Shown one piece after another: positions 1-64,000 of a stretch of DNA of 64,000 bases (positions are counted from its first letter, which is position 1; each line of letters starts with the position of its first letter). The DNA is taken from NCBI RefSeq assembly GCF_001434895.1, contig NZ_AZEE01000030.1, positions 62,001 through 126,000 on the forward strand, read 5' to 3'. Made by a program: the position numbers and the translations under genes. Under the pieces are notes generated by a model. That model was not told the origin of the DNA and searched no databases. It saw only the letters and a program-made list of their open reading frames with translations. This stretch comes from Secundilactobacillus odoratitofui DSM 19909 = JCM 15043 (GTDB taxonomy: Bacteria > Bacillota > Bacilli > Lactobacillales > Lactobacillaceae).

Positions 1-1
1 C

Positions 2-880
2 GTTCCTAACACCTACATGCGTTCCCAATCAACAACCCAGGGATTTCATACCGGCCAGAAGATTTTTCTCACGCTACATCATCAAAAGGGAAAACTATCA
101 GCGACAGTTTCAGATTATAAACGAGATGTTGCGTTAGCCTTTACGGCCTGGTTAGCGGTGAGCTTGTTACTCGTGTTGATGCGCTTCAGTGGCTTGATGG
201 CTTTAGTAAGTGTTATCGTGAACGGCGTGTTATTCTGGTTAGCGGTTAGTTGGAATACGACGACACAAGGTGGCATTGTGTTGGTTATTTTTGGTGGCTT
301 AGCGGTTGCCTTTGCAGCCTTGACGTTACTCATTGTCATTGGGTTTAATCAACAAATGTTGATGACGCTTTTAGCAACGGTTGGGGGTACGGCCATTTCA
401 ATCTTGATTGCGTTGGCCGTTTTTTCAGTAACGCATGAAAAGGGCGTCTATTATGAATCAATGCAATACGTGACCCAATTACCACGACCGCTATTTTTAG
501 CTGAAACCATTTTAGGGTCGTTAGGTGCGGTCATGGACGAGTCAACCGATATTATTGCCTCTCTGATGGCACTGAAGACGGAAAAACCAGATATTTCAGC
601 GAAACAACTATTTGCCTCTGGTCGACAAATCGGTGGCGAGATTATGGGCCCCTTAGTGAACGTCTTATTCTTCATCTTCGTTGCGGATACGTTGCCGTTA
701 GCAGTTCTGTACCTGAAAAATGCCAACTCGTGGGGCTACACGTTTAATATGACCATGAACTTAGGTGTGATTCAGAGTCTAATCAGTGGCATTGGCATTG
801 TGTTGACGATCCCACTTGCATGTGGCATCACGAGTTTGATGATGGGAGGTAAGTTCTCTTGGGGACGATTACGGCGTTAG
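2..880 (+). CDS. YibE/F family membrane protein, first of a pair (5' end outside window)
   Basis: Polytopic membrane protein. The reading frame is open to the left edge, and an ATG at 17 is only an internal candidate. YibE/F proteins are usually longer than the 287 residues seen from that ATG, so I treat it as 5'-partial. From about residue 45 of the visible part there are at least six hydrophobic segments. The stretch AVMDESTDIIASL followed by a conserved loop near GRQIGGEIMGPL is typical of the YibE/F family. The 3' end overlaps the next gene by 22 bases, which suggests translational coupling. The biochemical role of the family is not established. Confidence 0.75.
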   Translation, partial: VPNTYMRSQSTTQGFHTGQKIFLTLHHQKGKLSATVSDYKRDVALAFTAWLAVSLLLVLMRFSGLMALVSVIVNGVLFWLAVSWNTTTQGGIVLVIFGGLAVAFAALTLLIVIGFNQQMLMTLLATVGGTAISILIALAVFSVTHEKGVYYESMQYVTQLPRPLFLAETILGSLGAVMDESTDIIASLMALKTEKPDISAKQLFASGRQIGGEIMGPLVNVLFFIFVADTLPLAVLYLKNANSWGYTFNMTMNLGVIQSLISGIGIVLTIPLACGITSLMMGGKFSWGRLRR

Positions 881-1650
881 GATTGTTACTATTGATTGCA
901 ATGGTTGTGGTTGGCGGCGGTCAAGGCCTACAAGCCTGGTTGAGTCTCTTGTTTAACTTTGGCGCACTCTTTTTTGCGATGGTGTTAATGGCGTTTCATT
1001 TCTCACCGGTACTGGTGACGCTGATTACCGGTGTTATGGTGCTTGCCATGACCATCTTTCTCGGCGGCAATGATTCGAATAGTACATTGGTGGCCTTTTA
1101 CGCGTCAATTATTGTGTTGCTTTTACTTGTGGTGATGATTATTCCCGTTGAGCACTGGGCTCAGATTCAGGGCTTTGGCCAAGAAGATAGTGAGGACTTA
1201 GAGGGGATGTCTACAGTGTTAGGAATCAACTACCTGGATATTGCAATCTCAACCGCGATTTTAAGTACGTTGGGCGCAATCGCTGAGGCGGCAATTGCCA
1301 TCGCTGCCGGTCTGGCAGAAATTTTAGCGCAGCATCCCAAAATTCCACTTAAGAATCTGCAACGGGCTGGCTTTAAGGTTGGATCACAAATTATCGGGAC
1401 GACGTTTAACACGCTATTTTTTGGGTTCTTCGGTGGTTTTCTAGCGTTGTTCATCTGGTTTGCTGGTGTTCATTATTCACTGGGCCAAATTTTAAATGAT
1501 AAAATTTTGGTGGGTGAGGTTTTAATGGTCCTATTCTCAATGACAGCTGTGATTATCACAATTCCGCTCACAACCTGGGCCACAGTCACGTGGGAACGAC
1601 AAACCCGCCAACACGCACTTAAATTAAAAAATGAAGACACAAAAAAATGA
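859..1650 (+). CDS. YibE/F family membrane protein, second of the pair
   Basis: A 263-residue polytopic membrane protein, paralogous in layout to its upstream neighbour: hydrophobic N-terminal half, then a loop containing YLDIAISTAILSTLGAIAEA and GSQIIGTTFNTLFFG, aligning with the DESTDI and GGEIMGPLVN regions of the first protein. It starts at a TTG preceded by GGGAGG at 844-849 inside the upstream gene. The stop codon lies in the stem of the terminator at 1646-1674. The two proteins probably form one complex; their function is unknown to me. Confidence 0.75.
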   Translation: MGTITALGLLLLIAMVVVGGGQGLQAWLSLLFNFGALFFAMVLMAFHFSPVLVTLITGVMVLAMTIFLGGNDSNSTLVAFYASIIVLLLLVVMIIPVEHWAQIQGFGQEDSEDLEGMSTVLGINYLDIAISTAILSTLGAIAEAAIAIAAGLAEILAQHPKIPLKNLQRAGFKVGSQIIGTTFNTLFFGFFGGFLALFIWFAGVHYSLGQILNDKILVGEVLMVLFSMTAVIITIPLTTWATVTWERQTRQHALKLKNEDTKK

Positions 1651-1674
1651 ACTCATTGTTGAGTTCATTTTTTT
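1646..1674. terminator. Bidirectional terminator, YibE/F pair versus amidase
   Basis: A perfect 10-bp stem (AATGAACTCA paired with TGAGTTCATT, loop TTGT) with A-rich and T-rich flanks works in both directions between convergent genes. The left arm includes the stop codon of the upstream gene. Confidence 0.85.
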
Positions 1675-1681
1675 ATCCCAA

Positions 1682-2737
1682 TTATTTAGTTGCACTACTT
1701 GATGATGCTGTAGCAGAACTTGCAGTAGTTGCGGTAGCATCAACGTTTACAGCACCTGAGTAAGCCCAGTATTGCTTAGCGCCAGCAGCGGTACTAAAGG
1801 TGAAGCGATACCAAGTAGTCCCTTGCTTATCCTTAACACCCTTGTTGTTGATATAAATCTTCTTACCAACTGAGGCACCAACGGATGACCAACTGTACTT
1901 CTTCATGTTGGTATAAGCGTTTTTAACGTGGTTGTAGAGACGGTACTTAGTGTAGTTGCTTGAAAGGGTACCAGTGGTTGATTGTTTAGTGTAGGTAACC
2001 TTGTCAACTGAAGTTGCAGCAGTCGCGCTTGAAGTTGATGAGGCACTAGCAGAACTGAAGTCACTGTTATAATACGACGATACCAATTGATAGAATTGAA
2101 CCATCGTGTAACCTTGACCAAAGTACTTCTTACCAGTGGTTGAGTAGTAACCAACTGGATCAGTGTGGTCAGAACCACCAAGGTACTTCGCAACGGCACG
2201 GTGAGACCAAACAGTTCCCTTACCATCGTAATCAGCACGGTTTGGTTTCAACCCGTATTGGTGAAGTAAGTAGGCGGTGTACCAAGCAGCGTTAGAAACT
2301 TCGTGAGCAAAAGCTGACTTACTGTGCACTTCAACTTGTTCAAACTGAACAAAGCGAGCGTTACCTGGGAACCCAACGCCCCAAGCTAAGTAGTTCGTGT
2401 TGGCGATATCAATGATGTGCGTTGCATCAACGAATGAGTGAACGAAAGCGTTGTTGTAGTTTGCTTTCATATAGGCAATTTCGTTATAAATCGTTGAATT
2501 TGGGTTAGCTGTTTCATGAACAACGACGCCCTCTGGTTTACCAACACCGTGACGATAGGCATTCTTTGGAAAACCGCTCCAAACGTTGCTGGTCACTTTA
2601 GCTGGCGTGATCTTTTGGCTGGCAATATAGCTGTTCACGGCAGAGCTGGCATGCGCTGTCGTGGTTCCGGCGGCGCCCACAGTAGCGAGGGTCAGCAGGC
2701 CGGTTAATAATAAAGGAAATTTTTTCACGTTAGTCAT
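1682..2737 (-). CDS. Secreted N-acetylmuramoyl-L-alanine amidase (Amidase_2) with SH3/GW-like C-terminus
   Basis: A 351-residue exported peptidoglycan hydrolase. Residues 1-30 form a signal peptide ending in AHA-S. An Amidase_2 domain covers roughly 50-215 with zinc/catalytic candidates H74 and E75 (VVHETA), H179 (WSHR) and H191/D193 (HTDP). A Ser/Ala/Thr-rich linker around 225-245 leads to a single GW/SH3-like wall-binding module at about 247-333 (NVKNAYTNMK, GTTWYRF, YWAYSGA), followed by an S/A/T-rich tail. It is expected to cleave the muramyl-L-alanine bond at the cell surface as an autolysin. TTGACC-17-TATAGA lies just upstream but ends only a few bases before the ATG, so I do not trust it as the promoter. 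Confidence 0.88.
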   Translation of the reverse strand: MTNVKKFPLLLTGLLTLATVGAAGTTTAHASSAVNSYIASQKITPAKVTSNVWSGFPKNAYRHGVGKPEGVVVHETANPNSTIYNEIAYMKANYNNAFVHSFVDATHIIDIANTNYLAWGVGFPGNARFVQFEQVEVHSKSAFAHEVSNAAWYTAYLLHQYGLKPNRADYDGKGTVWSHRAVAKYLGGSDHTDPVGYYSTTGKKYFGQGYTMVQFYQLVSSYYNSDFSSASASSTSSATAATSVDKVTYTKQSTTGTLSSNYTKYRLYNHVKNAYTNMKKYSWSSVGASVGKKIYINNKGVKDKQGTTWYRFTFSTAAGAKQYWAYSGAVNVDATATTASSATASSSSATK

Positions 2738-2963
2738 CTCTCTATAAACATATTTTTATGAACGGTCAATTCATTCTGAAGCTTATCTTACCGATAAAAA
2801 GCGATGATGACAAGGTCAATACTGAGTATAAAGCCTAATATTACAGCGTTAGTTGTTGCTTTAACGGCAGAAAGCAGACTTAGTTTCAATCATGTTAAAT
2901 AAACGTAACAAAACTCTTAAGATTGGGCAGTTTGTTACATTTAGACGTAAATACTTGTGCTTT
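2738..2963. other. Gene-free upstream region of the amidase
   Basis: AT-rich non-coding stretch between the amidase start and the terminator of the Fur-family gene. I see no open frame with a ribosome site and no strong hairpin. It presumably carries the amidase promoter. Confidence 0.5.
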
Positions 2964-3010
2964 CAAAAAAAAACATCGAAATCGTCGAGCTGACGTTTCA
3001 ATGTTTTTTT
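2964..3010. terminator. Terminator downstream of the PerR-like gene
   Basis: An imperfect stem pairs AACATCGAAATCGTC with GACGTTTCAATGTT (one mismatch, one bulge, loop GAGCT). It is flanked by runs of A and T, so read on the minus strand it ends in a T tract right after the regulator gene. Confidence 0.8.
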
Positions 3011-3032
3011 GTTGATACAAAAAGCACGCGGA

Positions 3033-3497
3033 TTACGAAGCTAAAGTAATGCCCTTCGCTTGGCATTCTGGACAAAGTCCGTACAGCTCAATATGACTAC
3101 TATTGAAGGTGTAACCGGACTGGGTCTTAGCCGTGTTCTGCAACATTTCATCAATCTGTGGGAGGTTCGGATCATAGATGTCCGTGACTTTTCCACAGTT
3201 TTCACAGATGGCGTGATAGTGAGGCCGACCAAAAAAGTCATAGCGAACGCCACCGTTTTCGTTAGGAATCTCAATAACGATGCCTAATTCCACAAAAAGG
3301 TTGAGTGTGTTATAAACGGTTGCTAAACTCAGTGAAGCCATTTGTGGTGCAAGTTCCTGGTAAATGGTTTCAACCGGTGGATGATTCTCGTGCGTCATCA
3401 AGTAATCTAGAATTAATTTACGTTGCGGGGTGATTCGTACGTGTTGTTCGCGTAACTTTTCAAGTGCCGCATCAAGCGCAGATTCGGGTTGTGACAT
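3033..3497 (-). CDS. perR: Fur-family peroxide/metal regulator, PerR-like
   Basis: A 154-residue Fur-family repressor: N-terminal winged helix (TPQR, then SLATVYNTLNLF as recognition helix), then a dimerisation and metal-binding domain. Structural zinc CxxC pairs are C98/C101 and C142/C145. Regulatory-site residues H39, D87, H93, H95 and D106 match the His/Asp set of Bacillus PerR (H37, D85, H91, H93, D104). The Asp at the D85 position favours PerR over Fur. An AGGAGGGG ribosome site precedes the ATG. A 7-bp inverted repeat at 3520-3543 could be its own operator. Assignment within the family is inferred from aligned residues. Confidence 0.78.
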   Translation of the reverse strand: MSQPESALDAALEKLREQHVRITPQRKLILDYLMTHENHPPVETIYQELAPQMASLSLATVYNTLNLFVELGIVIEIPNENGGVRYDFFGRPHYHAICENCGKVTDIYDPNLPQIDEMLQNTAKTQSGYTFNSSHIELYGLCPECQAKGITLAS

Positions 3498-3519
3498 GAC
3501 CGAACCCCTCCTTTCAGAT

Positions 3520-3543
3520 TAGAGTTGTTATTAACTAACTCTA
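3520..3543. promoter_or_regulatory. Inverted repeat upstream of the PerR-like gene, possible operator
   Basis: TAGAGTT and AACTCTA are perfect inverted arms separated by 10 bases, directly upstream of the ribosome site of the Fur-family gene. It does not match the classic 7-1-7 PerR box exactly, so autoregulation is only a suggestion. Confidence 0.4.
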
Positions 3544-3595
3544 TTAAAGCACTTTTATTAGAAAGATTCCATTAAAAACAAAATGATATACCACA

Positions 3596-3988
3596 TTAAT
3601 TATGAATGTTGAGTTTGAGGTGCTGAGTACCCAATTGATTCTGGGCAAACTGGGTCATGTAGGCCTCAATTTCAGCGATTAGATCAGTTGCATCTGTCTT
3701 TACTGGTGAAACGTTTAACTCGGCATTGGTCCAACCTTCTTCGATTGGATTAAGTGAGACGATGCCGGCAAATTCGCCAGACTGTTTAAAACTCACACCC
3801 CAGGTCAAAGCTTGATCGTGCATGATGGTGCTCATAACCCGGTTAACAAAGTTGGCAGTCTGAATGATAGTTTCAGCAGGTTGCGTTTGTTGTCGCAGGG
3901 TATTAATGTCTTTGACTTTAAACTGTGTGAGCCAGTCAAGCTGATAGTGTGGCGTTTGAATTGGGTGGTAAAGCTCAAATTTTGCCAT
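3596..3988 (-). CDS. GNAT-like acetyltransferase, small, uncertain
   Basis: A 130-residue soluble protein beginning MAKFELYHP. The start at 3988 is chosen because AGAAGG lies about nine bases upstream; a longer open frame to 4048 would add a hydrophobic stretch lacking a ribosome site. The order of elements (TIMHDQALTWGVSF, then EFAGIVSLNPIEEGWTNAEL, then an alpha/beta tail) resembles RimJ/RimL-type GNAT domains, but the acetyl-CoA loop is not clear. Function unknown; the GNAT call is tentative. Confidence 0.5.
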   Translation of the reverse strand: MAKFELYHPIQTPHYQLDWLTQFKVKDINTLRQQTQPAETIIQTANFVNRVMSTIMHDQALTWGVSFKQSGEFAGIVSLNPIEEGWTNAELNVSPVKTDATDLIAEIEAYMTQFAQNQLGTQHLKLNIHN

Positions 3989-4089
3989 AGTAGTGCCTTC
4001 TTCTAAAAAATAAGTGATGACAAGCAGTGTAACACAAAATAAGTTCATGTCACAAGTAATCTAGCGTCTGGAATCTGATTTGTGCGTGC

Positions 4090-4095
4090 TATAAT
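4090..4095 (+). promoter_or_regulatory. Extended -10 promoter element of the lactonase gene
   Basis: TGCTATAAT forms an extended -10 (TATAAT at 4090-4095) about 37 bases before the ATG. No good -35 is visible, which is common with extended -10 promoters. Confidence 0.6.
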
Positions 4096-4131
4096 TAATG
4101 GGTACACAAAAAGCATAGTGGAGGATTGAAC

Positions 4132-5172
4132 ATGATTGAGACATTTTTAATCGGGACCTATACGCATAAGAGCAGTGAAGGTATCTATCAGCTAAAACTA
4201 GATACGACGGCTAAAAAATTATTTGATCTAAGCTTGATTGGCTCAGCAGGCAACCCAACTTACGTTGCTGAATCAAAAGCCCAAAAGGTGTATGCAGTCG
4301 ATGCAGAATCTGAAGACGGCAAAAAAGTTGGCGGCCTAAAGATGTTTGATGGCAGTACCGAAACGCTTGGCGAACTGGGGACGACCTTAACACCGGGCTC
4401 ATCACCAGCTTACGTCACGGTTGATGAAGACCGTCAGTTTGTCTATACAGCTAATTATCATACTGGCATTGTTACAGTCTATAAGATTGAAGCAGATGGT
4501 ACTTTAACAACGGCAAGTACTGTGCAGCATACTGGGGCGGGTCCATTACCGGAACAGCAAGATGGGCCTCACCCGCACTTTGCTGACGTAACGCCAGATG
4601 GCCGGTTGGTCGTCTGTGATTTGGGTAACGACACCGTTTATCTTTATGATATTAGTGATGACGGTAAGCTGACTGAACATTCACGGTTTAACTGTGCACG
4701 AGGCTTTGGCCCACGTCATATCGTATTTAATACTGCTAAGCACGTTGCATACCTAGTCGGTGAATTAGGTAGTGGTGTTGCCGTTTTGGCCTATGATGAA
4801 GCTGAAGGCAAGTTGACTTTGACGCAAGCCCTTAAAACGATTCCAAAGGACTGGACGCAACATAATGGTGCAGCCGCAATTCGCTTAAGCAACGACCAAC
4901 GGTTCCTTTACGTGTCCAATCGAGGTTACAATTCTTTAGCAACGTTTGCAGTTGGTGAAGATGGGCAGTTATCCTTAATTGATCAAATTTCCTCAGAAGG
5001 GGATTTCCCACGTGACTTTAATTTCAATGCTGACGAAAGTTTCGTTATTTTAGTTAACCAAAACACTGATAACGCAACGCTTTATAGTCGTAATGCTGAG
5101 ACGGGTAAGCTAAGTCTCGTTCAAAAGGACGTTCACGTTCCAGAAGGTGTTTGTGTTGCACCCCGTATTTAG
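4132..5172 (+). CDS. pgl: 6-phosphogluconolactonase (lactonase-family beta-propeller)
   Basis: A 346-residue cytosolic seven-bladed beta-propeller of the lactonase (YbhE/Pgl) family, hydrolysing 6-phosphogluconolactone in the oxidative pentose phosphate/phosphoketolase route. Typical signatures are the N-terminal FLIGTYT, repeated blade motifs such as QFVYTANYHTGIVTVY, GPHPHFADVTPDGRLVVCDLG, and the C-terminal DNATLYSRNAETGKL. The ATG at 4132 is preferred over TTG at 4126 because GGAGG sits seven bases before it. It is a single gene between its own extended -10 promoter and the terminator at 5213-5269. Confidence 0.82.
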   Translation: MIETFLIGTYTHKSSEGIYQLKLDTTAKKLFDLSLIGSAGNPTYVAESKAQKVYAVDAESEDGKKVGGLKMFDGSTETLGELGTTLTPGSSPAYVTVDEDRQFVYTANYHTGIVTVYKIEADGTLTTASTVQHTGAGPLPEQQDGPHPHFADVTPDGRLVVCDLGNDTVYLYDISDDGKLTEHSRFNCARGFGPRHIVFNTAKHVAYLVGELGSGVAVLAYDEAEGKLTLTQALKTIPKDWTQHNGAAAIRLSNDQRFLYVSNRGYNSLATFAVGEDGQLSLIDQISSEGDFPRDFNFNADESFVILVNQNTDNATLYSRNAETGKLSLVQKDVHVPEGVCVAPRI

Positions 5173-5212
5173 TAATCAATAACGAATTCTATAACAATAA
5201 ATAAGATTTATC

Positions 5213-5269
5213 TAAGCACTCTCATTTTTAACCGCCCGGCACATCAAGGTTAAGCGAGGGTGCTTTTTT
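5213..5269 (+). terminator. Terminator after the lactonase gene
   Basis: A long imperfect stem pairs AAGCACTCTC with GAGGGTGCTT; an inner TTAACC/GGTTAA extends it. A T6 run follows. Confidence 0.85.
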
Positions 5270-5319
5270 GCATCATGAGAAGTTGCTAAAAAGGGCGAAA
5301 AACCCCTATAAAAGGCAAT

Positions 5320-5333
5320 TGAAAGCGTTACAA
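5320..5333 (+). promoter_or_regulatory. Possible catabolite-responsive element (cre)
   Basis: TGAAAGCGTTACAA matches the CcpA consensus TGNAANCGNWNNCW except at the thirteenth base. It lies 42 bases before the small membrane protein start, so carbon catabolite control is possible. Confidence 0.35.
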
Positions 5334-5374
5334 TGAAATTGAAATCAAACAAATAATGTAAGGAGTGAGTTAGC

Positions 5375-5656
5375 ATGATGAATCGAATTAACCTTCAGTT
5401 GGTGGCGATGGGACGACAAATGACCAAGGGGCAGTTCCTAATATTACTGTTGAATGGTGCGACCTTCTTAACCTTGATTTTGGGCTCATCGAACTTCCTC
5501 TTTGCCCTTATGATTTTTACTAGCTTGATGCTACTCAATGGTCACTTTATTGTGTACGCTTCGACAGTACGCGCAAGCTATCTGCAACGGTTGGACCTTT
5601 GGTTGATTGGTTTAACCTTGGTGGCCGGTTACTTCAAGCTTATGGCTGGTATGTAG
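5375..5656 (+). CDS. Small membrane protein of unknown function
   Basis: A 93-residue protein with three likely transmembrane segments (about 22-37, 42-62 and 76-90) and short basic N-terminal and loop regions. I do not recognise the family. The ATG at 5375 has AAGGAG nine bases upstream. It stands alone between a possible cre site and the terminator at 5713-5756. Confidence 0.65.
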   Translation: MMNRINLQLVAMGRQMTKGQFLILLLNGATFLTLILGSSNFLFALMIFTSLMLLNGHFIVYASTVRASYLQRLDLWLIGLTLVAGYFKLMAGM

Positions 5657-5712
5657 TTCCAGCCTTCACTAAACAGTGTCAGGAATCACTTAGCGGTGAC
5701 CTAAAGAAATAA

Positions 5713-5756
5713 TAAGAGCGTTCCTAAACTCAGTTTGAATTTAGGGACGCTCTTTA
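5713..5756. terminator. Terminator after the small membrane protein
   Basis: A 14-bp stem, AGAGCGTTCCTAAA against TTTAGGGACGCTCT with one mismatch, has an 11-base loop and is followed by a short T run. Confidence 0.8.
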
Positions 5757-5796
5757 ATGACGTATGAGAATTAAATTACTGAGGCTGCCGTCTCCA

Positions 5797-5960
5797 GTTA
5801 CCAGAAATCGGGGGCTTGCCGTGGGGTCGGTTCGAGCCGAAGAGCGGTCTCGAACCTCGAATTGAAGACCCGCCAAAGGCCGTGCGGGTCTTCAATTCGT
5901 CCCTGCCTGGTGGCAAAGTCCCACCAGGCATTTCACCGCAAGCCCCCGATTTCTGGTAAC
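5797..5960 (-). repeat. Cloverleaf-like structured element, copy 1
   Basis: A perfect 23-bp outer inverted repeat (5797-5819 with 5938-5960) encloses three perfect hairpins: GGTTCGAG/CTCGAACC (5829-5836, 5849-5856), a 15-bp stem starting GAATTGAAG (5859-5873, 5884-5898), and TGCCTGGTGG/CCACCAGGCA (5904-5913, 5921-5930). Together they form a four-way junction. Minus orientation is assigned because the reverse complement shares its single-stranded motifs GCGGTGA and GGGACGA and the third hairpin with copy 2 at 6217-6377. No coding capacity. I cannot match it to a named RNA or repeat family. Confidence 0.8.
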
Positions 5961-6076
5961 TTCCGACTAAGTGTGTTGTAACATGTCACAGTTATTTAAT
6001 ATTAAATAAAGCTAATGATTCAGGATACTCACTTGATACGCAGAAAACTACTATAAGTAAAAAAATTGAATGACAA

Positions 6077-6130
6077 AAACAGCTGTAATGGGATCAGTTA
6101 GCCGACCCATCATTACAACTGTTATTTTTT
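6077..6130 (+). terminator. Orphan terminator between the two cloverleaf elements
   Basis: A strong stem pairs AACAGCTGTAATGG with CCATCATTACAACTGTT (small bulges) and is followed by ATTTTTT. No gene precedes it on the plus strand for over 400 bases, so it may end a small RNA. Confidence 0.7.
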
Positions 6131-6216
6131 AGTGTGTTGATGAAAAAGTTAGTTGCTCACTTGAGCATGAAATCAAGTATAATTCCAATTTTAGCCAAAA
6201 TGAAGCCGTAGTGCTA

Positions 6217-6377
6217 GTGGTCGATTGAAACCTGTGGTGGCGGTGATACCAGGTGGTTTTCCTGGGATCACGGGACGACGTTTGAGACTCACAACGATTC
6301 TTGGTGAGGCTCAAATGCGAGGGTCGAGACCGCTTTTCGGCTCGACCCGGTCCCCACTTCAGGTTTCAATCGGCCAC
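6217..6377 (+). repeat. Cloverleaf-like structured element, copy 2
   Basis: An 18-bp outer stem (6217-6234 with 6360-6377, one G-U type mismatch) encloses three hairpins: GTGATACCAGG/CCTGGGATCAC (6243-6253, 6261-6271), TTTGAGACTCAC/GTGAGGCTCAAA (6281-6292, 6304-6315) and GGGTCGAG/CTCGACCC (6321-6328, 6341-6348). The layout is the same as copy 1 in reverse complement. The outer arms are unrelated in sequence to copy 1 yet still pair, and the third hairpin differs by a compensatory T-A to G-C change. This indicates that structure, not sequence, is conserved. Confidence 0.8.
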
Positions 6378-6452
6378 TGGCCGGAGGCTGTGAGTTAACA
6401 AGGACTTAACATTTCTAAAAGTTGAGTGTCAGATTAATCAACTACCGGTAAG

Positions 6453-7352
6453 TCACGCATTTCCTTCGCACTGCATATACCGACTCATAATCGTCAAATG
6501 GTGTTGAATCGTGAGCGACTTCAACACGCCCATCCCCGGAAAATGATGCTCGTCGGCTAATTGTAAAAGTTGTGCGGTAGCCGGCGTTTGATTCACAGGT
6601 GAAAGGGTGTTGATCCAGGCAACTGCTTTGGCCAATGCCTCAAAGTATTTTTCACGTTGATGCTTAAAGTCTTCATGTTGGTCTGAAACAAAGTGACGGA
6701 TGCGAATCTGCTGGTTGGATAAATAAATTAAATGCAGCGTGACTGTCCGACTAGCATGGCCACGCTCGAAGTAGGGCGCTCCTTGGGTGAGATAATCGCT
6801 GAAGCCTGTTTCACCATACTGCTCAGCAAATTGCCAATCATTGCTAAAGAAGCTATCGGTCAATCGGGAAAAATCAGCGCTATGATCAGGTACTTGGTAG
6901 TGATCAAATAAGTGGCCAAAGTTACGGCCAGCTAACAATCGGCGAATTCTTGCTTCAGGTGGTGCAAGGATTGTGGCGGAATTTGGTAACCAATCATGAT
7001 CGATAAATAGTTTTAAATCAGCGTAGTGTTGAACAATGACCAGACTATTTTCAAGTTGTTCCGATGGCAAAAGTGGCGTCAAAATGTAGGCTGGTTTGAT
7101 TTCGGAAAAGCGAAACAGGTCATCGATTGGGTACCGCTTGGCTGCCTGGTAGTTATAGTGATCAACCTGTGGATTTTTAATGACGGCTAACGATTGCCCG
7201 TTTTGATGCGCACGGGACAATAATTTTGGTAATGCTGGTACGTCACGAACTGGTTCTATGATTGGCACCACGTTAGGCGTTGCCGTTTCAGTAAAAGTTG
7301 ATAGGGCGGCTAAGTCAAACTGGCGACCGCGAAGATAGGGGTAGTAGATCAT
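6453..7352 (-). CDS. sce7725-like (beta-type) protein
   Basis: A 299-residue soluble protein whose N-terminus YYPYLRGRQFDLAAL, the NVVPIIEPV segment and the AVIKNPQ segment look like the sce7725 family, related to phage T4 beta-type proteins. Family biochemistry is undefined; members are often encoded beside an sce7726-type nuclease. Its ATG overlaps the upstream stop codon as ATGA, so it is translationally coupled to the nuclease gene and is the last gene of a three-gene unit. A role with its nuclease and helicase neighbours in DNA repair or defence is inference. Confidence 0.65.
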   Translation of the reverse strand: MIYYPYLRGRQFDLAALSTFTETATPNVVPIIEPVRDVPALPKLLSRAHQNGQSLAVIKNPQVDHYNYQAAKRYPIDDLFRFSEIKPAYILTPLLPSEQLENSLVIVQHYADLKLFIDHDWLPNSATILAPPEARIRRLLAGRNFGHLFDHYQVPDHSADFSRLTDSFFSNDWQFAEQYGETGFSDYLTQGAPYFERGHASRTVTLHLIYLSNQQIRIRHFVSDQHEDFKHQREKYFEALAKAVAWINTLSPVNQTPATAQLLQLADEHHFPGMGVLKSLTIQHHLTIMSRYMQCEGNA

Positions 7353-8044
7353 TTTGGTGCCCCTTTAGTTAATTGTTGTTGTAGTTTAGCAATTTCAAAA
7401 TTCAGCGCATCAACTTCCTCTTGCAGTGCAGTGACCGCACTACTCCTAGTTTCGTCGATAAAGCGAGCGTAAAAATTATCAGCCGGGTTGTAGATGTCAT
7501 AATGTTGATGCCGTTTTTTGAGTTCTTTATAGAGTCGTTCAGTGCCGTATTGACTAATACCCGTTTCAACGCGCTTAGCCTTGCGCACTTCACGGGCCAG
7601 TGAATATAAAAAGTGGTCCATTAACGCCGTTTCGTCTAACGCGAGCTCTTGATAGCGTGGCTTTTTTTCAACAGTTAGGTAACCGGGGGCCAAAACGGGC
7701 TCTGTTGCCGTGGCTAACTGCGCTTCATCGTAAGCCTGATAACTGAGAACGCCAATTTCAGCGGGAATTTCTGCCGCCAATTCATGGTAGAGCGCCAGTG
7801 GCAATACGAAGTAGTTATAGTTTCCAATGAAGGATAACTTCGCTTTTGAATGAAAATCACTCTTCGTGACCTTAAGTTCGTAACAACGCCAGTCAGTTTT
7901 GCCATCTGGTAGTCGCTGGTAACTCAAGGTATCAACGATGCCTTGATCATCAGGCATGGTCACTTCTTCGACCACCACATTACCAGCTTCTAAACACGTT
8001 TCATAAAGTGTTTTTTCCATTTCAAGGGTTAGCTTAGTCTTCAT
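7349..8044 (-). CDS. PD-(D/E)XK-like nuclease, MmcB/sce7726-type
   Basis: A 231-residue protein. The start at 8044 is chosen because GGAGG lies eight bases upstream, inside the helicase gene, giving an 11-base overlap; a longer open frame to 8185 would run antisense-free through the helicase end without a ribosome site. An acidic VVEEV, then IVDTLSY, then CYELKVTKSDF (E-x-K) followed by NYNYFVLP resembles the core of MmcB-like PD-(D/E)XK nucleases. A predicted coiled coil forms the last 35 residues (EEVDALNFEIAKLQQQL). Nuclease activity is inferred from the motif pattern only. It is sandwiched between the helicase and the sce7725-like gene. Confidence 0.6.
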   Translation of the reverse strand: MKTKLTLEMEKTLYETCLEAGNVVVEEVTMPDDQGIVDTLSYQRLPDGKTDWRCYELKVTKSDFHSKAKLSFIGNYNYFVLPLALYHELAAEIPAEIGVLSYQAYDEAQLATATEPVLAPGYLTVEKKPRYQELALDETALMDHFLYSLAREVRKAKRVETGISQYGTERLYKELKKRHQHYDIYNPADNFYARFIDETRSSAVTALQEEVDALNFEIAKLQQQLTKGAPK

Positions 8045-10445
8045 GGGTAGCCTCCTTAGATTGTGAGTTGGTTGAGATAGTATGCCAAAATGTTTCGATA
8101 GTTGGTGCGAGTTCAGTTTCTTGACGAAGGACACGGTGGTACTGCCAGTGTGGCGGAAAATAACGCGTATAGCGCGGTGTGGCAAATCGCTGGTCCATCA
8201 ATAGCACCACACCAACGTCATTTGTACTACGGATCAAGCGACCGGCTGCCTGAAAGACGTGGTTGAGACCGGGCAATTGGTAGGCGTATTCAAATCCGGG
8301 TTCATTTTGAGCGTCAAAATAGTCGCGCAATAGGTCATTTTCGGTGCTTAGTCCTGGTAACCCAACACTCACAATGCCAACACCAATCAGCCGATCGGCC
8401 GTCAAATCGATTCCTTCAGAAAACAAGCCACCAAGAATTGCAAAACCAACCAAACTGTGGTTGGGGTGGGGTTGAAAGGCTGCCAAAAACTCGTTACGAT
8501 CCGGTTCAGTCATTTTTGCGGTCTGAACCACTGTTGCAATGTCGGGATAGGCGGTTTGAAACGCCAGACTGACAGTACTTAAGAAGCTGTATGAAGGTAA
8601 AAAGATCAGATAGTTGCCAGTTTTGCCGTTCACTAATGTCTTAATACTGGTAATAATTTTGACCAGATTTGCGTCACGCTGACGATACGTTGTGTTGATG
8701 TAATTTGTCACTAAGATGGTTTGGTGTTTTGGTGGAAAAGGCGAGGGCAGCTGGTAGCATAAACTGTCTTCATTGCCGCCTAACACGCGTTGGTAGTAGT
8801 CTAGCGGTGAAAAAGTTGCCGAAAAAAGGACAGCACCACGCCCCTTTTCTAAACAATCATGTAGAAATGCACTGGGGTCTAAACAGAGTTGCTTAAAAAC
8901 AATATCGCGGTCAGGATCATCACCAATCGTAATTTTGGTCCGGTAGGTATCGTCATAAAAATCGGCAATTTTAAGATAGCTTAAACAACTGAAATAATAG
9001 TCAAGTACGGCCTTGGTAAAGTCGGTTTGAGGTCGCTTTTCAGCACCAAGCCAATCGCTGATGTGTTCGGCCAGTTGATTAACGGCTTTATTGAAGCCAT
9101 CCGCGGAGGCGTTGAAGACACTTTCGTGGTCCTTGCTCTCAAGTAAGGGACCAGCAAACTTAAAAAACGCCTTTCGTAACGATCGAAACGATCGTAGTAA
9201 GGTCGTTGAGCCTTCACTTTGATGCTTAGTTTCGGCAATCAGATCAGTGAGTGGTCCAAGCGTCAGGCTGGTTGAATACATATCACGAGAACGGCTCACA
9301 AGGTTGTGGGCTTCATCAACCAAAAAGAAGTTGTCATCGTCATGATCAACGGCAAAAAAACGTTGCAAGTAAACTTGTGGATCGAATAAGTAGTTATAAT
9401 CGCAGATGATCACATCGCAAAAAAGACTGACGTCCAGTGAAAATTCAAAGGGGTCCACTTGGTGTTTTCGAGCGTAAGTTTCAATAGTTGATCGCGTAAT
9501 GGCCGTTTCAGAAGTTAAGATATCCTTCAACGCCGGCTTTAGTCGGTCATAATACCCCACCATGTAGGGGTTGTCTTCCGGTGCAAGGTCAACCTCTTCA
9601 GGAAAGGTAATGGTGTCTTTAGCTGTCAGTGTAATGCTGCGCATCACGAGTCCTTGCTCACCTAGCAGTGAAAGGGCCTGTTCTGCAACACGACGGGTAC
9701 TTTGTTTGGCGGTCAAATAAAACAGCCGTTGAATCTGGTTTTCGCCCATGGCTTTAATACAGGGAAAGACAGTTGAAATGGTTTTTCCCGTTCCCGTTGG
9801 TGCCTCAATGAAGAGCTGCTTTTTTAAACGGAGCGTTTTGTAGACTGAAACGGCGAGTTCACGTTGACCGGTTCGATAGTGGTCAAATGGAAAAGCTAGT
9901 GTGGCAATCGAGGTGTTACGACTTTGACGTAGATCGGCTTGCAATTGCAACCAAATTTCATATTCAGTGACAACATCGTCAAAAAAAGTCGTCGCCTCCG
10001 CTAAACTTAGTGTGAGTTTACGAGTCGTGACTTCTTCGGTGGGTCGACGATAATAAGTAAGCTGTAAGGTCACTTGTTCAAGGTGTTCATCGGTCATCAA
10101 AATGTAGCCGTACATCTTGGCCTGACCCCAGTACAGTGTGAGCGTATTTTCGGATAAATCCTCAAAGGCGGCATCCGAAGTTTTGATTTCTTCAATGAGG
10201 GTGTCCGAGTCCGCCAGAATAACACCATCAGCACGCCCATGGACCAGGTAGGTTTTCCCGGCTAACGTGACTTGATGTTCCAAACTATATTCTTTTTGGT
10301 AGTGCTCTCCCCGTGATTTTTGGAGCATTCGGTGAATTCTAGCACCTTCCATCGCAGTATTGGTGCTATTCATACTGGCGTTTAAGTCACCAGAGCGTAA
10401 GGTGAATTCGACGAGTTCCCGAATCCCGAGCTTTGTTATGGTCAT
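8034..10445 (-). CDS. XPD/DinG-like superfamily 2 helicase with N-terminal Cas4/RecB-type nuclease domain
   Basis: An 803-residue fusion. Residues 1-170 carry a PD-(D/E)XK nuclease pattern: HGRADG (D73), EEIK (E86, K88) and a QAKMY motif near 108-112. The helicase part starts with YRTGQREL (190-197), Walker A EAPTGTGKT (214-222), DEAH (377-380), GRGAVLFSATF and a C-terminal QAAGRLIR arginine-finger motif. In related XPD-like enzymes four cysteines between motifs I and II hold an Fe-S cluster. Here the corresponding PEDNPYMVGYYDR and HQVDPFEFSL segments have Asn and Asp in place of Cys. It is first gene of a coupled operon with a nuclease and an sce7725-like protein. Probably a DNA helicase-nuclease. 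Confidence 0.8.
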   Translation of the reverse strand: MTITKLGIRELVEFTLRSGDLNASMNSTNTAMEGARIHRMLQKSRGEHYQKEYSLEHQVTLAGKTYLVHGRADGVILADSDTLIEEIKTSDAAFEDLSENTLTLYWGQAKMYGYILMTDEHLEQVTLQLTYYRRPTEEVTTRKLTLSLAEATTFFDDVVTEYEIWLQLQADLRQSRNTSIATLAFPFDHYRTGQRELAVSVYKTLRLKKQLFIEAPTGTGKTISTVFPCIKAMGENQIQRLFYLTAKQSTRRVAEQALSLLGEQGLVMRSITLTAKDTITFPEEVDLAPEDNPYMVGYYDRLKPALKDILTSETAITRSTIETYARKHQVDPFEFSLDVSLFCDVIICDYNYLFDPQVYLQRFFAVDHDDDNFFLVDEAHNLVSRSRDMYSTSLTLGPLTDLIAETKHQSEGSTTLLRSFRSLRKAFFKFAGPLLESKDHESVFNASADGFNKAVNQLAEHISDWLGAEKRPQTDFTKAVLDYYFSCLSYLKIADFYDDTYRTKITIGDDPDRDIVFKQLCLDPSAFLHDCLEKGRGAVLFSATFSPLDYYQRVLGGNEDSLCYQLPSPFPPKHQTILVTNYINTTYRQRDANLVKIITSIKTLVNGKTGNYLIFLPSYSFLSTVSLAFQTAYPDIATVVQTAKMTEPDRNEFLAAFQPHPNHSLVGFAILGGLFSEGIDLTADRLIGVGIVSVGLPGLSTENDLLRDYFDAQNEPGFEYAYQLPGLNHVFQAAGRLIRSTNDVGVVLLMDQRFATPRYTRYFPPHWQYHRVLRQETELAPTIETFWHTISTNSQSKEATHED

Positions 10446-10612
10446 GTTATCGTCCTTTGGTTAATTGCTGAGGTACATTATAACATTCCTTGCCGGCCGA
10501 TTCAGTAATCGATGCATGTGAGAAGCAACTACTGCAGTTGACCGGTAATGAGGACAATTTAACGGATGACGGGTAAAAATCGCATGCCAAAATGATTAAA
10601 TTCAAAAATGAC

Positions 10613-10641
10613 TTGTGTTTTTAAATGAATGCAGGTATGAT
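10613..10641 (+). promoter_or_regulatory. Promoter of the pyrBC leader
   Basis: TTGTGT (10613-10618), 17-base spacer, TATGAT (10636-10641), immediately ahead of the PyrR-binding leader. Confidence 0.7.
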
Positions 10642-10647
10642 GATTCC

Positions 10648-10760
10648 AATGAAACCTTTAACAATTAGTCCTGTGAGGCTAAGAAGGATCGTTGAAAGTA
10701 CTAGACTTGTTCTAGTCTTTAGTGAACCTCTCTACCCACAGGCGGTAGAGAGGTTTTTTG
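10648..10760 (+). promoter_or_regulatory. PyrR-dependent attenuator of pyrBC
   Basis: The PyrR-binding loop AGTCCTGTGAGGCT (10667-10680) matches the Firmicutes consensus. An ACTAGA/TCTAGT antiterminator-side hairpin follows, then a 12-bp terminator AACCTCTCTACC/GGTAGAGAGGTT plus T run (10725-10759). UMP-bound PyrR is expected to favour termination. A further hairpin CGCGCTTTGC/GCAAGGCGCG at about 10829-10854 sits just before the pyrB ribosome site. The rest of 10446-10612 shows nothing coding. Confidence 0.92.
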
Positions 10761-10878
10761 TACACTGACGATTTAATTGTCTCCCGTGAGAGCAAAACGT
10801 CCAAAGGTAAGTTTTTGACCTAACAGGCGCGCTTTGCAAACACGGCAAGGCGCGTTTATTTTTAGGAGGATACTTACT

Positions 10879-11823
10879 ATGATGGAAACCACCAAGCCGT
10901 TAAGTTACGCAAACGTACTCAGTATGAAGGATTTAAGTGCCGAAGAAGTAATGGCCTTTATCCGTGAAGCACAACAATTCAAAGCTGGTAAGCAAATTGA
11001 GTTAACTCGTCCAGTTTATGCAGCCAATTTATTCTTTGAAAACAGTACTCGAACCCACACCAGTTTTGAAATGGCTGAACGAAAACTAGGACTGCAGGTT
11101 GTTGATTTTAACCCATCAACCAGTTCGGTGAACAAGGGTGAATCAATGGGCGATACCGTTAAAACCCTGCAAGCAATCGGTGTTGACGTTGTCGCAATTC
11201 GCGATAAGCATAATGAATACTACAATGAGTTAGTTAATGACCGTCACATTCATTTGAGCATTGCTAACGGTGGTGACGGTTCAGGTGAACACCCATCACA
11301 ATCGTTGCTTGATATGATGACCATTTACGAAGAATTCGGTTTCTTCGAGGGGTTAAAAGTGGCAATCGTCGGTGACCTGTCACACTCCCGCGTTGCTCGC
11401 TCGAACATGGAAGTTTTGAATAAGCTGGGTGCGCAAGTTTACTTTGGTGGCCCTAAGAAGTGGTTTGATGAACGCTTCGAAGCTTATGGGACGTGGTTAC
11501 CAGTCGATGAACTGGTTGAACGAATGGACGTCATGATGTTTTTGCGCGTTCAACACGAACGGTTAGACGCGTCTGAAAACCAAGACTTTACAGCGGACAA
11601 GTACAACGCACAGTACGGCTTAACCCCTGAACGTGAAGCACGCATGCAAGAACACGCCATCATCATGCACCCAGCACCAGTTAACCGGGACGTTGAAATT
11701 GCGGATAGTTTAGTGGAATGTGATCGTTCCCGAATTTTCCAACAGATGGCTAACGGTGTCTTTATCCGCATGGCCATCATGACCAGTATGCTGCGTTACC
11801 AAGGGCTCGTGGAAGAGGACTAA
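10879..11823 (+). CDS. pyrB: Aspartate carbamoyltransferase catalytic chain
   Basis: 314 residues; condenses carbamoyl phosphate with aspartate, the committed step of pyrimidine synthesis. The carbamoyl-phosphate loop [10 protein letters not shown] (S56-T59), the second-domain [23 protein letters not shown] and [11 protein letters not shown] are all present, and length is typical. The start ATG at 10879 has AGGAGG nine bases upstream; an in-frame codon at 10834 lies inside a leader hairpin and is rejected. pyrC follows after one base, so both are cotranscribed under the PyrR attenuator. No pyrR, carAB or pyrD is nearby. Confidence 0.96.
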
Positions 11824-11824
11824 C

Positions 11825-13102
11825 ATGAAACGACTGATAAAAAATGGCCAATTACTTGTCGACGGACAATTGAAAGTTCAAGATCTTCTAATTGAAGATG
11901 GCAAAATTGCGGCAATCGGTACGATTTCTAGTTCGGAAGTTGCGGTTAACCAGATTTATAATGCACAGGGGTTATTTGTCAGTCCGGGTTTAATTGATGT
12001 GCATGTGCACTATCGTGAGCCTGGTCAAACGGACAAAGAAACCATTAAAACTGGCAGTCAGGCGGCAGCTCACGGTGGCTTTACAACAGTTGCCGCCATG
12101 CCTAACGTCGTACCGACACCAGATACGCCGGAACGGATGGCTAACATGCTGGCTAAAAATCAGCAGGATGGGGCCGTTCATATCCTGCAATATGCCACCA
12201 TTACGACTGACCGTGGCGGTGATCAGCTCGTCGATATGCCGGCAATGAAAACAGCTGGGGCCTTTGCCTTTAGCAACGATGGCAATGGTGTGCAGACCAG
12301 TGCCACAATGTATGAAGCCATGCAGCAGGCGGCTGACCTTGGTATGGCCGTGGTTGCACACGCTGAAGATGATAGTTTAAAGTATGGCGGCGTTATGCAT
12401 GAGGGCGCAGTTTCTAAGCGACTTGGATTACCAGGTATTCCTAGCGTTAGCGAGACGGCGCAAGTTGCTCGAGACGTCGTACTTGCGGCTGCTACCGGTG
12501 CACATTATCATGTCTGTCACGTTAGTTCAGCTGCCACTGTTCAAGTGATTCGTGCCGCTAAACAGGCTGGTGTTAACGTGACCGCTGAGGTGTCGCCACA
12601 CCACTTATTATTAAGTGATGAGGCGATTACGACGGACAATGCCATGCTGAAAATGAATCCGCCACTGGGCAGTGAACAGGATCGCCAGGCGGTAATTGCG
12701 GGCTTGCTGGATGGGACAATCGATATGATTGCAACGGATCATGCCCCTCATACGGATGCAGAAAAGGCACAATCCATGTTAAAAGCACCGTTTGGCATTA
12801 CTGGCAGTGAGACGGCCTTTGCTATGCTATACACTCGGTTCGTGAAGACGGGACAGTTCAGTCTCGCTCAGTTGATCAACTGGATGGCAGTTCAACCTGC
12901 ACGGGTATTCAAGTTAACGACGATTGGCGCCTTGAAAGTTGGCGCACCAGCAGACCTAGCTATTTTTGATCTCACAACCCCAACCACAATTCAAAAGGAT
13001 CAATTTTTGTCCAAGGGCAATAATTCACCGTTCATTGGTGAAACGGTGTATGGTCAAACGAAATTGACATTGGTAGATGGTGAAACAGCCTATCAGGCGT
13101 AG
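11825..13102 (+). CDS. pyrC: Dihydroorotase
   Basis: 425-residue class I dihydroorotase closing carbamoyl aspartate to dihydroorotate. Metal-binding HxH is at H60/H62 ([10 protein letters not shown]); further signatures are [16 protein letters not shown] and IATDHAPHT. The length suits the Gram-positive type I enzyme. It starts one base after pyrB ends, with AGAGGA as ribosome site in the pyrB tail. A stem-loop terminator at 13129-13169 closes the two-gene operon. Confidence 0.96.
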
Positions 13103-13128
13103 TATCATCAACAACGTTGTTATTCATA

Positions 13129-13169
13129 AAGTCTGAAATTACCGCCTTAGGTTATTTCAGACTTTTTTG
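13129..13169 (+). terminator. Terminator of pyrBC
   Basis: The stem AAGTCTGAAAT/ATTTCAGACTT continues to an ACC/GGT pair across one mismatch, and a T6 run follows. Confidence 0.9.
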
Positions 13170-13201
13170 TATGTCAACTGAACGAAACCTGCTTGTTGAA
13201 T

Positions 13202-13229
13202 TTGAACGACAGTGGCAATGACGTATAAT
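13202..13229 (+). promoter_or_regulatory. Promoter of the small unknown gene at 13249
   Basis: TTGAAC (13202-13207), 16-base spacer, TATAAT (13224-13229). Confidence 0.7.
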
Positions 13230-13248
13230 CTTGAATGGAAGGGGAGAT

Positions 13249-13464
13249 ATGATGATGATAGCAGCTGAATTAACTGCACTTAAGCCAATCCTAGCAGCCT
13301 ATAACGTAACCTTGGAAACCGATGGTACGCAAATTACGAAGGTGAACGCACACGAAGCCCAACTTGATGCAGTTGACTATATGTCAGACCAGTTGATCAA
13401 AGTAATCTTAGAGATCATTGGGGCCGATGTTAGGGCGGCGTTGTTTAAAAAAATGCACGCCTAA
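13249..13464 (+). CDS. Small cytosolic protein of unknown function
   Basis: About 71 residues, beginning with three consecutive ATG codons (13249, 13252, 13255) after AAGGGGAG; spacing favours the second or third. An alpha/beta pattern (TALKPILAAYNVTLETDGTQITKVN) is followed by helices. No signal peptide and no recognised domain. It has a clear promoter of its own and no clear terminator before the next promoter region. Confidence 0.6.
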   Translation: MMMIAAELTALKPILAAYNVTLETDGTQITKVNAHEAQLDAVDYMSDQLIKVILEIIGADVRAALFKKMHA

Positions 13465-13598
13465 TGTGACATTTAGATGTCAAATATTTCAAAAAATGAA
13501 TTATCGTTAACGTGATTGAGATAGCCATGTTATCTTTAGCCGTTATACTAATCTCTGAATCTTACGGATAAATTAGATATTTCAGGGAGAATGATTTC

Positions 13599-13991
13599 AT
13601 GTCAGTTAAAAATTGGGTGACGGGGCTCTGTGTCGCCGTTTCAATCATTGCAGGCGTCAACGGTGTTTCGACAACCAATGCAGCTGCCAAAGCCAAAAAA
13701 TATAACCCAAAAGCAGATGCTATCATGAGTGTGTCTGCGTTCAAACGAATGGGACGCGTCCATTACCATAAACGGGTCTTTACTTACTACTCACCAAACG
13801 GGTCCCACATTTACGGTTTGGGTGCGTACACTTCTGACGGAACTTATACGTTAAACGGTCGGGATAAGAATGGCTATTTGATTTTAGCGAATAATAAAAA
13901 ATTTGGCACCAAAATTAAGACACCACTTGGCGTCGGTGTTGTGCATGACCGTGGAACCTATGGCGGCCATTACGATATCGTCGTTAAATAG
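13599..13991 (+). CDS. Small secreted protein of unknown function
   Basis: 130 residues with a signal peptide (KNWVTGLCVAVSIIAGVNGV, cleavage near TTNAA) and a mature domain of about 100 residues rich in Tyr, Lys and Gly (FTYYSPNGSHIYGLGAY, ending GTYGGHYDIVVK). It looks like a small beta-rich extracellular protein of lactobacilli. I do not recognise a catalytic motif. GGGAG precedes the ATG; a terminator follows directly. Confidence 0.65.
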   Translation: MSVKNWVTGLCVAVSIIAGVNGVSTTNAAAKAKKYNPKADAIMSVSAFKRMGRVHYHKRVFTYYSPNGSHIYGLGAYTSDGTYTLNGRDKNGYLILANNKKFGTKIKTPLGVGVVHDRGTYGGHYDIVVK

Positions 13992-13998
13992 CGTTATG

Positions 13999-14033
13999 AA
14001 ACCGTCTAAGCTTTGAACTTAAACGGTTTTTTA
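13999..14033 (+). terminator. Terminator after the small secreted protein
   Basis: AACCGTCTAAG pairs with CTTAAACGGTT around a short loop and is followed by TTTTTT. Confidence 0.8.
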
Positions 14034-14126
14034 GTAAGTTTATGTATCAATCGTAGTGATGATGTGGAGTTAAACTTGTTTGGGACTGCGAATTACCCGA
14101 ATTTTTGCCTTAAATGAAAATTTAGG

Positions 14127-14155
14127 TTGACAGTATGATAATCAGCGAATATAAT
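14127..14155 (+). promoter_or_regulatory. Consensus promoter of the first Met T-box leader
   Basis: TTGACA (14127-14132), exactly 17 bases, TATAAT (14150-14155): a perfect sigma-A promoter. The stretch 14034-14126 before it shows nothing else. Confidence 0.9.
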
Positions 14156-14189
14156 CTAATTTAAATTTAATTAATCGTTAATAAATTGC

Positions 14190-14440
14190 GTTGATGAGAA
14201 GAGTAGTTCTGTTGATGACTTACTAGAGAGCTGTCAGGGTGGAAAGCAGCAGTCAAAGACTGAACGAAGATGAGCTCAGAGCAGGAGTGAGGTTCACGCT
14301 TCATTCCCGGTTGCCACCGATAATTGGCCGGGTATCAACAGGTACCTTGAGGCATCAGTTGTGAAACTGGTGCGAACTAGGGTGGTAACGCGAAACTTCG
14401 CCCCTATGTCGTTAAGTCGACTAGGGGCGAAGTTTTTTTA
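14190..14440 (+). promoter_or_regulatory. T-box leader, methionine specifier
   Basis: A long leader ends in the T-box sequence AGGGTGGTAACGCG (14379-14392) and a terminator whose stem begins AACTTCGCCCCTA (14395-14440, T7). Stem I contains GAACGAAGATGAGCTC, giving ATG (14270-14272) followed by a purine as the specifier, so it should sense uncharged tRNA-Met. This agrees with the methionine-synthase-like gene downstream. Confidence 0.9.
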
Positions 14441-14506
14441 TGCTTTTATCATGCAAAAGCAGTTAGCGATTAATTCGATCAATAAATCAATTAAGGGGTT
14501 TTTACA

Positions 14507-15661
14507 ATGAGCGAAAAAACAGCAGTCAAATTTAGTCAACGTACAACTTCTCCATTCCGGTATGACGTCGTCGGTAGTTTCTTACGGCCAGAATCTTTAA
14601 AGCAAGCACGGGAACAATTTGCTGCCAATGAGATTAACGCCGTGGAGCTGAAAGCCGTAGAAGACCAAGCGATTATTGAATTACTTCGAAATGAAGAAAA
14701 GGCTGGCTTGAAGGCCGTTACTGATGGCGAATTTCGTCGTAGCTGGTGGCATCTAGACTTTTTCTGGGGGCTTCAAGGGGTTGAAAAAACGGCTCTTAAT
14801 AATGGTTACGTATTCCACGATGAAGAAACTCGTGCTGAAAGTGCTCGTCTGACTGGGCAATTGAGCGGTGCCAACCACCCGTTTGTTGAACACTTTAAGT
14901 TTACCTTAGCACATGCGAACGATGACGTGGTGGTTAAGCAGACGATTCCAGCACCAGCCCAATTTTTAGCTGAGTTGCAACGTCCTGAAAACCTTAGTGC
15001 AACGCAAGCCCAATATCCAACTGACGATGAATTGATTGAAGGCATCGCGGCCGCCTATCACCAAGTTATTTTAGATCTCTACAAGGCTGGTTGTCGCAAC
15101 GTCCAATTAGATGATTGTACTTGGGGTATGTTAGTAAGTCACCATGACGGTGCACGCCCTGGTGATGAAACACCCGCTGAAGAAAAATTAGCTATTTTAA
15201 AGCAACAATATGTCACGGTTAATAACAAGGCCATTGCTGATTTACCAGCGGACCTCACTGTGAACACGCATATTTGCCGCGGCAATTACCATTCAACCTG
15301 GGCCTCAGCTGGTGGTTATGAGACCGTAGCTGATCCTTTGTTTAACCAAGAAAACGTCTCCGCATATTTCTTAGAATATGACAGCGAACGTGCTGGTGGC
15401 TTTGAACCATTAAAGAAGGTTTCAACTGATAAATTGGTGGTCTTAGGCTTAGTGACTTCCAAGACCGGCGAATTAGAGGCACCACAAACCATTATCGATC
15501 GAATCCATGAGGCTGGTAAGTACGTGCCATTAGACCGATTGTGCTTAAGCACCCAATGTGGATTTGCTTCCACTGAAGAGGGTAATATCTTAACCGAAGA
15601 ACAACAATGGGCTAAAATTGCACTCGTTAAAGACGTGGCTAATCAAGTATGGGGTGCATAG
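14507..15661 (+). CDS. MetE-like (YxjG/YxjH type) cobalamin-independent methyltransferase
   Basis: 384 residues, corresponding to the C-terminal catalytic half of MetE, as in Bacillus YxjG/YxjH. Zinc ligand candidates are H255 and C257 (NTHICRGN), E290 (FLEYD) and C351 (STQCGFAS). The N-terminal VVGSFLRPESL and the GEFRRSWWHLDFF motif are also family features. It probably methylates homocysteine to methionine using a folate or other methyl donor. Control by a Met T-box supports the methionine role. The ATG at 14507 has a weak AAGGGG site. A terminator at 15683-15731 follows. Confidence 0.85.
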   Translation: MSEKTAVKFSQRTTSPFRYDVVGSFLRPESLKQAREQFAANEINAVELKAVEDQAIIELLRNEEKAGLKAVTDGEFRRSWWHLDFFWGLQGVEKTALNNGYVFHDEETRAESARLTGQLSGANHPFVEHFKFTLAHANDDVVVKQTIPAPAQFLAELQRPENLSATQAQYPTDDELIEGIAAAYHQVILDLYKAGCRNVQLDDCTWGMLVSHHDGARPGDETPAEEKLAILKQQYVTVNNKAIADLPADLTVNTHICRGNYHSTWASAGGYETVADPLFNQENVSAYFLEYDSERAGGFEPLKKVSTDKLVVLGLVTSKTGELEAPQTIIDRIHEAGKYVPLDRLCLSTQCGFASTEEGNILTEEQQWAKIALVKDVANQVWGA

Positions 15662-15682
15662 CACCAAACTGTTGACTAACAA

Positions 15683-15731
15683 AAAACACTCGTCAAAACT
15701 GCATTATGCAGTACTTTGACGAGTGTTTTTG
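15683..15731. terminator. Bidirectional terminator after the MetE-like gene
   Basis: AAACACTCGTCAAA pairs with TTTGACGAGTGTTT, with an inner CTGCAT/ATGCAG stem and A/T runs on both sides. It serves both convergent neighbours. Confidence 0.88.
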
Positions 15732-15781
15732 TGTCTGATTTCGATTCTAAGTCCAAAGCGAATTTGGGCTCATAGTGTTAA

Positions 15782-16120
15782 TTAATTATTTTTCCAGGCG
15801 TCTAATTCTTGTTCATGCTTACCAAGGTACTTGATGGCATCTAAAGCAAGTTCGTCTGTTTTAGCAGCAATTTCAGATTCAGATAAATCTGAAAAATAAT
15901 CGGCGATAAACCCTTCACCGACTGCTTCGTAGACGTGTTGACGGGCCTCTCCTTGATCCTTGAACAGGGTATCTAGGCCATGCAGGTCGTCTTTTGCCGC
16001 TTGGTAAATTACTTCCGCTAAGTCATCTCGATGGCCGAGTTTTTTAGTCCCGTATTCAAGCAGGAAGTCATTCATGTCGATAATGACGTTTTGACGAATT
16101 TCGTTCTCAGATTTTTTCAA
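15782..16120 (-). CDS. Small acidic protein of unknown function
   Basis: 112 residues, helical and acidic, with no membrane segment or recognised domain. It starts at TTG (16120) with GAGGTG about nine bases upstream. It lies 46 bases after potD without an obvious terminator between, so read-through from potABCD is possible. Function unknown. Confidence 0.6.
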   Translation of the reverse strand: MKKSENEIRQNVIIDMNDFLLEYGTKKLGHRDDLAEVIYQAAKDDLHGLDTLFKDQGEARQHVYEAVGEGFIADYFSDLSESEIAAKTDELALDAIKYLGKHEQELDAWKNN

Positions 16121-16166
16121 TTATCTTCACCTCTGTCCCCATTTTAGTGCTAATGAGGCCAGAATT

Positions 16167-17246
16167 TCAACGATGGTGCATCTTAAATTCGAGGTAGAGG
16201 TCGTTATATTGACCAACTAATTCGGGTGATAAATTTTGGTAAATCTGAAGGTGTGACATGGTTTTGGCATCTGGATAAAACTGGCGGTCACCACTGATAC
16301 GCTTTGGTAAAAGCGCTTTGGCACGTTGATTTGGTGTTGCATACCCAACGTATTTCGCATTTTGGGCGGCGTTTTTAGGCTGCATCATGAAGTTTAAAAA
16401 CGCGTAGATGGCGTCAAAGTGCTTCGCCGTTTTGGGAATGACCAAGTTATCAAACCACAAATTACTGCCCTCAGAAGGGACCACGTAGTGTAGATGCGAA
16501 TTGTTGGCCATCATTTCACTCGCTTCTCCTGACCAATCAACGGCAATACCAGCCTCGTTTTCGGCCATATACATTTTAATCTCATCAGCCACAATGGCTT
16601 TCACGTTAGGGCTGAGTTGATTAAGTTTATTCTTAGCATCTGTTAGCTGGTGAAGGTTAGTGGTGTTCATTGAATCACCATTGGACGCTAACGCAAAACC
16701 TAAGATATCGCGGGCGGAGTCGACCAACATAATTTGATTCCGATATTTTGGCGACCATAGTTGTTGCCAGTGTTTCAAGCTACCAGGTTTAACGATTTGG
16801 TCGTTGTAGATGATGCCCAATGTCCCCCAAAAGTAAGGAATTGAATAGCGATTATGTGGATCAAAGGCTAGATTCATCAAGCGAGGATCGTTATTGCTCA
16901 GGCCACTTAAACGTGATTTGTCTAACGGCAATAAGAGGTGGGCCGCGCGCATCTTTTCAATCATGTAGTCACTGGGGACGGTTAGATCGTAGCTGGTGCC
17001 ACCTTGTTTGATTTTAGTGAACATTGCCTCATTGCTATCAAAAGTTTCGATGTTAACGTGATAGCCGGTTTGTTGTTGAAATTTCTGAATCAAGTTTGGA
17101 TCGATATAGTCGCCCCAGTTATAGAGATTTAAAACTTTGTTGCCATTACTGCCGCCACTGTCACTGGCAATTAACCGGTTAGCTGAAAATGCCAATAAGC
17201 CACAAATAGCGAGCAGACTAATGATCACTGCTAACAATTTTTTCAA
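16167..17246 (-). CDS. potD: Spermidine/putrescine ABC transporter, substrate-binding protein
   Basis: 359 residues of the PotD/PotF family: LNLYNWGDYIDPNLIQKF near the mature start, SYDLTVPSDYMIEKM, VDWSGEASEMM and LWFDNLVIPKTA. It binds polyamines outside the membrane for import by PotABC. The N-terminus is hydrophobic (residues 4-22), but the only early cysteine (LAIC-G) has Ile at the -1 position and is a poor lipobox, so the protein may be anchored by an uncleaved segment. It is the last of four genes, overlapping potC by four bases. Confidence 0.93.
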   Translation of the reverse strand: MKKLLAVIISLLAICGLLAFSANRLIASDSGGSNGNKVLNLYNWGDYIDPNLIQKFQQQTGYHVNIETFDSNEAMFTKIKQGGTSYDLTVPSDYMIEKMRAAHLLLPLDKSRLSGLSNNDPRLMNLAFDPHNRYSIPYFWGTLGIIYNDQIVKPGSLKHWQQLWSPKYRNQIMLVDSARDILGFALASNGDSMNTTNLHQLTDAKNKLNQLSPNVKAIVADEIKMYMAENEAGIAVDWSGEASEMMANNSHLHYVVPSEGSNLWFDNLVIPKTAKHFDAIYAFLNFMMQPKNAAQNAKYVGYATPNQRAKALLPKRISGDRQFYPDAKTMSHLQIYQNLSPELVGQYNDLYLEFKMHHR

Positions 17247-18058
17247 CGGTTAACACCTCGCTTTTTTCGCAATAAACGTCGCTGGCTGGACTGAGACACG
17301 ATATAGTAGCCAACAATCAAAACCAGGGTTAAGACAAAGAGCAACCCCGATAGCGCGTTGATTTCGAGACTAATCCCTTGACGTGCCCGTGAATAGATTT
17401 CAACTGACAGCGTTGAAAAGCCGTTGCCAGTCACAAAGAAAGTGACGGCAAAATCGTCCAGCGAGTACGTTAAAGCCATGAAAAAGCCGGCGAAAATTCC
17501 GGGCGTGATGAAAGGAATAATCACATCACGCAACGTCTGTGATTGGGTTGCGCCCAAATCAGCTGCCGCATCAAGCATACTGCCATTGAGTTCCTTTAGT
17601 CTGGGTAGCACCATTAACACGACGATTGGAATCGAAAATGCAGTGTGACTGATTAAAACGGAAGTGAAGCCCAGCGGAATGCTAAGTGTCGTGAAGAAAA
17701 TCAAAAAACTAGCACCGATAATGACATCCGGGGATACAATCAAGATGTTATTGAATGATAGCAGACTATTTTTGAAGAACGGCCGACTAGTTTGCTGAAT
17801 CCAAAGCGCACCTAAGGTACCGATGGTGGTCGCAATGAGGGCAGATAACAGGGCAATCAGTAACGTTTGAAGCACGATTGCGATGAGTCGGGTGTCGGCA
17901 AATAACGTTGCATAATGCGCGAGAGTAAAACCATCAAAGTGATCCATGGTCGTACCACTGTTGAAGGAATAAACGATTAAAAACAGAATCGGGGCGTATA
18001 AAATAACAAAGACTAGCAAGAGATAGATTGAAGACCATTTAAATCGACGTTGTGTCAT
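17243..18058 (-). CDS. potC: Spermidine/putrescine ABC transporter permease PotC
   Basis: 271 residues with six membrane segments and the permease EAA-like loop (DAAADLGATQSQTLRDVIIP) that contacts the ATPase. Family length is typical. It overlaps both potB and potD by four bases, showing tight coupling in the order potA-B-C-D. Confidence 0.93.
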   Translation of the reverse strand: MTQRRFKWSSIYLLLVFVILYAPILFLIVYSFNSGTTMDHFDGFTLAHYATLFADTRLIAIVLQTLLIALLSALIATTIGTLGALWIQQTSRPFFKNSLLSFNNILIVSPDVIIGASFLIFFTTLSIPLGFTSVLISHTAFSIPIVVLMVLPRLKELNGSMLDAAADLGATQSQTLRDVIIPFITPGIFAGFFMALTYSLDDFAVTFFVTGNGFSTLSVEIYSRARQGISLEINALSGLLFVLTLVLIVGYYIVSQSSQRRLLRKKRGVNR

Positions 18059-18876
18059 CGGACGCGCCCCCTATCTTGGCGACGTTCACCGGTAATGATC
18101 ATAATGAGCACCATGGCAACGATTAAAACCACACCAATGGTAGAACCCATCCCCCAATTCATGGTTGTTAAGAAGTGTTCTTCAATGGCGGTCCCCAAAG
18201 TAATGACTTTATTACCGCCAATTAGCCGAGTTAACATGAATAGAGAGAGCGATGGAATGAAAACGGCTTGAACACCGGCTTTAACGCCAGGTAACGTCAG
18301 CGGCCAGACCACTTTGCTGAACGTTTGCCAATTGGTGGCTCCCAGATCATGACTGGCGTTGATGTAGGAGCCACTGAGATCATCTAAGGCATTATAAATA
18401 GGTAAAATCATAAAAGGAATCTGGATGTAGGTGGCCACGAAGACAAAGCTGAAGTTAGTAAATAAAATTTGTTGGGGCCCAATGCCAAACAAACTTAAAA
18501 ATTGGTTAACAACGCCAGCCTGGCTGAAGATACCGATAAACGCATAGGCCTTCAGCAGCAGGTTGATCCAAGTTGGTAAAATCGTCAATAACAACCACAA
18601 CTGACGGTGTTTGAGTTGATGAATGTAGTATGCGGCTGGGTAACTGATTAAAAGGGTGAACAAAGTGATTAAAAAAGCCCACCAGATTGAATTGACCGTC
18701 ATCATCAGGTAAGTACCAGACTCAAAGTAGGCCTGATAGTTAGCCAGCGTAAAGTGGTGATGAAGGTCTAGAAATGATTGATAAATGATCAGGCCGACTG
18801 GTGCAATCACAAATAAACCGACCCAAAGTCCATACGGGACGTAGTAGGTCCAGCTGGTAAAGTGTCGTTGGGTCAT
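18055..18876 (-). CDS. potB: Spermidine/putrescine ABC transporter permease PotB
   Basis: 273 residues, six membrane segments, with the EAA-like loop [21 protein letters not shown]. It pairs with PotC to form the membrane channel. A four-base overlap with potA upstream and potC downstream indicates one transcript. Confidence 0.93.
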
Positions 18877-19985
18877 GGGCGTTTGACCTCCGCTTGTTCA
18901 TCGTCGTATCGTTCAAGACGAGCATCAAAGTCGGCTTCCGTTTCGTGAAGCCGCATGACATGAATATCGTACGGTTCAAAGGTGAGACCGACTTGCTGGC
19001 CAGCCGTTGCCGGGTTTGTAGAGTGGATCAACCACTCATTATGATCCGAATCGTAAGCCACGATTTCATGATAATCGCCACGAAAGAGTTGACTTTCAAT
19101 AGTGACGGTTAGCTTACCGTTTTCAGGCGTTGTGATATCAAGGTCTTCAGGGCGTAACACAACTTCCACCGATTCGTTGGGCCGCATACCGGCATCGGCG
19201 CATTCAAACCGTTTACCGACGAACTCAACTTCGTGGTCTTTGATCATGGTGCCGGTAAGGATGTTACTTTCGCCAATAAAATCAGCAACAAAGTGATTGA
19301 TGGGTTCATCGTAAATATCGACAGGCGTACCGCTTTGTAAAACGTGACCGGCATTCATGACAAATATTTCGTCACTCATTGCCAGTGCTTCTTCTTGGTC
19401 ATGCGTTACAAATAAGAAGGTAATGCCCAAACGTTGTTGTAGATCACGGAGCTCGTATTGCATGTCGCGGCGTAATTTGGCATCTAGAGCCGATAGTGGT
19501 TCATCTAATAACAGCATCCGCGGTTTCAAAACAATGGCGCGGGCAATGGCCACTCGTTGTTGTTGGCCGCCTGAAAGTTCGCTAATTTCACGGTCTGCGT
19601 AGTCCGCTAAACGGACCGAGGTGAGAGCTTCATGCACCCGCTGGTTGATGTCAGCTTTACTAAATTTTTTTTGAAGGCGTAAGCCAAAGGCCACGTTGTC
19701 GTGAACGTTCATGTGCGGGAATAGTGCGTAGTCTTGAAAGACAGTGTTGACCTTTCGTTGATTTGCCGGTAAATCGTTGATTCGTTGGCCGTCAAAATAA
19801 ACATCGCCTGAGGTTGCTGAGGTAAAGCCAGCAATGATTCGTAAAATGGTAGTTTTGCCGCATCCTGAAGGGCCAAGTAGCGTGTAAAACTTCCCCTGTT
19901 CAAGTTCAATGTCGATGCCCTTTAAAATCTCGGTATCATCGTAGCGTTTAAAGACGTTGGTTAAACGAATAATGGGTTCAGTCAT
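18873..19985 (-). CDS. potA: Spermidine/putrescine ABC transporter ATPase PotA
   Basis: 370 residues. Walker [10 protein letters not shown] (38-46), Q-loop [10 protein letters not shown], signature LSGGQQQR, Walker [13 protein letters not shown], then a C-terminal TOBE-type domain from about 240. The ATG at 19985 is used because GGGAGG precedes it at proper spacing; an in-frame codon at 20000 lies before that ribosome site. It is first gene of potABCD and is divergent from an FNR-like regulator; the palindrome at 20075-20092 lies between them. Confidence 0.94.
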
Positions 19986-20074
19986 GGTGTTTCCTCCCAA
20001 ATATCAAGCTGAGTCACTTCTAGTGAGTCCTCAAACTATTATACGGAGTCGACTAACACTTCGCCATAGATATT

Positions 20075-20092
20075 ACTTGATTTACGTCAAGT
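20075..20092. promoter_or_regulatory. FNR-like palindrome between potA and the FNR-type regulator
   Basis: ACTTGA-N6-TCAAGT is a perfect inverted repeat. Its core TTGATTTACGTCAA differs from the FNR consensus TTGATNNNNATCAA at one base. It lies near the -35 region of the regulator gene (TAGAAT at 20113-20118) and about 90 bases upstream of potA. A likely operator for the neighbouring regulator. Confidence 0.6.
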
Positions 20093-20162
20093 TCAAAAAT
20101 TTTATTTTGCGATAGAATAAGTTAAAATGAACGTATCAACTAAGGTTAGGGGGTTGTTAACT

Positions 20163-20843
20163 GTGTTAAAACATCATGATGCGATTGCCTGTGTGAAGTT
20201 AGTCCCGATTTTTCAACAACTTGATCATCAAACGGTAGCTTCGATTGCTGATTTGGTTCAAGAACGACACGTTAAAAAAGGTGAATTTGTATTTTTAGCT
20301 GGTGATGAGGATGAATCATTGAGTATTATTGCCCACGGTCAAGTCAAGGTGACTCAAAGTACCGCTTCTGGTCGTGAACAGCTGATTCGATTGTTACAGA
20401 CCGGCGATTTTGACGGTGAATCAGGTTTATTTGAACCTGGAGAGCGGCAAACGTCAGCAGAAGCCTTAACGGATGCGCAGGTTTGTCAGATCAGTCGTCA
20501 CGATTTTCAGGCACTCTTACAGCGATCCCAACCCGTCGCACTTAATATGCTGAATGCGCTTGGTAAACGGGTAGCACAACTTGAAGCACAGGCTGCGGCA
20601 ACTTTAACAACCAGTGTGGGTGAACGGTTAGCCAATTATTTGGTCGAAACGAGTTCAGCGTTGGGTGAAACCGAGTATGATTTGCCCCTTCAGAAAAAGG
20701 ACCTGGCGCTTTATCTGGGGACTTCACCTGAGACAATCAGTCGTAAACTTGGTCAATTTGCCAGCCAAGGTTTGATCAAACAACAGGGGCGTAACCATAT
20801 TTCTTTATTAGACATTGATGGCTTGATGATGGTTAATGGTTAG
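20163..20843 (+). CDS. Crp/Fnr-family regulator, FLP-like
   Basis: About 226 residues: cyclic-nucleotide-type beta-barrel (KGEFVFLAGDEDESLSII, TGDFDGESGLF) followed by a winged helix (KKDLALYLGTSPETISRKL as recognition element). The GTG start at 20163 has GGGGG about ten bases upstream; the ATG at 20127 would be nearly leaderless given TAGAAT at 20113-20118. Only two cysteines occur, C10 and C108, spaced much like the redox pair described for lactobacillus FLP, and there is no N-terminal Fe-S cysteine cluster. Probably a thiol-redox-sensing regulator of itself and potABCD; targets are inferred. Confidence 0.8.
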   Translation: MLKHHDAIACVKLVPIFQQLDHQTVASIADLVQERHVKKGEFVFLAGDEDESLSIIAHGQVKVTQSTASGREQLIRLLQTGDFDGESGLFEPGERQTSAEALTDAQVCQISRHDFQALLQRSQPVALNMLNALGKRVAQLEAQAAATLTTSVGERLANYLVETSSALGETEYDLPLQKKDLALYLGTSPETISRKLGQFASQGLIKQQGRNHISLLDIDGLMMVNG

Positions 20844-20848
20844 TTAGG

Positions 20849-20877
20849 TTGCGCAGTGGTGCTCGATTCGCTATAGT
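20849..20877 (+). promoter_or_regulatory. Promoter of the YxeA-like gene
   Basis: TTGCGC (20849-20854), 17 bases, TATAGT (20872-20877), about 34 bases before the start codon. Confidence 0.65.
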
Positions 20878-20910
20878 AGGAAAATACATTGAATAATGGA
20901 GGCAACTGAA

Positions 20911-21273
20911 ATGAAACGAGTATGGGCCTGGGTAGCGGCCATTGTGATCATCATCGCCATTCCGGTTAGCATTATGTACGTTATGCAATACGGTGGTCAT
21001 CAGTATTACGCACAAGTCGGTGAACTAACCCGAACTGAAACGATGCGTCAGTCAAACGGCAAGGTGATGGGCAAGGCTTATGTCTATGACATGATTGGTT
21101 ATGATAAGAGTGGCGCTGCTCGTAAGTTCACCGTTAAGTCGATGGCAGGCGTTAAGTTTGTGAAGGGCCATTACGTCAAAGTATTGTGGTCACGGGCGAA
21201 GGGGGTTAAGAGTTACGAACGGGTTTCGTGGCAATCAATTCCAAAACCAGCGCAAAAGGCCATCAATCACTAA
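20911..21273 (+). CDS. YxeA-like (DUF1093) membrane-anchored protein
   Basis: 120 residues with one N-terminal membrane segment (VWAWVAAIVIIIAIPVSIM) and an extracytoplasmic beta-rich domain (YAQVGELT, then YVYDMIGYDKSGAARKFTV, then GHYVKVLWS), a layout typical of YxeA/DUF1093. Function unknown. The ATG at 20911 is preferred because GGAGG (20898-20902) would overlap the alternative ATG at 20896. Two hairpins follow; the second (21320-21360) may terminate transcription. Confidence 0.7.
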   Translation: MKRVWAWVAAIVIIIAIPVSIMYVMQYGGHQYYAQVGELTRTETMRQSNGKVMGKAYVYDMIGYDKSGAARKFTVKSMAGVKFVKGHYVKVLWSRAKGVKSYERVSWQSIPKPAQKAINH

Positions 21274-21280
21274 AATTTAA

Positions 21281-21360
21281 TGATTGTGAACACGGCAGTT
21301 CGTGCCACAATCAGTCAGTAACGCTGTGGTGCCAAAATATGGTCATCACAGCGTTATTTG
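21281..21360 (+). terminator. Two tandem hairpins, the second a weak terminator
   Basis: TGATTGTG/CACAATCA (21281-21313, with an inner CACG/CGTG) is followed by AACGCTGTG/CACAGCGTT (21320-21355) and ATTTGTGT. The T tract is poor, so termination strength is uncertain. Confidence 0.45.
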
Positions 21361-21540
21361 TGTGCTAAGAAATCTGGTGTACGTACAGATTGTGGCATTT
21401 TTCATGAACAGTCTGTTGTCAATCGATTTTTAAAGTGATATCAGCCTTGCAATTTACGTCATCAGATGATAGGTTTAATTTGTTACCGTGCTAACTATTG
21501 CACAAATAATGATAGTGTTGAAGTAAAAGGAGACATCCCA

Positions 21541-21972
21541 TTGACAGAACAAGATACCGGTCGGCTGTTACGCAAAGCGGCGAACCAACTCATAAATAAT
21601 TTTGATCAATTCGCCGCGAACTACGGTCTGACGAGCATGCAGATGTCGGTGATTGATTACCTCAGTCGGCGGCATGATGAAGTCGTTATCCAACGCGATT
21701 TAGAACAAGAATTTAACGTTAAACGGTCAACGATGACTTTACTTTTGCAACGCATGGATAAAAAGGGATTAGTTGTGAGAAAACAAGCGTTATCGGATGG
21801 CCGCCAAAAAGAGGTCACGCTCACGAATAAGTCTCGCGAGATGGAACGTTTGATCCAAGACTATATGAAGCAGCAGGATAACCAGATTCGTCAAATTTTT
21901 GGTCAGGCTGAGATTGAACAGTTTCAACGGATTTTAAACTATTATATTGAACACACAAATGAGGAAAACTAA
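21541..21972 (+). CDS. MarR-family transcriptional regulator
   Basis: 143 residues with a MarR winged helix (LTSMQMSVIDYL, EFNVKRSTMTLLLQRMDKKGLV, DGRQKEVTLT). The TTG at 21541 is the start because AAAAGGAGA precedes it; the open frame extends upstream to 21466 without a ribosome site. The next gene, an SDR protein, starts two bases after its stop, so the regulator probably controls that gene and itself. The ligand is unknown. Confidence 0.85.
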   Translation: MTEQDTGRLLRKAANQLINNFDQFAANYGLTSMQMSVIDYLSRRHDEVVIQRDLEQEFNVKRSTMTLLLQRMDKKGLVVRKQALSDGRQKEVTLTNKSREMERLIQDYMKQQDNQIRQIFGQAEIEQFQRILNYYIEHTNEEN

Positions 21973-21973
21973 A

Positions 21974-22696
21974 ATGACGTTAGAAAATCAGAAAATACTC
22001 GTCATTGGCGGTACGTCGGGGTTTGGTGAACAGATCGTCAAACTAGGTCTGGCAAACAAAGCTAACGTCACTGTGATTGGTCGCCATCAGGCGCGACTGG
22101 ATCAACTTGCTGCACGTTTAAAGACCAACTCAAGTCAGTTACACTGCGCTAATGTCGATGCTAGTCAGGTCACTCAATTAAGGGCTTTTTTTGAACGGTC
22201 TGGCAAATTTGACCATATCGTGTCAATGCTTGGCGGTGCAATGGGTGGTGGCTTTTTGGAAAATTCAGTGGCTGCCATTCGTGAGACGGTAGAGGCTAAA
22301 TTTTTCCAAAATCTACAGTTGGCCCAGTTTGCGGCTAAACACCTTAATCGGGAGGGTTCCCTGATTTTTACGTCTGGTTCTGGCGGTTCACCGGCAACGG
22401 CTTCGGGTGCCATTGTTGGTAACCACGCAATCAATCTGATGGTTGAGGGACTCGCGGTTGAAATGGCACCGGCTTATCGCGTTAACGCCGTTTCGCCGAC
22501 CTGGACACCAACCGGATTGTGGCGTTCATTATCTGAGTCAGAGCTAAAGCAACAAACATCTGCGTTTGCCAAGCAGGTACCGCTCAAGCGAGTTTCAACA
22601 CCAGTTGAAGTGGCGGAAGCGTATCTATTTTTGATGACAAATCAGTTCGTGACGGGTCAGGTTATCAACGTCGATGGTGGCGTTGATCTTAAATAG
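21974..22696 (+). CDS. SDR-family protein lacking the usual YxxxK
   Basis: 240-residue Rossmann-fold short-chain dehydrogenase-like protein. The cofactor loop GGTSGFGEQIV is near residue 12 and the family C-terminal motif MTNQFVTGQVINVDGG is present. At the catalytic site, where YxxxK is expected, the sequence is NHAIN (N150, N154), so both Tyr and Lys are replaced, although the preceding serines (FTSGSGG) remain. It may bind nucleotide without normal reductase chemistry. The ATG at 21974 has GAGGA in the tail of the MarR gene; both genes form one operon. Confidence 0.8.
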   Translation: MTLENQKILVIGGTSGFGEQIVKLGLANKANVTVIGRHQARLDQLAARLKTNSSQLHCANVDASQVTQLRAFFERSGKFDHIVSMLGGAMGGGFLENSVAAIRETVEAKFFQNLQLAQFAAKHLNREGSLIFTSGSGGSPATASGAIVGNHAINLMVEGLAVEMAPAYRVNAVSPTWTPTGLWRSLSESELKQQTSAFAKQVPLKRVSTPVEVAEAYLFLMTNQFVTGQVINVDGGVDLK

Positions 22697-22783
22697 TTAA
22701 GAATGTGAAATATTGAGACTGAGATTCAATTAACGCACGTGTTACGTCAATTGACCTGAGTGTAGTTTGTGAAAACAGCCTTG

Positions 22784-22797
22784 TCGAAGCGCTTACA
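22784..22797 (+). promoter_or_regulatory. Possible cre site upstream of glpF
   Basis: TCGAAGCGCTTACA matches TGNAANCGNWNNCW except at base 2. Its position 62 bases before a glycerol facilitator fits catabolite control by CcpA. Confidence 0.45.
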
Positions 22798-22858
22798 AAC
22801 TGATAGAATGGGAATGTTTATAAGTTGCTAATCATTCTATTAAAGGTGGGTGTCACTT

Positions 22859-23563
22859 ATGCATGGCTTTATCGGTGAATTTTTTGGAACTGCAATCCTG
22901 ATCCTGTTGGGTGCTGGTTCTGGCGCTGGTGTTAACTTGAAAAAAACTTACGCCAAGGGTTCGGACTGGACGTTCGTCTGCTTCGCTTGGGGTATGGCGG
23001 TAACCATGGGTGTTTATGTTGCTGGCCTGTTAGGCTCACAAGGGCATTTAAACCCAGCTGTGACCATTCCTTACGCCATGTTTGGTCTGTTCCCATGGCA
23101 TGATGTGGTCCCATACCTACTAGGCCAATTTCTAGGTGCTTTTGTTGGTGCTGCGTTGGTCATGATTGAATTTGGGGCTCATTTTAAGGAGACTAAGTCA
23201 GACGAAGGCAATTCGGTCGGTATCTTTGCGACCGCTCCCGCAATTAAGTCACCATTATTCAACTTTTTATCAGAAACCATTGCAACCTTTGCTTTTGTGT
23301 TCATTCTCTTGAACCTCGGTGATTTTACAACCGGCTTAAAGCCATTTATTGTTGGGATGCTGATCTTTGTGATTGGCGCCGGCCTTGGGACCACCACTGG
23401 GTTCGCGATTAATCCAGCTCGTGACTGGGCACCACGGTTTGCCTACACGATTTTGCCGGTACCTAATAAGGGTTCTGCTAATTGGGGCTACGCCTGGGTA
23501 CCAATGTTTGGACCACTACTTGGCGGTATCATTGCAACTGCGGTTGAAGTTGCTGTCAAATAA
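22859..23563 (+). CDS. glpF: Glycerol facilitator / aquaglyceroporin (MIP family)
   Basis: 234 residues with six membrane segments and two half-helix NPA boxes: HLNPAVTI in the first half and INPARDWAPR in the second. The Asp after the second NPAR is typical of glycerol-conducting GlpF proteins rather than water-only aquaporins. The ATG at 22859 is preferred over GTG at 22850 because AGGTGGG lies ahead of it. No glycerol kinase is adjacent; a possible cre site lies upstream and a terminator follows. Confidence 0.88.
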   Translation: MHGFIGEFFGTAILILLGAGSGAGVNLKKTYAKGSDWTFVCFAWGMAVTMGVYVAGLLGSQGHLNPAVTIPYAMFGLFPWHDVVPYLLGQFLGAFVGAALVMIEFGAHFKETKSDEGNSVGIFATAPAIKSPLFNFLSETIATFAFVFILLNLGDFTTGLKPFIVGMLIFVIGAGLGTTTGFAINPARDWAPRFAYTILPVPNKGSANWGYAWVPMFGPLLGGIIATAVEVAVK

Positions 23564-23635
23564 TCGGTGGTTAGTTTTGAATTAATCAATTAATGCGTTG
23601 TTTACTGACGTAGCTGAAGTAACTTTTTACACAAC

Positions 23636-23671
23636 AAGAAAGCCCTGGCGAATTTTCGCCAGGGCTTTCTT
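23636..23671. terminator. Bidirectional terminator after glpF
   Basis: A perfect 15-bp stem, AAGAAAGCCCTGGCG with CGCCAGGGCTTTCTT, has a six-base loop and lies between convergent genes. Confidence 0.9.
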
Positions 23672-23678
23672 AATGACA

Positions 23679-24347
23679 TTATTTTTGGTAGTTAAATGAG
23701 TTGATGAGACTTGTCAAAGTTGTGTTGACCTGTTTATCAACTTCAGTTTTGATTTGAGCTTTTGCATCGGCCGTTGAAGGATCAACCGATGTTTTACCAT
23801 CTTTGTATTGTGCTTGTACGTAATTAGTTAATGTGGTCATATAAGCAGAAGTCAGACCAGGCTTAGTGTATTTGTTAGCGTACGTTTTAGCTGGTGACGT
23901 TTTAACGCTCGTGAACGTATACGCCTTACCTTTGTAACTTGGTAGTAGGCCAGCTTTATAATTGTTCAATTTTACGCGGTAGTGCGCGTTGCTATACTTG
24001 TAAAGGTCCATCCGATAAGTGGCCTTACCGACCTTACCCTTATTATTCAATAGCTTGTAGTAAGTTGTGAGTGTTCGATGGGTCTTGCTTAATTTGTACT
24101 TAGTTGGAATGGCATAGCTTACACCAGACGTCTTAAAGTTCCCAAAAATTAGGAAAGTACCGGTCTTTTTACCAACTGTTACTTTTTGCCAATGAAAGGC
24201 ATACTGTGCTTTAGCGCTTTTGAGATAGGTGGTTGGAATCCCGGTAAACTTGCTCGAAGCACTTGCCGTTACTGGTTGTGAAAGGGCCACTACCCCGCCA
24301 AGCCCCAATGTCATTGCCAGGACCAACTTTGCAACATTCTTCTTCAT
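23679..24347 (-). CDS. Secreted protein of unknown function
   Basis: 222 residues with a signal peptide (residues 1-30, cleavage near ASAS), then a basic, Lys/Tyr/Thr-rich mature protein. A lipocalin-like pattern of strands (FHWQKVTVGKKTGTFLIFG, YRMDLYKYSNAHYRVKL) fills the middle, with a helical C-terminus. It resembles abundant hypothetical extracellular proteins of lactobacilli. No catalytic motif recognised. Its promoter must lie in 24348-24417. Confidence 0.65.
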   Translation of the reverse strand: MKKNVAKLVLAMTLGLGGVVALSQPVTASASSKFTGIPTTYLKSAKAQYAFHWQKVTVGKKTGTFLIFGNFKTSGVSYAIPTKYKLSKTHRTLTTYYKLLNNKGKVGKATYRMDLYKYSNAHYRVKLNNYKAGLLPSYKGKAYTFTSVKTSPAKTYANKYTKPGLTSAYMTTLTNYVQAQYKDGKTSVDPSTADAKAQIKTEVDKQVNTTLTSLINSFNYQK

Positions 24348-24650
24348 AACTTCTCCTCCATCTGTTGGACTAATCTACTTTCACAAAGCGTATCATTAAT
24401 GATGAACTAACTCAATCAAAAAAAGCCACCATCTGGTCGCTTTTTTGAGTATGACTGTAAAAAAATTGGAACGGGTTCCTGCAAGTTCCCGTGATTGCCT
24501 TGTATAGGAGAGATAATTGCGAAAGCTAGGTTAACAGCTGGATTTATGAAATCGCTTACAAGGCAACTGTAATCATTGTAGCCGTTTTAATGAAGTTTGT
24601 GAAGCCCCAGATTTCAATTTAGTGATTTGAGGGTGGTCGTGCGCATGAGA
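24348..24650. other. Gene-free region with two hairpins
   Basis: It holds a hairpin AAAAAAGC-c-ACC/GGT-c-GCTTTTTT at 24418-24446, able to terminate minus-strand transcription coming from 24651, and the palindromic GGAACGGGTTCC at 24468-24479 with a nearby ACGGG/CCCGT repeat. I see no open frame with a ribosome site. Confidence 0.6.
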
Positions 24651-25019
24651 TTAGTGTCTAACACCACGGTGATTACCACTTTGGCGGCCTTTGACTACGT
24701 GGCGTTTAAATTTAGGCTTGGCATTGTCAGCTTCGAACCGGAAATGGTGCATTTTGCCGGCAAATGGTTGGCCACTAAGGCGAATCCTAAGCCATGACTG
24801 CATGGTTTGAATCATCTGGCGTGTGTTTTCGACTTGCACGGACTGATTGGCTGCCTGGGCAGTTGGTAAAATGTCATCTTCTAACTGCTTGACTAACTTT
24901 TGGTGGTACGCGACTAATTCCGTGGTGAGTGGTGCCTGCGCGTACTGGTTAAATAAATTTTCAATATACCGCAACGCATCCTTTGCGTTTTGGGGTTGGT
25001 AATAACGATCATCTGTCAT
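24651..25019 (-). CDS. Protein of unknown function
   Basis: 122 residues, mostly helical for the first 85 (NAKDALRYIENLFNQY, TELVAYHQKLVKQLEDDI), with a strongly basic tail (PKFKRHVVKGRQSGNHRGVRH) that could bind nucleic acid. GAGGTG precedes the ATG by seven bases. It is divergent from the DHA2 exporter gene, with a short shared upstream region. I do not recognise the family. Confidence 0.6.
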   Translation of the reverse strand: MTDDRYYQPQNAKDALRYIENLFNQYAQAPLTTELVAYHQKLVKQLEDDILPTAQAANQSVQVENTRQMIQTMQSWLRIRLSGQPFAGKMHHFRFEADNAKPKFKRHVVKGRQSGNHRGVRH

Positions 25020-25148
25020 GTAAACACCTCTTTTATCAATTAATAGGGTAACAGTTGCCAGTAAAATGTCAATTTACTTGCGCCATTTGTGGAAAAAGCG
25101 TAAATTATTTTGTTGTATCGATAAAATGTTAGGAAGTTGGGTGGTTGT

Positions 25149-26597
25149 GTGGCTTCGAAGAGTTATTTAGCCGATCCACAGGTGCAAAAGCACCGTTGGT
25201 GGATTTTGGCAGCAGTTGGGTTATTCACTTTTATGTCGACCCTTGATGCGAGTATCGTCAACATCGCGTTGCCAGTTATTTCAAAAGATTTAAATGTCCC
25301 CATGAATCAAGCCGAGTGGGTTGTTTCGATTTATTTAATTGTGATTTGTGCGCTTTTGTTATTATTCGGAAAACTCGGTGATTCACTTGGGAAAATTAAA
25401 ATATTTAGAATCGGAACGGTTTTGTTCATCATTGGATCACTCTTCGCTGGGTTCAATGGTAGTTTTGTCATGTTACTTGTTGCTCGAGTGGTTCAGGCAC
25501 TGGGTGCATCAATGACCATGGCGACCAATAATGGTATTATTACTGAAATTTTCCCCTTTAATGAACGCGGTCGTGCATTGGGGATGATTGGATCATTCGT
25601 TGCCCTTGGCTCCATTGCCGGACCAGGCTTAGGTGGTATTGTGCTTGCCCACTTATCATGGGGATACATCTTCTGGTTAAACGTGCCGATTGGCATTATC
25701 ACTATCATCGTTGGTCAGTTGATTTTGCCGAAGGATCTCACAATGTCACATGATCGAATTGATCGAACCGGTGCTGTAACCATGGCACTCTTTATGGTGA
25801 CGTTATTCGTTGGTATTTTTCTGGGTCAAGAAATTGGCTTTACCAATCCGTTGATTCTAGGCTTATTCGTAGTGGCAATCCTCTTTGGTTGGGGATTTGT
25901 TCGTACCGAGCAACATCAAGAACGGCCGCTGTTAAGCTTCAGCTTATTCAAGAACCACGCTTTTTCGCTCAGTCTCCTATGTGGGTTTCTGATTTTTGTG
26001 ACGAACTTTTTCTTTAACGTCATTTCGCCATTTTATCTCGAAAATGCACGCGCGCTCCAACCAAACGTTGCGGGCTATATCTTAATGGCCTTTCCGATTG
26101 TACAAGTGATTGTTGCCCCCATCGCTGGTTCGATTTCGGATCGTATTGGACCAGAATTGATCACTTTTGCAGGCTTGGTTTTGATCCTGCTCAGTCAGTT
26201 GGGATACATGTTAACAGACTTGGGGACACCACTATGGTTATTTACGGCTAACGTTGGGTTGGTGGGATTTGGTAATGGTATTTTCCAAGCACCTAACAAT
26301 ACGATTGTCATGAGTACCGTGGCGCCGAAGGATCTTGGCATCGCTGGCGGTATGAATGCGCTGGTCCGTAATCTCGGGATGGTGGTCGGCATCTCAAGTG
26401 CCACCACGGTGCTATTTGCTGCAATGAGTCATCATCAGGGCAGTAAGGTCACGACTTATTTGAATGGTCAGCCGGATGTATTTATCTATGGCATGCACGT
26501 TTCATTTTTAATTGCCACCGTGATTTGTGCGATTGCGACCGTTTTAACTGGTTATCGACTGTTGTCCCATAAAACAGTTTCAACGAGGAAGGGGTAA
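25149..26597 (+). CDS. DHA2-family (14-TM) multidrug MFS exporter
   Basis: About 482 residues with 14 hydrophobic segments, as in EmrB/QacA exporters. Motif D1-like LDASIVNIALPVIS, motif A LLFGKLGDSLGKIKIF and motif C-like LGSIAGPGLGG are visible. Proton-driven drug or metabolite export is expected; the substrate cannot be read from sequence. The start is uncertain between TTG 25137 and GTG 25149; GGTGG spacing favours 25149. A HAD phosphatase gene follows after five bases. Confidence 0.87.
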   Translation: MASKSYLADPQVQKHRWWILAAVGLFTFMSTLDASIVNIALPVISKDLNVPMNQAEWVVSIYLIVICALLLLFGKLGDSLGKIKIFRIGTVLFIIGSLFAGFNGSFVMLLVARVVQALGASMTMATNNGIITEIFPFNERGRALGMIGSFVALGSIAGPGLGGIVLAHLSWGYIFWLNVPIGIITIIVGQLILPKDLTMSHDRIDRTGAVTMALFMVTLFVGIFLGQEIGFTNPLILGLFVVAILFGWGFVRTEQHQERPLLSFSLFKNHAFSLSLLCGFLIFVTNFFFNVISPFYLENARALQPNVAGYILMAFPIVQVIVAPIAGSISDRIGPELITFAGLVLILLSQLGYMLTDLGTPLWLFTANVGLVGFGNGIFQAPNNTIVMSTVAPKDLGIAGGMNALVRNLGMVVGISSATTVLFAAMSHHQGSKVTTYLNGQPDVFIYGMHVSFLIATVICAIATVLTGYRLLSHKTVSTRKG

Positions 26598-26602
26598 GTT
26601 AT

Positions 26603-27289
26603 ATGGCTTATCAGACACTTTTATTTGATATTGACGACACACTCTTAAATTTTCAGGCTGCTGAGAAGCAGGCAATGGTTGGGCTATTTCAAGAACTAAA
26701 TTTACCATTGAGTGATGATACTTATCGTTTTTATCATCACCGGAATGCTGAACTATGGCGACAATTTGAACTTGGTAATATTACTAAAACGGCGCTTTTG
26801 AGCAAGCGGTTCACGGATCTATTCGCCTATCTGGGCGAACCTGATGTGAATGGTCCGCAGATTGAAAAGCGTTACCGTCATTACCTATCAATGGGACACG
26901 AACCGATGCCCCACGCAACTGAGGTTCTGCAGGCGCTGAAGCCGCAACATGATTTGTACATTGTCACCAATGGCGTTGCTAAGACTCAGCAAAAGCGATT
27001 GGCAGAGTCCCACTTCGATCAATACTTCAACCAAGTGTTCATTTCGGAATTGATTGGCGCCCAAAAGCCGGAACCAGCTTTCTTTGAGCGGGCGACAAGT
27101 CAAATCAAGGCCTTTGATGCTAATCAAGCGCTCGTAATTGGCGATTCATTGAGTTCAGACATTAAGGGAGCCAATGCCGTTGGTATCGATTCTGTTTGGT
27201 TCAATCCACAACATCAAGCTAATCAAAGTGACGTTCGACCAACCTATGAAATTGATCAGTTGACGGATTTAACCCAAATCGTTGCCTAA
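26603..27289 (+). CDS. YjjG-family HAD nucleotidase
   Basis: 228 residues with HAD motif I DIDDTLLNF (D9, D11), motif II YIVTNGV, Lys in GAQKPEPAFF and motif IV VIGDSLSSDIKGA. The overall order matches the YjjG-type noncanonical pyrimidine nucleotidases, which dephosphorylate nucleoside monophosphates. AAGGGG precedes the ATG. It probably shares a transcript with the upstream exporter. Its stop overlaps the end of a convergent small gene. Confidence 0.82.
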   Translation: MAYQTLLFDIDDTLLNFQAAEKQAMVGLFQELNLPLSDDTYRFYHHRNAELWRQFELGNITKTALLSKRFTDLFAYLGEPDVNGPQIEKRYRHYLSMGHEPMPHATEVLQALKPQHDLYIVTNGVAKTQQKRLAESHFDQYFNQVFISELIGAQKPEPAFFERATSQIKAFDANQALVIGDSLSSDIKGANAVGIDSVWFNPQHQANQSDVRPTYEIDQLTDLTQIVA

Positions 27290-27441
27290 CGGTGCTTTTT
27301 AAACAATGATTTAAACCACGATGTCGCCCAGCCGAATAGCGGTCCCCAATCCATAAGGCCGCCAGAGCTAGGCGGCGTTTTAACCTTAACGTTAATTTCG
27401 GGCATACTGTGTTTTACCGATTTTTTTGGTTGACTTGGCAT
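27286..27441 (-). CDS. Small basic protein, 51 residues, unknown function
   Basis: An open frame begins with ATG at 27441, preceded by AGGAGG at good spacing, and runs MPSQPKKSVKHSMPE, a Pro/Ser-rich middle (KTPPSSGGLM), then an amphipathic tail with three tryptophans ending WFKSLFKKHR. Its stop overlaps the end of the convergent phosphatase gene by four bases. The strong ribosome site and sensible composition support it as real. The C-terminal part looks able to associate with membranes. Confidence 0.65.
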   Translation of the reverse strand: MPSQPKKSVKHSMPEINVKVKTPPSSGGLMDWGPLFGWATSWFKSLFKKHR

Positions 27442-27558
27442 GGTTAGTCCTCCTGTAGATGTAGTATAATAGATTCACTATAGGCGATTCTAAACGGTTT
27501 CTCAAGTGAGTGACTACGAACGCTGATCGGATGGCATTAAATGAAAGGTGGCGCTTAA

Positions 27559-28725
27559 TTGAATTCAATCATGAGTGATTTACGATACGCATTGCAGCGC
27601 AAAGTGCTAGTTAATGTGTATCAACAAAAGCAAGACGTGGTGTACACCGGTTATGTGACCATCGTGGATGATTCAGGCATTATTCTCACCACCTTTGATG
27701 ATGGTGGAAGCGAAGATGGTGCCGTGTATTTGACTTATGCGGTGATTGAGCTTGTCGAATTTGATAGCGACGACCTCGACAACATGCGGTTTCGGATTGA
27801 AATTGCGGCGCAACAGACAGCAGTGTCTTATGGTCGGATGACCACTGACTTTAATTTAAAGCGACCACTGATTCGTCAAGTGCTTGAAACTTCGATGATT
27901 GAAGAGAGCGTCGTCATGGTCTTGGATCGTAACAGCGGCGAATTAAACGAAGGGACAGTCACCCGGATTTCAGACCACGATTTTGATTTTCAAATTTTTG
28001 ATAAGTTTCAACTCGAAAATCACCCTAAATTAGTATTGCCGTTCGATGAGGTTGAACTGGTTGAGTTTGAGGGTAAGGAGTTAACGTTGCAAACTGCGGC
28101 AATGGGCTATTTGGAAACAATGGCTAGTGTCGAGACCAACCGAGTGACAAGTTTAACGTCAATTGCGAAGGCCTTAGCGCACGCGCAACAAACCAAGCAG
28201 TTGATCTCATTGAACCCGGTGGCTGATGAAGGCATGTTTTTTGTTGGCCGTGTGAATACGTTAAGTGCTGACAGTGTCATTATTGATTTGGTGGATATGA
28301 CGGGTCAATTTGGCGGCTACTGGTTGGTTAAGTTACCAGCCATCGCCCAGGTGATTACCCAGTCTGACTACTTGAACGTCATCGATACCTATATTGCAAT
28401 TGACCAGCGCTTGGGCGTTGGTGTGCAGCCAGGATTGAACGACGAACGGTTGTTTGACGCAACGACTGATCTCTTTCAAACCGTCCTGTCACAAGCAGCA
28501 GCGTTTCACCACGTGATTCGCTTGCAGCTGACGGATGACCAAAGCGTGGTGGGCTATCTCAGTAAGTATGGTAACCACCAAGTGATTTTTCATCAGGTAG
28601 AACAGGGGACCGTTATTGATCCAATGGGCACCATGCTTGAACTGGCAGATATTGAAGAGGTGGCGTTTGACTACCTTGATGCAATGCTGACAGAAAAACA
28701 ACTCCGTAATCAGGGGGAACTCTAG
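27559..28725 (+). CDS. Protein with four tandem beta-domain repeats, unknown function
   Basis: 388-residue acidic cytosolic protein. Four similar units of about 60 residues, at roughly 15-75, 116-176, 213-273 and 318-374, each run: hydrophobic strand, xGxV, acidic turn, a strand pair, then a final VxFxxxxL motif (ELVEFDSDDL, ELVEFEGKEL, QVITQSDYL, EVAFDYLDAM). The spacing resembles small barrel (Sm-like) folds, but that is inference. The TTG start has AAAGGTGG nine bases upstream. A two-TM protein gene follows after 12 bases. Confidence 0.65.
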   Translation: MNSIMSDLRYALQRKVLVNVYQQKQDVVYTGYVTIVDDSGIILTTFDDGGSEDGAVYLTYAVIELVEFDSDDLDNMRFRIEIAAQQTAVSYGRMTTDFNLKRPLIRQVLETSMIEESVVMVLDRNSGELNEGTVTRISDHDFDFQIFDKFQLENHPKLVLPFDEVELVEFEGKELTLQTAAMGYLETMASVETNRVTSLTSIAKALAHAQQTKQLISLNPVADEGMFFVGRVNTLSADSVIIDLVDMTGQFGGYWLVKLPAIAQVITQSDYLNVIDTYIAIDQRLGVGVQPGLNDERLFDATTDLFQTVLSQAAAFHHVIRLQLTDDQSVVGYLSKYGNHQVIFHQVEQGTVIDPMGTMLELADIEEVAFDYLDAMLTEKQLRNQGEL

Positions 28726-28737
28726 GAGGGATTCAGT

Positions 28738-29100
28738 TTGTTTGAAAAATGGCAGCAACTACCCAAGTGGTTTCGAGATACCATGCAGATTATCGTACCG
28801 ATGGCCATCTTGTTGATTATCTACGACCTACTGGCACCACAGTTGACGCACCAACCGTACTCAATCAACACGATTATTTCGTTCCCATTTCAAGTCATCG
28901 GTGGGTTCATTCTTGTAGCAATTTACAATGTGATTAAAATCAGGTCGCGTGAAAAAGAATGTGCTCAAAAAGCTGAGGCGCAGCGAATTGAAAAACTACG
29001 TAAACAACAGCAAGCTAAGCAGCATGCTGAAAATTCTCAGCGTAATCAAGCGGTCAAGCAACATCGACCAGCAGAAGATCATACCAATCCTCGCGAATAA
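28738..29100 (+). CDS. Membrane protein with charged cytosolic tail
   Basis: 120 residues: two membrane segments (about 15-33 and 44-67), then a Lys/Gln/Glu-rich tail (RSREKECAQKAEAQRIEKL onward) likely to form a helix. TTG start with AGGAGGG nine bases upstream. Its position 12 bases after the four-repeat gene suggests a two-gene operon, closed by the terminator at 29104-29149. Function unknown. Confidence 0.65.
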   Translation: MFEKWQQLPKWFRDTMQIIVPMAILLIIYDLLAPQLTHQPYSINTIISFPFQVIGGFILVAIYNVIKIRSREKECAQKAEAQRIEKLRKQQQAKQHAENSQRNQAVKQHRPAEDHTNPRE

Positions 29101-29103
29101 ACG

Positions 29104-29149
29104 AACACCCACCCAAGTCAGCTTTTCAGACTTGGGTGGGTGTTTTTTT
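29104..29149. terminator. Bidirectional terminator before degV-like gene
   Basis: AACACCCACCCAAGTC pairs perfectly with GACTTGGGTGGGTGTT around a nine-base loop, with T7 downstream. Confidence 0.92.
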
Positions 29150-29168
29150 AAGGTCCAATTGACGTTGA

Positions 29169-30008
29169 TTAATCCGTGTAGAATTCTACGGCCAGTGCCC
29201 CAACGCTAGTGTAAGTGCTGATGACGGGTCCAGCTTCATGAATCGTGACCAAGGTGTTGGGTAATGCTGCTTTAATCCGATTGGCAATTTCACTGGTTTG
29301 AGTCAAATTATCGACGTGAGTTAAACCAACCTTTGGTGGTGCGACCTCAATAATATGATCGATGAGTTCATCAAGTTGTTTTTTGATGAAGCGTTTACCA
29401 CGTCCCTTAGCCGCCACTCTTAACTCGCCATCGACCACTTCGGCAACCACTTTAATATTGAGCAAGTTGGCGATGCCGCCAGCAGCTTTGGAGATTCGAC
29501 CACCTTTAATGAGATTTTCCAAGGTATTGAGGTAAACGTAAATCTCAGTGTGGGTACGGTGCAAGTCAATCGCATTGATGATATTTTCAAGTGGTGCACC
29601 GTTTTTAGCTAATTTTGCAGCGGTGATAACTTGAAAGGCGAGTCCACGGTCGATAGAAAGGGTGTCCACAACGGTTACTTTTGTGTCAGTCATATCTGCT
29701 GCCTGACGGGCAGCGTTAACTGTGCCACTTAGAAAATGGGTCAGGTTCAAGCACAAAACTTCATCACCATTTTCGCCCAGCCGATCGAACACTTCCAAAA
29801 ATTGACCAATTGAAGGTTGACTGGTTTTAGGTAGCTCTTCATCATTCACTAAGTGACTTAAAAATTCAGCATTCGTAATTTGAACACCATCATTTAAAAA
29901 CTCTTGTGTGCCTAAGCGGACGATTAAGGGCACGATGGTGATGGGTAAATCGGCTAATTCAGATTCGGTAAGCTGGACGGTTGAATCCGTCACGATTTGA
30001 ATTGACAT
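29169..30008 (-). CDS. DegV-family fatty-acid-binding protein
   Basis: 279 residues of the DegV family: N-terminal IVTDSTVQLTESE, the TSQPSIGQF segment contacting lipid, SGTVNAARQAA, and GGRISKAAG in the second domain. Such proteins bind fatty acids, and some (FakB) hand them to the FakA kinase for phospholipid synthesis. No fakA gene is in the window. AGAGGTG precedes the ATG. Confidence 0.9.
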   Translation of the reverse strand: MSIQIVTDSTVQLTESELADLPITIVPLIVRLGTQEFLNDGVQITNAEFLSHLVNDEELPKTSQPSIGQFLEVFDRLGENGDEVLCLNLTHFLSGTVNAARQAADMTDTKVTVVDTLSIDRGLAFQVITAAKLAKNGAPLENIINAIDLHRTHTEIYVYLNTLENLIKGGRISKAAGGIANLLNIKVVAEVVDGELRVAAKGRGKRFIKKQLDELIDHIIEVAPPKVGLTHVDNLTQTSEIANRIKAALPNTLVTIHEAGPVISTYTSVGALAVEFYTD

Positions 30009-30186
30009 GATGACACCTCTTCTTAAAGATTAAGGGTATTAACTAGTTGATTAATTGACTGTCGCGACCTGGTGACGCGTAATCAAGCGTTGATTCATTC
30101 CCGAAAATAACTTTTGGCGGTATACTAACAATATGCACTAGCAGTATTATAACGTAAAATATCATAAAAACGAAGGATGATTAAAA

Positions 30187-30363
30187 ATGGCCGAATCTAA
30201 GAAGCAAGTCCCCGACGAAGCGCCATCTAAGACAAAACAGCCATTGAACCTAAATGATTTGGCATCAAACCCGATGCGAGTAGGGATGGCGAGATTGTCA
30301 AAGCAAGCTAAAGGTGACGTTAAACAAAAGAAAAGTAAGAAAAAGCATTGGTGGTCGAGATAA
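30187..30363 (+). CDS. Small basic protein, 58 residues, unknown function
   Basis: An open frame from ATG at 30187 with an AAGGATGA ribosome-like site: MAESKKQVPDEAPSKTK, a short helix NLNDLASNPMRVGMARL, then a Lys-rich tail ending KKKHWWSR. It ends 16 bases before the macro-domain gene and is probably cotranscribed with it. Composition suggests a nucleic-acid- or membrane-associated small protein; no family recognised. Confidence 0.6.
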   Translation: MAESKKQVPDEAPSKTKQPLNLNDLASNPMRVGMARLSKQAKGDVKQKKSKKKHWWSR

Positions 30364-30379
30364 AGTAAGGGGGACAAAC

Positions 30380-30871
30380 ATGGCGAACTTGACGATTAAA
30401 AAGGGTGATATTACAACTTTTCATGTGGATGCGATTGTTAACGCAGCCAACACTGGTTTGTTGGGTGGCGGTGGTGTTGACGGCGCGATTCATCGAGCAG
30501 CAGGACCAGAACTAGACGTTGCCTGTCGGAAACTGCATGGCTGTCCGACGGGTGAAGCCAAAACCACGCCTGGGTTTAATTTACCAGCTAAATTCGTGAT
30601 TCATACGCCAGGACCAATTTGGCGTGACGGGTCGTTTGAGGAAGCAAAATTGCTAAAGAATTGCTATACCAACAGTTTAAAGCAGGCAGTAGCCCATCAC
30701 TGCCAGACGGTTGCATTCCCATCAATTAGTACTGGTGTTTATCGATATCCGCTCAATGCGGCCTGCAAAATTGCTGTGAAGACGATTGAAGCCTTTAGTG
30801 TGCCACTTGATGTCACAATGGTTTGCTACGATGATCAAACTTACCGGGCTTTTTTAGCCGCAATGAAATAA
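30380..30871 (+). CDS. Macro-domain protein, probable ADP-ribose/O-acetyl-ADP-ribose deacetylase
   Basis: 163 residues with the macro-domain signature: VNAANTGLLGGGGVDGAIH near residues 22-40, PTGEAKTTPGFNLPAKFVIHT, and AFPSISTGVYRYP. It resembles YmdB-type enzymes that remove O-acetyl-ADP-ribose or mono-ADP-ribose. AAGGGGG lies ahead of the ATG at 30380; the open frame continues upstream to 30314 through the previous gene but without a ribosome site. Confidence 0.9.
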   Translation: MANLTIKKGDITTFHVDAIVNAANTGLLGGGGVDGAIHRAAGPELDVACRKLHGCPTGEAKTTPGFNLPAKFVIHTPGPIWRDGSFEEAKLLKNCYTNSLKQAVAHHCQTVAFPSISTGVYRYPLNAACKIAVKTIEAFSVPLDVTMVCYDDQTYRAFLAAMK

Positions 30872-30914
30872 GGGAAAGCTAGTGAAACAACCTTTTTAGA
30901 AGTTCTCTGGTCAG

Positions 30915-30967
30915 TAAAAAAGTGTTATGCCGAATTTTTGGTTAAAAATCGACACAACACTTTTTTA
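30915..30967. terminator. Bidirectional terminator after the macro-domain gene
   Basis: AAAAAAGTGTT pairs with AACACTTTTTT, extended by short inner pairs, between convergent genes. Confidence 0.85.
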
Positions 30968-30998
30968 ATGGCTTAGATAAGCTGGTTCGGCTGGGCGA

Positions 30999-32159
30999 TT
31001 ACTGGCGATTTGTGCTGGTCAATTTTTCGTGCATAATCGCCATCAAAATTAACAGAATCATTAAATCAACAGGAAGCCAGGACACTGAAATTTGATTGGC
31101 AATGATACCGAACAACGGTGGCATCATGCAGGTACCAACGTAGGCACTGGCCATTTGGACACCGATAATCGATTGTGAATGAGAAATACCAAAGTGGTGT
31201 GGTGTCGCGTGTAAAATTGCGGGGAAAATAGGTGCACAGCCAAAACCAATCAGTCCAAAGCCAAGGAGGGCACTTGTTTCGCCAAGTGGTAATAACAGCG
31301 CCACAACACCCACGAGCAAGAGTGTTTCACCAAGACGGACCATTTGCTGGTCATTAATTCGAAGACTTAAAAAACCAGACAGTAATCGACCAATTGAAAT
31401 CCCAATATAAAAGAGGCTGGCCAGTGCAGCCGCGGTTTTTGAAGGCACATTCTTCGCAAGGACCAGGTAGCTGCTTGCCCATAAACCAGTTGTTTGTTCA
31501 ATCGCACTATAACAAAAAAACGTGATCATGCTGAATTTAACACCTGGCAGCGTGATGGTCTGTATTAAACTTAGTGGTTGTCTGACGATGGTGGAATCCG
31601 TTGTGGCATTTTGAGGTGCTTGCCAGAGTGGTAAGCTCAAAAATAAGATGAAGGTTAAGACAACTTGAAAAATGGCAATGTATGCATAGCCGGCATGCCA
31701 AGATTGGCCGTGACTTAAAGCGAGTCCCATGACTGAAGGCCCTAGGGCAGCGCCAATTCCCCAAAAGGCATGTAGCCAGTTCATGTGACTACTGGCAAAG
31801 TGAATTGCAACGTAATTATTAATCGAGGCATCCACACTACCTGCGCCTAGACCATACGGAATGGCCCATAAACACAGCACCCAAAACAGGTGTGACGTTG
31901 AGAAACCAAACAACGCTATCGCCGTGAGCAAGACACTCAGTGAGGTGACTTTACCAGTGCCAAGTCTGCTCGTTAATCGTGCACTGAGTAGGCTGGAAAC
32001 GATGGTGCCAAGTGCGATGATCATCGAAATAATGCCGGCATATGAAAGCGGTACGTTGAAACCGTGGTACATGACCGGCCAGGCTGATCCAAGTAGTGCA
32101 TCTGGCAGACCGAGGCTGATGAAGGCTAAGTAAATAATGGGTAATAATAGGCTAACCAT
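30999..32159 (-). CDS. MFS transporter, substrate unknown
   Basis: 386 residues with about 12 membrane segments. The N-terminal half carries AFISLGLPDALLGSAWPVM and ARLTSRLGTGKVTSL (motif A-like), as in FucP/BMMP-type MFS proteins. Sugar or other metabolite transport is possible; nothing adjacent indicates the substrate. AAAGGAG precedes the ATG. Confidence 0.8.
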   Translation of the reverse strand: MVSLLLPIIYLAFISLGLPDALLGSAWPVMYHGFNVPLSYAGIISMIIALGTIVSSLLSARLTSRLGTGKVTSLSVLLTAIALFGFSTSHLFWVLCLWAIPYGLGAGSVDASINNYVAIHFASSHMNWLHAFWGIGAALGPSVMGLALSHGQSWHAGYAYIAIFQVVLTFILFLSLPLWQAPQNATTDSTIVRQPLSLIQTITLPGVKFSMITFFCYSAIEQTTGLWASSYLVLAKNVPSKTAAALASLFYIGISIGRLLSGFLSLRINDQQMVRLGETLLLVGVVALLLPLGETSALLGFGLIGFGCAPIFPAILHATPHHFGISHSQSIIGVQMASAYVGTCMMPPLFGIIANQISVSWLPVDLMILLILMAIMHEKLTSTNRQ

Positions 32160-32224
32160 ACGTAACTCCTTTATTGTTGCAAAGTATGTAGTTGTTGCGT
32201 GATTGCGCGCAAATTCTCATGATA

Positions 32225-32265
32225 GAAAAAAACAGTTGTTACTCGTTAAAGAGCAACAACTGTTT
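32225..32265 (-). terminator. Terminator after the LBP_cg2779-like gene
   Basis: AACAGTTGTT pairs with AACAACTGTT, with inner CTC/GAG. Read on the minus strand it ends in T7. It lies between the small gene and the MFS gene. Confidence 0.82.
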
Positions 32266-32305
32266 GTCCTGAAATTTGCCTAAATAATGCGATGTGTCCC
32301 GTTAA

Positions 32306-32494
32306 TCAGTTAACACCGATAAAGTGGGTCAACACGGCAACTTCTTCAGTTGATGGTTGGGTCTCCATTGACTTGATATTGTGTAATCGTTCCACTGTAA
32401 TGTGAAGATTTAAGGCCAGTTCAGTATCCGTTAGATTATGCTTCTTTTGATATTGAATAATCTTTTCAGCAATGTCGCTTAATTCTTGCTCCAT
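32306..32494 (-). CDS. LBP_cg2779-type small helix-turn-helix protein
   Basis: 62 residues, helical, with an XRE-like core (DTELALNLHITVERLHNIKS) followed by PSTEEVAVLTHFI. It looks like the short LBP_cg2779 family known only from lactobacilli. DNA binding is plausible but the domain is shorter than a usual HTH_3. GGAGGT precedes the ATG, and it has its own terminator. Confidence 0.7.
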   Translation of the reverse strand: MEQELSDIAEKIIQYQKKHNLTDTELALNLHITVERLHNIKSMETQPSTEEVAVLTHFIGVN

Positions 32495-32699
32495 AATATA
32501 CCTCCGCCTGATGTGACTTAAAACTAAACAAAACTATCTCTACACACCATTATAAACGTTTCTGCGAAAATAGTCCCATTTTTTCGACTGAGTGAATTTT
32601 GTCATGATTTGTTAATACAACGCAATTTAGGTGTAACGGTTTCGTGATGTAAACTTTGTATGATTAAGGGGTTCAATTATTAACATGAGGTGATTTTTT

Positions 32700-33314
32700 A
32701 TGAAATTAACACAACAATTATTAGTTTTGGCTGCGGCCACGACTCTATTTGGAACGACCGTTGTTTCAGCTTCTGCAGCCACGACTGACTCGACAACGAT
32801 TCAGGCACTCCCTAACCAAGCGGCCACCAAGGCTGCCCATGATGCCGTCAATCAAGATGCGTCGACTACTCAGACGTCTTCTGCTGCAACTAACACGACT
32901 TCAACCGATAGTGCGACGGTAACAACGGCTTCCAGTACGGCCACGACTTCCCGTGCCAAAGCGGTGGTGGCACTCGCCAAAAAATTAGCGACTGAAAGCA
33001 TTCCTTACGTGTGGGGTGGTGAATCATTGAGCGGAATGGATTGCTCCGGTTTAACCGATTACGTTTACGCTCACGCGGCTAATGTTAGCCTGGGTCACTA
33101 CACTGTTACACAAGAAGGCAAGGTCACTAAAAAAGCCGTTTCAGCTGCACAACCAGGTGATTTACTCTTCTGGGGTAAGGCCGGTGCAACATATCACGTT
33201 GCGATTTACATTGGTAACAATCAGTTTGTTGCGGCACCACAGCCAGGCCAAAACGTTGAAGTTGAGACCATCAGTTCTTACTTCATGCCAAGTTTTGCTG
33301 GAACGGTTAAGTAA
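32700..33314 (+). CDS. Secreted NlpC/P60 peptidoglycan endopeptidase
   Basis: 204 residues: signal peptide (1-27, SASA-A), a Ser/Thr/Ala-rich linker to about 85, and a C-terminal NlpC/P60 domain with catalytic C115 (MDCSGLTDYVY) and H166 (YHVAIYIG). The third polar catalytic position, His/Asn in most members, is Ala178 here (FVAAP). Expected to cleave stem peptides in cell wall. AGGTGA precedes the ATG; no strong terminator is seen after it. Confidence 0.86.
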   Translation: MKLTQQLLVLAAATTLFGTTVVSASAATTDSTTIQALPNQAATKAAHDAVNQDASTTQTSSAATNTTSTDSATVTTASSTATTSRAKAVVALAKKLATESIPYVWGGESLSGMDCSGLTDYVYAHAANVSLGHYTVTQEGKVTKKAVSAAQPGDLLFWGKAGATYHVAIYIGNNQFVAAPQPGQNVEVETISSYFMPSFAGTVK

Positions 33315-33462
33315 ACTTCGTTTAATTTTCGTGCCAAAGACCAAGTCGTAATCTTCATGTCCCTGAATGCGTTTTAAGGTTTACATGGTATAATGAACCT
33401 GTAGAAAAAGCGCAGATAAAAGGGGGGTAGGCAATCCTGATTGCTTGGGAAAGCCGATTAAA

Positions 33463-34020
33463 ATGAAAAACGTCATTAAACTGGTATTACCAATTGCTGT
33501 CATTGGCTTGTTAGCTGGTTGCGGTGGGCAGTCGCAAGCGACGCATGACAGTTCGAATAAAACGACCTCAAGTCGATCGTCAAGCAAGCAGTCAAGCTCA
33601 AAGACTAGTTCAGATGAATCGACGAGTACTTCTGAAAGTCAGAGTAGTGAATCGACCTCGAGTCAGTCTAGTTCCAGTCAGAGTTCACAGAGCGCACAAC
33701 AATCGAGCGGTCAGCAATCTTCGCGAAGTACAGCTAAAGCTACGCCAGCTATCTCTCAAAAAACGCTGGCTAGTCGAATTACGCGGTTGTTGAGTAATCA
33801 GTATGCACCACAAGATTTATCGATGCAGTTCAGTCAATCTCAGGCTGGCACTTACACAGTTCAAGTTACTGAAAATCATCAATCTGCTAATATGAAGGCC
33901 CAGGGCGCTGATCCGAACACCAGCCCAACAGTGGCTTGGTTCCAGACGAATAGTAAGGGACAGTTACTTGAGTCCAAGGACGGTGGCGCAACTTATGCGG
34001 TTGTCGGCAATGCCTACTAG
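33463..34020 (+). CDS. Secreted lipoprotein with serine-rich linker
   Basis: 185 residues: lipobox LLAGC (C20) after a short signal, then about 80 residues almost purely Ser/Gln/Thr/Glu (a wall-spanning linker), then a C-terminal domain from about 100 (ASRITRLLSNQYAPQDLSM to the end) of unknown function. The ATG at 33463 gives a proper lipoprotein signal; an in-frame TTG at 33445 is an alternative. TATAAT occurs about 70 bases upstream. A terminator follows at 34039-34084. Confidence 0.75.
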   Translation: MKNVIKLVLPIAVIGLLAGCGGQSQATHDSSNKTTSSRSSSKQSSSKTSSDESTSTSESQSSESTSSQSSSSQSSQSAQQSSGQQSSRSTAKATPAISQKTLASRITRLLSNQYAPQDLSMQFSQSQAGTYTVQVTENHQSANMKAQGADPNTSPTVAWFQTNSKGQLLESKDGGATYAVVGNAY

Positions 34021-34038
34021 CTGGTTCAGTTATAAATA

Positions 34039-34084
34039 GAAAATGGCTCACGATTTCCAATTTGGAAGTCGTGAGCCATTTTCT
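34039..34084. terminator. Bidirectional terminator after the lipoprotein gene
   Basis: AGAAAATGGCTCACGA pairs with TCGTGAGCCATTTTCT, with inner TTCC/GGAA, between convergent genes. Confidence 0.92.
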
Positions 34085-34106
34085 ATGATCGCGGCAGTCG
34101 GTCGAA

Positions 34107-34457
34107 TTACCACATACCATGCTGATGTCGGACAGATGAGCGAATTTTGAACAATGAAACAATAAAGGCAAAAAATGCAATCGTTAAAATCACCGTCCAT
34201 AACCAGCTGTTGGTCTGAACCAAAACAAAATAACCGACCCCTATGGAACTAATGGCCGTCAGAGTCAATGAAAACCATAGCTTATTGAGACCATAAAAAG
34301 CATGGCCAACGGTGAGGACAACAGCACCGGTAAAGACTGATTCGGCACTAACGCCACTCCCAGACTGGTAAAAGAAACTGCCTGCCTCTAGCAAAAAGCC
34401 AAGGATCATCACGATGACACCAAAAGCAGTTGTGAATTTTAGTGGTTGACGTTCCAT
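34107..34457 (-). CDS. Small four-TM membrane protein, unknown function
   Basis: 116 residues with four hydrophobic segments (FGVIVMILGFLLEAGSFFY, VFTGAVVLTVGHAFYGL, LWFSLTLTAISSIGVGYFV, LWTVILTIAFFAFIVSLF) and a basic C-terminus. The ATG at 34457 is used because GAGGTG precedes it; an upstream extension to 34490 has none. It lies 78 bases after ykoC, so partial cotranscription is possible. Confidence 0.65.
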   Translation of the reverse strand: MERQPLKFTTAFGVIVMILGFLLEAGSFFYQSGSGVSAESVFTGAVVLTVGHAFYGLNKLWFSLTLTAISSIGVGYFVLVQTNSWLWTVILTIAFFAFIVSLFKIRSSVRHQHGMW

Positions 34458-34535
34458 ATTGATCACCTCTTTATGCCTATTATAGTGCATTTGGTTTGAT
34501 ATGGCGCGTTAAATGCTGGTGTGGTAATTGGGCCG

Positions 34536-35192
34536 CTATTGAAGGTGGAGTCCAAAGAGGGCCACTTGAAGCAACGCCAAACTGACGATCAGGATACCCC
34601 AGTCCCACCAACGAATCTGAATTTGAGTGTAATAACTTCTAGGCGCATCTTCGACAAAACCGTGAGACGTCATGGCTTCAGCCAGATTTTCGGACCAACT
34701 CAGGGAGGCAAGAATCGCTTTGAAATAAAGCTGCGGTGACCAAAAGTGAAGCTGTTGGCCACGCATGTTACCGGCAGCACGAATGATATTAACTTCACTA
34801 ATAATTTTGGGTAGCAAGTTAAAGGCACCTAAAAAGCCATACGCGAACTTACTAGGAATGTGCGCATTTTGTTCCAGCGACATGACCAGGTCAGAAACTT
34901 GCGTCGTCAAAGTGGCCGCCGAACCAACGAAAACGTACGCGTAGATCCGGGTGAAGAGCACTAAGGCAAAGTGAGTGCCAGCGTTGGATTGTAACAAGAT
35001 GGCAACTGCTAGTGCGACAGCCGGAATGAGTGGTACGACGAAAAGTAAGGCAAGTCGTTTGATTGAAGGTCGACTTGCAAGAATAATGATCAAGCCGATG
35101 ACGGCGAGCAAGACGTTCACCATCCAAACATTAGTGAACGAAATTTCGAGCGCAATTAAAATGGCAAGTAAGAATTTTAAACTGGGATTCAC
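34536..35192 (-). CDS. ykoC: ECF transporter transmembrane component (EcfT/YkoC-like)
   Basis: 218 residues with about five hydrophobic segments and the T-component coupling region (IRAAGNMRGQQL and AEAMTSHGFVEDAPRS, matching the two Ala-Arg-Gly-type motifs that contact the ATPases). GTG start overlapping the ykoD stop as GTGA, with GGAGG in the ykoD tail. It is last of ykoE-D-C under a TPP riboswitch, so it belongs to a thiamine or hydroxymethylpyrimidine importer. Confidence 0.85.
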   Translation of the reverse strand: MNPSLKFLLAILIALEISFTNVWMVNVLLAVIGLIIILASRPSIKRLALLFVVPLIPAVALAVAILLQSNAGTHFALVLFTRIYAYVFVGSAATLTTQVSDLVMSLEQNAHIPSKFAYGFLGAFNLLPKIISEVNIIRAAGNMRGQQLHFWSPQLYFKAILASLSWSENLAEAMTSHGFVEDAPRSYYTQIQIRWWDWGILIVSLALLQVALFGLHLQ

Positions 35193-36628
35193 GCTAATTC
35201 CTCCACGTATTGAAGATGTTGATTGTCTAAGGTTACGTGATAGTCAACTAAGGATTCTAATCCAAATAACTGGTGACTGACGATGAGGTAGGTTTGTTGA
35301 CAATCAGTTGCGACTTGCCGCATCACTGCCATTATCGCTTGGAGCGAGGCAAAGTCCAGACCCGTAAACGGTTCATCGAAAAGTAGGATCGGTGTTGCCA
35401 TGATTAACATCTCAAGAATCTGTAACTTCTTTTTTTGACCACCACTCAGTGAGTAAACGACCTGATCTTGCAACTGGTCCAATTGAAGTTGTTTTAAGAA
35501 CGCGTCAAGTTTCGGCTTGAAGTAGTCAATTTTTTGACTGTTTTTCATGGAAAGTGCCAGTTCTTCGGCCATAGTTACGTTGAGAAACTGTTGGTCGGCG
35601 TCTTGAAAAACAAGCCCTTCCTGTAAAAAGAGTTGCTTTGACCGCAACTGGCTGACCTCTTGGTGATTAACTGTGATGGATCCCGCGTAAGCCGTTAACT
35701 TTGAGAGGGCGGACAGTAATGTTGATTTGCCAGTGCCGTTTGGCCCGGTTAAGAGCGTAATTCGGTGCCGGTAAAAACGGAAGTCTGGCTGGTCGATGAG
35801 TGTTCTTTCACCTGCTGAAAGCTTCAGTTGGTGGAGGATGATCGATGCTTCATCAGAGGAATCAGGCGCGGATAGCGCAACTTGGTGCGTATGTGACCGC
35901 TTAAAGTGTGCCAGTTTAACCGATTGCTCTTCCGGTGTCAGTAAACGTAATTGGTCACCAGTAGCGTTTAGAACGTAAAGGTTATCGATGAGTGGCGCAT
36001 AGTCCTCTAGGTCGTGATCTGAGATGATAATGGTTTTGTGTCGTTCTTGATTCAATTGCACTAATTTACTCAGTAACAGCTGCCGTGCATCAGGATCGAC
36101 ACTAGCAAAGGGCTCATCAAGTAAAATAATGTCGGTATCCATGGCAATAATGACGGCCAAAGCGACTTTTTGTTTTTCGCCACCTGAGAGACTATTCAGT
36201 TTTCGGTGACGCAGGGCCTCAATGCCCACGTAGGTAAGCGCAGCATCCACTTTCGGCATCATGTCAGCCGGCGCCAGTTGTTGATTTTCAAGTGCGAATA
36301 TCAGCTCGCGTTCCACAGTGTCCATGGCAAACTGCTGGTTGGGATTTTGAAACATCATGGCGACCATCTGGCTACGCTTGGTCTCATCAATTTGGGAAAC
36401 TGGTCGTTGATCAATGGTGATCGTACCAGCCATCACTTTACCAGCAAAATGAGGATATAACCCGCTGATCAGTTTCATGAGAGTGGATTTACCTGAACCT
36501 GAAGGCCCCGTCAGTAGTGTAAAGGCGCCACTCGCAAAAGTTGCCGAAATGTCTGACAAAATAAGTGGTGTTTGACCGTCCTCGGTTGGGTATGAAAAGG
36601 ATAAGTGATCGACTGAAATTGTTGCCAT
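35189..36628 (-). CDS. ykoD: ECF transporter double ATPase (YkoD-like)
   Basis: 479 residues holding two fused ABC ATPase domains. First: Walker A GPSGSGKST (41-49), signature LSGGEKQ (147-153), Walker B ILLDEP (168-173). Second: Walker A GPNGTGKST (295-303), signature LSGGQ (394-398), Walker B LLFDEP (415-420). Both catalytic sites look intact. It lies 15 bases after ykoE and overlaps ykoC by four bases. It powers the thiamine-precursor importer. Confidence 0.92.
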   Translation of the reverse strand: MATISVDHLSFSYPTEDGQTPLILSDISATFASGAFTLLTGPSGSGKSTLMKLISGLYPHFAGKVMAGTITIDQRPVSQIDETKRSQMVAMMFQNPNQQFAMDTVERELIFALENQQLAPADMMPKVDAALTYVGIEALRHRKLNSLSGGEKQKVALAVIIAMDTDIILLDEPFASVDPDARQLLLSKLVQLNQERHKTIIISDHDLEDYAPLIDNLYVLNATGDQLRLLTPEEQSVKLAHFKRSHTHQVALSAPDSSDEASIILHQLKLSAGERTLIDQPDFRFYRHRITLLTGPNGTGKSTLLSALSKLTAYAGSITVNHQEVSQLRSKQLFLQEGLVFQDADQQFLNVTMAEELALSMKNSQKIDYFKPKLDAFLKQLQLDQLQDQVVYSLSGGQKKKLQILEMLIMATPILLFDEPFTGLDFASLQAIMAVMRQVATDCQQTYLIVSHQLFGLESLVDYHVTLDNQHLQYVEELA

Positions 36629-36643
36629 GAAATAACCTCAATT

Positions 36644-37216
36644 CTAACGAGTTTGTGTTTGCATTAGGTGAGTTCGATCAAGTAAGTTGACGATCATCTT
36701 GGAGAGTAGGCCACCAAAGAACCAGGTCGAGATTAAGCGAATGATGAACAGTGCGACCAGTAAGCCAAGGTGGTATGAAGCATAGCCGTTACGGGCCATA
36801 TCCCAACCAAAGGTGACGATGGTTGTAGTAAGTACGCTTAAGTTCAGGCTAAACCAATCGAAACGTTTATAACCGGTCAGCGTAAAACCAAGTTCGGAGG
36901 CAACCCCTTGAACGACACCAGAAATCATCGTGCTAGCGCCCCATTGACCGCCGAGAAACATCTCAACGATTGAACCTAAAAATTCACCTAAAAATGCGGA
37001 ACCAACGCGTTTGAAGAGGTAGCCGGCTAATGGTCCGGCCATTACCCAGACGCCCATTAAAATATCGTTGGCAGCTGGGCCAAGGCCAACTGGTGTCAGT
37101 GCGAGGGTTAGCACGTTATACAACGGGCCAATCACCCAGTAAATCACACCGAAGAAAATAGCAATTAAAGTTAGTAAAATAATGTCGCGAAGATGCCAAG
37201 CGTTTGAAGCTTTCAT
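36644..37216 (-). CDS. ykoE: ECF transporter substrate-specific component YkoE
   Basis: 190 residues with about six membrane segments (LRDIILLTLIAIFFGVIYWV, then NDILMGVWVMAGPLAGYL, then EFLGSIVEMFLGGQWGA), matching YkoE. The ATG at 37216 begins MKASNAWHLRD with GGGAGG upstream. A TPP riboswitch and terminator lie in its leader, so it imports thiamine, hydroxymethylpyrimidine or a related precursor. The Bacillus partner YkoF is not encoded nearby. Confidence 0.9.
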   Translation of the reverse strand: MKASNAWHLRDIILLTLIAIFFGVIYWVIGPLYNVLTLALTPVGLGPAANDILMGVWVMAGPLAGYLFKRVGSAFLGEFLGSIVEMFLGGQWGASTMISGVVQGVASELGFTLTGYKRFDWFSLNLSVLTTTIVTFGWDMARNGYASYHLGLLVALFIIRLISTWFFGGLLSKMIVNLLDRTHLMQTQTR

Positions 37217-37278
37217 GAAAGCGACCTCCCTATAATAATTGATGCTAAACGTTGTTGAGAAAACCAAATGCTGAACAC

Positions 37279-37435
37279 AAAAAACGGCCCGAAGATAGCA
37301 ATTGTTATCTTCGGGTCGTCCTTTTGGCAATTTAAATTTAAATGCGATTTATCGTGCATTATGCTCCCTTCGCTGGTACTAACCAGATCAGGTTCAATGG
37401 GTGTATCTCAGCCAAAAGGCACCCCAGATAACGTT
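37279..37435 (-). promoter_or_regulatory. TPP riboswitch with terminator, leader of ykoEDC
   Basis: On the minus strand the leader contains the THI-box core GGCTGAGATACACCC and GAACCTGATCTGG, then CGAAGGGA, spanning about 37360-37430. A strong terminator follows at 37279-37320 (CCGAAGATA paired with TATCTTCGG, then T6). Thiamine pyrophosphate should cause termination and shut off uptake genes. Confidence 0.95.
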
Positions 37436-37448
37436 TAGTTCACTCACA

Positions 37449-37477
37449 AGTGTACACGGTCTAAAATAATTTTGCAA
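37449..37477 (-). promoter_or_regulatory. Promoter of the TPP-riboswitch leader
   Basis: On the minus strand: TTGCAA (37477-37472), exactly 17 bases, TACACT (37454-37449), just upstream of the aptamer. It gives ykoEDC a start independent of the MFS gene upstream. Confidence 0.7.
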
Positions 37478-37495
37478 TGAAAATGCAATTCTGTG

Positions 37496-38719
37496 TTAAT
37501 GATTACCAAGTTTCTTTAAGTTAGGAATGGTAAGCATGGTACAAAAACTGATCAAGTAGAGGATTGAAAGGAAGCCCATTACGATGAACAAGGTATAATG
37601 ATCCATCAAGAAACCAATCACAACGCTCGAGAAACCACCGATTGCACGACCAACGTTAACAATCACATTGTTAGCGGTTGATCGAATCTCAGTGGGATAT
37701 AGGCGTGAGATAACGGCACCATAGCCACCAAACATACCGTTTGAGAAGAAGCCAAGCACAGCACCTGCAATCAATAAGGTGACTTCATTGACGGCTAGCG
37801 TGATGGCAAAAACTGCGATGGCCGATGCAATCAGGAAAATTCCGAAGGCCCGCCGTGGGCCGAAGTAGTCTAAAATGCTACCGAAAGTCATCATACCGAT
37901 ACTCATCCCAACGATTGTAGCAATCATCCAGATCGAGCTACCTGAAACACTCAAACCAAGTTTTTGCTGCATGATGGATGGTAACCAGTTCATTAAGCCG
38001 AAGTAACCAGCGATTTGGACGATTACCATGACCATGAGTGCGATGGTCTGATAAGTTAATTGGGGCGTTTTGAACAGGGCACTGACGCGGACCCGTTTAC
38101 TAGCGTCCTTTTCAGCTTGTTTAGCCGCCAAAAATTCAGGGCTTTCGTGTAGGTGACGACGAATGAAGTAGGTCAAAATAACGGGAATCAAACCGAACAA
38201 GAATAGTGCCCGCCAACCAAAATCGGGGATGATAAAGGCTGCTGCGATGGCAGCTAGAATGGCGCCAATTTGACCACCAATGGCTGCAATTGAAGTCATC
38301 TTACCAATCTTGTTATGCTTAAAGTTTTCGGCGATCAGCGTAATGCCGACGCCGTATTCACCACCGGCGCCGACGCCAGCAATAAAACGACAAAGATAAA
38401 CCATCGCAACGCTGTGGGCAAAGTACATGGCTGCGGTGGCAATTGCAAAAATGAAAACAGTGTGCGAGAAAGTTTTGACACGACCGACACGATCACCAAT
38501 AATGCCAAATAAAATACCACCCGCTAACATACCTAAATTCGTAATCGACGAAATCAAACCTGCTTGAGCACCGTTGATGTGTAAATCAGCGATGATCGAT
38601 GACAATGCGAATGAGAGAAACAAAACGTCCATGTTCTCTAAAGCAAAGCCAGCTGAGGTCGATGCAATCGTCCATTTCTGGTTGGTAGTTAACGCGTGGT
38701 TGTGCGTAGTGGTTTCCAT
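37496..38719 (-). CDS. MFS transporter, AAHS/metabolite-proton symporter type
   Basis: 407 residues, about 12 membrane segments. The N-terminus FALENMDVLFLSFALSSI, motif A GIIGDRVGRVKTF and GAGGEYGVGITLIAENF place it with aromatic-acid/niacin-type MFS symporters. It is divergent from pyrFE and upstream of the thiamine riboswitch; uptake of a vitamin or aromatic/heterocyclic acid is a guess. GGAGGC lies ahead of the ATG. No terminator separates it from the riboswitch leader. Confidence 0.82.
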   Translation of the reverse strand: METTTHNHALTTNQKWTIASTSAGFALENMDVLFLSFALSSIIADLHINGAQAGLISSITNLGMLAGGILFGIIGDRVGRVKTFSHTVFIFAIATAAMYFAHSVAMVYLCRFIAGVGAGGEYGVGITLIAENFKHNKIGKMTSIAAIGGQIGAILAAIAAAFIIPDFGWRALFLFGLIPVILTYFIRRHLHESPEFLAAKQAEKDASKRVRVSALFKTPQLTYQTIALMVMVIVQIAGYFGLMNWLPSIMQQKLGLSVSGSSIWMIATIVGMSIGMMTFGSILDYFGPRRAFGIFLIASAIAVFAITLAVNEVTLLIAGAVLGFFSNGMFGGYGAVISRLYPTEIRSTANNVIVNVGRAIGGFSSVVIGFLMDHYTLFIVMGFLSILYLISFCTMLTIPNLKKLGNH

Positions 38720-38887
38720 ATTAAGTTGCCTCCAAAATAAATGCTCACGGGCATTTGTTATTTTTACGGTCCCAGACCGTTGTTGAAGTCATTGTGACAT
38801 AGTGTTTTGAATTATTCAACCCCCAGTTGTAAAAGCTAAGTCAGCGTCAATTGATTTTCAGGACTTAGATTTCAATTTGAACTGCAC

Positions 38888-39027
38888 TTGACGATTGTTG
38901 ATGAAGTGCGTTAAACTCAGTACAACAAATCTTTAAATTAGCCCAGAGAGACTAACAAGTTTACGGATAAACCCACCAGTAGTGTGGGATCAGTGAACCG
39001 TTTAGCCGTGGGCTAGACGGTTTTTTG
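38888..39027 (+). promoter_or_regulatory. PyrR-dependent attenuator of pyrFE, with promoter
   Basis: TTGACG (38888-38893) and TTAAAC after 17 bases suggest a promoter. The PyrR site AGCCCAGAGAGACT is at 38940-38953, then a CCCAC/GTGGG hairpin, then the terminator AACCGTTTAGCC/GGCTAGACGGTT plus T6 at 38996-39027. The architecture is the same as the pyrBC leader. The rest of the 38720-38887 gap shows only a short ACGGTC/GACCGT hairpin near 38767-38781. Confidence 0.9.
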
Positions 39028-39046
39028 CTGTAGAAAGGTGAAGTTC

Positions 39047-39757
39047 ATGCGACCAATCATTATTGCGTTAGATTTCGAGGATCGACAACAAGTTTTTTCA
39101 TTTTTAGACCAGTTTGAACATCAAGAGCAACTATTTGTTAAAGTTGGGATGGAACTCTTCTACTTTGAAGGGCCAAAGATTTTGGCCGAATTACGCAAAC
39201 GCGGCATTCAGGTTTTCTTAGACCTCAAGCTTTATGATATTCCTAACACCGTTGAACAGGCCATGTATCAATTGGGACAACAAGAGGTATCAATGGTAAC
39301 AGTGCATGCCGCTGGGGGCGCTGAGATGATTCGGCGAGCCAAAAAGGGACTATTACGCGGTAGCCAAAAAGCGGGGGTTAAACCAGCCCACTTGCTGGCA
39401 ATTACCCAATTGACTTCGACTTCAGAAGAACAAATGCGGTCAGAACAATTGGTCAATGCGAGTTTAACTGAATCAGTCAGACACTACGCCCAACTTGCAC
39501 AAAGTAGTGGTGCGGATGGTGTGATTGCTTCAGCACTCGAAGATCCAATGATTCACCGGTCAACCAGCGATGATTTTTTGTGTATCAACCCTGGGATTCG
39601 ATTAGCAACGGATAGTGTGGACGACCAAAAGCGAGTCGTGACACCTGCACAAGCCGCCAAATTAGGGAGTAACGGACTAGTAGTAGGGCGTTCAATTACC
39701 AAAGCCGCCGATCCGGTTGCTGCTTATCAAAAAATTCTGACAGAATGGGAGCTATAA
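39047..39757 (+). CDS. pyrF: Orotidine 5'-phosphate decarboxylase
   Basis: 236 residues. Catalytic Lys/Asp network: K33 (FVKVG), D59, K61 and D64 in FLDLKLYDIPNT; later INPGIRL and GLVVGRSIT bind phosphate. It makes UMP from OMP. The ATG at 39047 is used with GAAAGGTG seven bases upstream; GTG at 39038 is inside that ribosome site. pyrE follows after two bases, under the PyrR attenuator. Confidence 0.96.
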   Translation: MRPIIIALDFEDRQQVFSFLDQFEHQEQLFVKVGMELFYFEGPKILAELRKRGIQVFLDLKLYDIPNTVEQAMYQLGQQEVSMVTVHAAGGAEMIRRAKKGLLRGSQKAGVKPAHLLAITQLTSTSEEQMRSEQLVNASLTESVRHYAQLAQSSGADGVIASALEDPMIHRSTSDDFLCINPGIRLATDSVDDQKRVVTPAQAAKLGSNGLVVGRSITKAADPVAAYQKILTEWEL

Positions 39758-39759
39758 TC

Positions 39760-40401
39760 ATGACAGACATTGCACGTTTAATCGCTAAAGATTTACTTGA
39801 AATCAATGCAGTCACCCTTTCACCAAACCAGCCGTTTACTTGGGCCAGCGGCATCAAGGCACCCATCTATACAGATAATCGGCGAACGATTGCTTTTCCA
39901 GCGGTACGCAGCCATATTGCGGATGGTCTTGCAACATACATCAAAGCGCATTTTCCAGATGCAACTGTGATTGCCGGCGTTGCAACTGCCGGAATTCCGC
40001 ATGCTGCCATCGTTGCCGATCGCTTGGGACTCGCTATGGGGTATGTGCGTTCGAAACCAAAGGACCACGGGACTGGCAAACAAGTCGAGGGACAGATTAC
40101 GATGGCCGATAAAGTGGTTTTGATCGATGACTTGATTTCGACTGGTGGTAGTGTACTTGGCGCCGCTAAAGCCGTACAGGCAACTGGTGCAACCATTCTT
40201 GGCGTCTTGGGGATTTTTTCGTATGAGCTGCCAGATAGTACGGTTAATTTTGAAGCTGCTGGTCTGTCATTGCATACTTTGACCAACTACAGTACGTTGG
40301 TTGAGCTAGCCAATGAAAATCATGACATTGATGAAACAGAACTCGCTTCTCTAAAAAAATGGCGACAGGATCCTTGGCAATGGGCCCCGACAGCTAAATA
40401 A
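39760..40401 (+). CDS. pyrE: Orotate phosphoribosyltransferase
   Basis: 213 residues. The PRPP-binding motif VVLIDDLISTGGS spans 119-131, and the flexible-loop region VRSKPKDHGTGKQVEG is upstream of it. It couples orotate with PRPP to make OMP. The ATG at 39760 has GGGAG in the pyrF tail eight bases upstream. A terminator at 40424-40475 ends the two-gene operon. Confidence 0.96.
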   Translation: MTDIARLIAKDLLEINAVTLSPNQPFTWASGIKAPIYTDNRRTIAFPAVRSHIADGLATYIKAHFPDATVIAGVATAGIPHAAIVADRLGLAMGYVRSKPKDHGTGKQVEGQITMADKVVLIDDLISTGGSVLGAAKAVQATGATILGVLGIFSYELPDSTVNFEAAGLSLHTLTNYSTLVELANENHDIDETELASLKKWRQDPWQWAPTAK

Positions 40402-40423
40402 CAATTATCGTTAAGTTCAACCA

Positions 40424-40475
40424 GATAGCATTTAACTCAGGTCGATTTTTGACCAGTTAAATGCTATATTTGTTT
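40424..40475 (+). terminator. Terminator of pyrFE
   Basis: ATAGCATTTAACT pairs perfectly with AGTTAAATGCTAT, with an inner GGTC/GACC, followed by ATTTGTTT. Confidence 0.82.
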
Positions 40476-40522
40476 GGAAACCAACTCAATTAAATTTACC
40501 AGCCACGCAGGAGGCGACGGGC

Positions 40523-41329
40523 ATGACGTTAAAACTGATTGCAACAGATATGGACGGGACGTTTTTAAACGACCAAGGGACATATAACCAACCACTATTT
40601 CAAACCCTACTGACAAAGATGGGTAAGCGAAATATTCACTTTGTAGTAGCGAGCGGAAATCAATATCCACATTTGCCACCATACTTTGAAGGCGTAACCG
40701 GTGAAATCACTTACTTGTGTGAGGACGGCGCGCACATTGTTCAAGGCAATCAGACCATTAGTGAAGATGTGATACCGGCTGATTTATTACGTGAATTTTT
40801 AAACTGGCTGGCTAATCAACCACTCTTTGAGCACGCCTGGATTCTTTTGTCTGGCCGACAAGCAGCCTATACCGAGATGTTACCTAGTTTGAAGCGTTTT
40901 AAGCAATCCAGTTATTTTTACGGTAACTTAACGCACGTGCCAGATTTGGCTGAAGTGACCGATGCAATTTATAAAGTTGACATTACCTGGCCCCAATTTG
41001 ACGTGAGCGAACAAGAGCGGTTAATAAACGAGGCCTTTCACGGCCAACTGCGTGCCACATCAAGCGGATTAGGTGGCCTTGATGTTGTGTTACCTCACGT
41101 CAATAAGGCGTACGGCTTAGCCAAACTACAAACGCAATGGCAAGTGACCCCGGCCGAAACCATGGCTTTTGGAGACAGTGGCAACGATTTAGAGATGTTG
41201 GCAATGGCACAGCAGGGATACGTGATGCAAAATGCTCCTGAAAGTGTGCGACAACAAGTTGCGTTGGTGACCGGGCTAACGAATAACCAGGACGGTGTGT
41301 TAAAGTTAATTGAGGCGGCGCTAAAGTAG
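40523..41329 (+). CDS. Cof-type HAD-IIB phosphatase
   Basis: 268 residues of the Cof/YidA sugar-phosphatase group: motif I ATDMDGTFLND (D9, D11), VVASGNQ motif II, and AFGDSGNDLEML motif IV. Acts on an unknown phosphorylated metabolite. AGGAGG precedes the ATG. A second, related phosphatase gene follows after 44 bases, so they may share a transcript. Confidence 0.87.
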   Translation: MTLKLIATDMDGTFLNDQGTYNQPLFQTLLTKMGKRNIHFVVASGNQYPHLPPYFEGVTGEITYLCEDGAHIVQGNQTISEDVIPADLLREFLNWLANQPLFEHAWILLSGRQAAYTEMLPSLKRFKQSSYFYGNLTHVPDLAEVTDAIYKVDITWPQFDVSEQERLINEAFHGQLRATSSGLGGLDVVLPHVNKAYGLAKLQTQWQVTPAETMAFGDSGNDLEMLAMAQQGYVMQNAPESVRQQVALVTGLTNNQDGVLKLIEAALK

Positions 41330-41373
41330 TCGCACCAAGAATTTGAATAGATTAAACATAATGAGGTGGCAAA

Positions 41374-42174
41374 ATGATCAAGTTAGTTGCGTTAGATTTG
41401 GATAATACCTTACTTACTAATGACAAACGCATCAGTGAAGTCAACGAAAAGGCCTTAAAAGCACTTACGGCGAAGGGCGTAAAGGTCGTACTGTGTACGG
41501 GGCGGCCAATTAACGCTATTTGGCATTATATTGAACAGCTTGGGTTAACTCAACCCGATGATTTTACGATTACATTTAATGGTGCATTAGTTATCAATAA
41601 TACAAGCCGAACGGTGCTGGCACAGCAGGGCATTACCAAAGCTGAACTCAAGCCATTACACGACTTTAGCCAAGCCAACCAATTTCCAATGGATGTCTTG
41701 AATTTTGAACAGGTTTATCCGATGACCGATTTAGTTGCCTCGACTTATCAGTTGGGCGGTAACATTAAATTTGAACCCATGACGTTTGACCAGTTGCCTG
41801 ACAAACTTTACGCAAAGGTTGTGGCAGCTCAAAAGCCAGAGATATTAGACCGCTTAACGGATGCATTACCGACCGAACTGAAACAGCAGTATCACGTTGC
41901 CCGGTCCCAACCACACATCCTGGAGTTTTTGAGTCCAACAACTGATAAGGCAGTTGGGTTGCATGCTTTACTAGCTCACTTTGGCTGGGATGAAGCACAA
42001 TTAATGGCCTTTGGGGATGCTGAAAACGATACTGGCATGTTGAAAGCTGCGCGGGTGGGTGTTGCCATGGCGAATGCTCAACCCCAAATTACTGCGTTGA
42101 CTCAGTATCATACCGCTTCCAATGAGGATGACGGCGTTGCGCAATTTGTTAACCAGTATTTTAACGAGCATTAG
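41374..42174 (+). CDS. Cof-type HAD-IIB phosphatase, second copy
   Basis: 266 residues, same family as its neighbour: motif I ALDLDNTLLTN (D8, D10), VLCTGRP motif II, and AFGDAENDTGML motif IV. The two are diverged paralogues rather than a recent duplication. GAGGTGG precedes the ATG. A bidirectional terminator follows. Confidence 0.87.
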   Translation: MIKLVALDLDNTLLTNDKRISEVNEKALKALTAKGVKVVLCTGRPINAIWHYIEQLGLTQPDDFTITFNGALVINNTSRTVLAQQGITKAELKPLHDFSQANQFPMDVLNFEQVYPMTDLVASTYQLGGNIKFEPMTFDQLPDKLYAKVVAAQKPEILDRLTDALPTELKQQYHVARSQPHILEFLSPTTDKAVGLHALLAHFGWDEAQLMAFGDAENDTGMLKAARVGVAMANAQPQITALTQYHTASNEDDGVAQFVNQYFNEH

Positions 42175-42197
42175 ATAATACTTTCGTATAAAAAACA

Positions 42198-42239
42198 AAA
42201 GAACCATCAATACCTAATCTTGGGCATTGATGGTTCTTG
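42198..42239. terminator. Bidirectional terminator, phosphatase versus nucleoside hydrolase
   Basis: AAGAACCATCAAT pairs with ATTGATGGTTCTT, with an inner CC/GG, between convergent genes. Confidence 0.88.
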
Positions 42240-42247
42240 CTAATGCA

Positions 42248-43207
42248 TTAGTTTTGTTTAAACAAACCAGTTAAGTAGTTCATAAAGGTTTCCAGGTAAC
42301 GGTCAGCATCAACGTTAATCCCAACGTTGACGTTGGTTTCTGGTTGATCGAGGCGGGCCTGATCGCCAATGGTTCGACCGTATGTGGCCTTGTCAGTTGA
42401 GACAAACATGTTTAGGCCAAGCGTGGTGATAAAGCTTGGATCCAAAGCGACACCGACAGCTAGTGGATCATGCAATGCACAACCAGGCACTTGTGGATTA
42501 GTTTCTTCATAGGCTTCAATATAATAGTCGACTAGGTCAGCAAAGGCGGTTCCTGACTTCGTGTTTAATTCACGCCAGAGTGAGGTTTCTTTACGAGTCA
42601 GAAGTGTTCGTAACGTCACATCAAGACCAACCATGGTCAGGTGCATTGGGCTGGTGAAGACTGCGTTGGCAGCTTCAGCGTCTTGGTTGATGTTGGCTTC
42701 GGCATAAGCATTCACGTTACCTTCAACGGTTAAAGCGCCACCCATTAAGGTGACATTACCAATTTCAGTCGCAATTTCTGGCGCTTTTTCAAGGGCCTTT
42801 GCCAAGTTGGTTAAAGGACCAGTTGGCACTAACGTGAGGTTTTTGCCGTATTGTTTAACGGCGTCAATTAAGAAATCAACACCGGATTGCGTTTCAAGTT
42901 GGCGGGCGGGTTCTGGTAATTCAACTTGACCGATCCCGTTTTCACCGTGGATTCGTGCACTAACAGCCATTCGGTCAAAGTGGTCACTTGTAAGGGAGTG
43001 ACTTTCACCGAGGTAAACTGGCACATCAGTTGCGCCAAGTAATTCCAAAATCTTGAGCGCGTTAATGCCGCCATCTTTAACATAAACGTTACCATATGAT
43101 CCGATGATACCGATCAAATCAACGTCAGGTGCAGCAAGCGCGTATGCGATTGCAAGCGAATCGTCAATACCAGTATCTAAATCCAAAATCATTTTCTTTG
43201 TAGCCAT
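42248..43207 (-). CDS. Nucleoside hydrolase (ribonucleoside hydrolase type)
   Basis: 319 residues of the inosine/uridine-preferring hydrolase family: the calcium site motif DLDTGIDDSLA near residue 10, GPLTNLAKAL, and MGGALTVEGNVNAYAEANI. It splits nucleosides into base and ribose for salvage. The ATG at 43207 has GGAGG upstream; the open frame extends 13 codons further without one. A near-cre sequence (two mismatches) lies around 43263-43276. No transporter is adjacent. Confidence 0.9.
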   Translation of the reverse strand: MATKKMILDLDTGIDDSLAIAYALAAPDVDLIGIIGSYGNVYVKDGGINALKILELLGATDVPVYLGESHSLTSDHFDRMAVSARIHGENGIGQVELPEPARQLETQSGVDFLIDAVKQYGKNLTLVPTGPLTNLAKALEKAPEIATEIGNVTLMGGALTVEGNVNAYAEANINQDAEAANAVFTSPMHLTMVGLDVTLRTLLTRKETSLWRELNTKSGTAFADLVDYYIEAYEETNPQVPGCALHDPLAVGVALDPSFITTLGLNMFVSTDKATYGRTIGDQARLDQPETNVNVGINVDADRYLETFMNYLTGLFKQN

Positions 43208-43417
43208 CAAAAAACCTCCATCGGTGAGACTTATACCGAGTCTCACTGTATCATTAAGTTGAAAGCGCTGTACTATACACTTTCATAATACCGAGAATAT
43301 CGGGGGAAAGCAAGCCGTGTCGGTGAGTTGATCCACAATTCTTGACAAGTCCGGTAATGAACCGCTTGCGCTGAGTCGTTTTAGTTAGTAGACTAAACAT
43401 GTTTGCGGGAGGCGATT

Positions 43418-44440
43418 ATGACTCAAAATTTGACGGATCCGAAAGCACAACCAAAAAAGCATCGAGATAATTTACTCGATGATGCTACTAAAGAACTCAA
43501 TGAGTGGACTGGTGACGATACCGCGGTTGAAATTCACCTGTTTCGCATGTTTTCTGAAGTGTTCAAGCGCCACGATAAGGATGAGGCGGATGCCCTATTT
43601 ATCGTTGGCACTAAAACGACAACCCCCAGTTTATCTGCAGTATCATCTGCACCAGTCAAACCCTGGTTATTCTCACGAGTTTTGGCACTTCTGGGTCTTA
43701 GCTTTGGACTGCTAACGTTACTGTTTTTAGTATTTCACAGTGATAAAGCCGTGCCGGGAATGGTGTTTATTGGTTCATTAGCGGTGCCGTTTTCGTTAGC
43801 CATTATGTTTTTTGAAATTAATGTTTACCAAAACATCTCGGTTTTTCAAGCGACACAGGTGTTTTTGATTGGCGGAATTGCGTCATTAATTGCAACCATG
43901 ATTTTGTACCAAATTATTCCGTCAGGCAACGGGGTCGATCTTTGGTCCGCAATTGCGATTGGTTTCATTGAAGAGACCGCAAAGTTGCTGATTATTGGCT
44001 ACTTTATTAATAGTTTTCGCTTGAATTATATCTTCAATGGTTTGTTAATCGGTGCCTGCGTTGGTGCTGGCTTTGCGGTGTTTGAAACGTCAGGATACAC
44101 TGGTGAATTTGGCTTGGTAACGCTGTTTGTCAGAAGTTGGCAGGCAATCGGTACCCACACGATTTGGTCAGCAATTATTGGTGCGGCCATCGTACTGGCA
44201 AAAGAGGGTCGTCAACCCGTTCAAGGCAAAACCATGGTAAGACCCAAATTTTTGCGATTTTACGTATTAGCGGTATTACTGCACGCCGCTTGGGATTGGG
44301 AGATTCCCATTCCAATCGTTTCAGATTTCGACCTTCAAAAATGGTTGATCATCATCGTCGGTTGGGTCGCAATTTTTGTCCTAATTGACGCTGGATTAAG
44401 AGAAGTACGAACGTTACAGGGACAACACATTATTAATTAG
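43418..44440 (+). CDS. PrsW-family intramembrane metalloprotease
   Basis: 340 residues: a cytosolic N-terminal region of about 80 residues that is not typical of short PrsW proteins, then about eight membrane segments with PrsW motifs FFEINVY, IGFIEETAKL (E185, E186, K189), GACVGAGFAVFE (E223) and a late LLHAAWDW. Related enzymes cut anti-sigma factors or other membrane proteins; no such partner is next to it. GGGAGG precedes the ATG at 43418. The Fnr gene follows after 20 bases. Confidence 0.85.
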   Translation: MTQNLTDPKAQPKKHRDNLLDDATKELNEWTGDDTAVEIHLFRMFSEVFKRHDKDEADALFIVGTKTTTPSLSAVSSAPVKPWLFSRVLALLGLSFGLLTLLFLVFHSDKAVPGMVFIGSLAVPFSLAIMFFEINVYQNISVFQATQVFLIGGIASLIATMILYQIIPSGNGVDLWSAIAIGFIEETAKLLIIGYFINSFRLNYIFNGLLIGACVGAGFAVFETSGYTGEFGLVTLFVRSWQAIGTHTIWSAIIGAAIVLAKEGRQPVQGKTMVRPKFLRFYVLAVLLHAAWDWEIPIPIVSDFDLQKWLIIIVGWVAIFVLIDAGLREVRTLQGQHIIN

Positions 44441-44460
44441 AGCTGAAAGAGGTGTCCATT

Positions 44461-45456
44461 TTGGATGAACAATATGATTTAACAATTGTCGGTGGAGGAC
44501 CGGCAGGCATTTTCGCCGGATTCTACGCTGGGTTGCGTGAAGCTTCGGCCCAGTTGGTTGAAAGTTTACCCGTTCTTGGCGGGCAGGTCAGTGCACTTTA
44601 TCCCGAAAAGCGGATATTAGATGTTGCTGGTATTCCAGACATTCAAGCGCAACATCTCATTGATCAACAGTTGCAACAGTTCAAACAGTTTCCAATCGAT
44701 GTCAAAACAGAGCAGACTGTGACGGACATCAAAGCCGTTTCCGGTGGGTTTGAAGTCACTACTCCTGCAAGCGTAAGTGCAACTAAGACAGTTTTAATTG
44801 CAGTTGGGAATGGTTCCTTTTCACCCCGGCCACTGAATATTGATAACGTGGCGGAATTTGAGGGTAAAAACTTATTCTATGCGGTGACTGATCTTGAACA
44901 TTTTCGCGGTCGGCGAGTACTCATCGCCGGTGGTGGCGATTCAGCGCTTGATGAAGCACTTATGCTGGCACCCGTTGCCAAATCAGTGCACCTCGTTCAC
45001 CGGCGTAATGAATTCCGAGCTCTGGAACACACCGTAGCTCAGGTGAAAGATAGTGACGCCATTGAGACGATTACGCCGTACATGATTCATGCGATTACTC
45101 AAAAAGAGTCGGGACTTGAAGTCACGCTCAAAAAGATGCGGTCAGACGATGATTTTAAGACGCTAGTAGTCGACGATGTGATTGTCAGTTACGGGTTTAC
45201 GTCCGACCACAAAACGGTTGATGGTTGGGGAATTCAGCTGGAAACGGATCACCGTTTGTTTAAGGTGGATTCAACGATGCAAACTAGCGTACCAGGGGTC
45301 TATGCCATTGGCGACGGTGTAACCTATCCAGGCAAGCAGGCCTTGATTGCAACCGCATTTGGTGAAGCACCAATTGCCGTGAACGCCATTATGCAGTTGC
45401 TGTATCCGGATCGACGCGGCCCAATGCACTCTTCTTCAATTATTAAACAGAAATAA
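44461..45456 (+). CDS. Ferredoxin/flavodoxin-NADP reductase, TrxR-like (YumC type)
   Basis: 331 residues with the thioredoxin-reductase fold but no CxxC redox pair. FAD site IVGGGPAGIFAG, NADPH site LIAGGGDSALDEAL, and GVYAIGDGVTYPGK near the end. This is the YumC/Fnr class that reduces ferredoxin or flavodoxin with NADPH. TTG at 44461 is the start since AAAGAGGTG sits seven to eight bases before it. Confidence 0.9.
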   Translation: MDEQYDLTIVGGGPAGIFAGFYAGLREASAQLVESLPVLGGQVSALYPEKRILDVAGIPDIQAQHLIDQQLQQFKQFPIDVKTEQTVTDIKAVSGGFEVTTPASVSATKTVLIAVGNGSFSPRPLNIDNVAEFEGKNLFYAVTDLEHFRGRRVLIAGGGDSALDEALMLAPVAKSVHLVHRRNEFRALEHTVAQVKDSDAIETITPYMIHAITQKESGLEVTLKKMRSDDDFKTLVVDDVIVSYGFTSDHKTVDGWGIQLETDHRLFKVDSTMQTSVPGVYAIGDGVTYPGKQALIATAFGEAPIAVNAIMQLLYPDRRGPMHSSSIIKQK

Positions 45457-45472
45457 AGCAACCAGTAGATTG

Positions 45473-45517
45473 AAAAAAAAACGCATGACCAACAAAATTT
45501 GCTGATCATGCGTTTTT
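45473..45517. terminator. Bidirectional terminator, reductase versus LTA synthase
   Basis: AAAAACGCATGACCA with TGATCATGCGTTTTT (one mismatch) forms the stem, with A8 and T5 flanks. Confidence 0.85.
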
Positions 45518-45531
45518 GTAATGTTAAATGA

Positions 45532-47673
45532 TTATTTATCACCACTGTTGGCATCCGGATTAGTGATTTTGATTCGGTTAGTATCGGTGGACTTGTGTTT
45601 CAATTCTGGTGCATTCGTCTTGTAGTCAGACTGAGTTGAACCACCCTTTTCAGAGTAAAGACTCGTTGATTTATTCTTGAGTGCCTTTTCAATTTTAATC
45701 TCCTTAGTTAAGCCGTCAGCGTAGTTATAATCCGCTGGGTTAACAGCTTTCAGCCCCTTTGGATGGTAGAACCGGAGTAAGTTCTTTTGGTTTAAGGAAT
45801 CTGAAAGGGAGAGTTTTTGCTTAACCTGATCTTGGACTTTATCAATTTGAGCTTGTAATTTTTTATCCGGATGTAGTTCTTGGCCAGTCTTGTTGTCGTA
45901 CAGTGTTCCTGACAAGCAAGTATATTTATCACTGACCCAGTCTTCATTCCGGAAAGCGACGACTTGATCATGTTCCTTGGAGAACAAGTCGGTCCCAAAT
46001 TGAATGTATTCTTTGGTACTGATACCCAGCAAGTGCAAGAGGGTAGGCAACACGTCAATTTCACCACCATAAGTGTGATCGATAAAGCCACCCTTAGTGC
46101 CTGGCATATTGAACATTAATGGTACGCGCTGGAGTTGTGTGTTATCAAAATCGGTCCAGTCATCGGCATTTTTACCCAGTACCTTGGCTAGTGCGCTGTT
46201 TTCAGAGTTCGAGATACCATAGTGATCACCGTAAAGGACAATCATACTCTTTTTATCAAGACCAGTTTTGTGCAGATAACTGTAGAATTCCTTGATGGCT
46301 TCATCTAGGTAATGCGCGGTCTTGAAGTAGTTATTCACCGTTTTGTCCCCAGTGTCAGGTGCCTTAAAACCATCATCTTGATCTTCACTGTCTAGCGAGA
46401 ATGGGAAGTGATTGGTTACTGTCAGGTACTTCACGTAAAACGGTTGCTGCAGACGCTGGAGGTACTTGACGGAATCGTTGAATAGCAGTTTATCCTTTAA
46501 ACCAAACCCGAGCGATTTGTCACCAGAGGTATCGTAATAACTCGCGTCGAAGAAGTATTGATAGCCCAGGTTCTTATAGGTGTTATTCCGATTCCAGAAG
46601 CTGGCCACGTTGCCATGGAAAACGGCAGTGGTGTAGTCACGCTTTTGGTGCAGAATCGATGGTGCACCTTGGAAGGTGTTATCACTACCCAGTTGCGCGA
46701 ATAATGAGCCCTGTGGTAAACCATACGTACTGGTTTCAAGCATGTTTTCAGCATCACTGGTCTTACCTTGGCCAACTTCGTGGAAAAAGTTATCAAAGCT
46801 GTACGTCGATTGACTGTGGTACAGCTTATTCAAGAACGGCGTGACTTCTTTGCCGTTCACTTTTTTATCGATCAAAAATTGCTGGAAACTTTCCAAATGA
46901 ACGACAATGACGTTCTTACCTTTAGCCTTGCCAAAATAGGCTTTATTCGGTTTGGCATAGTGCTTATGAACAAACTTTAAAATACTGGTCAGTTCGGACT
47001 TCTTAGCCGTTGCACGCACATCACTATTATGTTGGGTCTTAGCAGCATCGTAAATGGTGAAGGTATCAATACCGAGGTACTTCACCACGTAGGAACGATC
47101 AAACGTTTTGGTCAGCAGCTGTGGTCGGTTCATTTCGCTAACCGCCATTGTGAGGCCGAAAAGTAACACACCCACTGAGGTCACCGCAAAACCAGCTCGC
47201 CAGTTTAAACGGTTGTCATCGGTCTTCATTCGGCGAGTGAGTAACAAGATCACGACAATCACGAGGTCAATCCAAAAGAAGACATCGTGAAAATTGGTGA
47301 GTGCCACTGAGCTACCACTCAGTCCCTGGTTAACCTTACTGTAACCAAGCATAGTCGCCACCGTCATGAAGTCGGTAAATTCACGGTAGTAAATAACGTT
47401 GAGATAAAGCATCACGGTGTTTAAAATGTCTAAAATAATGATTGACGTGTAAAAAAGTCTGGTGCGCTTGATGTAGAGGGCCAGACTGTAAAAGATAATG
47501 GCAGTTGGTATCGGATTAAGGATAAATAGGATAAACTGCAGTGGATCATTTAAGGTGATGTGGAAATCAACAAAGTATGCGATCAGGGTTTTTAACCAAA
47601 AACAGATAATCAACAACGTTGCGAATCCCAATCGCGTGTTGGTTTTTTGCCACAAACGTTTCAATAACTCCAA
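45532..47673 (-). CDS. ltaS: Lipoteichoic acid synthase (LtaS family)
   Basis: 713 residues: five N-terminal membrane segments up to about 180, a linker, then an extracellular sulfatase-like domain. Metal/catalytic residues are E261 (VHLESFQ) and the T305 nucleophile (GQGKTSDAEN), with the LYGDHYGIS metal motif later. It polymerises glycerol phosphate from phosphatidylglycerol onto the glycolipid anchor. The last 60 residues are a charged, Ser/Lys-rich tail outside the catalytic domain. Divergent from the phosphoglycerate-mutase-like gene. Confidence 0.9.
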   Translation of the reverse strand: MELLKRLWQKTNTRLGFATLLIICFWLKTLIAYFVDFHITLNDPLQFILFILNPIPTAIIFYSLALYIKRTRLFYTSIIILDILNTVMLYLNVIYYREFTDFMTVATMLGYSKVNQGLSGSSVALTNFHDVFFWIDLVIVVILLLTRRMKTDDNRLNWRAGFAVTSVGVLLFGLTMAVSEMNRPQLLTKTFDRSYVVKYLGIDTFTIYDAAKTQHNSDVRATAKKSELTSILKFVHKHYAKPNKAYFGKAKGKNVIVVHLESFQQFLIDKKVNGKEVTPFLNKLYHSQSTYSFDNFFHEVGQGKTSDAENMLETSTYGLPQGSLFAQLGSDNTFQGAPSILHQKRDYTTAVFHGNVASFWNRNNTYKNLGYQYFFDASYYDTSGDKSLGFGLKDKLLFNDSVKYLQRLQQPFYVKYLTVTNHFPFSLDSEDQDDGFKAPDTGDKTVNNYFKTAHYLDEAIKEFYSYLHKTGLDKKSMIVLYGDHYGISNSENSALAKVLGKNADDWTDFDNTQLQRVPLMFNMPGTKGGFIDHTYGGEIDVLPTLLHLLGISTKEYIQFGTDLFSKEHDQVVAFRNEDWVSDKYTCLSGTLYDNKTGQELHPDKKLQAQIDKVQDQVKQKLSLSDSLNQKNLLRFYHPKGLKAVNPADYNYADGLTKEIKIEKALKNKSTSLYSEKGGSTQSDYKTNAPELKHKSTDTNRIKITNPDANSGDK

Positions 47674-47797
47674 GATGTTGGCTCCTTTAAAAAACGATGT
47701 ATTAATGACAACTAGTTTAGCAGACTTTAAGGCGTGATTGCCATTTTATCGGTAATTTTATTAAAAAGTTAAGGCCTCGAAGGACCAATCCAGCACT

Positions 47798-47811
47798 GGA
47801 AACCGTTTTCA
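47798..47811. promoter_or_regulatory. Possible cre site between ltaS and the phosphatase gene
   Basis: GGAAACCGTTTTCA matches the CcpA consensus except at the first base. It lies about 70 bases before the histidine phosphatase gene and in the upstream region of divergent ltaS. Confidence 0.4.
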
Positions 47812-47879
47812 AAAACGGCTGTCAATTAATTCGGATGATGCTATACTTGAGGTAATAAATAAAGCGAGGTGTCAGTCTC

Positions 47880-48536
47880 ATGACAAAGCTTAATCTTTAT
47901 GTTGTACGACATGGTCAAACCTACTTCAACATTTACAATAAACTTCAGGGATGGAGTAATTCACCTTTAACCCAGAAGGGCATTGATGGTGCGGTGGCTA
48001 CCGGTGAACGGTTAGCCGATACGCATTTTGATGCGGCGTATTGTAGTGATACGACTCGTGCGATGGATACGGCCAAATTAATCTTAAAAGCTAACCGCGC
48101 TTCGGAAGTTAAGGCGCCACAAACTGCGATGTATTTTCGTGAGGAATTTTACGGCTATTACGAAGGCAATGATATGGCGCAAGCCTGGTACTTAGCAGGT
48201 GCGCCTCATGGCTTGCCAACCTTTAAGGACATTGTGTCGAAGTATTCAATTGGTAAAGCCAAGGATTATCTTAAAGAAGCTGATCCTTTCCACCAAGCTG
48301 AAAATAACGACGAGTATTGGCAGCGAGTTGACCAGGGCTTTGATCTTATTCGTCATAATCCGGCATTGAAGGATGGCGATAACGTCTTGTTGATCAGTCA
48401 TGGCAATACGTTGTTGAGCCTGATGGAACGGTATGGCCAGGGAAAGTATGATTTAACGGTTCGGCCGGCAAATGGGAGTCTAACTCGTTTGACGTTGACG
48501 GATGACGATATTATCGTTGAGAGTTATAATCAATAG
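47880..48536 (+). CDS. Histidine-phosphatase (phosphoglycerate-mutase-like) protein
   Basis: 218 residues with the RHGQT motif (H11) at the N-terminus, the substrate loop LQGWSNSPLT, and LLISHGNT with the second His. The N-terminal YVVRHGQTYFN fits cofactor-dependent phosphatases rather than glycolytic mutase. Substrate unknown. GAGGTG precedes the ATG. Confidence 0.87.
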   Translation: MTKLNLYVVRHGQTYFNIYNKLQGWSNSPLTQKGIDGAVATGERLADTHFDAAYCSDTTRAMDTAKLILKANRASEVKAPQTAMYFREEFYGYYEGNDMAQAWYLAGAPHGLPTFKDIVSKYSIGKAKDYLKEADPFHQAENNDEYWQRVDQGFDLIRHNPALKDGDNVLLISHGNTLLSLMERYGQGKYDLTVRPANGSLTRLTLTDDDIIVESYNQ

Positions 48537-48553
48537 TTTGTTAAATGCTAGAT

Positions 48554-48608
48554 CACAGTAAAGGCCCCTTAGAATACCACAATCGGTATTCTGAGGGGCC
48601 TTTACTGG
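48554..48608. terminator. Bidirectional terminator before the dioxygenase gene
   Basis: CAGTAAAGGCCCCT and AGGGGCCTTTACTG form a long stem, extended by AGAATACC/GGTATTCT, between convergent genes. Confidence 0.93.
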
Positions 48609-48640
48609 TGTCACTTGTGGTTGGGTGTTTCGTAGTATTG

Positions 48641-49561
48641 CTAATTGGTTAAATCGCCATCATCAGTGAAATCAACGTGCTGTTTAGCATAGTAATCAAG
48701 GATCTCTTGTCGATGAGATTCGAACTTAGGTGTTAAACCAAGGCTGTTACCCATCGTTAAAATTGGCTCGTCTAAGCTAAAGCCAGGTGTTGGGGTGGCA
48801 AGTTCGATACGGTTATCGCCAGGTTCACGGATGTAGAGACTCTTGAACCAGCCACGGTCACGGTACATTTCAATATCCCAACCTTGTTCCTTAGCGCGAT
48901 CGTAGAGCGAGAGCAATTCGGCTTCGTTTTCAACGCGTAATGCAACGTGGTCGATTGAGCCACGACCGAAACGGGTAACTTGCTCAAAGTCGTCAGTCTG
49001 TACTAATTTGATTGCCTGCGCACCGTCAAGTTCAACTTGGTTATCGGTAACCGTTAGTCCTAAAAGTTGCTCAAAGAAGCCTTGTGAGGCGGAGACATCG
49101 GGTACGTGAAGCTCAGTACCTAGAAACCGGGTAATCTGATACTGGGCGTCGATACCGTTATTGGGTACGATCTGCCATTCCGTCAGCTGTGCATCTGTTT
49201 CAATCATGTTAACTGGAATTTGTTCTGGATCTTCAAAGGCCAAACCAGTTGCTGTGTCGCGACTTTCAATGCCGTTATCAGCTAACCGTGCTTGCCAGAA
49301 GGCCTTGCTGCCAGTTGGAATGGCCAAGCTAAAACCATTGATGAAGTGATTGCCATCAGTACGTCGACCAAGCAATGGTAAAACGAAAAAGGTGATGACA
49401 GAGCCTGGTGTACCTAAATAATCACCGTAAAATAAGTGTCTGATATGAATATTTTCTTGATTAACCGTGTTTTTTACAAGTCGTAACCCCAAAACTTGCG
49501 TATAAAAGTGGATGTTTTGCTTAGCATCCTTCGTTAATAATGAAATATGATGAGTTTGCAC
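48641..49561 (-). CDS. Ring-cleaving dioxygenase / glyoxalase-fold protein (VOC, MhqO-like)
   Basis: 306 residues made of two VOC modules (residues about 1-135 and 150-270). Metal ligand candidates: H4/H5 (MQTHHISLLT), H in GSIDHVALRV, and E in DNRIELATP. It resembles MhqO/CatE-type enzymes linked in Bacillus to quinone detoxification. No regulator is adjacent. The start ATG lies at 49561; the ribosome site is weak. Confidence 0.82.
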   Translation of the reverse strand: MQTHHISLLTKDAKQNIHFYTQVLGLRLVKNTVNQENIHIRHLFYGDYLGTPGSVITFFVLPLLGRRTDGNHFINGFSLAIPTGSKAFWQARLADNGIESRDTATGLAFEDPEQIPVNMIETDAQLTEWQIVPNNGIDAQYQITRFLGTELHVPDVSASQGFFEQLLGLTVTDNQVELDGAQAIKLVQTDDFEQVTRFGRGSIDHVALRVENEAELLSLYDRAKEQGWDIEMYRDRGWFKSLYIREPGDNRIELATPTPGFSLDEPILTMGNSLGLTPKFESHRQEILDYYAKQHVDFTDDGDLTN

Positions 49562-49717
49562 AACCTTCGCCTACCTTCATTAATATTGCCATCAGTATAG
49601 CATAATCACCCGCTAAAGCCGAAGAAAAAGCATGATGGCGGTAAAGAAAGCGCTTTGAATAAATAGTGTTTGACGGTTGTCGTATAATTAAACAAACGAA
49701 GATGATGAGGTGCAGGT

Positions 49718-50140
49718 ATGGAAGTCAAATCAGGAACGGGAATGAGTAACGCAGTGTATCAGGATGCTAGCCAAATTAGACAACAAGTTTTTGTTACGGA
49801 ACAAGGTATTGATGCCCAACTTGAATTTGACGGGTTAGATGATCAAACAACACACTATGTTGGTTATGTGTCACAGACACCGGTGACGACGGCCCGACTT
49901 AAAGTCGAACAGGGCGTGGTACATATTCAACGGGTTGCAACGGTTGAACAGTATCGGCATCACGGTTATGCGGCCCAGTTACTGCAACAAATTATTAAGA
50001 CGTGTGACTCCGGAACGCTAATAACACTAAATGCTCAGGCGACGGCGGTAGGACTCTACGAACAACTGGGCTTTGAGCGTACTGGTCAGCCCTTTGAAGA
50101 GGTTGGTATTAAACACTACGCGATGACTTTGAAACGGTAG
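49718..50140 (+). CDS. GNAT-family N-acetyltransferase
   Basis: 140 residues with GNAT elements: IRQQVFVTEQGIDAQLEFDG, a VHIQRVATVEQYRHHGYAAQLLQ acetyl-CoA loop (Q/RxxGxG/A type, here RHHGYA), and the C-terminal YEQLGFERTGQPFEE. It resembles ElaA/YjcF-type acetyltransferases. Acceptor unknown. GAGGTG precedes the ATG. An inverted terminator follows at 50154-50196. Confidence 0.87.
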   Translation: MEVKSGTGMSNAVYQDASQIRQQVFVTEQGIDAQLEFDGLDDQTTHYVGYVSQTPVTTARLKVEQGVVHIQRVATVEQYRHHGYAAQLLQQIIKTCDSGTLITLNAQATAVGLYEQLGFERTGQPFEEVGIKHYAMTLKR

Positions 50141-50153
50141 GGTAGCGTAAATA

Positions 50154-50196
50154 AAAACGGGTGTTGAATTTCAAATCGAAATTCAACACCCGTTTG
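50154..50196. terminator. Bidirectional terminator after the GNAT gene
   Basis: ACGGGTGTTGAATTTC with GAAATTCAACACCCGT forms a perfect 16-bp stem around a short loop, with A and T flanks. Confidence 0.93.
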
Positions 50197-50217
50197 AGGT
50201 CTTAGCTATGTGTGAAA

Positions 50218-50706
50218 TTAATCTGTAGTAGTTGTGCTAAAGTCAGTGACGTGTGCGTAACCGACAACATGCCACCAAGGTGCGTGAACCTTTTCGGTAA
50301 CTACACCGCGGTTTTGAGCATCAATCATCTTGCCATTACCAACGTAAAGACCAACGTGGCTAATGCTGTGCTTGCTGTAACCAAAGAAGACCAAGTCACC
50401 CTTAGTGACCTTGCTAGCACTAACATGCTTGTAAGCATTGTATTGGGCTTGTGCTGTACGTGGCAAAGTAATCTTAGCGGCTTTTTTATAAACGTAACCA
50501 GTGAAGCCTGAGCAATCAAAAGCCCGTGGACCAGTGGCACCATAAACGTATGGCTTACCAAGATACTTCTTGGCAGTGTTATAAACAGTGCTATAAGTTG
50601 CATCGGTCGTGGCTGCTTGAGCAGTCGTTGATGCTTGAACACCAGCAATACTGAAACTAAATAATGCGGCAACTGCAATGATACCTTTAACGATTAACTT
50701 CTTCAT
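50218..50706 (-). CDS. Secreted NlpC/P60 endopeptidase, small
   Basis: 162 residues: signal peptide (1-32, TAQA-A) followed directly by an NlpC/P60 domain with catalytic C65 (AFDCSGFTGYVY) and H117 (SISHVGLYVG); the third polar position is D129 (MIDAQNRGV). Unlike the copy at 32700 it has no long linker. Expected to cut peptidoglycan stem peptides. AGGGGTC lies ahead of the ATG. Confidence 0.9.
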   Translation of the reverse strand: MKKLIVKGIIAVAALFSFSIAGVQASTTAQAATTDATYSTVYNTAKKYLGKPYVYGATGPRAFDCSGFTGYVYKKAAKITLPRTAQAQYNAYKHVSASKVTKGDLVFFGYSKHSISHVGLYVGNGKMIDAQNRGVVTEKVHAPWWHVVGYAHVTDFSTTTTD

Positions 50707-50886
50707 GTCTAATTAAGACCCCTAACTTATCCCGTTTTTATGTACGGTTACTAGTGTACTGGTCGAATATGTCAACTATGTAACAAAGTAATGTCAATGA
50801 AGTTAAACTAGTCGTAATAAATTGTAACTTATGTAAAAAATGTGAAATAATAGGGGCATAGGATTACCTGAGAGGCGGTTTATCAC

Positions 50887-51333
50887 ATGAGTGATTTAGA
50901 ACATCGAATTCCAAACTTGATTAATTTTGAAAAGCTAGTTTTTCGGATTGGCGAACTAAGTCGGATGACTGAGGTCTCTTCGCGACAGTTACGGTATTGG
51001 GAACAACGCGGCTATATTCAAGCAATGGCCCGGAGTGACCAGAATAAAGCACGCGTCTATGACTTCCACACCTTCTTAGAGGTTCGAATTATTAAGCGAC
51101 TCCTTGACCAAGGGTACCGCTTGCCAGCTGCCGTCGAGAAGATGCGTAATATTGATGAGGAGATGGGTTTTACCCGGCAATTTTTCTCAAAGGCGTTTAA
51201 AGGCGTCGAAATCGTTGACCAACAGCCGATGATCAATATGGGTTATTTCGATGAAAGTAAGAAACAGATATTGTATGGGTTTTACAAGGATGGCGAGATT
51301 CGTTATCAGCTACAGCCGGTTGATGCGCAATAA
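50887..51333 (+). CDS. MerR-family transcriptional regulator
   Basis: 148 residues. The N-terminal MerR winged helix FRIGELSRMTEVSSRQLRYW followed by EQRGYIQAM, then a helix (EVRIIKRLLDQGYRLPAAVEKM) and an 80-residue C-terminal domain without metal-binding cysteines. It is not GlnR, which is shorter and differs in the recognition helix. GAGAGGCGG precedes the ATG. A very long hairpin terminator follows immediately. Confidence 0.87.
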   Translation: MSDLEHRIPNLINFEKLVFRIGELSRMTEVSSRQLRYWEQRGYIQAMARSDQNKARVYDFHTFLEVRIIKRLLDQGYRLPAAVEKMRNIDEEMGFTRQFFSKAFKGVEIVDQQPMINMGYFDESKKQILYGFYKDGEIRYQLQPVDAQ

Positions 51334-51360
51334 ATGCTAAAAATGAGACCGAATCGAGAA

Positions 51361-51458
51361 GCGCTCAGACCCCAAAATAAAATCGAACGGGCTCGCGGTT
51401 TCATGGTTTGGAGTCTACGGGCCTGTTCGATTTTATGGCCGGGACCTGAGCTTTTTTT
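51361..51458 (+). terminator. Unusually long nested hairpin terminator
   Basis: GCTCAGACCC (from about 51363) pairs with GGGACCTGAGC near 51440-51451, and inside it TAAAATCGAACGGGC pairs with GCCTGTTCGATTTTA, leaving a loop of about 25 bases; T7 follows. It is much longer than the other terminators in the window and directly follows the MerR gene. Confidence 0.75.
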
Positions 51459-51527
51459 GTATTTAGGCCAGATAACAATATTGAAATCTAGTAAGACTGT
51501 TAGCCAACCTCGAGTTAAGCAAGTCGT

Positions 51528-51574
51528 TCGAAGAAACCAATGTGACTTTTTTTGGTTACATTGGTTATCTTCGT
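51528..51574. other. Long imperfect hairpin between the MerR terminator and the MMPL terminator
   Basis: CGAAGA-a-ACCAATGT pairs with ACATTGGTT-a-TCTTCG around a T-rich loop. There is no T tail after it. The remaining 51459-51640 has no credible gene. Confidence 0.5.
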
Positions 51575-51638
51575 TACATGTTGATTATCGGGTTGTCGGT
51601 AATTTGTTAAACGTGATAGATGCTTTGAAAGCTACACT

Positions 51639-51676
51639 AAAAAAGCCCCCTAGAGAATTTGCTCTAGGGGGCTTGC
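51639..51676 (-). terminator. Terminator of the MMPL transporter gene
   Basis: AAGCCCCCTAGAG pairs with CTCTAGGGGGCTT. Read on the minus strand it ends in T6. Confidence 0.92.
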
Positions 51677-51689
51677 TTACTAGCTTGGG

Positions 51690-54404
51690 TTACTTAGCAT
51701 GACGTCGCAAATGAGGACGCTTTGAAGGTAGGGTAACCGTTAATTTGCCGACTGCCGTTACAATGATCGGCAAAATGATATTGAAAATAACGGTTGCAAT
51801 TAAAATAATCAAACCAGCTTGGGTCAACGGTGCAAAGTTAGCAGTGAATAGAACTAAGCAGAAGACCAAGATGGTAAAGATAACGTGTCTGATTGATTGT
51901 CCCAGTGACGTGACACCTGGCAGCACCCAATCAAGCAGGTTGGTTTCCTTAAAGCGATAGCTGATGGCCAGTTGTAATAATTGACTGACACCAACGATTA
52001 ATAGTGGCACAAAGGCAATTAATGGGACTTGCCAGTTGAAGGTTGGGTCACCTGACATAAAGTGGCTGGTTAATTGAGCGACCTGAACACCACCAAGAAT
52101 GGCTAATCCATAAGTTAACAACCAGTAAATTGGTTGAAGAACCGATCCACTGACGATTGCAATGACCAAGAATAAAATGACACCAATGGTAAATAGTAGT
52201 GTGCCAATGTGTGCCTTAATGGCTTGTTCGACCGTATCTTGAACAACCGGTTGGCCAGTATATGCAATTTGAGCGGTGCTGAGACTTGTGCCTTGTAACT
52301 GTGTGTTCACTTCGGACTTCAGCTTTTTAAGTGTCGCTGCATTATTAGAACTGGTTGCCGATGACTTGAGGTAGACCTGCAGTTGCGTAGTCTTGTAGTC
52401 ACCGCTGGTGTTTGATAACAGTGACTGCTGGAACTGCATACTTGTTAATTGTTCTGGTGTAATGTAATACACTTTGGCAGCGTCGGAAGTCTGCAAAGCA
52501 GAGAGGTAACTGTAAACGTTATTGTAGGACTTAATTAGACCAGTAAGACTTGAAGTTGTTTTCTTCAAACTACTTTGAATTGCTGAAATTTGACTAGCAT
52601 AACCCGAAACACTGGTCTGCACAGAAGCTGTTTCAGTGCCGGCAGTTGAAGCTTGGTTGCCAAGGGCTCTCATGTTGCTGGCCACTGTTTGAAGCTGGGT
52701 GCTAATTAAGGCTAATAAACGCTGGTAACGTTTAACTTTAGCACTTGCACTGGACTGCTGTGAAACAGTTGCTCGACCAGCAATTTGAGAGACCTGTGAT
52801 CGAACAGTGCTTGTATCAGAATTAAGCTTATTGGCGCGGGTCACTAAACTGTCGATTTTGGTTGCAGTCGCGTTTAATTTAACCTGGTTAAGTTCACTTC
52901 GGTTACTCTTTAATTCAGTTTCGAGTTGGGAAAGCTGATCGGTGGCACCTTTTAGGGTGACGTTCATTTGGTTAAGCTGGGTATTAACGTAGTACTCCGT
53001 CATTGGTTGCCCGTTAGGTTGTGTCAGTGAAGTAACACTGGCAACACCGGGCATTGATTGAAGTTTAGTGGTTAAATTATCTAGCTGTAGGAGGGCCTTC
53101 TCGTTGTCCACCCGTTGGTTACTTTGAACATAAATGGTGACTGGCGTTGCTTTACCTTCACCAAAGTGGGCGTTTAAGACACGCATCCCCATGACGGCCT
53201 GGTTATTAGGTGAAACGGTTTTGGCAGCCGAGAAGTTCAAATTGTCGTGGTAGAGAACCGCAAATGGTCCGACACAATATAGCACGGCAATAATCGCAAT
53301 AAATGGTTGCCAGAGACCAAATTGCCCCATCCAGGTCCAGAAACGATGTGGTTTAGTTGGTAACTCAACAGCAGGCCAGAAGAAGCGTTCACCCAATAAT
53401 TGCAAGAAGATGGGTGCAATCGTAATTAAGCCGAGGGTGACAATTAGGGTAGTTAAAGCTAGGCCTGACATGGCACGAAGCGTTGAAAAGCTGAAGAAGT
53501 AAAAGCTTGCAAAAATAACGGTTAACGTACCACCCAACAAAAAGAGGAAGTTACGACTACTCTGAATGCTATGAGTCGTTGCTGCAGTCGCATTCTCGCC
53601 AGCTTCTAGGTGGGCTTTGAAGGCGTTAAAGATGTGGTAATGGCCAAGCGTCCCCAAAATGAGCGTTACAAGTAAGATGAGGAGTGGCAAGTACTCCGAA
53701 TAAGGAAAGCCGGTGTGACTGGCAAGATTATTGATCAAGCCGAGAGAAACTGCGAACATCATCAGCATTGATAACGTTGAAATCAGTGGTGCAATCAGGG
53801 ATTTAAAAATAACGCCGATAATAAGAAGACTTAAAATAAAACCGATAATTGCGGTAAACGTAGTGACTTGGCTAATTTTTTGATTAGCAGCGTCGTTGAC
53901 CAGTTCAGGGCTGGTTAGGTATGTTCTTAAGCCGTTTGTTTTGATCTGGGACTGCAACTGTTTAGCCAGGACCCGAGAATCACCCTGGTATCGATCAATG
54001 GCAATTGTGATGATCTCAGTTGATTGATCCTTAGAATAAAACTGACTCTTGGCAGTGGGGTTAGTCGTCATCGTTTGAATTGACTTGATGCCATAGACTT
54101 TTTCCTTGTTAGTTAAGCGTTGGACAGTTTTGTCAATACTTAGCTGTTGCGCTGTCGTTAACTTACCACTAGGGTTGTTAAAAACTGCCGTGACGTTGTA
54201 TGTACCCGAGATGTTGCGACCCCAAGTGTTTTGTATACTACGTGCGGTCATAGGTTGACTATTGTTGGCCAATTGTGGTTGACCGCTGGTTTGAATCAAG
54301 TCAGAGGTGTTAGGCATCATCACGATTGCAATAAAGATTGCGATGAGCCAAAACAACAATGAAAAGATTCGATGATCATGTAACTGACGTATCCGCTCTT
54401 TCAT
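51690..54404 (-). CDS. MMPL-family RND transporter
   Basis: 904 residues. Two RND halves: an N-terminal membrane anchor, an extracytoplasmic loop (about 30-180), five to six membrane segments (about 180-385), a second very long extracytoplasmic region (390-690) whose middle (about 470-630) is Gln/Ser/Leu-rich and probably coiled coil, then the second membrane block to the end. It likely exports a lipid or envelope component by proton motive force. AAGGGAGA precedes the ATG. Confidence 0.85.
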   Translation of the reverse strand: MKERIRQLHDHRIFSLLFWLIAIFIAIVMMPNTSDLIQTSGQPQLANNSQPMTARSIQNTWGRNISGTYNVTAVFNNPSGKLTTAQQLSIDKTVQRLTNKEKVYGIKSIQTMTTNPTAKSQFYSKDQSTEIITIAIDRYQGDSRVLAKQLQSQIKTNGLRTYLTSPELVNDAANQKISQVTTFTAIIGFILSLLIIGVIFKSLIAPLISTLSMLMMFAVSLGLINNLASHTGFPYSEYLPLLILLVTLILGTLGHYHIFNAFKAHLEAGENATAATTHSIQSSRNFLFLLGGTLTVIFASFYFFSFSTLRAMSGLALTTLIVTLGLITIAPIFLQLLGERFFWPAVELPTKPHRFWTWMGQFGLWQPFIAIIAVLYCVGPFAVLYHDNLNFSAAKTVSPNNQAVMGMRVLNAHFGEGKATPVTIYVQSNQRVDNEKALLQLDNLTTKLQSMPGVASVTSLTQPNGQPMTEYYVNTQLNQMNVTLKGATDQLSQLETELKSNRSELNQVKLNATATKIDSLVTRANKLNSDTSTVRSQVSQIAGRATVSQQSSASAKVKRYQRLLALISTQLQTVASNMRALGNQASTAGTETASVQTSVSGYASQISAIQSSLKKTTSSLTGLIKSYNNVYSYLSALQTSDAAKVYYITPEQLTSMQFQQSLLSNTSGDYKTTQLQVYLKSSATSSNNAATLKKLKSEVNTQLQGTSLSTAQIAYTGQPVVQDTVEQAIKAHIGTLLFTIGVILFLVIAIVSGSVLQPIYWLLTYGLAILGGVQVAQLTSHFMSGDPTFNWQVPLIAFVPLLIVGVSQLLQLAISYRFKETNLLDWVLPGVTSLGQSIRHVIFTILVFCLVLFTANFAPLTQAGLIILIATVIFNIILPIIVTAVGKLTVTLPSKRPHLRRHAK

Positions 54405-54600
54405 TGAAAAAATCTCCCTTAAGAAGTCACCGTGTGTGGTGCATAGATATAAGTTCTATATTAACATAGCCTGACACGGTTTGGGCGTGATTCAACAAAA
54501 TTTAACACACAAGGTGAAACAACTTGTTGAACAAAATAGTATCAATTTTTTGAAACTTTTCTTATAATAAGAAACCACGAACATAAAGGACGGTGGCATC

Positions 54601-54843
54601 ATGTCAGACCATTATCAGAGCCCTTTCCAGGACTTAAACACAGATAAAAGATTTAATTTAGCTAATCAATTAGCAACGACTTATCAGCTTGATGTCAGTC
54701 AAATCTTATTTACTTACCTGAAGGTTGCGCAGCCTATTCTTGCCAAGCAATCTCGAACTAATCAGATTTCAGAAAAAGCGCAACGCGAAATTGATACGCA
54801 ATTTGAACAAACGTTAAAATCCCTCAGTCAGTTAAAGGAGTAG
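54601..54843 (+). CDS. Small helical protein of unknown function
   Basis: 80 residues, predicted helical and charged, with no membrane segment. ATG follows GGTGG. TATAAT occurs at 54563-54568. Its stop is five bases from the ATG of the choloylglycine-hydrolase-family gene, whose ribosome site AAAGGAG lies in the tail of this gene, so the two form an operon. Function unknown. Confidence 0.65.
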   Translation: MSDHYQSPFQDLNTDKRFNLANQLATTYQLDVSQILFTYLKVAQPILAKQSRTNQISEKAQREIDTQFEQTLKSLSQLKE

Positions 54844-54848
54844 TTGTT

Positions 54849-55826
54849 ATGTGTACGAGTATTTACCAAATTGCATTGGACGGTAGTCACGTACTCGGTC
54901 GAACAATGGATTGGCATGCATTGGGTGCAGAACCCGTTTTTGTTCCTAGACAATATCAGTGGCGTTCGGTCTTTGATGACCATTCGTATCAGAATCGCTA
55001 TGGTATTATCGGTAGTGGCGGTGCTCACGATGCCGAAATCGATATTTCAGATGGTATTAATGAATATGGCTTGAGCGTTCAGAAATTGACGTTTACCAAT
55101 GGTGCTTTATTTGATGAAACAGCGTCAGATGACCTGATTTCGCTGGCGCCATTTGAATTGCCGCTTTACCTCTTGGGGCATTTTAAGTCAATTGCTGAAA
55201 TTGAAGCCCACTTACCCGAAATTCAAATGATGAGTGGTGAAAACGCAGTTAAGCCATATGGCCACCCAGAACTGCACTTTGTCGCTTCGGACGCCACTGG
55301 CCGGATCGTTGCAATTGAAACGTCGCACCGGCCATTGAAGGTGATTGAAAATCCGCTAGGGATACTTACAAACGCTTACGACTTTAAACGGCAGCTTAGG
55401 CAACTCGACGACTACATGACGTTCACCCCCGCCTTCAAAGCGGGGACCGTGCCACTCAATACACCTCGCGTAACGACTGGTCGTTTTTCGGGTAAAAAAA
55501 CGCCCTCAGGGTCTTATACACCCGGGTCACGGTTTATTCGAGCCGCCTACTACAAGGAACGGACTGATCAACCAGCTGATGAGGAAGCCACTGTGATTAG
55601 TACTTGGCACTTGTTAAACAGTGTGAGTGTGCCCAAGAGTAAGGCTTATCAGCAAAACTATTCGGTATATCGGGCCGCAACGAGCACTGAGAGTCGGTCG
55701 TATTATTATGAACCGTATAACCGACTTGGCATTGTTAAGTTGCAACTAACACCAGAGATGCTTTCCCGAACCAAGCCAAAGTTTTATCATGTGACGGATC
55801 GTTTAAAAACGACGACCCTGAATTAG
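54849..55826 (+). CDS. Choloylglycine hydrolase family enzyme (bile salt hydrolase/penicillin V acylase type)
   Basis: 325-residue Ntn hydrolase activated by removal of Met1 to expose C2. Catalytic residues align with bile salt hydrolases: C2, R18 and D21 (GRTMDW), N175 (GILTNAYDF), R228 (GSRFIRA). The oxyanion-hole Asn of classical bile salt hydrolases (GLNF) corresponds to T81 (KLTF), so substrate preference may differ: penicillin V, acyl-homoserine-lactone-like or other amides are possible. Part of a two-gene operon. Confidence 0.88.
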   Translation: MCTSIYQIALDGSHVLGRTMDWHALGAEPVFVPRQYQWRSVFDDHSYQNRYGIIGSGGAHDAEIDISDGINEYGLSVQKLTFTNGALFDETASDDLISLAPFELPLYLLGHFKSIAEIEAHLPEIQMMSGENAVKPYGHPELHFVASDATGRIVAIETSHRPLKVIENPLGILTNAYDFKRQLRQLDDYMTFTPAFKAGTVPLNTPRVTTGRFSGKKTPSGSYTPGSRFIRAAYYKERTDQPADEEATVISTWHLLNSVSVPKSKAYQQNYSVYRAATSTESRSYYYEPYNRLGIVKLQLTPEMLSRTKPKFYHVTDRLKTTTLN

Positions 55827-55916
55827 GTCGATTATTAATGAATTATTTACAGTCACAGCTAACGTAGTCATGTTAAACTTAATTGGTAGAAAATTGATAA
55901 CTAGGAGATTAAATTT

Positions 55917-56540
55917 TTGGCCAAGAAGCGTCGACGTAAAAAGAATAATCAATCGGGTGTGGCAACGCTGATTTTTGTACTCGCACTATTTGTCATCGGC
56001 GGTGGCGTGGGGGTGCGCTATTTAATGAACGACTTTTTTGGTACTCAAAATCGTTCGACAGCCCAAGTCTCAACTTCAGAAACACCGGAACAAAAACGAC
56101 AACGACGGTTTATATCAGCAATGGCAAAGCCGGCAGTTCGGGTTTATAAGAAGAATCATCAAGTACTGCCAAGCATTGTTGTGGCGCAAGCCATTATTGA
56201 ATCTAACTGGGGACAATCTCAACTCTATCAACAAGCAGATAATCCCTTTGGTATGAAGGGAAATTACAACGGTAACACGAAGTTATTTCCGACAACTGAG
56301 TATGTGAACGGCAAGGCTGAGAAAATCAACGCCTATTTTCGAGTTTATCCCAGTCTCGAAGCGGCCATTTTAGACCACGATGCGGTAGTTAGTCGGCAAT
56401 TTTTACCATCTGGCACTACCAATTATCGAACGGCAGCTAAATTACTCCAAACCAATGGCTACGCAACTGACCCATCCTACGCTAAAAAATTGATCAACGT
56501 GATTGGTACGTATAGTTTAAATCGCTTTGATGGGTATTAA
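55917..56540 (+). CDS. Membrane-anchored glucosaminidase (LYZ2 type)
   Basis: 207 residues: basic N-terminus, one membrane segment (TLIFVLALFVIGGGVGVRYLM), linker, then a glucosaminidase domain from about 55 (FISAMAKPAVRVYKKNHQVLPS, AQAIIESNWGQSQLY with the catalytic Glu, and NPFGMKG). It hydrolyses peptidoglycan glycan strands at the cell surface. TTG start with AGGAGA upstream. Confidence 0.88.
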   Translation: MAKKRRRKKNNQSGVATLIFVLALFVIGGGVGVRYLMNDFFGTQNRSTAQVSTSETPEQKRQRRFISAMAKPAVRVYKKNHQVLPSIVVAQAIIESNWGQSQLYQQADNPFGMKGNYNGNTKLFPTTEYVNGKAEKINAYFRVYPSLEAAILDHDAVVSRQFLPSGTTNYRTAAKLLQTNGYATDPSYAKKLINVIGTYSLNRFDGY

Positions 56541-56610
56541 CTGCTTGCGTATAGCTAGTCCCAATTGGTATGATAGTCCTTAACTAATAGGATAGGAGAG
56601 ATGCACGAGA

Positions 56611-57354
56611 TTGTTCGACTTAATTAGAAATCTATACGGCCCGTTTTTTGACCTGCATAACTGGGAGACGGTGATTAGCTCTGGTAGTGACTGGCTAATT
56701 ATCTTTTCATTAGTTTTAATCGAATGTTTGCTTTCTGTTGATAATGCCGTTGTACTGGCAGCACAGACCCAGGCGCTACCGACCAAGGAACTGCGTGAAA
56801 AGTCCTTGTTCTATGGTATTTGGGGCGCATACATTTTTAGATTCCTGATTATTGGATTAGGCACATACCTCATCCACTTCTGGGAAATTAAAGTTTTGGG
56901 CGCCGGTTACTTACTGTTTTTGACGTTCCAGTATTTCTCAAAGTCCCGTGTTAAACATACCCGTAAGTTAGTTTCGAAACGTAAAAGCCACATCTCACTC
57001 TTTTGGTCAGTGGTGATCCAGATTGAAATTATGGATATCGTTTTTTCCATCGATTCCGTGCTGGCATCTTTGGCGGTTTCGCCTAACCCGGTCATTGTGT
57101 TGATTGGTGGTATGATTGGTATTTTGGCCATGCGTGGTATCGCAGAGATGATCATGCGTTTAATGCGCATTATTCCAGAACTAGAGCCGATGGCCTATGG
57201 TTTGATTGCACTGATTGCAATCAAACTGTTCTTGAGTATACCGATGATTGATATTGAAATTCCAGCAGCCATGTTTGGCTTGATCGTGTTGGCTGCTGTG
57301 GTGTTGACCTTATTGATCCACTTTGGCCGCAAACGACGAAAGAAGCAACAGTGA
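56611..57354 (+). CDS. TerC-family integral membrane protein
   Basis: 247 residues, about seven membrane segments, with the two conserved acidic motifs ECLLSVDNAVVLA and EIMDIVFSIDSVLA of TerC proteins, linked to manganese/metal handling during exoprotein metalation and stress. TTG start with AGGAGAG 11 bases upstream. Its stop overlaps the thioredoxin ATG by one base, so the two are cotranslated. Confidence 0.9.
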   Translation: MFDLIRNLYGPFFDLHNWETVISSGSDWLIIFSLVLIECLLSVDNAVVLAAQTQALPTKELREKSLFYGIWGAYIFRFLIIGLGTYLIHFWEIKVLGAGYLLFLTFQYFSKSRVKHTRKLVSKRKSHISLFWSVVIQIEIMDIVFSIDSVLASLAVSPNPVIVLIGGMIGILAMRGIAEMIMRLMRIIPELEPMAYGLIALIAIKLFLSIPMIDIEIPAAMFGLIVLAAVVLTLLIHFGRKRRKKQQ

Positions 57355-57692
57355 TGGCAGTAACGATTACAGAACAAAACCTTAGCGACGAAACTAAGGA
57401 AGGCTTAGTTTTAGTTGATTTTTGGGCATCATGGTGTGCACCTTGTAAGATGATGGAACCGGTTTTAGAGCAACTCGAGACCGATTATGGTGACCAGGTG
57501 AAGTTTGGCAAACTCAATGTTGAACATCAACAAGACCTGGCCATGAACTATAAGGTGATGAGTATTCCAAGTTTGGTCCTGTTTCGTGATGGTAAGGCAG
57601 TTGAGAAAATCACTGGCCTGTATCCTAAGGACAAGCTGGCAGGATACTTAGATAAAAAAATTGCAGAGCATCATACAATCAAACAAAACTAG
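57354..57692 (+). CDS. trxA: Thioredoxin
   Basis: 112 residues with the active site WCAPC (C28, C31) in VDFWASWCAPCKMMEP, conserved cis-proline SIPSLVLF and GLYPKDKL. The ATG overlaps the TerC stop. A terminator follows at 57723-57760. Redox partner of cytosolic enzymes; its coupling with TerC is notable but unexplained. Confidence 0.93.
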   Translation: MAVTITEQNLSDETKEGLVLVDFWASWCAPCKMMEPVLEQLETDYGDQVKFGKLNVEHQQDLAMNYKVMSIPSLVLFRDGKAVEKITGLYPKDKLAGYLDKKIAEHHTIKQN

Positions 57693-57722
57693 TGTTTCGG
57701 TCATTTTCAAAATGTCGCTGAA

Positions 57723-57760
57723 CAAGGCTGGGACAATTTCACATTGTCTCGGCCTTTTTA
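57723..57760 (+). terminator. Terminator after the thioredoxin gene
   Basis: AAGGCTGGGACAAT with ATTGTCTCGGCCTT forms an imperfect stem and ends in T5. Confidence 0.83.
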
Positions 57761-57783
57761 ATAAGTAATAGGAGGTCTTCAAG

Positions 57784-58662
57784 ATGAAAATCGGCTTTAT
57801 TGGTACTGGCGTGATGGGCGCCGCAATTGCACAACACCTCATGGCGGGTGGTCACGAGTTAATCGTGAATAATCGGACTAAGGCCAAAACCGATGCGTTA
57901 GTTAGCGCCGGGGCAACGTGGGCGCAGACACCAGCTGATGTTGCTCAGGCAGCCGACGTTATTTTTTCGATGGTGGGGTATCCGACCGATGTAGAAGAAA
58001 TTTACTTCGGTGACACTGGTATTTTTCAGACGCTCTCAGCTGGCAAAGTCGTTGTTGATATGACAACCAGTACCCCAACCTTGGCGGTAAAAATTGCCAA
58101 ACAAGCAGCCCAAATTGGTGCAACTGCCCTCGATGCACCAGTTTCTGGCGGTGACGTTGGCGCTCAAAAGGCGACCTTGACCGTTATGGTCGGTGGCGAT
58201 GAAGCCACTTATCAACGTATTTTGCCACTATTCAATCTGATTGGTCAGCGCGTTCATTTGTTCGGTGAAGCGGGTAAAGGGCAACATACTAAGATGGCCA
58301 ATCAGATCATGATTGCCGGAACGATGACTGGTACAGTTGAGATGATGGTTTACGCTCAACATGCTGGTCTTGAGATGACGGACGTCTTGGCGACCCTGAA
58401 TAGTGGTGGCGCTGCTAACTGGAGCATGGCAAACTATGGTCCCAGAATTTTGAAAGGTGATTATACGCCAGGCTTCTTCGCAAAGCACTTTCTCAAAGAT
58501 TTACGAATTGCATTAGACGAAGCAGATAAAATGCACCTCAAGTTACCAGCCACCCAACTCGCCAAGCAGTTGTATGAGACGATGGTCGATGAAAAGGGAT
58601 TGGGCAATGATGGGACTCAAGCGTTAATTAAGCTGTATGAGAGTGGTGCTGTGAACGATTAG
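57784..58662 (+). CDS. 3-hydroxyacid dehydrogenase family (beta-hydroxyacid/tartronate semialdehyde reductase type)
   Basis: 292 residues. N-terminal NAD(P) motif GFIGTGVMGAAIA, substrate motif DAPVSGGDVGAQKATLT, catalytic Lys in GQHTKMANQI, and C-terminal FFAKHFLKDLRIALDEA. It matches the 3-hydroxyisobutyrate dehydrogenase/GarR/GlxR group. N31 followed by R32 (NNRTKAK) suggests NADPH preference, as inference. GGAGG precedes the ATG. Single gene. Confidence 0.87.
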   Translation: MKIGFIGTGVMGAAIAQHLMAGGHELIVNNRTKAKTDALVSAGATWAQTPADVAQAADVIFSMVGYPTDVEEIYFGDTGIFQTLSAGKVVVDMTTSTPTLAVKIAKQAAQIGATALDAPVSGGDVGAQKATLTVMVGGDEATYQRILPLFNLIGQRVHLFGEAGKGQHTKMANQIMIAGTMTGTVEMMVYAQHAGLEMTDVLATLNSGGAANWSMANYGPRILKGDYTPGFFAKHFLKDLRIALDEADKMHLKLPATQLAKQLYETMVDEKGLGNDGTQALIKLYESGAVND

Positions 58663-58751
58663 TCACTAACCTTTGAGTTAATGAGGTCAAGTGACCGCTT
58701 AAATTGCCTGTATATATTAATTCGTCCCAAACTGGCGGGCGACGACACAAT

Positions 58752-58805
58752 CAAAAAGCGCATCATCGAATTTTCAATTAAGAGAACTCGATGATGCGCT
58801 TTTTG
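58752..58805. terminator. Bidirectional terminator, dehydrogenase versus ABC operon
   Basis: AAAAAGCGCATCATCGA pairs perfectly with TCGATGATGCGCTTTTT around an 18-base loop. Confidence 0.93.
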
Positions 58806-58835
58806 TCATATTATGATAAATTACTGGTCAATTTT

Positions 58836-59609
58836 TTAGTCTTGTAAATCTGAGAAGAAACTGTAAAGCGTTTCTTGGGTGAGCGCCTGTTTTTCGGCGC
58901 CGGAAACGTCAAAGGTGATTTGACCGTTGCCAATCACGATTAATCGATTGCCATACTTAAGTGCATCATCCAAGTGGTGCGTGATCATCAAGCAAGTTAG
59001 GTTCTCAGCGGTGATCCGTTCGTTGGTCGTGGTCATCAATTGCTGTGAGGTCTTAGGATCAAGTGCTGCAGTGTGTTCGTCGAGCAGCAAAATATCGGGT
59101 TTCCTGAGGGTCGCCATCAGGAAACTGAGTGCTTGTCTTTGTCCACCGGATAAATTACCAGTTGGGGTTGTCAGACGTTCATCTAAGCCATTTCCCATCC
59201 CGCTGGTTAGTTTCTTAAACTCAGCCATGTGGGCATTCAAATGACGTGGTGTTAAACGGCGGCGTTCACCACGCTTAGTTGCCAGGAGTAAGTTTTCAGC
59301 AACCGTCATTCGTGGCGCTGTACCTAGCTTTGGATCTTGGAACACGCGACTCAAAAAACGCGTGCGGCGTTCCTCGGATTCATGTGCGATAGATTCACCG
59401 CGGAGCAAGATATCACCTGAATCAATCGGTAAATTGCCAGCAATCGAGTTAAACAGGGTTGATTTACCAGCCCCATTTGAGCCCAGTACCGTAATAAAAT
59501 CGCCTTCGTTGATGGTCAGGTTCAGATCCTTTAACAAAGTTAATTCTTCAGGTGTGTTGCGATTAACTTTAGTGACCACGTGACGTAATTCCAAAATTGG
59601 TTTACTCAT
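58836..59609 (-). CDS. ABC transporter ATPase, TrpZ-like
   Basis: 257 residues. Walker A GSNGAGKST (near 44-52), signature LSGGQRQALSFL, Walker B ILLLDEHTAALD. It overlaps the permease gene by eight bases and is the third gene of a substrate-binding, permease, ATPase operon matching the TrpXYZ type reported for tryptophan uptake in streptococci; substrate here is inferred. Confidence 0.88.
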   Translation of the reverse strand: MSKPILELRHVVTKVNRNTPEELTLLKDLNLTINEGDFITVLGSNGAGKSTLFNSIAGNLPIDSGDILLRGESIAHESEERRTRFLSRVFQDPKLGTAPRMTVAENLLLATKRGERRRLTPRHLNAHMAEFKKLTSGMGNGLDERLTTPTGNLSGGQRQALSFLMATLRKPDILLLDEHTAALDPKTSQQLMTTTNERITAENLTCLMITHHLDDALKYGNRLIVIGNGQITFDVSGAEKQALTQETLYSFFSDLQD

Positions 59610-60507
59610 CAGTCGAGACCCCCCGTTTCCAGATATGTTTAAAGTTAAACACGTTACGAAAGACTGGTAACATCATGCAAAGTGCCAATACAACGGATGA
59701 GAACAGCTTCAAATCATTGGTATTGAAACCGAGTCGAAGGACGATTAGTAAGACGAAACGGTAGAGGATCGAACCAAGCGTAACTGCGACCAACCGTTGA
59801 TTCATGGTTAGTTCACCAAAGGCAACTTCACCAATGATGATGGACGCAAGGGCGATCACGATGACGCCGATCCCCATGTTGACATCTGCATAGCCGTCGT
59901 TTTGAGCGACTAAGGCGCCACCTAATCCAATGACACCGTTAGATACCATTAAGCCCATGATTTTCATACTATCGGTTTTAATTCCCAACGACCGCGCCAT
60001 TTTTTCATTATCACCGGTAGCGATAAAGGCTTGACCGAGTTCGGTTTGGAGGAAATAAATCAAAACCAAGGTTAAAATCGTGATGACGACAAATCCGAGC
60101 ATAACGCTATCAAAGTACATTGGTAAGTGTTCAAGAAATGGTAATTTGAGCAGCGTGGGTTTATCCAGCAACGTCAAGTTAGAACGCCCCATAATGCGGA
60201 GGTTAACGGAGTAGGCTGCCGTCATGACTAAGATACCAGCAAGCAGGATGGGAATTTTCCCCTTGGTATAGAGTAGGCCAGTTGCTAAACCACAAAGCAT
60301 GCCGACACCAATTGCAATCAGTGTAGCCCAGATTGGGCTGATACCGTGGTTAATGGCAGCAACACAGGCTGCGGCACCCATTGGGAAAGTACCTTCAACC
60401 GTCATATCCGGGAAGTCGAGAATTCTAAAGGTTAAGAATAGTCCGAGACCAAGGGTTGCCCATAGCAAACCCTGACCAATGGCTGAAACACCTAATCCAA
60501 ATGTCAT
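59602..60507 (-). CDS. ABC transporter permease, TrpY-like
   Basis: 301 residues with about eight to nine membrane segments, including LDFPDMTVEGTFPMGAAAC near residues 30-50, typical of the COG4120 permease class that partners COG2984 binding proteins. It overlaps the binding-protein gene by four bases and the ATPase gene by eight. Confidence 0.87.
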   Translation of the reverse strand: MTFGLGVSAIGQGLLWATLGLGLFLTFRILDFPDMTVEGTFPMGAAACVAAINHGISPIWATLIAIGVGMLCGLATGLLYTKGKIPILLAGILVMTAAYSVNLRIMGRSNLTLLDKPTLLKLPFLEHLPMYFDSVMLGFVVITILTLVLIYFLQTELGQAFIATGDNEKMARSLGIKTDSMKIMGLMVSNGVIGLGGALVAQNDGYADVNMGIGVIVIALASIIIGEVAFGELTMNQRLVAVTLGSILYRFVLLIVLRLGFNTNDLKLFSSVVLALCMMLPVFRNVFNFKHIWKRGVSTDE

Positions 60508-61499
60508 TTAATGATCTCTCCTTTCTGTTTGGCTTCTTTAATTAGGGCACTTGGGAACGTGATCCCCAGTTTTTTGGCTTCCGGTAAATTCAAAATTAAA
60601 TCACCGTGCTTGATGTAGTGAATCGGCGTGGTTGCGGGTTTCTTGCCCTTTAAAATATCGGCTGTCATTTGCCCAGTAATCACACCCAGTTTGTATTGGT
60701 TGATACTGTAAGTTGCCAGGCCACCGCTTTTAACCATCGTGTCGACTGCTGGGAATACGGGTACCTTGGCGGAATTGGCGTTTTTAACGAGGGTTTGCAT
60801 CGCTGAAGCCACGGTGTTGTCGGTTGGGACATAGACCGCATCAACGTTTTGCACCATTTGCTGTGAAACCTGGTCCACGTCATTGGTGTTAGAAATCGAG
60901 TAGGCTTTCAACGTGATGTGTTCTTGCGCGCAGAGTACTTTGAACTGCTTATACTGAGCACTGGCTGAATCATCGCTTGAGGTGTAGAAGATGCCAAGGG
61001 TCTTCATTTTTGGCATCACTTTTTTAATTAAGCCAAGTTGTTCCTTCAGGGGTGCTTGATCAGAAACACCAGTAATGTTGTGACCGGGACGTTGGTTGTT
61101 TTTAACCAAACCAGCCCCCTTTGGATCAGTGACCGCACCCAAAACAATTGGAATTTTCGAGGTTGCATTGGCTAGCGCCTGGGCTGAAGGTGTGGCAATC
61201 CCAATGACTGCATCAGCATCTTCATTGACAAATCGGTTACTCATGGTCATTAAGTTACTCTGATCATTTTGAGCATTTTGAAAGTCAATTTTGACGTTTT
61301 TACCAGCGTGGTAGCCGTTTTCAGCTAAACCGTGAATAATGCCTCGGTGAATGGCATCTAGCGCTGGGTGGGACATGAGTTGTAAAATACCCACGGTTGG
61401 CTTGGCAGTTTTGGCAGGTTTGCCAACGCCGCCCTCGTCAACGTAAGCGAAACCTAGAAAAACTAATATAATGGCAATAAGCGCATATAATCGCTTCAT
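60504..61499 (-). CDS. ABC transporter substrate-binding protein, TrpX-like
   Basis: 331 residues: an N-terminal hydrophobic anchor (LYALIAIILVFLGFAYV) without a lipobox Cys, then a periplasmic-binding fold of the COG2984 class: VGILQLMSHPALDAIHRGI, AVIGIATPSAQALA, VTDPKGAGLV and NITGVSD. This family includes TrpX for tryptophan. AGGGGAA lies before the ATG. A 240-base leader with a Trp-containing peptide and terminator precedes it. Confidence 0.86.
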   Translation of the reverse strand: MKRLYALIAIILVFLGFAYVDEGGVGKPAKTAKPTVGILQLMSHPALDAIHRGIIHGLAENGYHAGKNVKIDFQNAQNDQSNLMTMSNRFVNEDADAVIGIATPSAQALANATSKIPIVLGAVTDPKGAGLVKNNQRPGHNITGVSDQAPLKEQLGLIKKVMPKMKTLGIFYTSSDDSASAQYKQFKVLCAQEHITLKAYSISNTNDVDQVSQQMVQNVDAVYVPTDNTVASAMQTLVKNANSAKVPVFPAVDTMVKSGGLATYSINQYKLGVITGQMTADILKGKKPATTPIHYIKHGDLILNLPEAKKLGITFPSALIKEAKQKGEIIK

Positions 61500-61740
61500 A
61501 ATCTGATTCCCCTAACTTAAAAATTGATGGCAATAAAAAAACGACTTCCTCGCAGAAGTCGTCAGAAAGGCGCGACGTGCAAGGGTAGTCATGCAGCGTC
61601 ACTCACATATAAAGTAACCGGCATGGACACGTATTGAACATGAGCTCAAGCCGCATCCGAAGTAGCAGCTTGATTACCGGTTTTGCCAACTATTAAGTTG
61701 AAAATTAAACTTTAGCATGTGAATTCCTCCGATTTAAATT
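61500..61740 (-). promoter_or_regulatory. Structured attenuator-like leader of the TrpX-type operon
   Basis: From a start point near 61740, the minus-strand leader encodes a 14-residue peptide (61674-61718), then folds: AACCGG (61682-61677) with CCGGTT (61621-61616) enclosing TCAAGC/GCTTGA (61673-61668 with 61651-61646). Next comes a GACG/CGTC stem (61600-61574) and finally the terminator ACGACTTC/GAAGTCGT with T7 (61562-61534). It fits no T-box or named riboswitch I know. Peptide stop and first stem overlap, as in ribosome-mediated attenuation. Confidence 0.7.
61674..61718 (-). CDS. Leader peptide with one Trp codon (14 residues)
   Basis: MLKFNFQLNSWQNR then TAA, starting ATG at 61718 with a perfect GGAGG (61730-61726) seven bases before it and about 20 bases from the predicted transcript start. 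The single TGG is at 61688-61686, four codons before the stop. The stop codon sits in the base of the first leader stem. Ribosome stalling at Trp (or the Phe/Asn/Gln codons) could govern the terminator at 61534-61562. Confidence 0.65.
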   Translation of the reverse strand: MLKFNFQLNSWQNR

Positions 61741-61746
61741 ACTTTC

Positions 61747-61776
61747 ATTATAAGCAGTGGGGTAACGGTGTGTCAA
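61747..61776 (-). promoter_or_regulatory. Strong promoter of the TrpX-type operon
   Basis: On the minus strand: TTGACA (61776-61771), 18 bases, TATAAT (61752-61747). Both hexamers are perfect. Confidence 0.88.
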
Positions 61777-61798
61777 TTATTTTCATGGTAGCCAACCC

Positions 61799-61827
61799 TT
61801 GACCGATGTTGGCGGATGTGCTAAATT
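61799..61827 (+). promoter_or_regulatory. Promoter of the second Met T-box leader
   Basis: TTGACC (61799-61804), 17 bases, TAAATT (61822-61827), divergent from the TrpX-type promoter. Confidence 0.65.
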
Positions 61828-61845
61828 AGTAGTCAATTAAAAAAC

Positions 61846-62085
61846 GATGAGTCTATGACAAGAAGAGTAATCGCGCTTAACTGTTTAGAGAGCTCCTGAA
61901 GTGGTGAGAAGGAGACTGTGAGGCCGGTGAAGATGAACTTGGAGAATGGTAACGGTGTTACGCTGTTGCTACGGGGTACCCGATATCTGCGCGAATTTGA
62001 GGTGTCAATTTTTAATTGGCATGAAGATGGGTGGTACCACGTGAAAACGTCCCAAACTGCGAAAACAGTTTGGGACGTTTTTTTT
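61846..62085 (+). promoter_or_regulatory. T-box leader of metA, methionine specifier
   Basis: T-box sequence TGGGTGGTACCACG at 62028-62041, then the terminator AACGTCCCAAACT/AGTTTGGGACGTT with T8 (62046-62085). The stem I region has GTGAAGATGAAC, so ATG at 61933-61935 is the likely specifier, closely matching the GAAGATGA context of the T-box at 14190. tRNA-Met sensing fits the methionine gene downstream. Confidence 0.9.
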
Positions 62086-62111
62086 GACGACATCGAGAGG
62101 GAGGACACAGC

Positions 62112-62954
62112 ATGACAGTGATTTTGAATAATGGTTTAATGGCATTGCAACACGTAAACGCAACAACAAGTAAGCATTTTGTGAAAGTATTGGTTGTGAA
62201 TCTGATGCCAAATAAATTAGAGACTGAACGCCAATTCGTACACCTGCTGAGTCACCTTTCTGTTGATGTTGCCGTTACTTTTTTAAGAATGAGTTCACAT
62301 CGAAGTAAGCACACCGATGAGCGGTTACTGGCACAAAATTATGCCAGTTTATCCTCAATTTACCATCAGCATTTTGACGGCATGATTGTTACTGGCGCGC
62401 CGGTAGAAGAGATGGCCTTTGAAAAGGTTGATTATTGGGCTGAATTTCAAGCGTTGATGGATTGGCGTAAACAACACGTCAGTCAGTCGATTTTTGAGTG
62501 TTGGGCTGCTCAAGCAGGTGTGTATGCAGATTTTGGTATTCAAAAACAGGTGACAAATGCCAAGTTGTTTGGGGTGTATCGTTGTCGAATCAACCAACGT
62601 ACTGAATTAACGGCTGGATTGGACCGGCTATCAATGCCCCAATCACGGCATGCGACACTTGGTGCAATCAATAACCCTGCCTTACGAGTCGTTGCCAGTG
62701 ATCCAGAGGCTGGTCCGGTGGTTCTCACGTCGGCTTCAACGCATTCTACCTATATCAGTGGTCATCCGGAGTACGAAACCAAAACACTGTTCAATGAATT
62801 TCACCGTGATCAAGAAAAGGGGCTACCGATTCAATTGCCTAAGAATTATTTTTCTGCCGCGGTGCCAGTGAACACTTGGCAAAGCGATAGTATTCATCTT
62901 TATAATAATTGGGTGCATCAATTAACCCGTGATCAAGCAGGTATTATCAGTTAA
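62112..62954 (+). CDS. metA: Homoserine O-acyltransferase (MetA type)
   Basis: 280 residues; acylates homoserine (acetyl or succinyl) for methionine synthesis. NLMPNKLETE, TGAPVEEMAFEKVDYW, catalytic Cys130 (FECWAAQAG, where Ala replaces the usual Gly after Trp), SRHATL, and ISGHPEYET with the catalytic His and Glu. It is somewhat shorter than the roughly 300-residue enterobacterial enzyme. GGAGG precedes the ATG. Controlled by the Met T-box; terminator at 62979-63018. Confidence 0.93.
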   Translation: MTVILNNGLMALQHVNATTSKHFVKVLVVNLMPNKLETERQFVHLLSHLSVDVAVTFLRMSSHRSKHTDERLLAQNYASLSSIYHQHFDGMIVTGAPVEEMAFEKVDYWAEFQALMDWRKQHVSQSIFECWAAQAGVYADFGIQKQVTNAKLFGVYRCRINQRTELTAGLDRLSMPQSRHATLGAINNPALRVVASDPEAGPVVLTSASTHSTYISGHPEYETKTLFNEFHRDQEKGLPIQLPKNYFSAAVPVNTWQSDSIHLYNNWVHQLTRDQAGIIS

Positions 62955-62978
62955 ATGAGTTGATTAAACATGAATAAA

Positions 62979-63018
62979 CAAAAGGGCGCAACCACGAAAT
63001 CATGGTTGCGCCTTTTTG
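62979..63018. terminator. Bidirectional terminator, metA versus CPBP protease
   Basis: AAAAGGGCGCAACCA with TGGTTGCGCCTTTTT forms a near-perfect stem of about 15 bp. Confidence 0.92.
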
Positions 63019-63102
63019 TGCTTGATAAGCTACTTAGTAGTTATCGTATATTCATTATACACCAAGCTTTAAAATATAGAAACCGCATTCCCTAAAAAAC
63101 CG

Positions 63103-63780
63103 TCAAATAATGCTCCAGAGGTTATTGAGGAAGTGAAGGGCGATGTTGTAGCGGATGTCCTTAAAGTAGAGATAACTCCCCGCTAGAACCCAACCAAGTG
63201 ATGCATACAATAACGTGGTCACTGAAAATGACAGAGTGTGCATATAACCGAAAATCAAACCACTAACAATTACTCCTAGTAGGTTGGACCAACGCGTGTT
63301 TTTGGCAAAGAAAAAGTTAAAGAAAAAGCCACGGAACAGGTACTCTTCAAAAACTGGTGCGATCAAAACGCCATATACGTTATTCCAAAAGGGTAACAGC
63401 TGAATCTGACTATCCAGTGCAGATTGGTTGCTGGGCATGGGTAAGATATGGTGCAAGATTAATTGTGACCAAAAAATTTGGACCACTAGCATTATGAAAA
63501 AGGCAAACAAGACGCGTGACAAGCGCCGGATGGTCAGTTTGTAATGACCAAATTGGCGGGGGTTATTGCGCTTCAACTGGCGTTTATAAAACCAGGTAAA
63601 GCCGACCAGCAGCACGGCGACCGTAATCAGCATGACGCCGATTGCTCGATTCGCGAGTGCCGGGTTTGTTTTGGCGTACTTAGTGGCCAATGATAATTCA
63701 GATGAATTAATCAAGTAGGCAATCAGAAGTAAAATAAAGCCGAGAATTCGGCCGGTTTGTCTGGTTAAATAGTGAATCAC
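63103..63780 (-). CDS. CPBP-family intramembrane metalloprotease
   Basis: 225 residues with about six to seven membrane segments and the CPBP motifs: APVFEEYLFRGFFF (glutamate pair and Arg), FGYMHTL (His) and the final NIALHFLNNL. Members cut CAAX-type or bacteriocin-related substrates; the target here is unknown. GTG start with CGAGGTGAC upstream. The glyoxalase-like gene ends 20 bases upstream, so the two are probably cotranscribed. Confidence 0.88.
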   Translation of the reverse strand: MIHYLTRQTGRILGFILLLIAYLINSSELSLATKYAKTNPALANRAIGVMLITVAVLLVGFTWFYKRQLKRNNPRQFGHYKLTIRRLSRVLFAFFIMLVVQIFWSQLILHHILPMPSNQSALDSQIQLLPFWNNVYGVLIAPVFEEYLFRGFFFNFFFAKNTRWSNLLGVIVSGLIFGYMHTLSFSVTTLLYASLGWVLAGSYLYFKDIRYNIALHFLNNLWSII

Positions 63781-63800
63781 AGTGTCACCTCGAATTGGAC

Positions 63801-64000
63801 TTAGTAAGTGATGATCTTAATGAGATTATGGTCCGGATCACGGACCCAAAGCGCCGTTCCCTTACCTTTAGCGCCTTGATAATCAACTGGACCATCATCA
63901 ATTTCAACCGCATAATTGGTTAAGTGGGCCAAGGTGTTTTCCAAATCATCGTGGGTTTCAAAGGCGAGTTCAGCGGAACCTGCTGCGACAGATTTAGCGG
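63801..64000 (-). CDS. VOC/glyoxalase-family protein (5' end outside window)
   Basis: Only the last 66 or so residues are inside the window, read on the minus strand from the right edge to TAA at 63801. The C-terminal strand ALWVRDPDHNLIKIITY and the preceding ELAFETHDDLENTLAHL are typical of VOC superfamily enzymes. Substrate cannot be judged from the part seen. Confidence 0.75.
   Translation of the reverse strand, partial: AKSVAAGSAELAFETHDDLENTLAHLTNYAVEIDDGPVDYQGAKGKGTALWVRDPDHNLIKIITY

Follow-up and report, generated by a model that had tools for sequence, protein, structure and literature searches.

A family of branched, interspersed repeats occurs in the Lactobacillaceae, and two of its members lie head to head at 5781-6390 of the window, which is the whole analysed stretch of 64,000 nt from the genome of Secundilactobacillus odoratitofui (G000). 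This cloverleaf is real, structured, repeated and widespread within the Lactobacillaceae, and its best reading is an interspersed structured repeat of the REPIN type. The two members (A and B) would be the two non-equivalent ends of one non-autonomous, REPIN-like mobile repeat of about 610 bp, whose ends are read by their structure and of which some copies have been kept for a host role; we consider the case for this explanation evenly balanced. It was not placed higher because G000 has no Y1 transposase or reverse transcriptase (RT) domain, and because copies at fixed loci have kept their structure. Mobility by single-stranded DNA, an enzyme acting in trans and the host role are inferred; no transposition, excision or transcript has been observed.

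The preliminary description of this DNA had placed two inverted structured elements at 5797-6377, and inverted-repeat and fold analysis located both of them there (Table 1). The ends of B were set by aligning the B copies of G000. The predicted fold of B has an energy of -121.3 kcal/mol (shuffle z -14.1), and that of A -100.7 kcal/mol (shuffle z -10.3); in each case none of 200 shuffles was as good. The common architecture includes an outer stem (P1), hairpin 1, and a short GGGAC/GTCCC stem around hairpins 2 and 3. The outer stem had been recognised, but its length was given as 18-23 bp, which is slightly too short for arms of 28 nt. Three hairpins had also been described and are present; however, they do not stand side by side, and one hairpin is followed by the GGGAC/GTCCC stem, inside which the remaining two lie. 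The linker motifs GCGGTGA and GGGACGA and the last hairpin, reported as common to both elements, were found in both, and the alignment of cores showed that hairpin 3 is the most conserved part of the family. By eye, a terminator-like hairpin can be recognised in the spacer between B and A, at about 6080-6135. Elsewhere in the window, a TPP riboswitch (37347-37436, - strand) and a PyrR binding site (10651-10761, + strand) were recognised at the Rfam gathering score; no tRNA or tmRNA was found in the window.

Table 1. Features of the cloverleaf unit and its surroundings, in window positions. The limits of whole elements are approximate and include the end motifs.
Feature	Position	Strand	Remarks
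Left neighbour gene	5375-5656	+	93 aa, no Pfam match, reads toward the unit
Terminator-like hairpin of the left gene	5714-5754		Immediately beyond the 3' end of B; also a sub-threshold Rfam alignment
Element B, whole	5781-5969	-	End motifs TAGTCGGAAG (5') and CTGGAGACGGC (3'); R1 core 5811-5946, 113.7 bits
Outer stem P1 of B	5796-5961	-	Arms 5796-5823 and 5934-5961, 28 nt, 96% complementary
Hairpin 3 of B	5829-5856	-	Bulged A, CGAG-A-CCG / CGG-CTCG; predicted fold
Hairpin 2 of B	5858-5899	-	Arms 5858-5873 and 5884-5899, 100% complementary; predicted fold
Hairpin 1 of B	5904-5930	-	Predicted fold
Spacer between B and A	5970-6202		No homology to spacers of other pairs
Element A, whole	6203-6390	+	End motifs AGCCGTAGTGC (5') and GGCCGGAGGCTG (3'); R1 core 6227-6367, 111.8 bits
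Outer stem P1 of A	6213-6381	+	Arms 6213-6240 and 6354-6381, 28 nt, 86% complementary
Hairpin 1 of A	6243-6271	+	Predicted fold
Stem P3 of A	6272-6354	+	GGGAC 6272-6276 with GTCCC 6350-6354; encloses hairpins 2 and 3
Hairpin 2 of A	6279-6317	+	GAGAC / GGCTC motif; predicted fold
Hairpin 3 of A	6321-6348	+	Predicted fold
Right neighbour gene	6453-7352	-	299 aa, no Pfam match, reads toward the unit

The BLAST search revealed more copies of both A and B in G000. A covariance model (R1) was then built from 32 aligned cores, with a core of 137 positions and six helices. R1 gave at least 138 matches in G000, at least 136 of them distinct after two both-strand duplicates were dropped; these counts are lower bounds, as 150 of 419 candidates were scored. 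The matches are unevenly spread, with 14 distinct matches on the 70-kb contig C2, 13 on the 93-kb contig C11 and only 6 on the 680-kb contig C5. Among the Lactobacillaceae, R1 matches were found in 75 of 301 genomes and 11 of 40 genera, in a survey with stricter filters and at most 11 candidates scored per genome. A lack of further structurally matching copies in related genomes, which would have refuted the preliminary description, was therefore not met. Matches also occurred in 14 of 60 relatives, with at most 55 candidates scored per genome, and none was found by R1 in the 23 of these 60 that come from other families of the order. The copy number ranges from at least 55 per genome (G000, G010 and G045) to none by R1 search in G002, G003, G005 and G007 of the same genus. 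The exact hairpin 3 pattern was present in 46 stretches of named genomes, including Companilactobacillus (C. nantensis, C. huachuanensis and C. jidongensis), Levilactobacillus (L. suantsaiihabitans, L. brevis CD0817, L. tongjiangensis and L. yonginensis), Lactiplantibacillus xiangfangensis, Secundilactobacillus kimchicus and one uncultured MAG. A loose pattern search gave 26 places, three of which (L084-L086) were dropped as chance, having no cloverleaf-like fold, and the single pattern match in a viral contig was a chance 20-nt match in GC-rich sequence.

Searches of mobile replicons with individual copies gave little. The window unit matched neither phages nor plasmids; a C. nantensis copy matched no phage and, among plasmids, one reduced element; and a Levilactobacillus copy matched no plasmid. 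The reduced cloverleaf, on a Limosilactobacillus reuteri plasmid (L351:2970-3072), consists of the outer stem and hairpin 3 only. Its ends (TAGTCGGAAG...CTGGAGACGG) resemble those of element B, and an IS30-family transposase gene (39.1 bits) is located about 200 bp away. A repeat of about 900 bp in G010, without a long ORF, has the cloverleaf as one of its ends. This composite has imperfect terminal inverted repeats of 57 bp (TTGTGTCCAGCGTAAG...), and in a search of eight genomes its left 604 bp gave matches in G010 alone. The motif TTTTTTG lies within 26 nt outside 9 of the 14 located 3'-side ends of the G010 cloverleaf, compared with 1 of 11 5'-side ends. A simpler G010 repeat of about 320 bp (L164:139-456 and L167:477-795) has the same TTGTGTCC ends as the composite, so that a single type of end may be used by several families of repeats. 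Another dispersed long-hairpin repeat (L165:17290-17435 and 6383-6503) was matched many times in G001, G002 and G005, in which cloverleaf matches are few or absent.

The preliminary description knew of no named family that fits, and this holds for Rfam 15 and for the open-access literature searched. At the elements, Rfam 15 gave no match at the gathering score and none relevant at E<=10, and for the G010 composite nothing relevant at E<=1; a known Rfam RNA identity is thus ruled out. A match to a described family, which would have been a refutation, did not appear in Rfam. No description of the repeat was recognised by title or start of abstract in the literature searched; the accessible part of one source gives Lactobacillus johnsonii with 3 clusters (PMC2267715).

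That pairing is kept despite sequence change had been proposed from the two elements, and it is true family-wide. In the alignment of the 32 cores, 95.1% of pair cells are standard pairs, and 31 of the 41 pairs show two-sided compensatory change. The covariation score was 0.595, a value that none of 500 column shuffles reached (0.200 in shuffles), and it fell to 0.14 when the partners were slid by one column. The arms likewise differ in sequence between subfamilies yet pair. The G-U cells outnumber the A-C cells (60 vs 10); among 39 pairs tested, with 2 of the 41 left out for having less than 60% Watson-Crick cells, 21 lean to G-U and 3 to A-C. The G-U:A-C split is 46:4 in the inner helices and 14:6 in P1. 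This test tilts somewhat to the folded (S) strand, because the rows of the alignment (A1) were picked partly for folding and the structure came from RNAalifold, which permits G-U; the pair cells are also not independent. Selection on structure is strongly supported by the G-U bias, by the two-sided changes and by compensatory change at fixed loci, and the excess of G-U over A-C places this selection on one fixed strand. The bias does not separate RNA from single-stranded DNA.

The copies in G000 follow a strict pairing rule. Among the 136 matches there are 45 neighbour pairs less than 1 kb apart, and all 45 are head to head (-,+) with the 5' ends inward and the cores 117 to 365 bp apart; about 7.3 neighbour pairs, in whatever orientation, would be expected from random placement. 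Of the 27 close pairs in the named loci, 21 are also (-,+), with 15 in Companilactobacillus, 5 in Levilactobacillus and 1 in Lactiplantibacillus; the other six are three ++, two -- and one +-. Alignment of the B- and A-type copies showed sharp boundaries against unrelated flanks. The spacers of different G000 pairs are unrelated, which for these pairs rules out a single transposon with one conserved interior. Both ends could be located in 31 of the 45 pairs, and no target-site duplication was detectable in these, with no excess over shuffled partners. Some G000 spacers (pairs C4:284052, C4:343881, C7:8765, C11:10119 and C4:528995) contain short nested inverted repeats of the ACAGTGCCTATTGAAAAATAGGTGCA type, seen by eye, which are apparently a second small mobile repeat.

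In the proposed explanation, each end would be formed by one strand, folded into a branched structure, with the 3' end outward. Recognition is probably of the folded single strand, which might be single-stranded DNA exposed in replication or, less likely, RNA; and the recognising enzyme would be supplied in trans. Insertion, or survival after insertion, would be concentrated behind terminator-like hairpins at gene 3' ends. The spacer would be free DNA and the pair the unit. Reading of the ends as folded single strands would explain why the stems covary freely and the junction and loop motifs are fixed. If folded ends define the unit, it would also be understood why close pairs in G000 are always head to head, with any spacer and no target duplication.

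The location of the copies is clearly biased. The 45 G000 pairs are extragenic, with 16 in convergent, 26 in tandem and 3 in divergent ORF context (ORFs were called by length, without a gene finder), and a gene 3' end faces 42 of them. Terminator-like hairpins reading toward the outer end were found at 45 of 90 flanks and those reading away at 16; the shuffles gave an expectation of 13.2. The copies inspected mostly have their folded strand antisense to the gene that ends toward the element, and on the opposite side a gene of either direction may occur. For all 8 B copies inspected, the gene reads toward their 3' end; exceptions occur among other types. At the window locus, the relative G003, which has no R1 match, has 232 bp between the aligned flanks, compared with 932 in G000, and contains one terminator-like hairpin and no unit. 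Seven relatives (G012, G006, G009, G008, G001, G004 and G013) have an apparent extra gene at this locus, and G008, G001, G004 and G009 have other hairpin repeats there (both by eye). In the intergenic regions L300, L301 and L302 (G008, G001 and G004), yet another hairpin repeat, ACTCGGTAGATTCCAGAA...GGCCGGAATCTGAGTT, is located behind the gene ends of this locus.

In relatives with low copy number most copies are single and some stand in direct tandem, and these recur beside the same genes. For example, an ahpF-like gene adjoins the cloverleaf in G001, G004, G006, G008 and G013; an ABC-2-type membrane protein gene (Pfam ABC2_membrane_3), which we take to be yhgE-like, in G001, G004, G006, G009 and G012; and adhE in G001, G004 and G009. 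At such fixed loci the element aligns, the 5' flank hardly and the 3' flank partly (by eye). Two-sided compensatory change was found in 18 of 67 pairs among the five copies at the ahpF-like locus, and in 13 of 68 among the five copies at the yhgE-like locus. In a tree of 28 copies, with moderate supports, the five ahpF copies clustered, with the tandem second copy of G008 and without G013's; the three adhE copies clustered with one response-regulator copy; and the yhgE copies split in two groups. A few copies, in G008, G009 and G013, paired with another copy from the same genome. The main signal of this tree, at its moderate supports, is descent at the locus, with some later duplication or conversion and with the structure kept. 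The ahpF loci of G013 (L341:5136-5493) and G008 (L336:4339-4730) each hold two cloverleaves in direct tandem and not head to head. Fixed loci with preserved structure in several species point to a secondary host role of some single copies, which remains an inference from sequence comparison. Occurrence at the ahpF-like, yhgE-like and adhE loci with compensatory change is not expected of purely selfish DNA.

These loci also lend some weight to the main rival, an RNA role. The folded strand would be transcribed and act as a small RNA or as a 3'-end element of mRNAs, copied through some genomes; the same-locus copies with compensatory changes in several species would agree with this, and the preference of G-U over A-C and the complex junction with fixed unpaired motifs look RNA-like. 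However, no promoter excess was found by a simple sigma-70 consensus score against two-base-block shuffles, which does not cover other promoter types: the mean best score upstream of the 90 pair members was 7.62 vs 7.72 in shuffles, and upstream of 13 fixed copies 7.62 vs 7.75. The mostly antisense orientation of the folded strand, the frequent position behind a terminator-like hairpin and the missing Rfam match also count against this role, which we regard as a tentative possibility only. A plain noncoding RNA gene, one of the options first suggested, is less likely, given the lack of a promoter signal in front of the elements.

The head-to-head pairs between convergent genes might also result from two independent insertions, each at the terminator of its own gene. 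Single copies do exist (46 of the 136 G000 matches are unpaired in the match list), and the response-regulator locus has a pair in G013 and one copy in G001. However, 26 of the 45 pairs are in tandem and not convergent intergenic regions, and the end types combine non-randomly. For the end analysis, 112 of 136 copies had flanks, and a 5' end of type I or II was recognised in 92 of the 112; type I ends start with GTAACGAGAACGGAGG and type II with AGCCGTAGTGCC. The 45 pairs include 28 I/II, 4 II/II and 0 I/I combinations, with 13 having an unclassed or B-type end. Judged by these starts, the two ends of the unit are not equivalent, and independent insertion is a doubtful account.

The REPIN-like reading agrees with the organisation of the copies. 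In the accessible parts of PMC3733652 and PMC3116915, REPs and REPINs are described as high-copy extragenic palindromes with head-to-head dimers predominant and spacers that often vary in sequence and size, and CGTC REPs as lacking a dedicated transposase. Cloverleaf pairs are likewise head to head, extragenic and in high copy with variable spacers; replication of the unit has not been observed. A REP-like single-strand substrate, as suggested at the outset, is thus favoured by organisation, but not by size or by the absent Y1 domain. REPs are palindromes of 20-40 bp, whereas each cloverleaf half measures about 190 bp and contains three hairpins and two junctions. REPINs have GTAG or CGTC tags; no constant tag was seen in the cloverleaf, of which most B copies start with GTAGTC, A-type copies with AGCCGTAG and type I with GTAACGAG. 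No cognate RAYT (Y1) gene was found in G000 (0 PF01797), nor was this domain found in G013, G044 and G050; one or more occur in G001, G006, G007 and G008 of the same genus, which have few or no cloverleaf copies. The RT domain (PF00078) was also absent from G000, and no correlation of RT or Y1 domains with cloverleaf copy number was seen. An autonomous version with a transposase was sought by BLAST among four inter-element stretches (L345-L348), which gave element-sized matches only. Ten ORFs from three of these stretches showed no transposase in Pfam; they matched PepX, a hydrolase, a Na/H exchanger and, weakly, CapR and MAP17, and five had no match. The 46 unpaired G000 copies, the mostly single copies of low-copy relatives and the six close pairs of the named loci in other orientations also speak against the REPIN-like reading.

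Beyond the REPIN-like reading, the cloverleaf might be a new kind of mobile unit, with two different multi-branched ends read by shape, 3' ends out on opposite strands, free cargo, an enzyme beyond Y1 and RT, and some copies adopted by the host. Such a unit could conceivably pass through a linear single-stranded intermediate, in which the folded 3' ends act like parvovirus ends. We consider this proposal unlikely at present.

The gene setting also allows a host element at the DNA level, acting at gene 3' ends in supercoiling, in protein binding or as a buffer between replication and transcription. The BIMEs of E. coli, for example, have a gyrase-binding role. The convergent or tandem setting, with 3 of 45 pairs divergent, and the occupation of the same loci in several species would fit this. 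However, many genomes have no copies, such as G002, G003, G005 and G007 of the same genus, and a function in double-stranded DNA would not yield the G-U strand asymmetry; this explanation is improbable. Palindrome correction, in which template switching copies one arm onto the other and covariation is a by-product rather than structural selection, would suit the long, near-perfect and highly variable palindrome of P1, but it would not favour G-U over A-C, and hairpins 2 and 3 have retained their conserved mismatch and bulge, so that it can hardly be maintained.

Comparison with other systems gave partial similarities only. Bacterial MITEs of the TIR type are also non-coding, with two inverted ends and a variable interior; whereas the cloverleaf end sequences vary between subfamilies with the structure kept, although the 900-bp composite of G010 has TIRs, and no target duplication was found in the pairs tested (31 of 45). 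SPRITE is a further interspersed repeat of Streptococcus pneumoniae. BOX and RUP are also interspersed repeats of this species, according to the accessible part of PMC3049150. The cloverleaf resembles all three as an interspersed repeat of a Gram-positive genome; no sequence relation was tested. Group IIC introns are structured and insert just behind intrinsic terminators without target duplication, and the cloverleaf is likewise a structured element behind terminators with no target duplication; however, G000 has no RT domain, Rfam intron families had no match at the elements, and the orientation of the folded strand to the terminator is the reverse of that in the introns. The attC sites of integrons are recognised as a folded strand, with conserved structure, free sequence and bulged bases that matter. 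Folded-strand recognition, as proposed for the cloverleaf, and structure over sequence are similar; whereas the three-hairpin architecture is different.

If the proposed explanation is true, a quarter of the sampled Lactobacillaceae genomes (75 of 301) would carry a structured repeat family without an Rfam match, and REPIN-type biology would be extended to much larger branched elements. The cloverleaf family would also offer a natural experiment on covariation in a branched single-strand structure. Two questions would thereby be made testable, namely the identity of the enzyme that recognises such shapes, and the reason for the retention of single copies behind particular genes.
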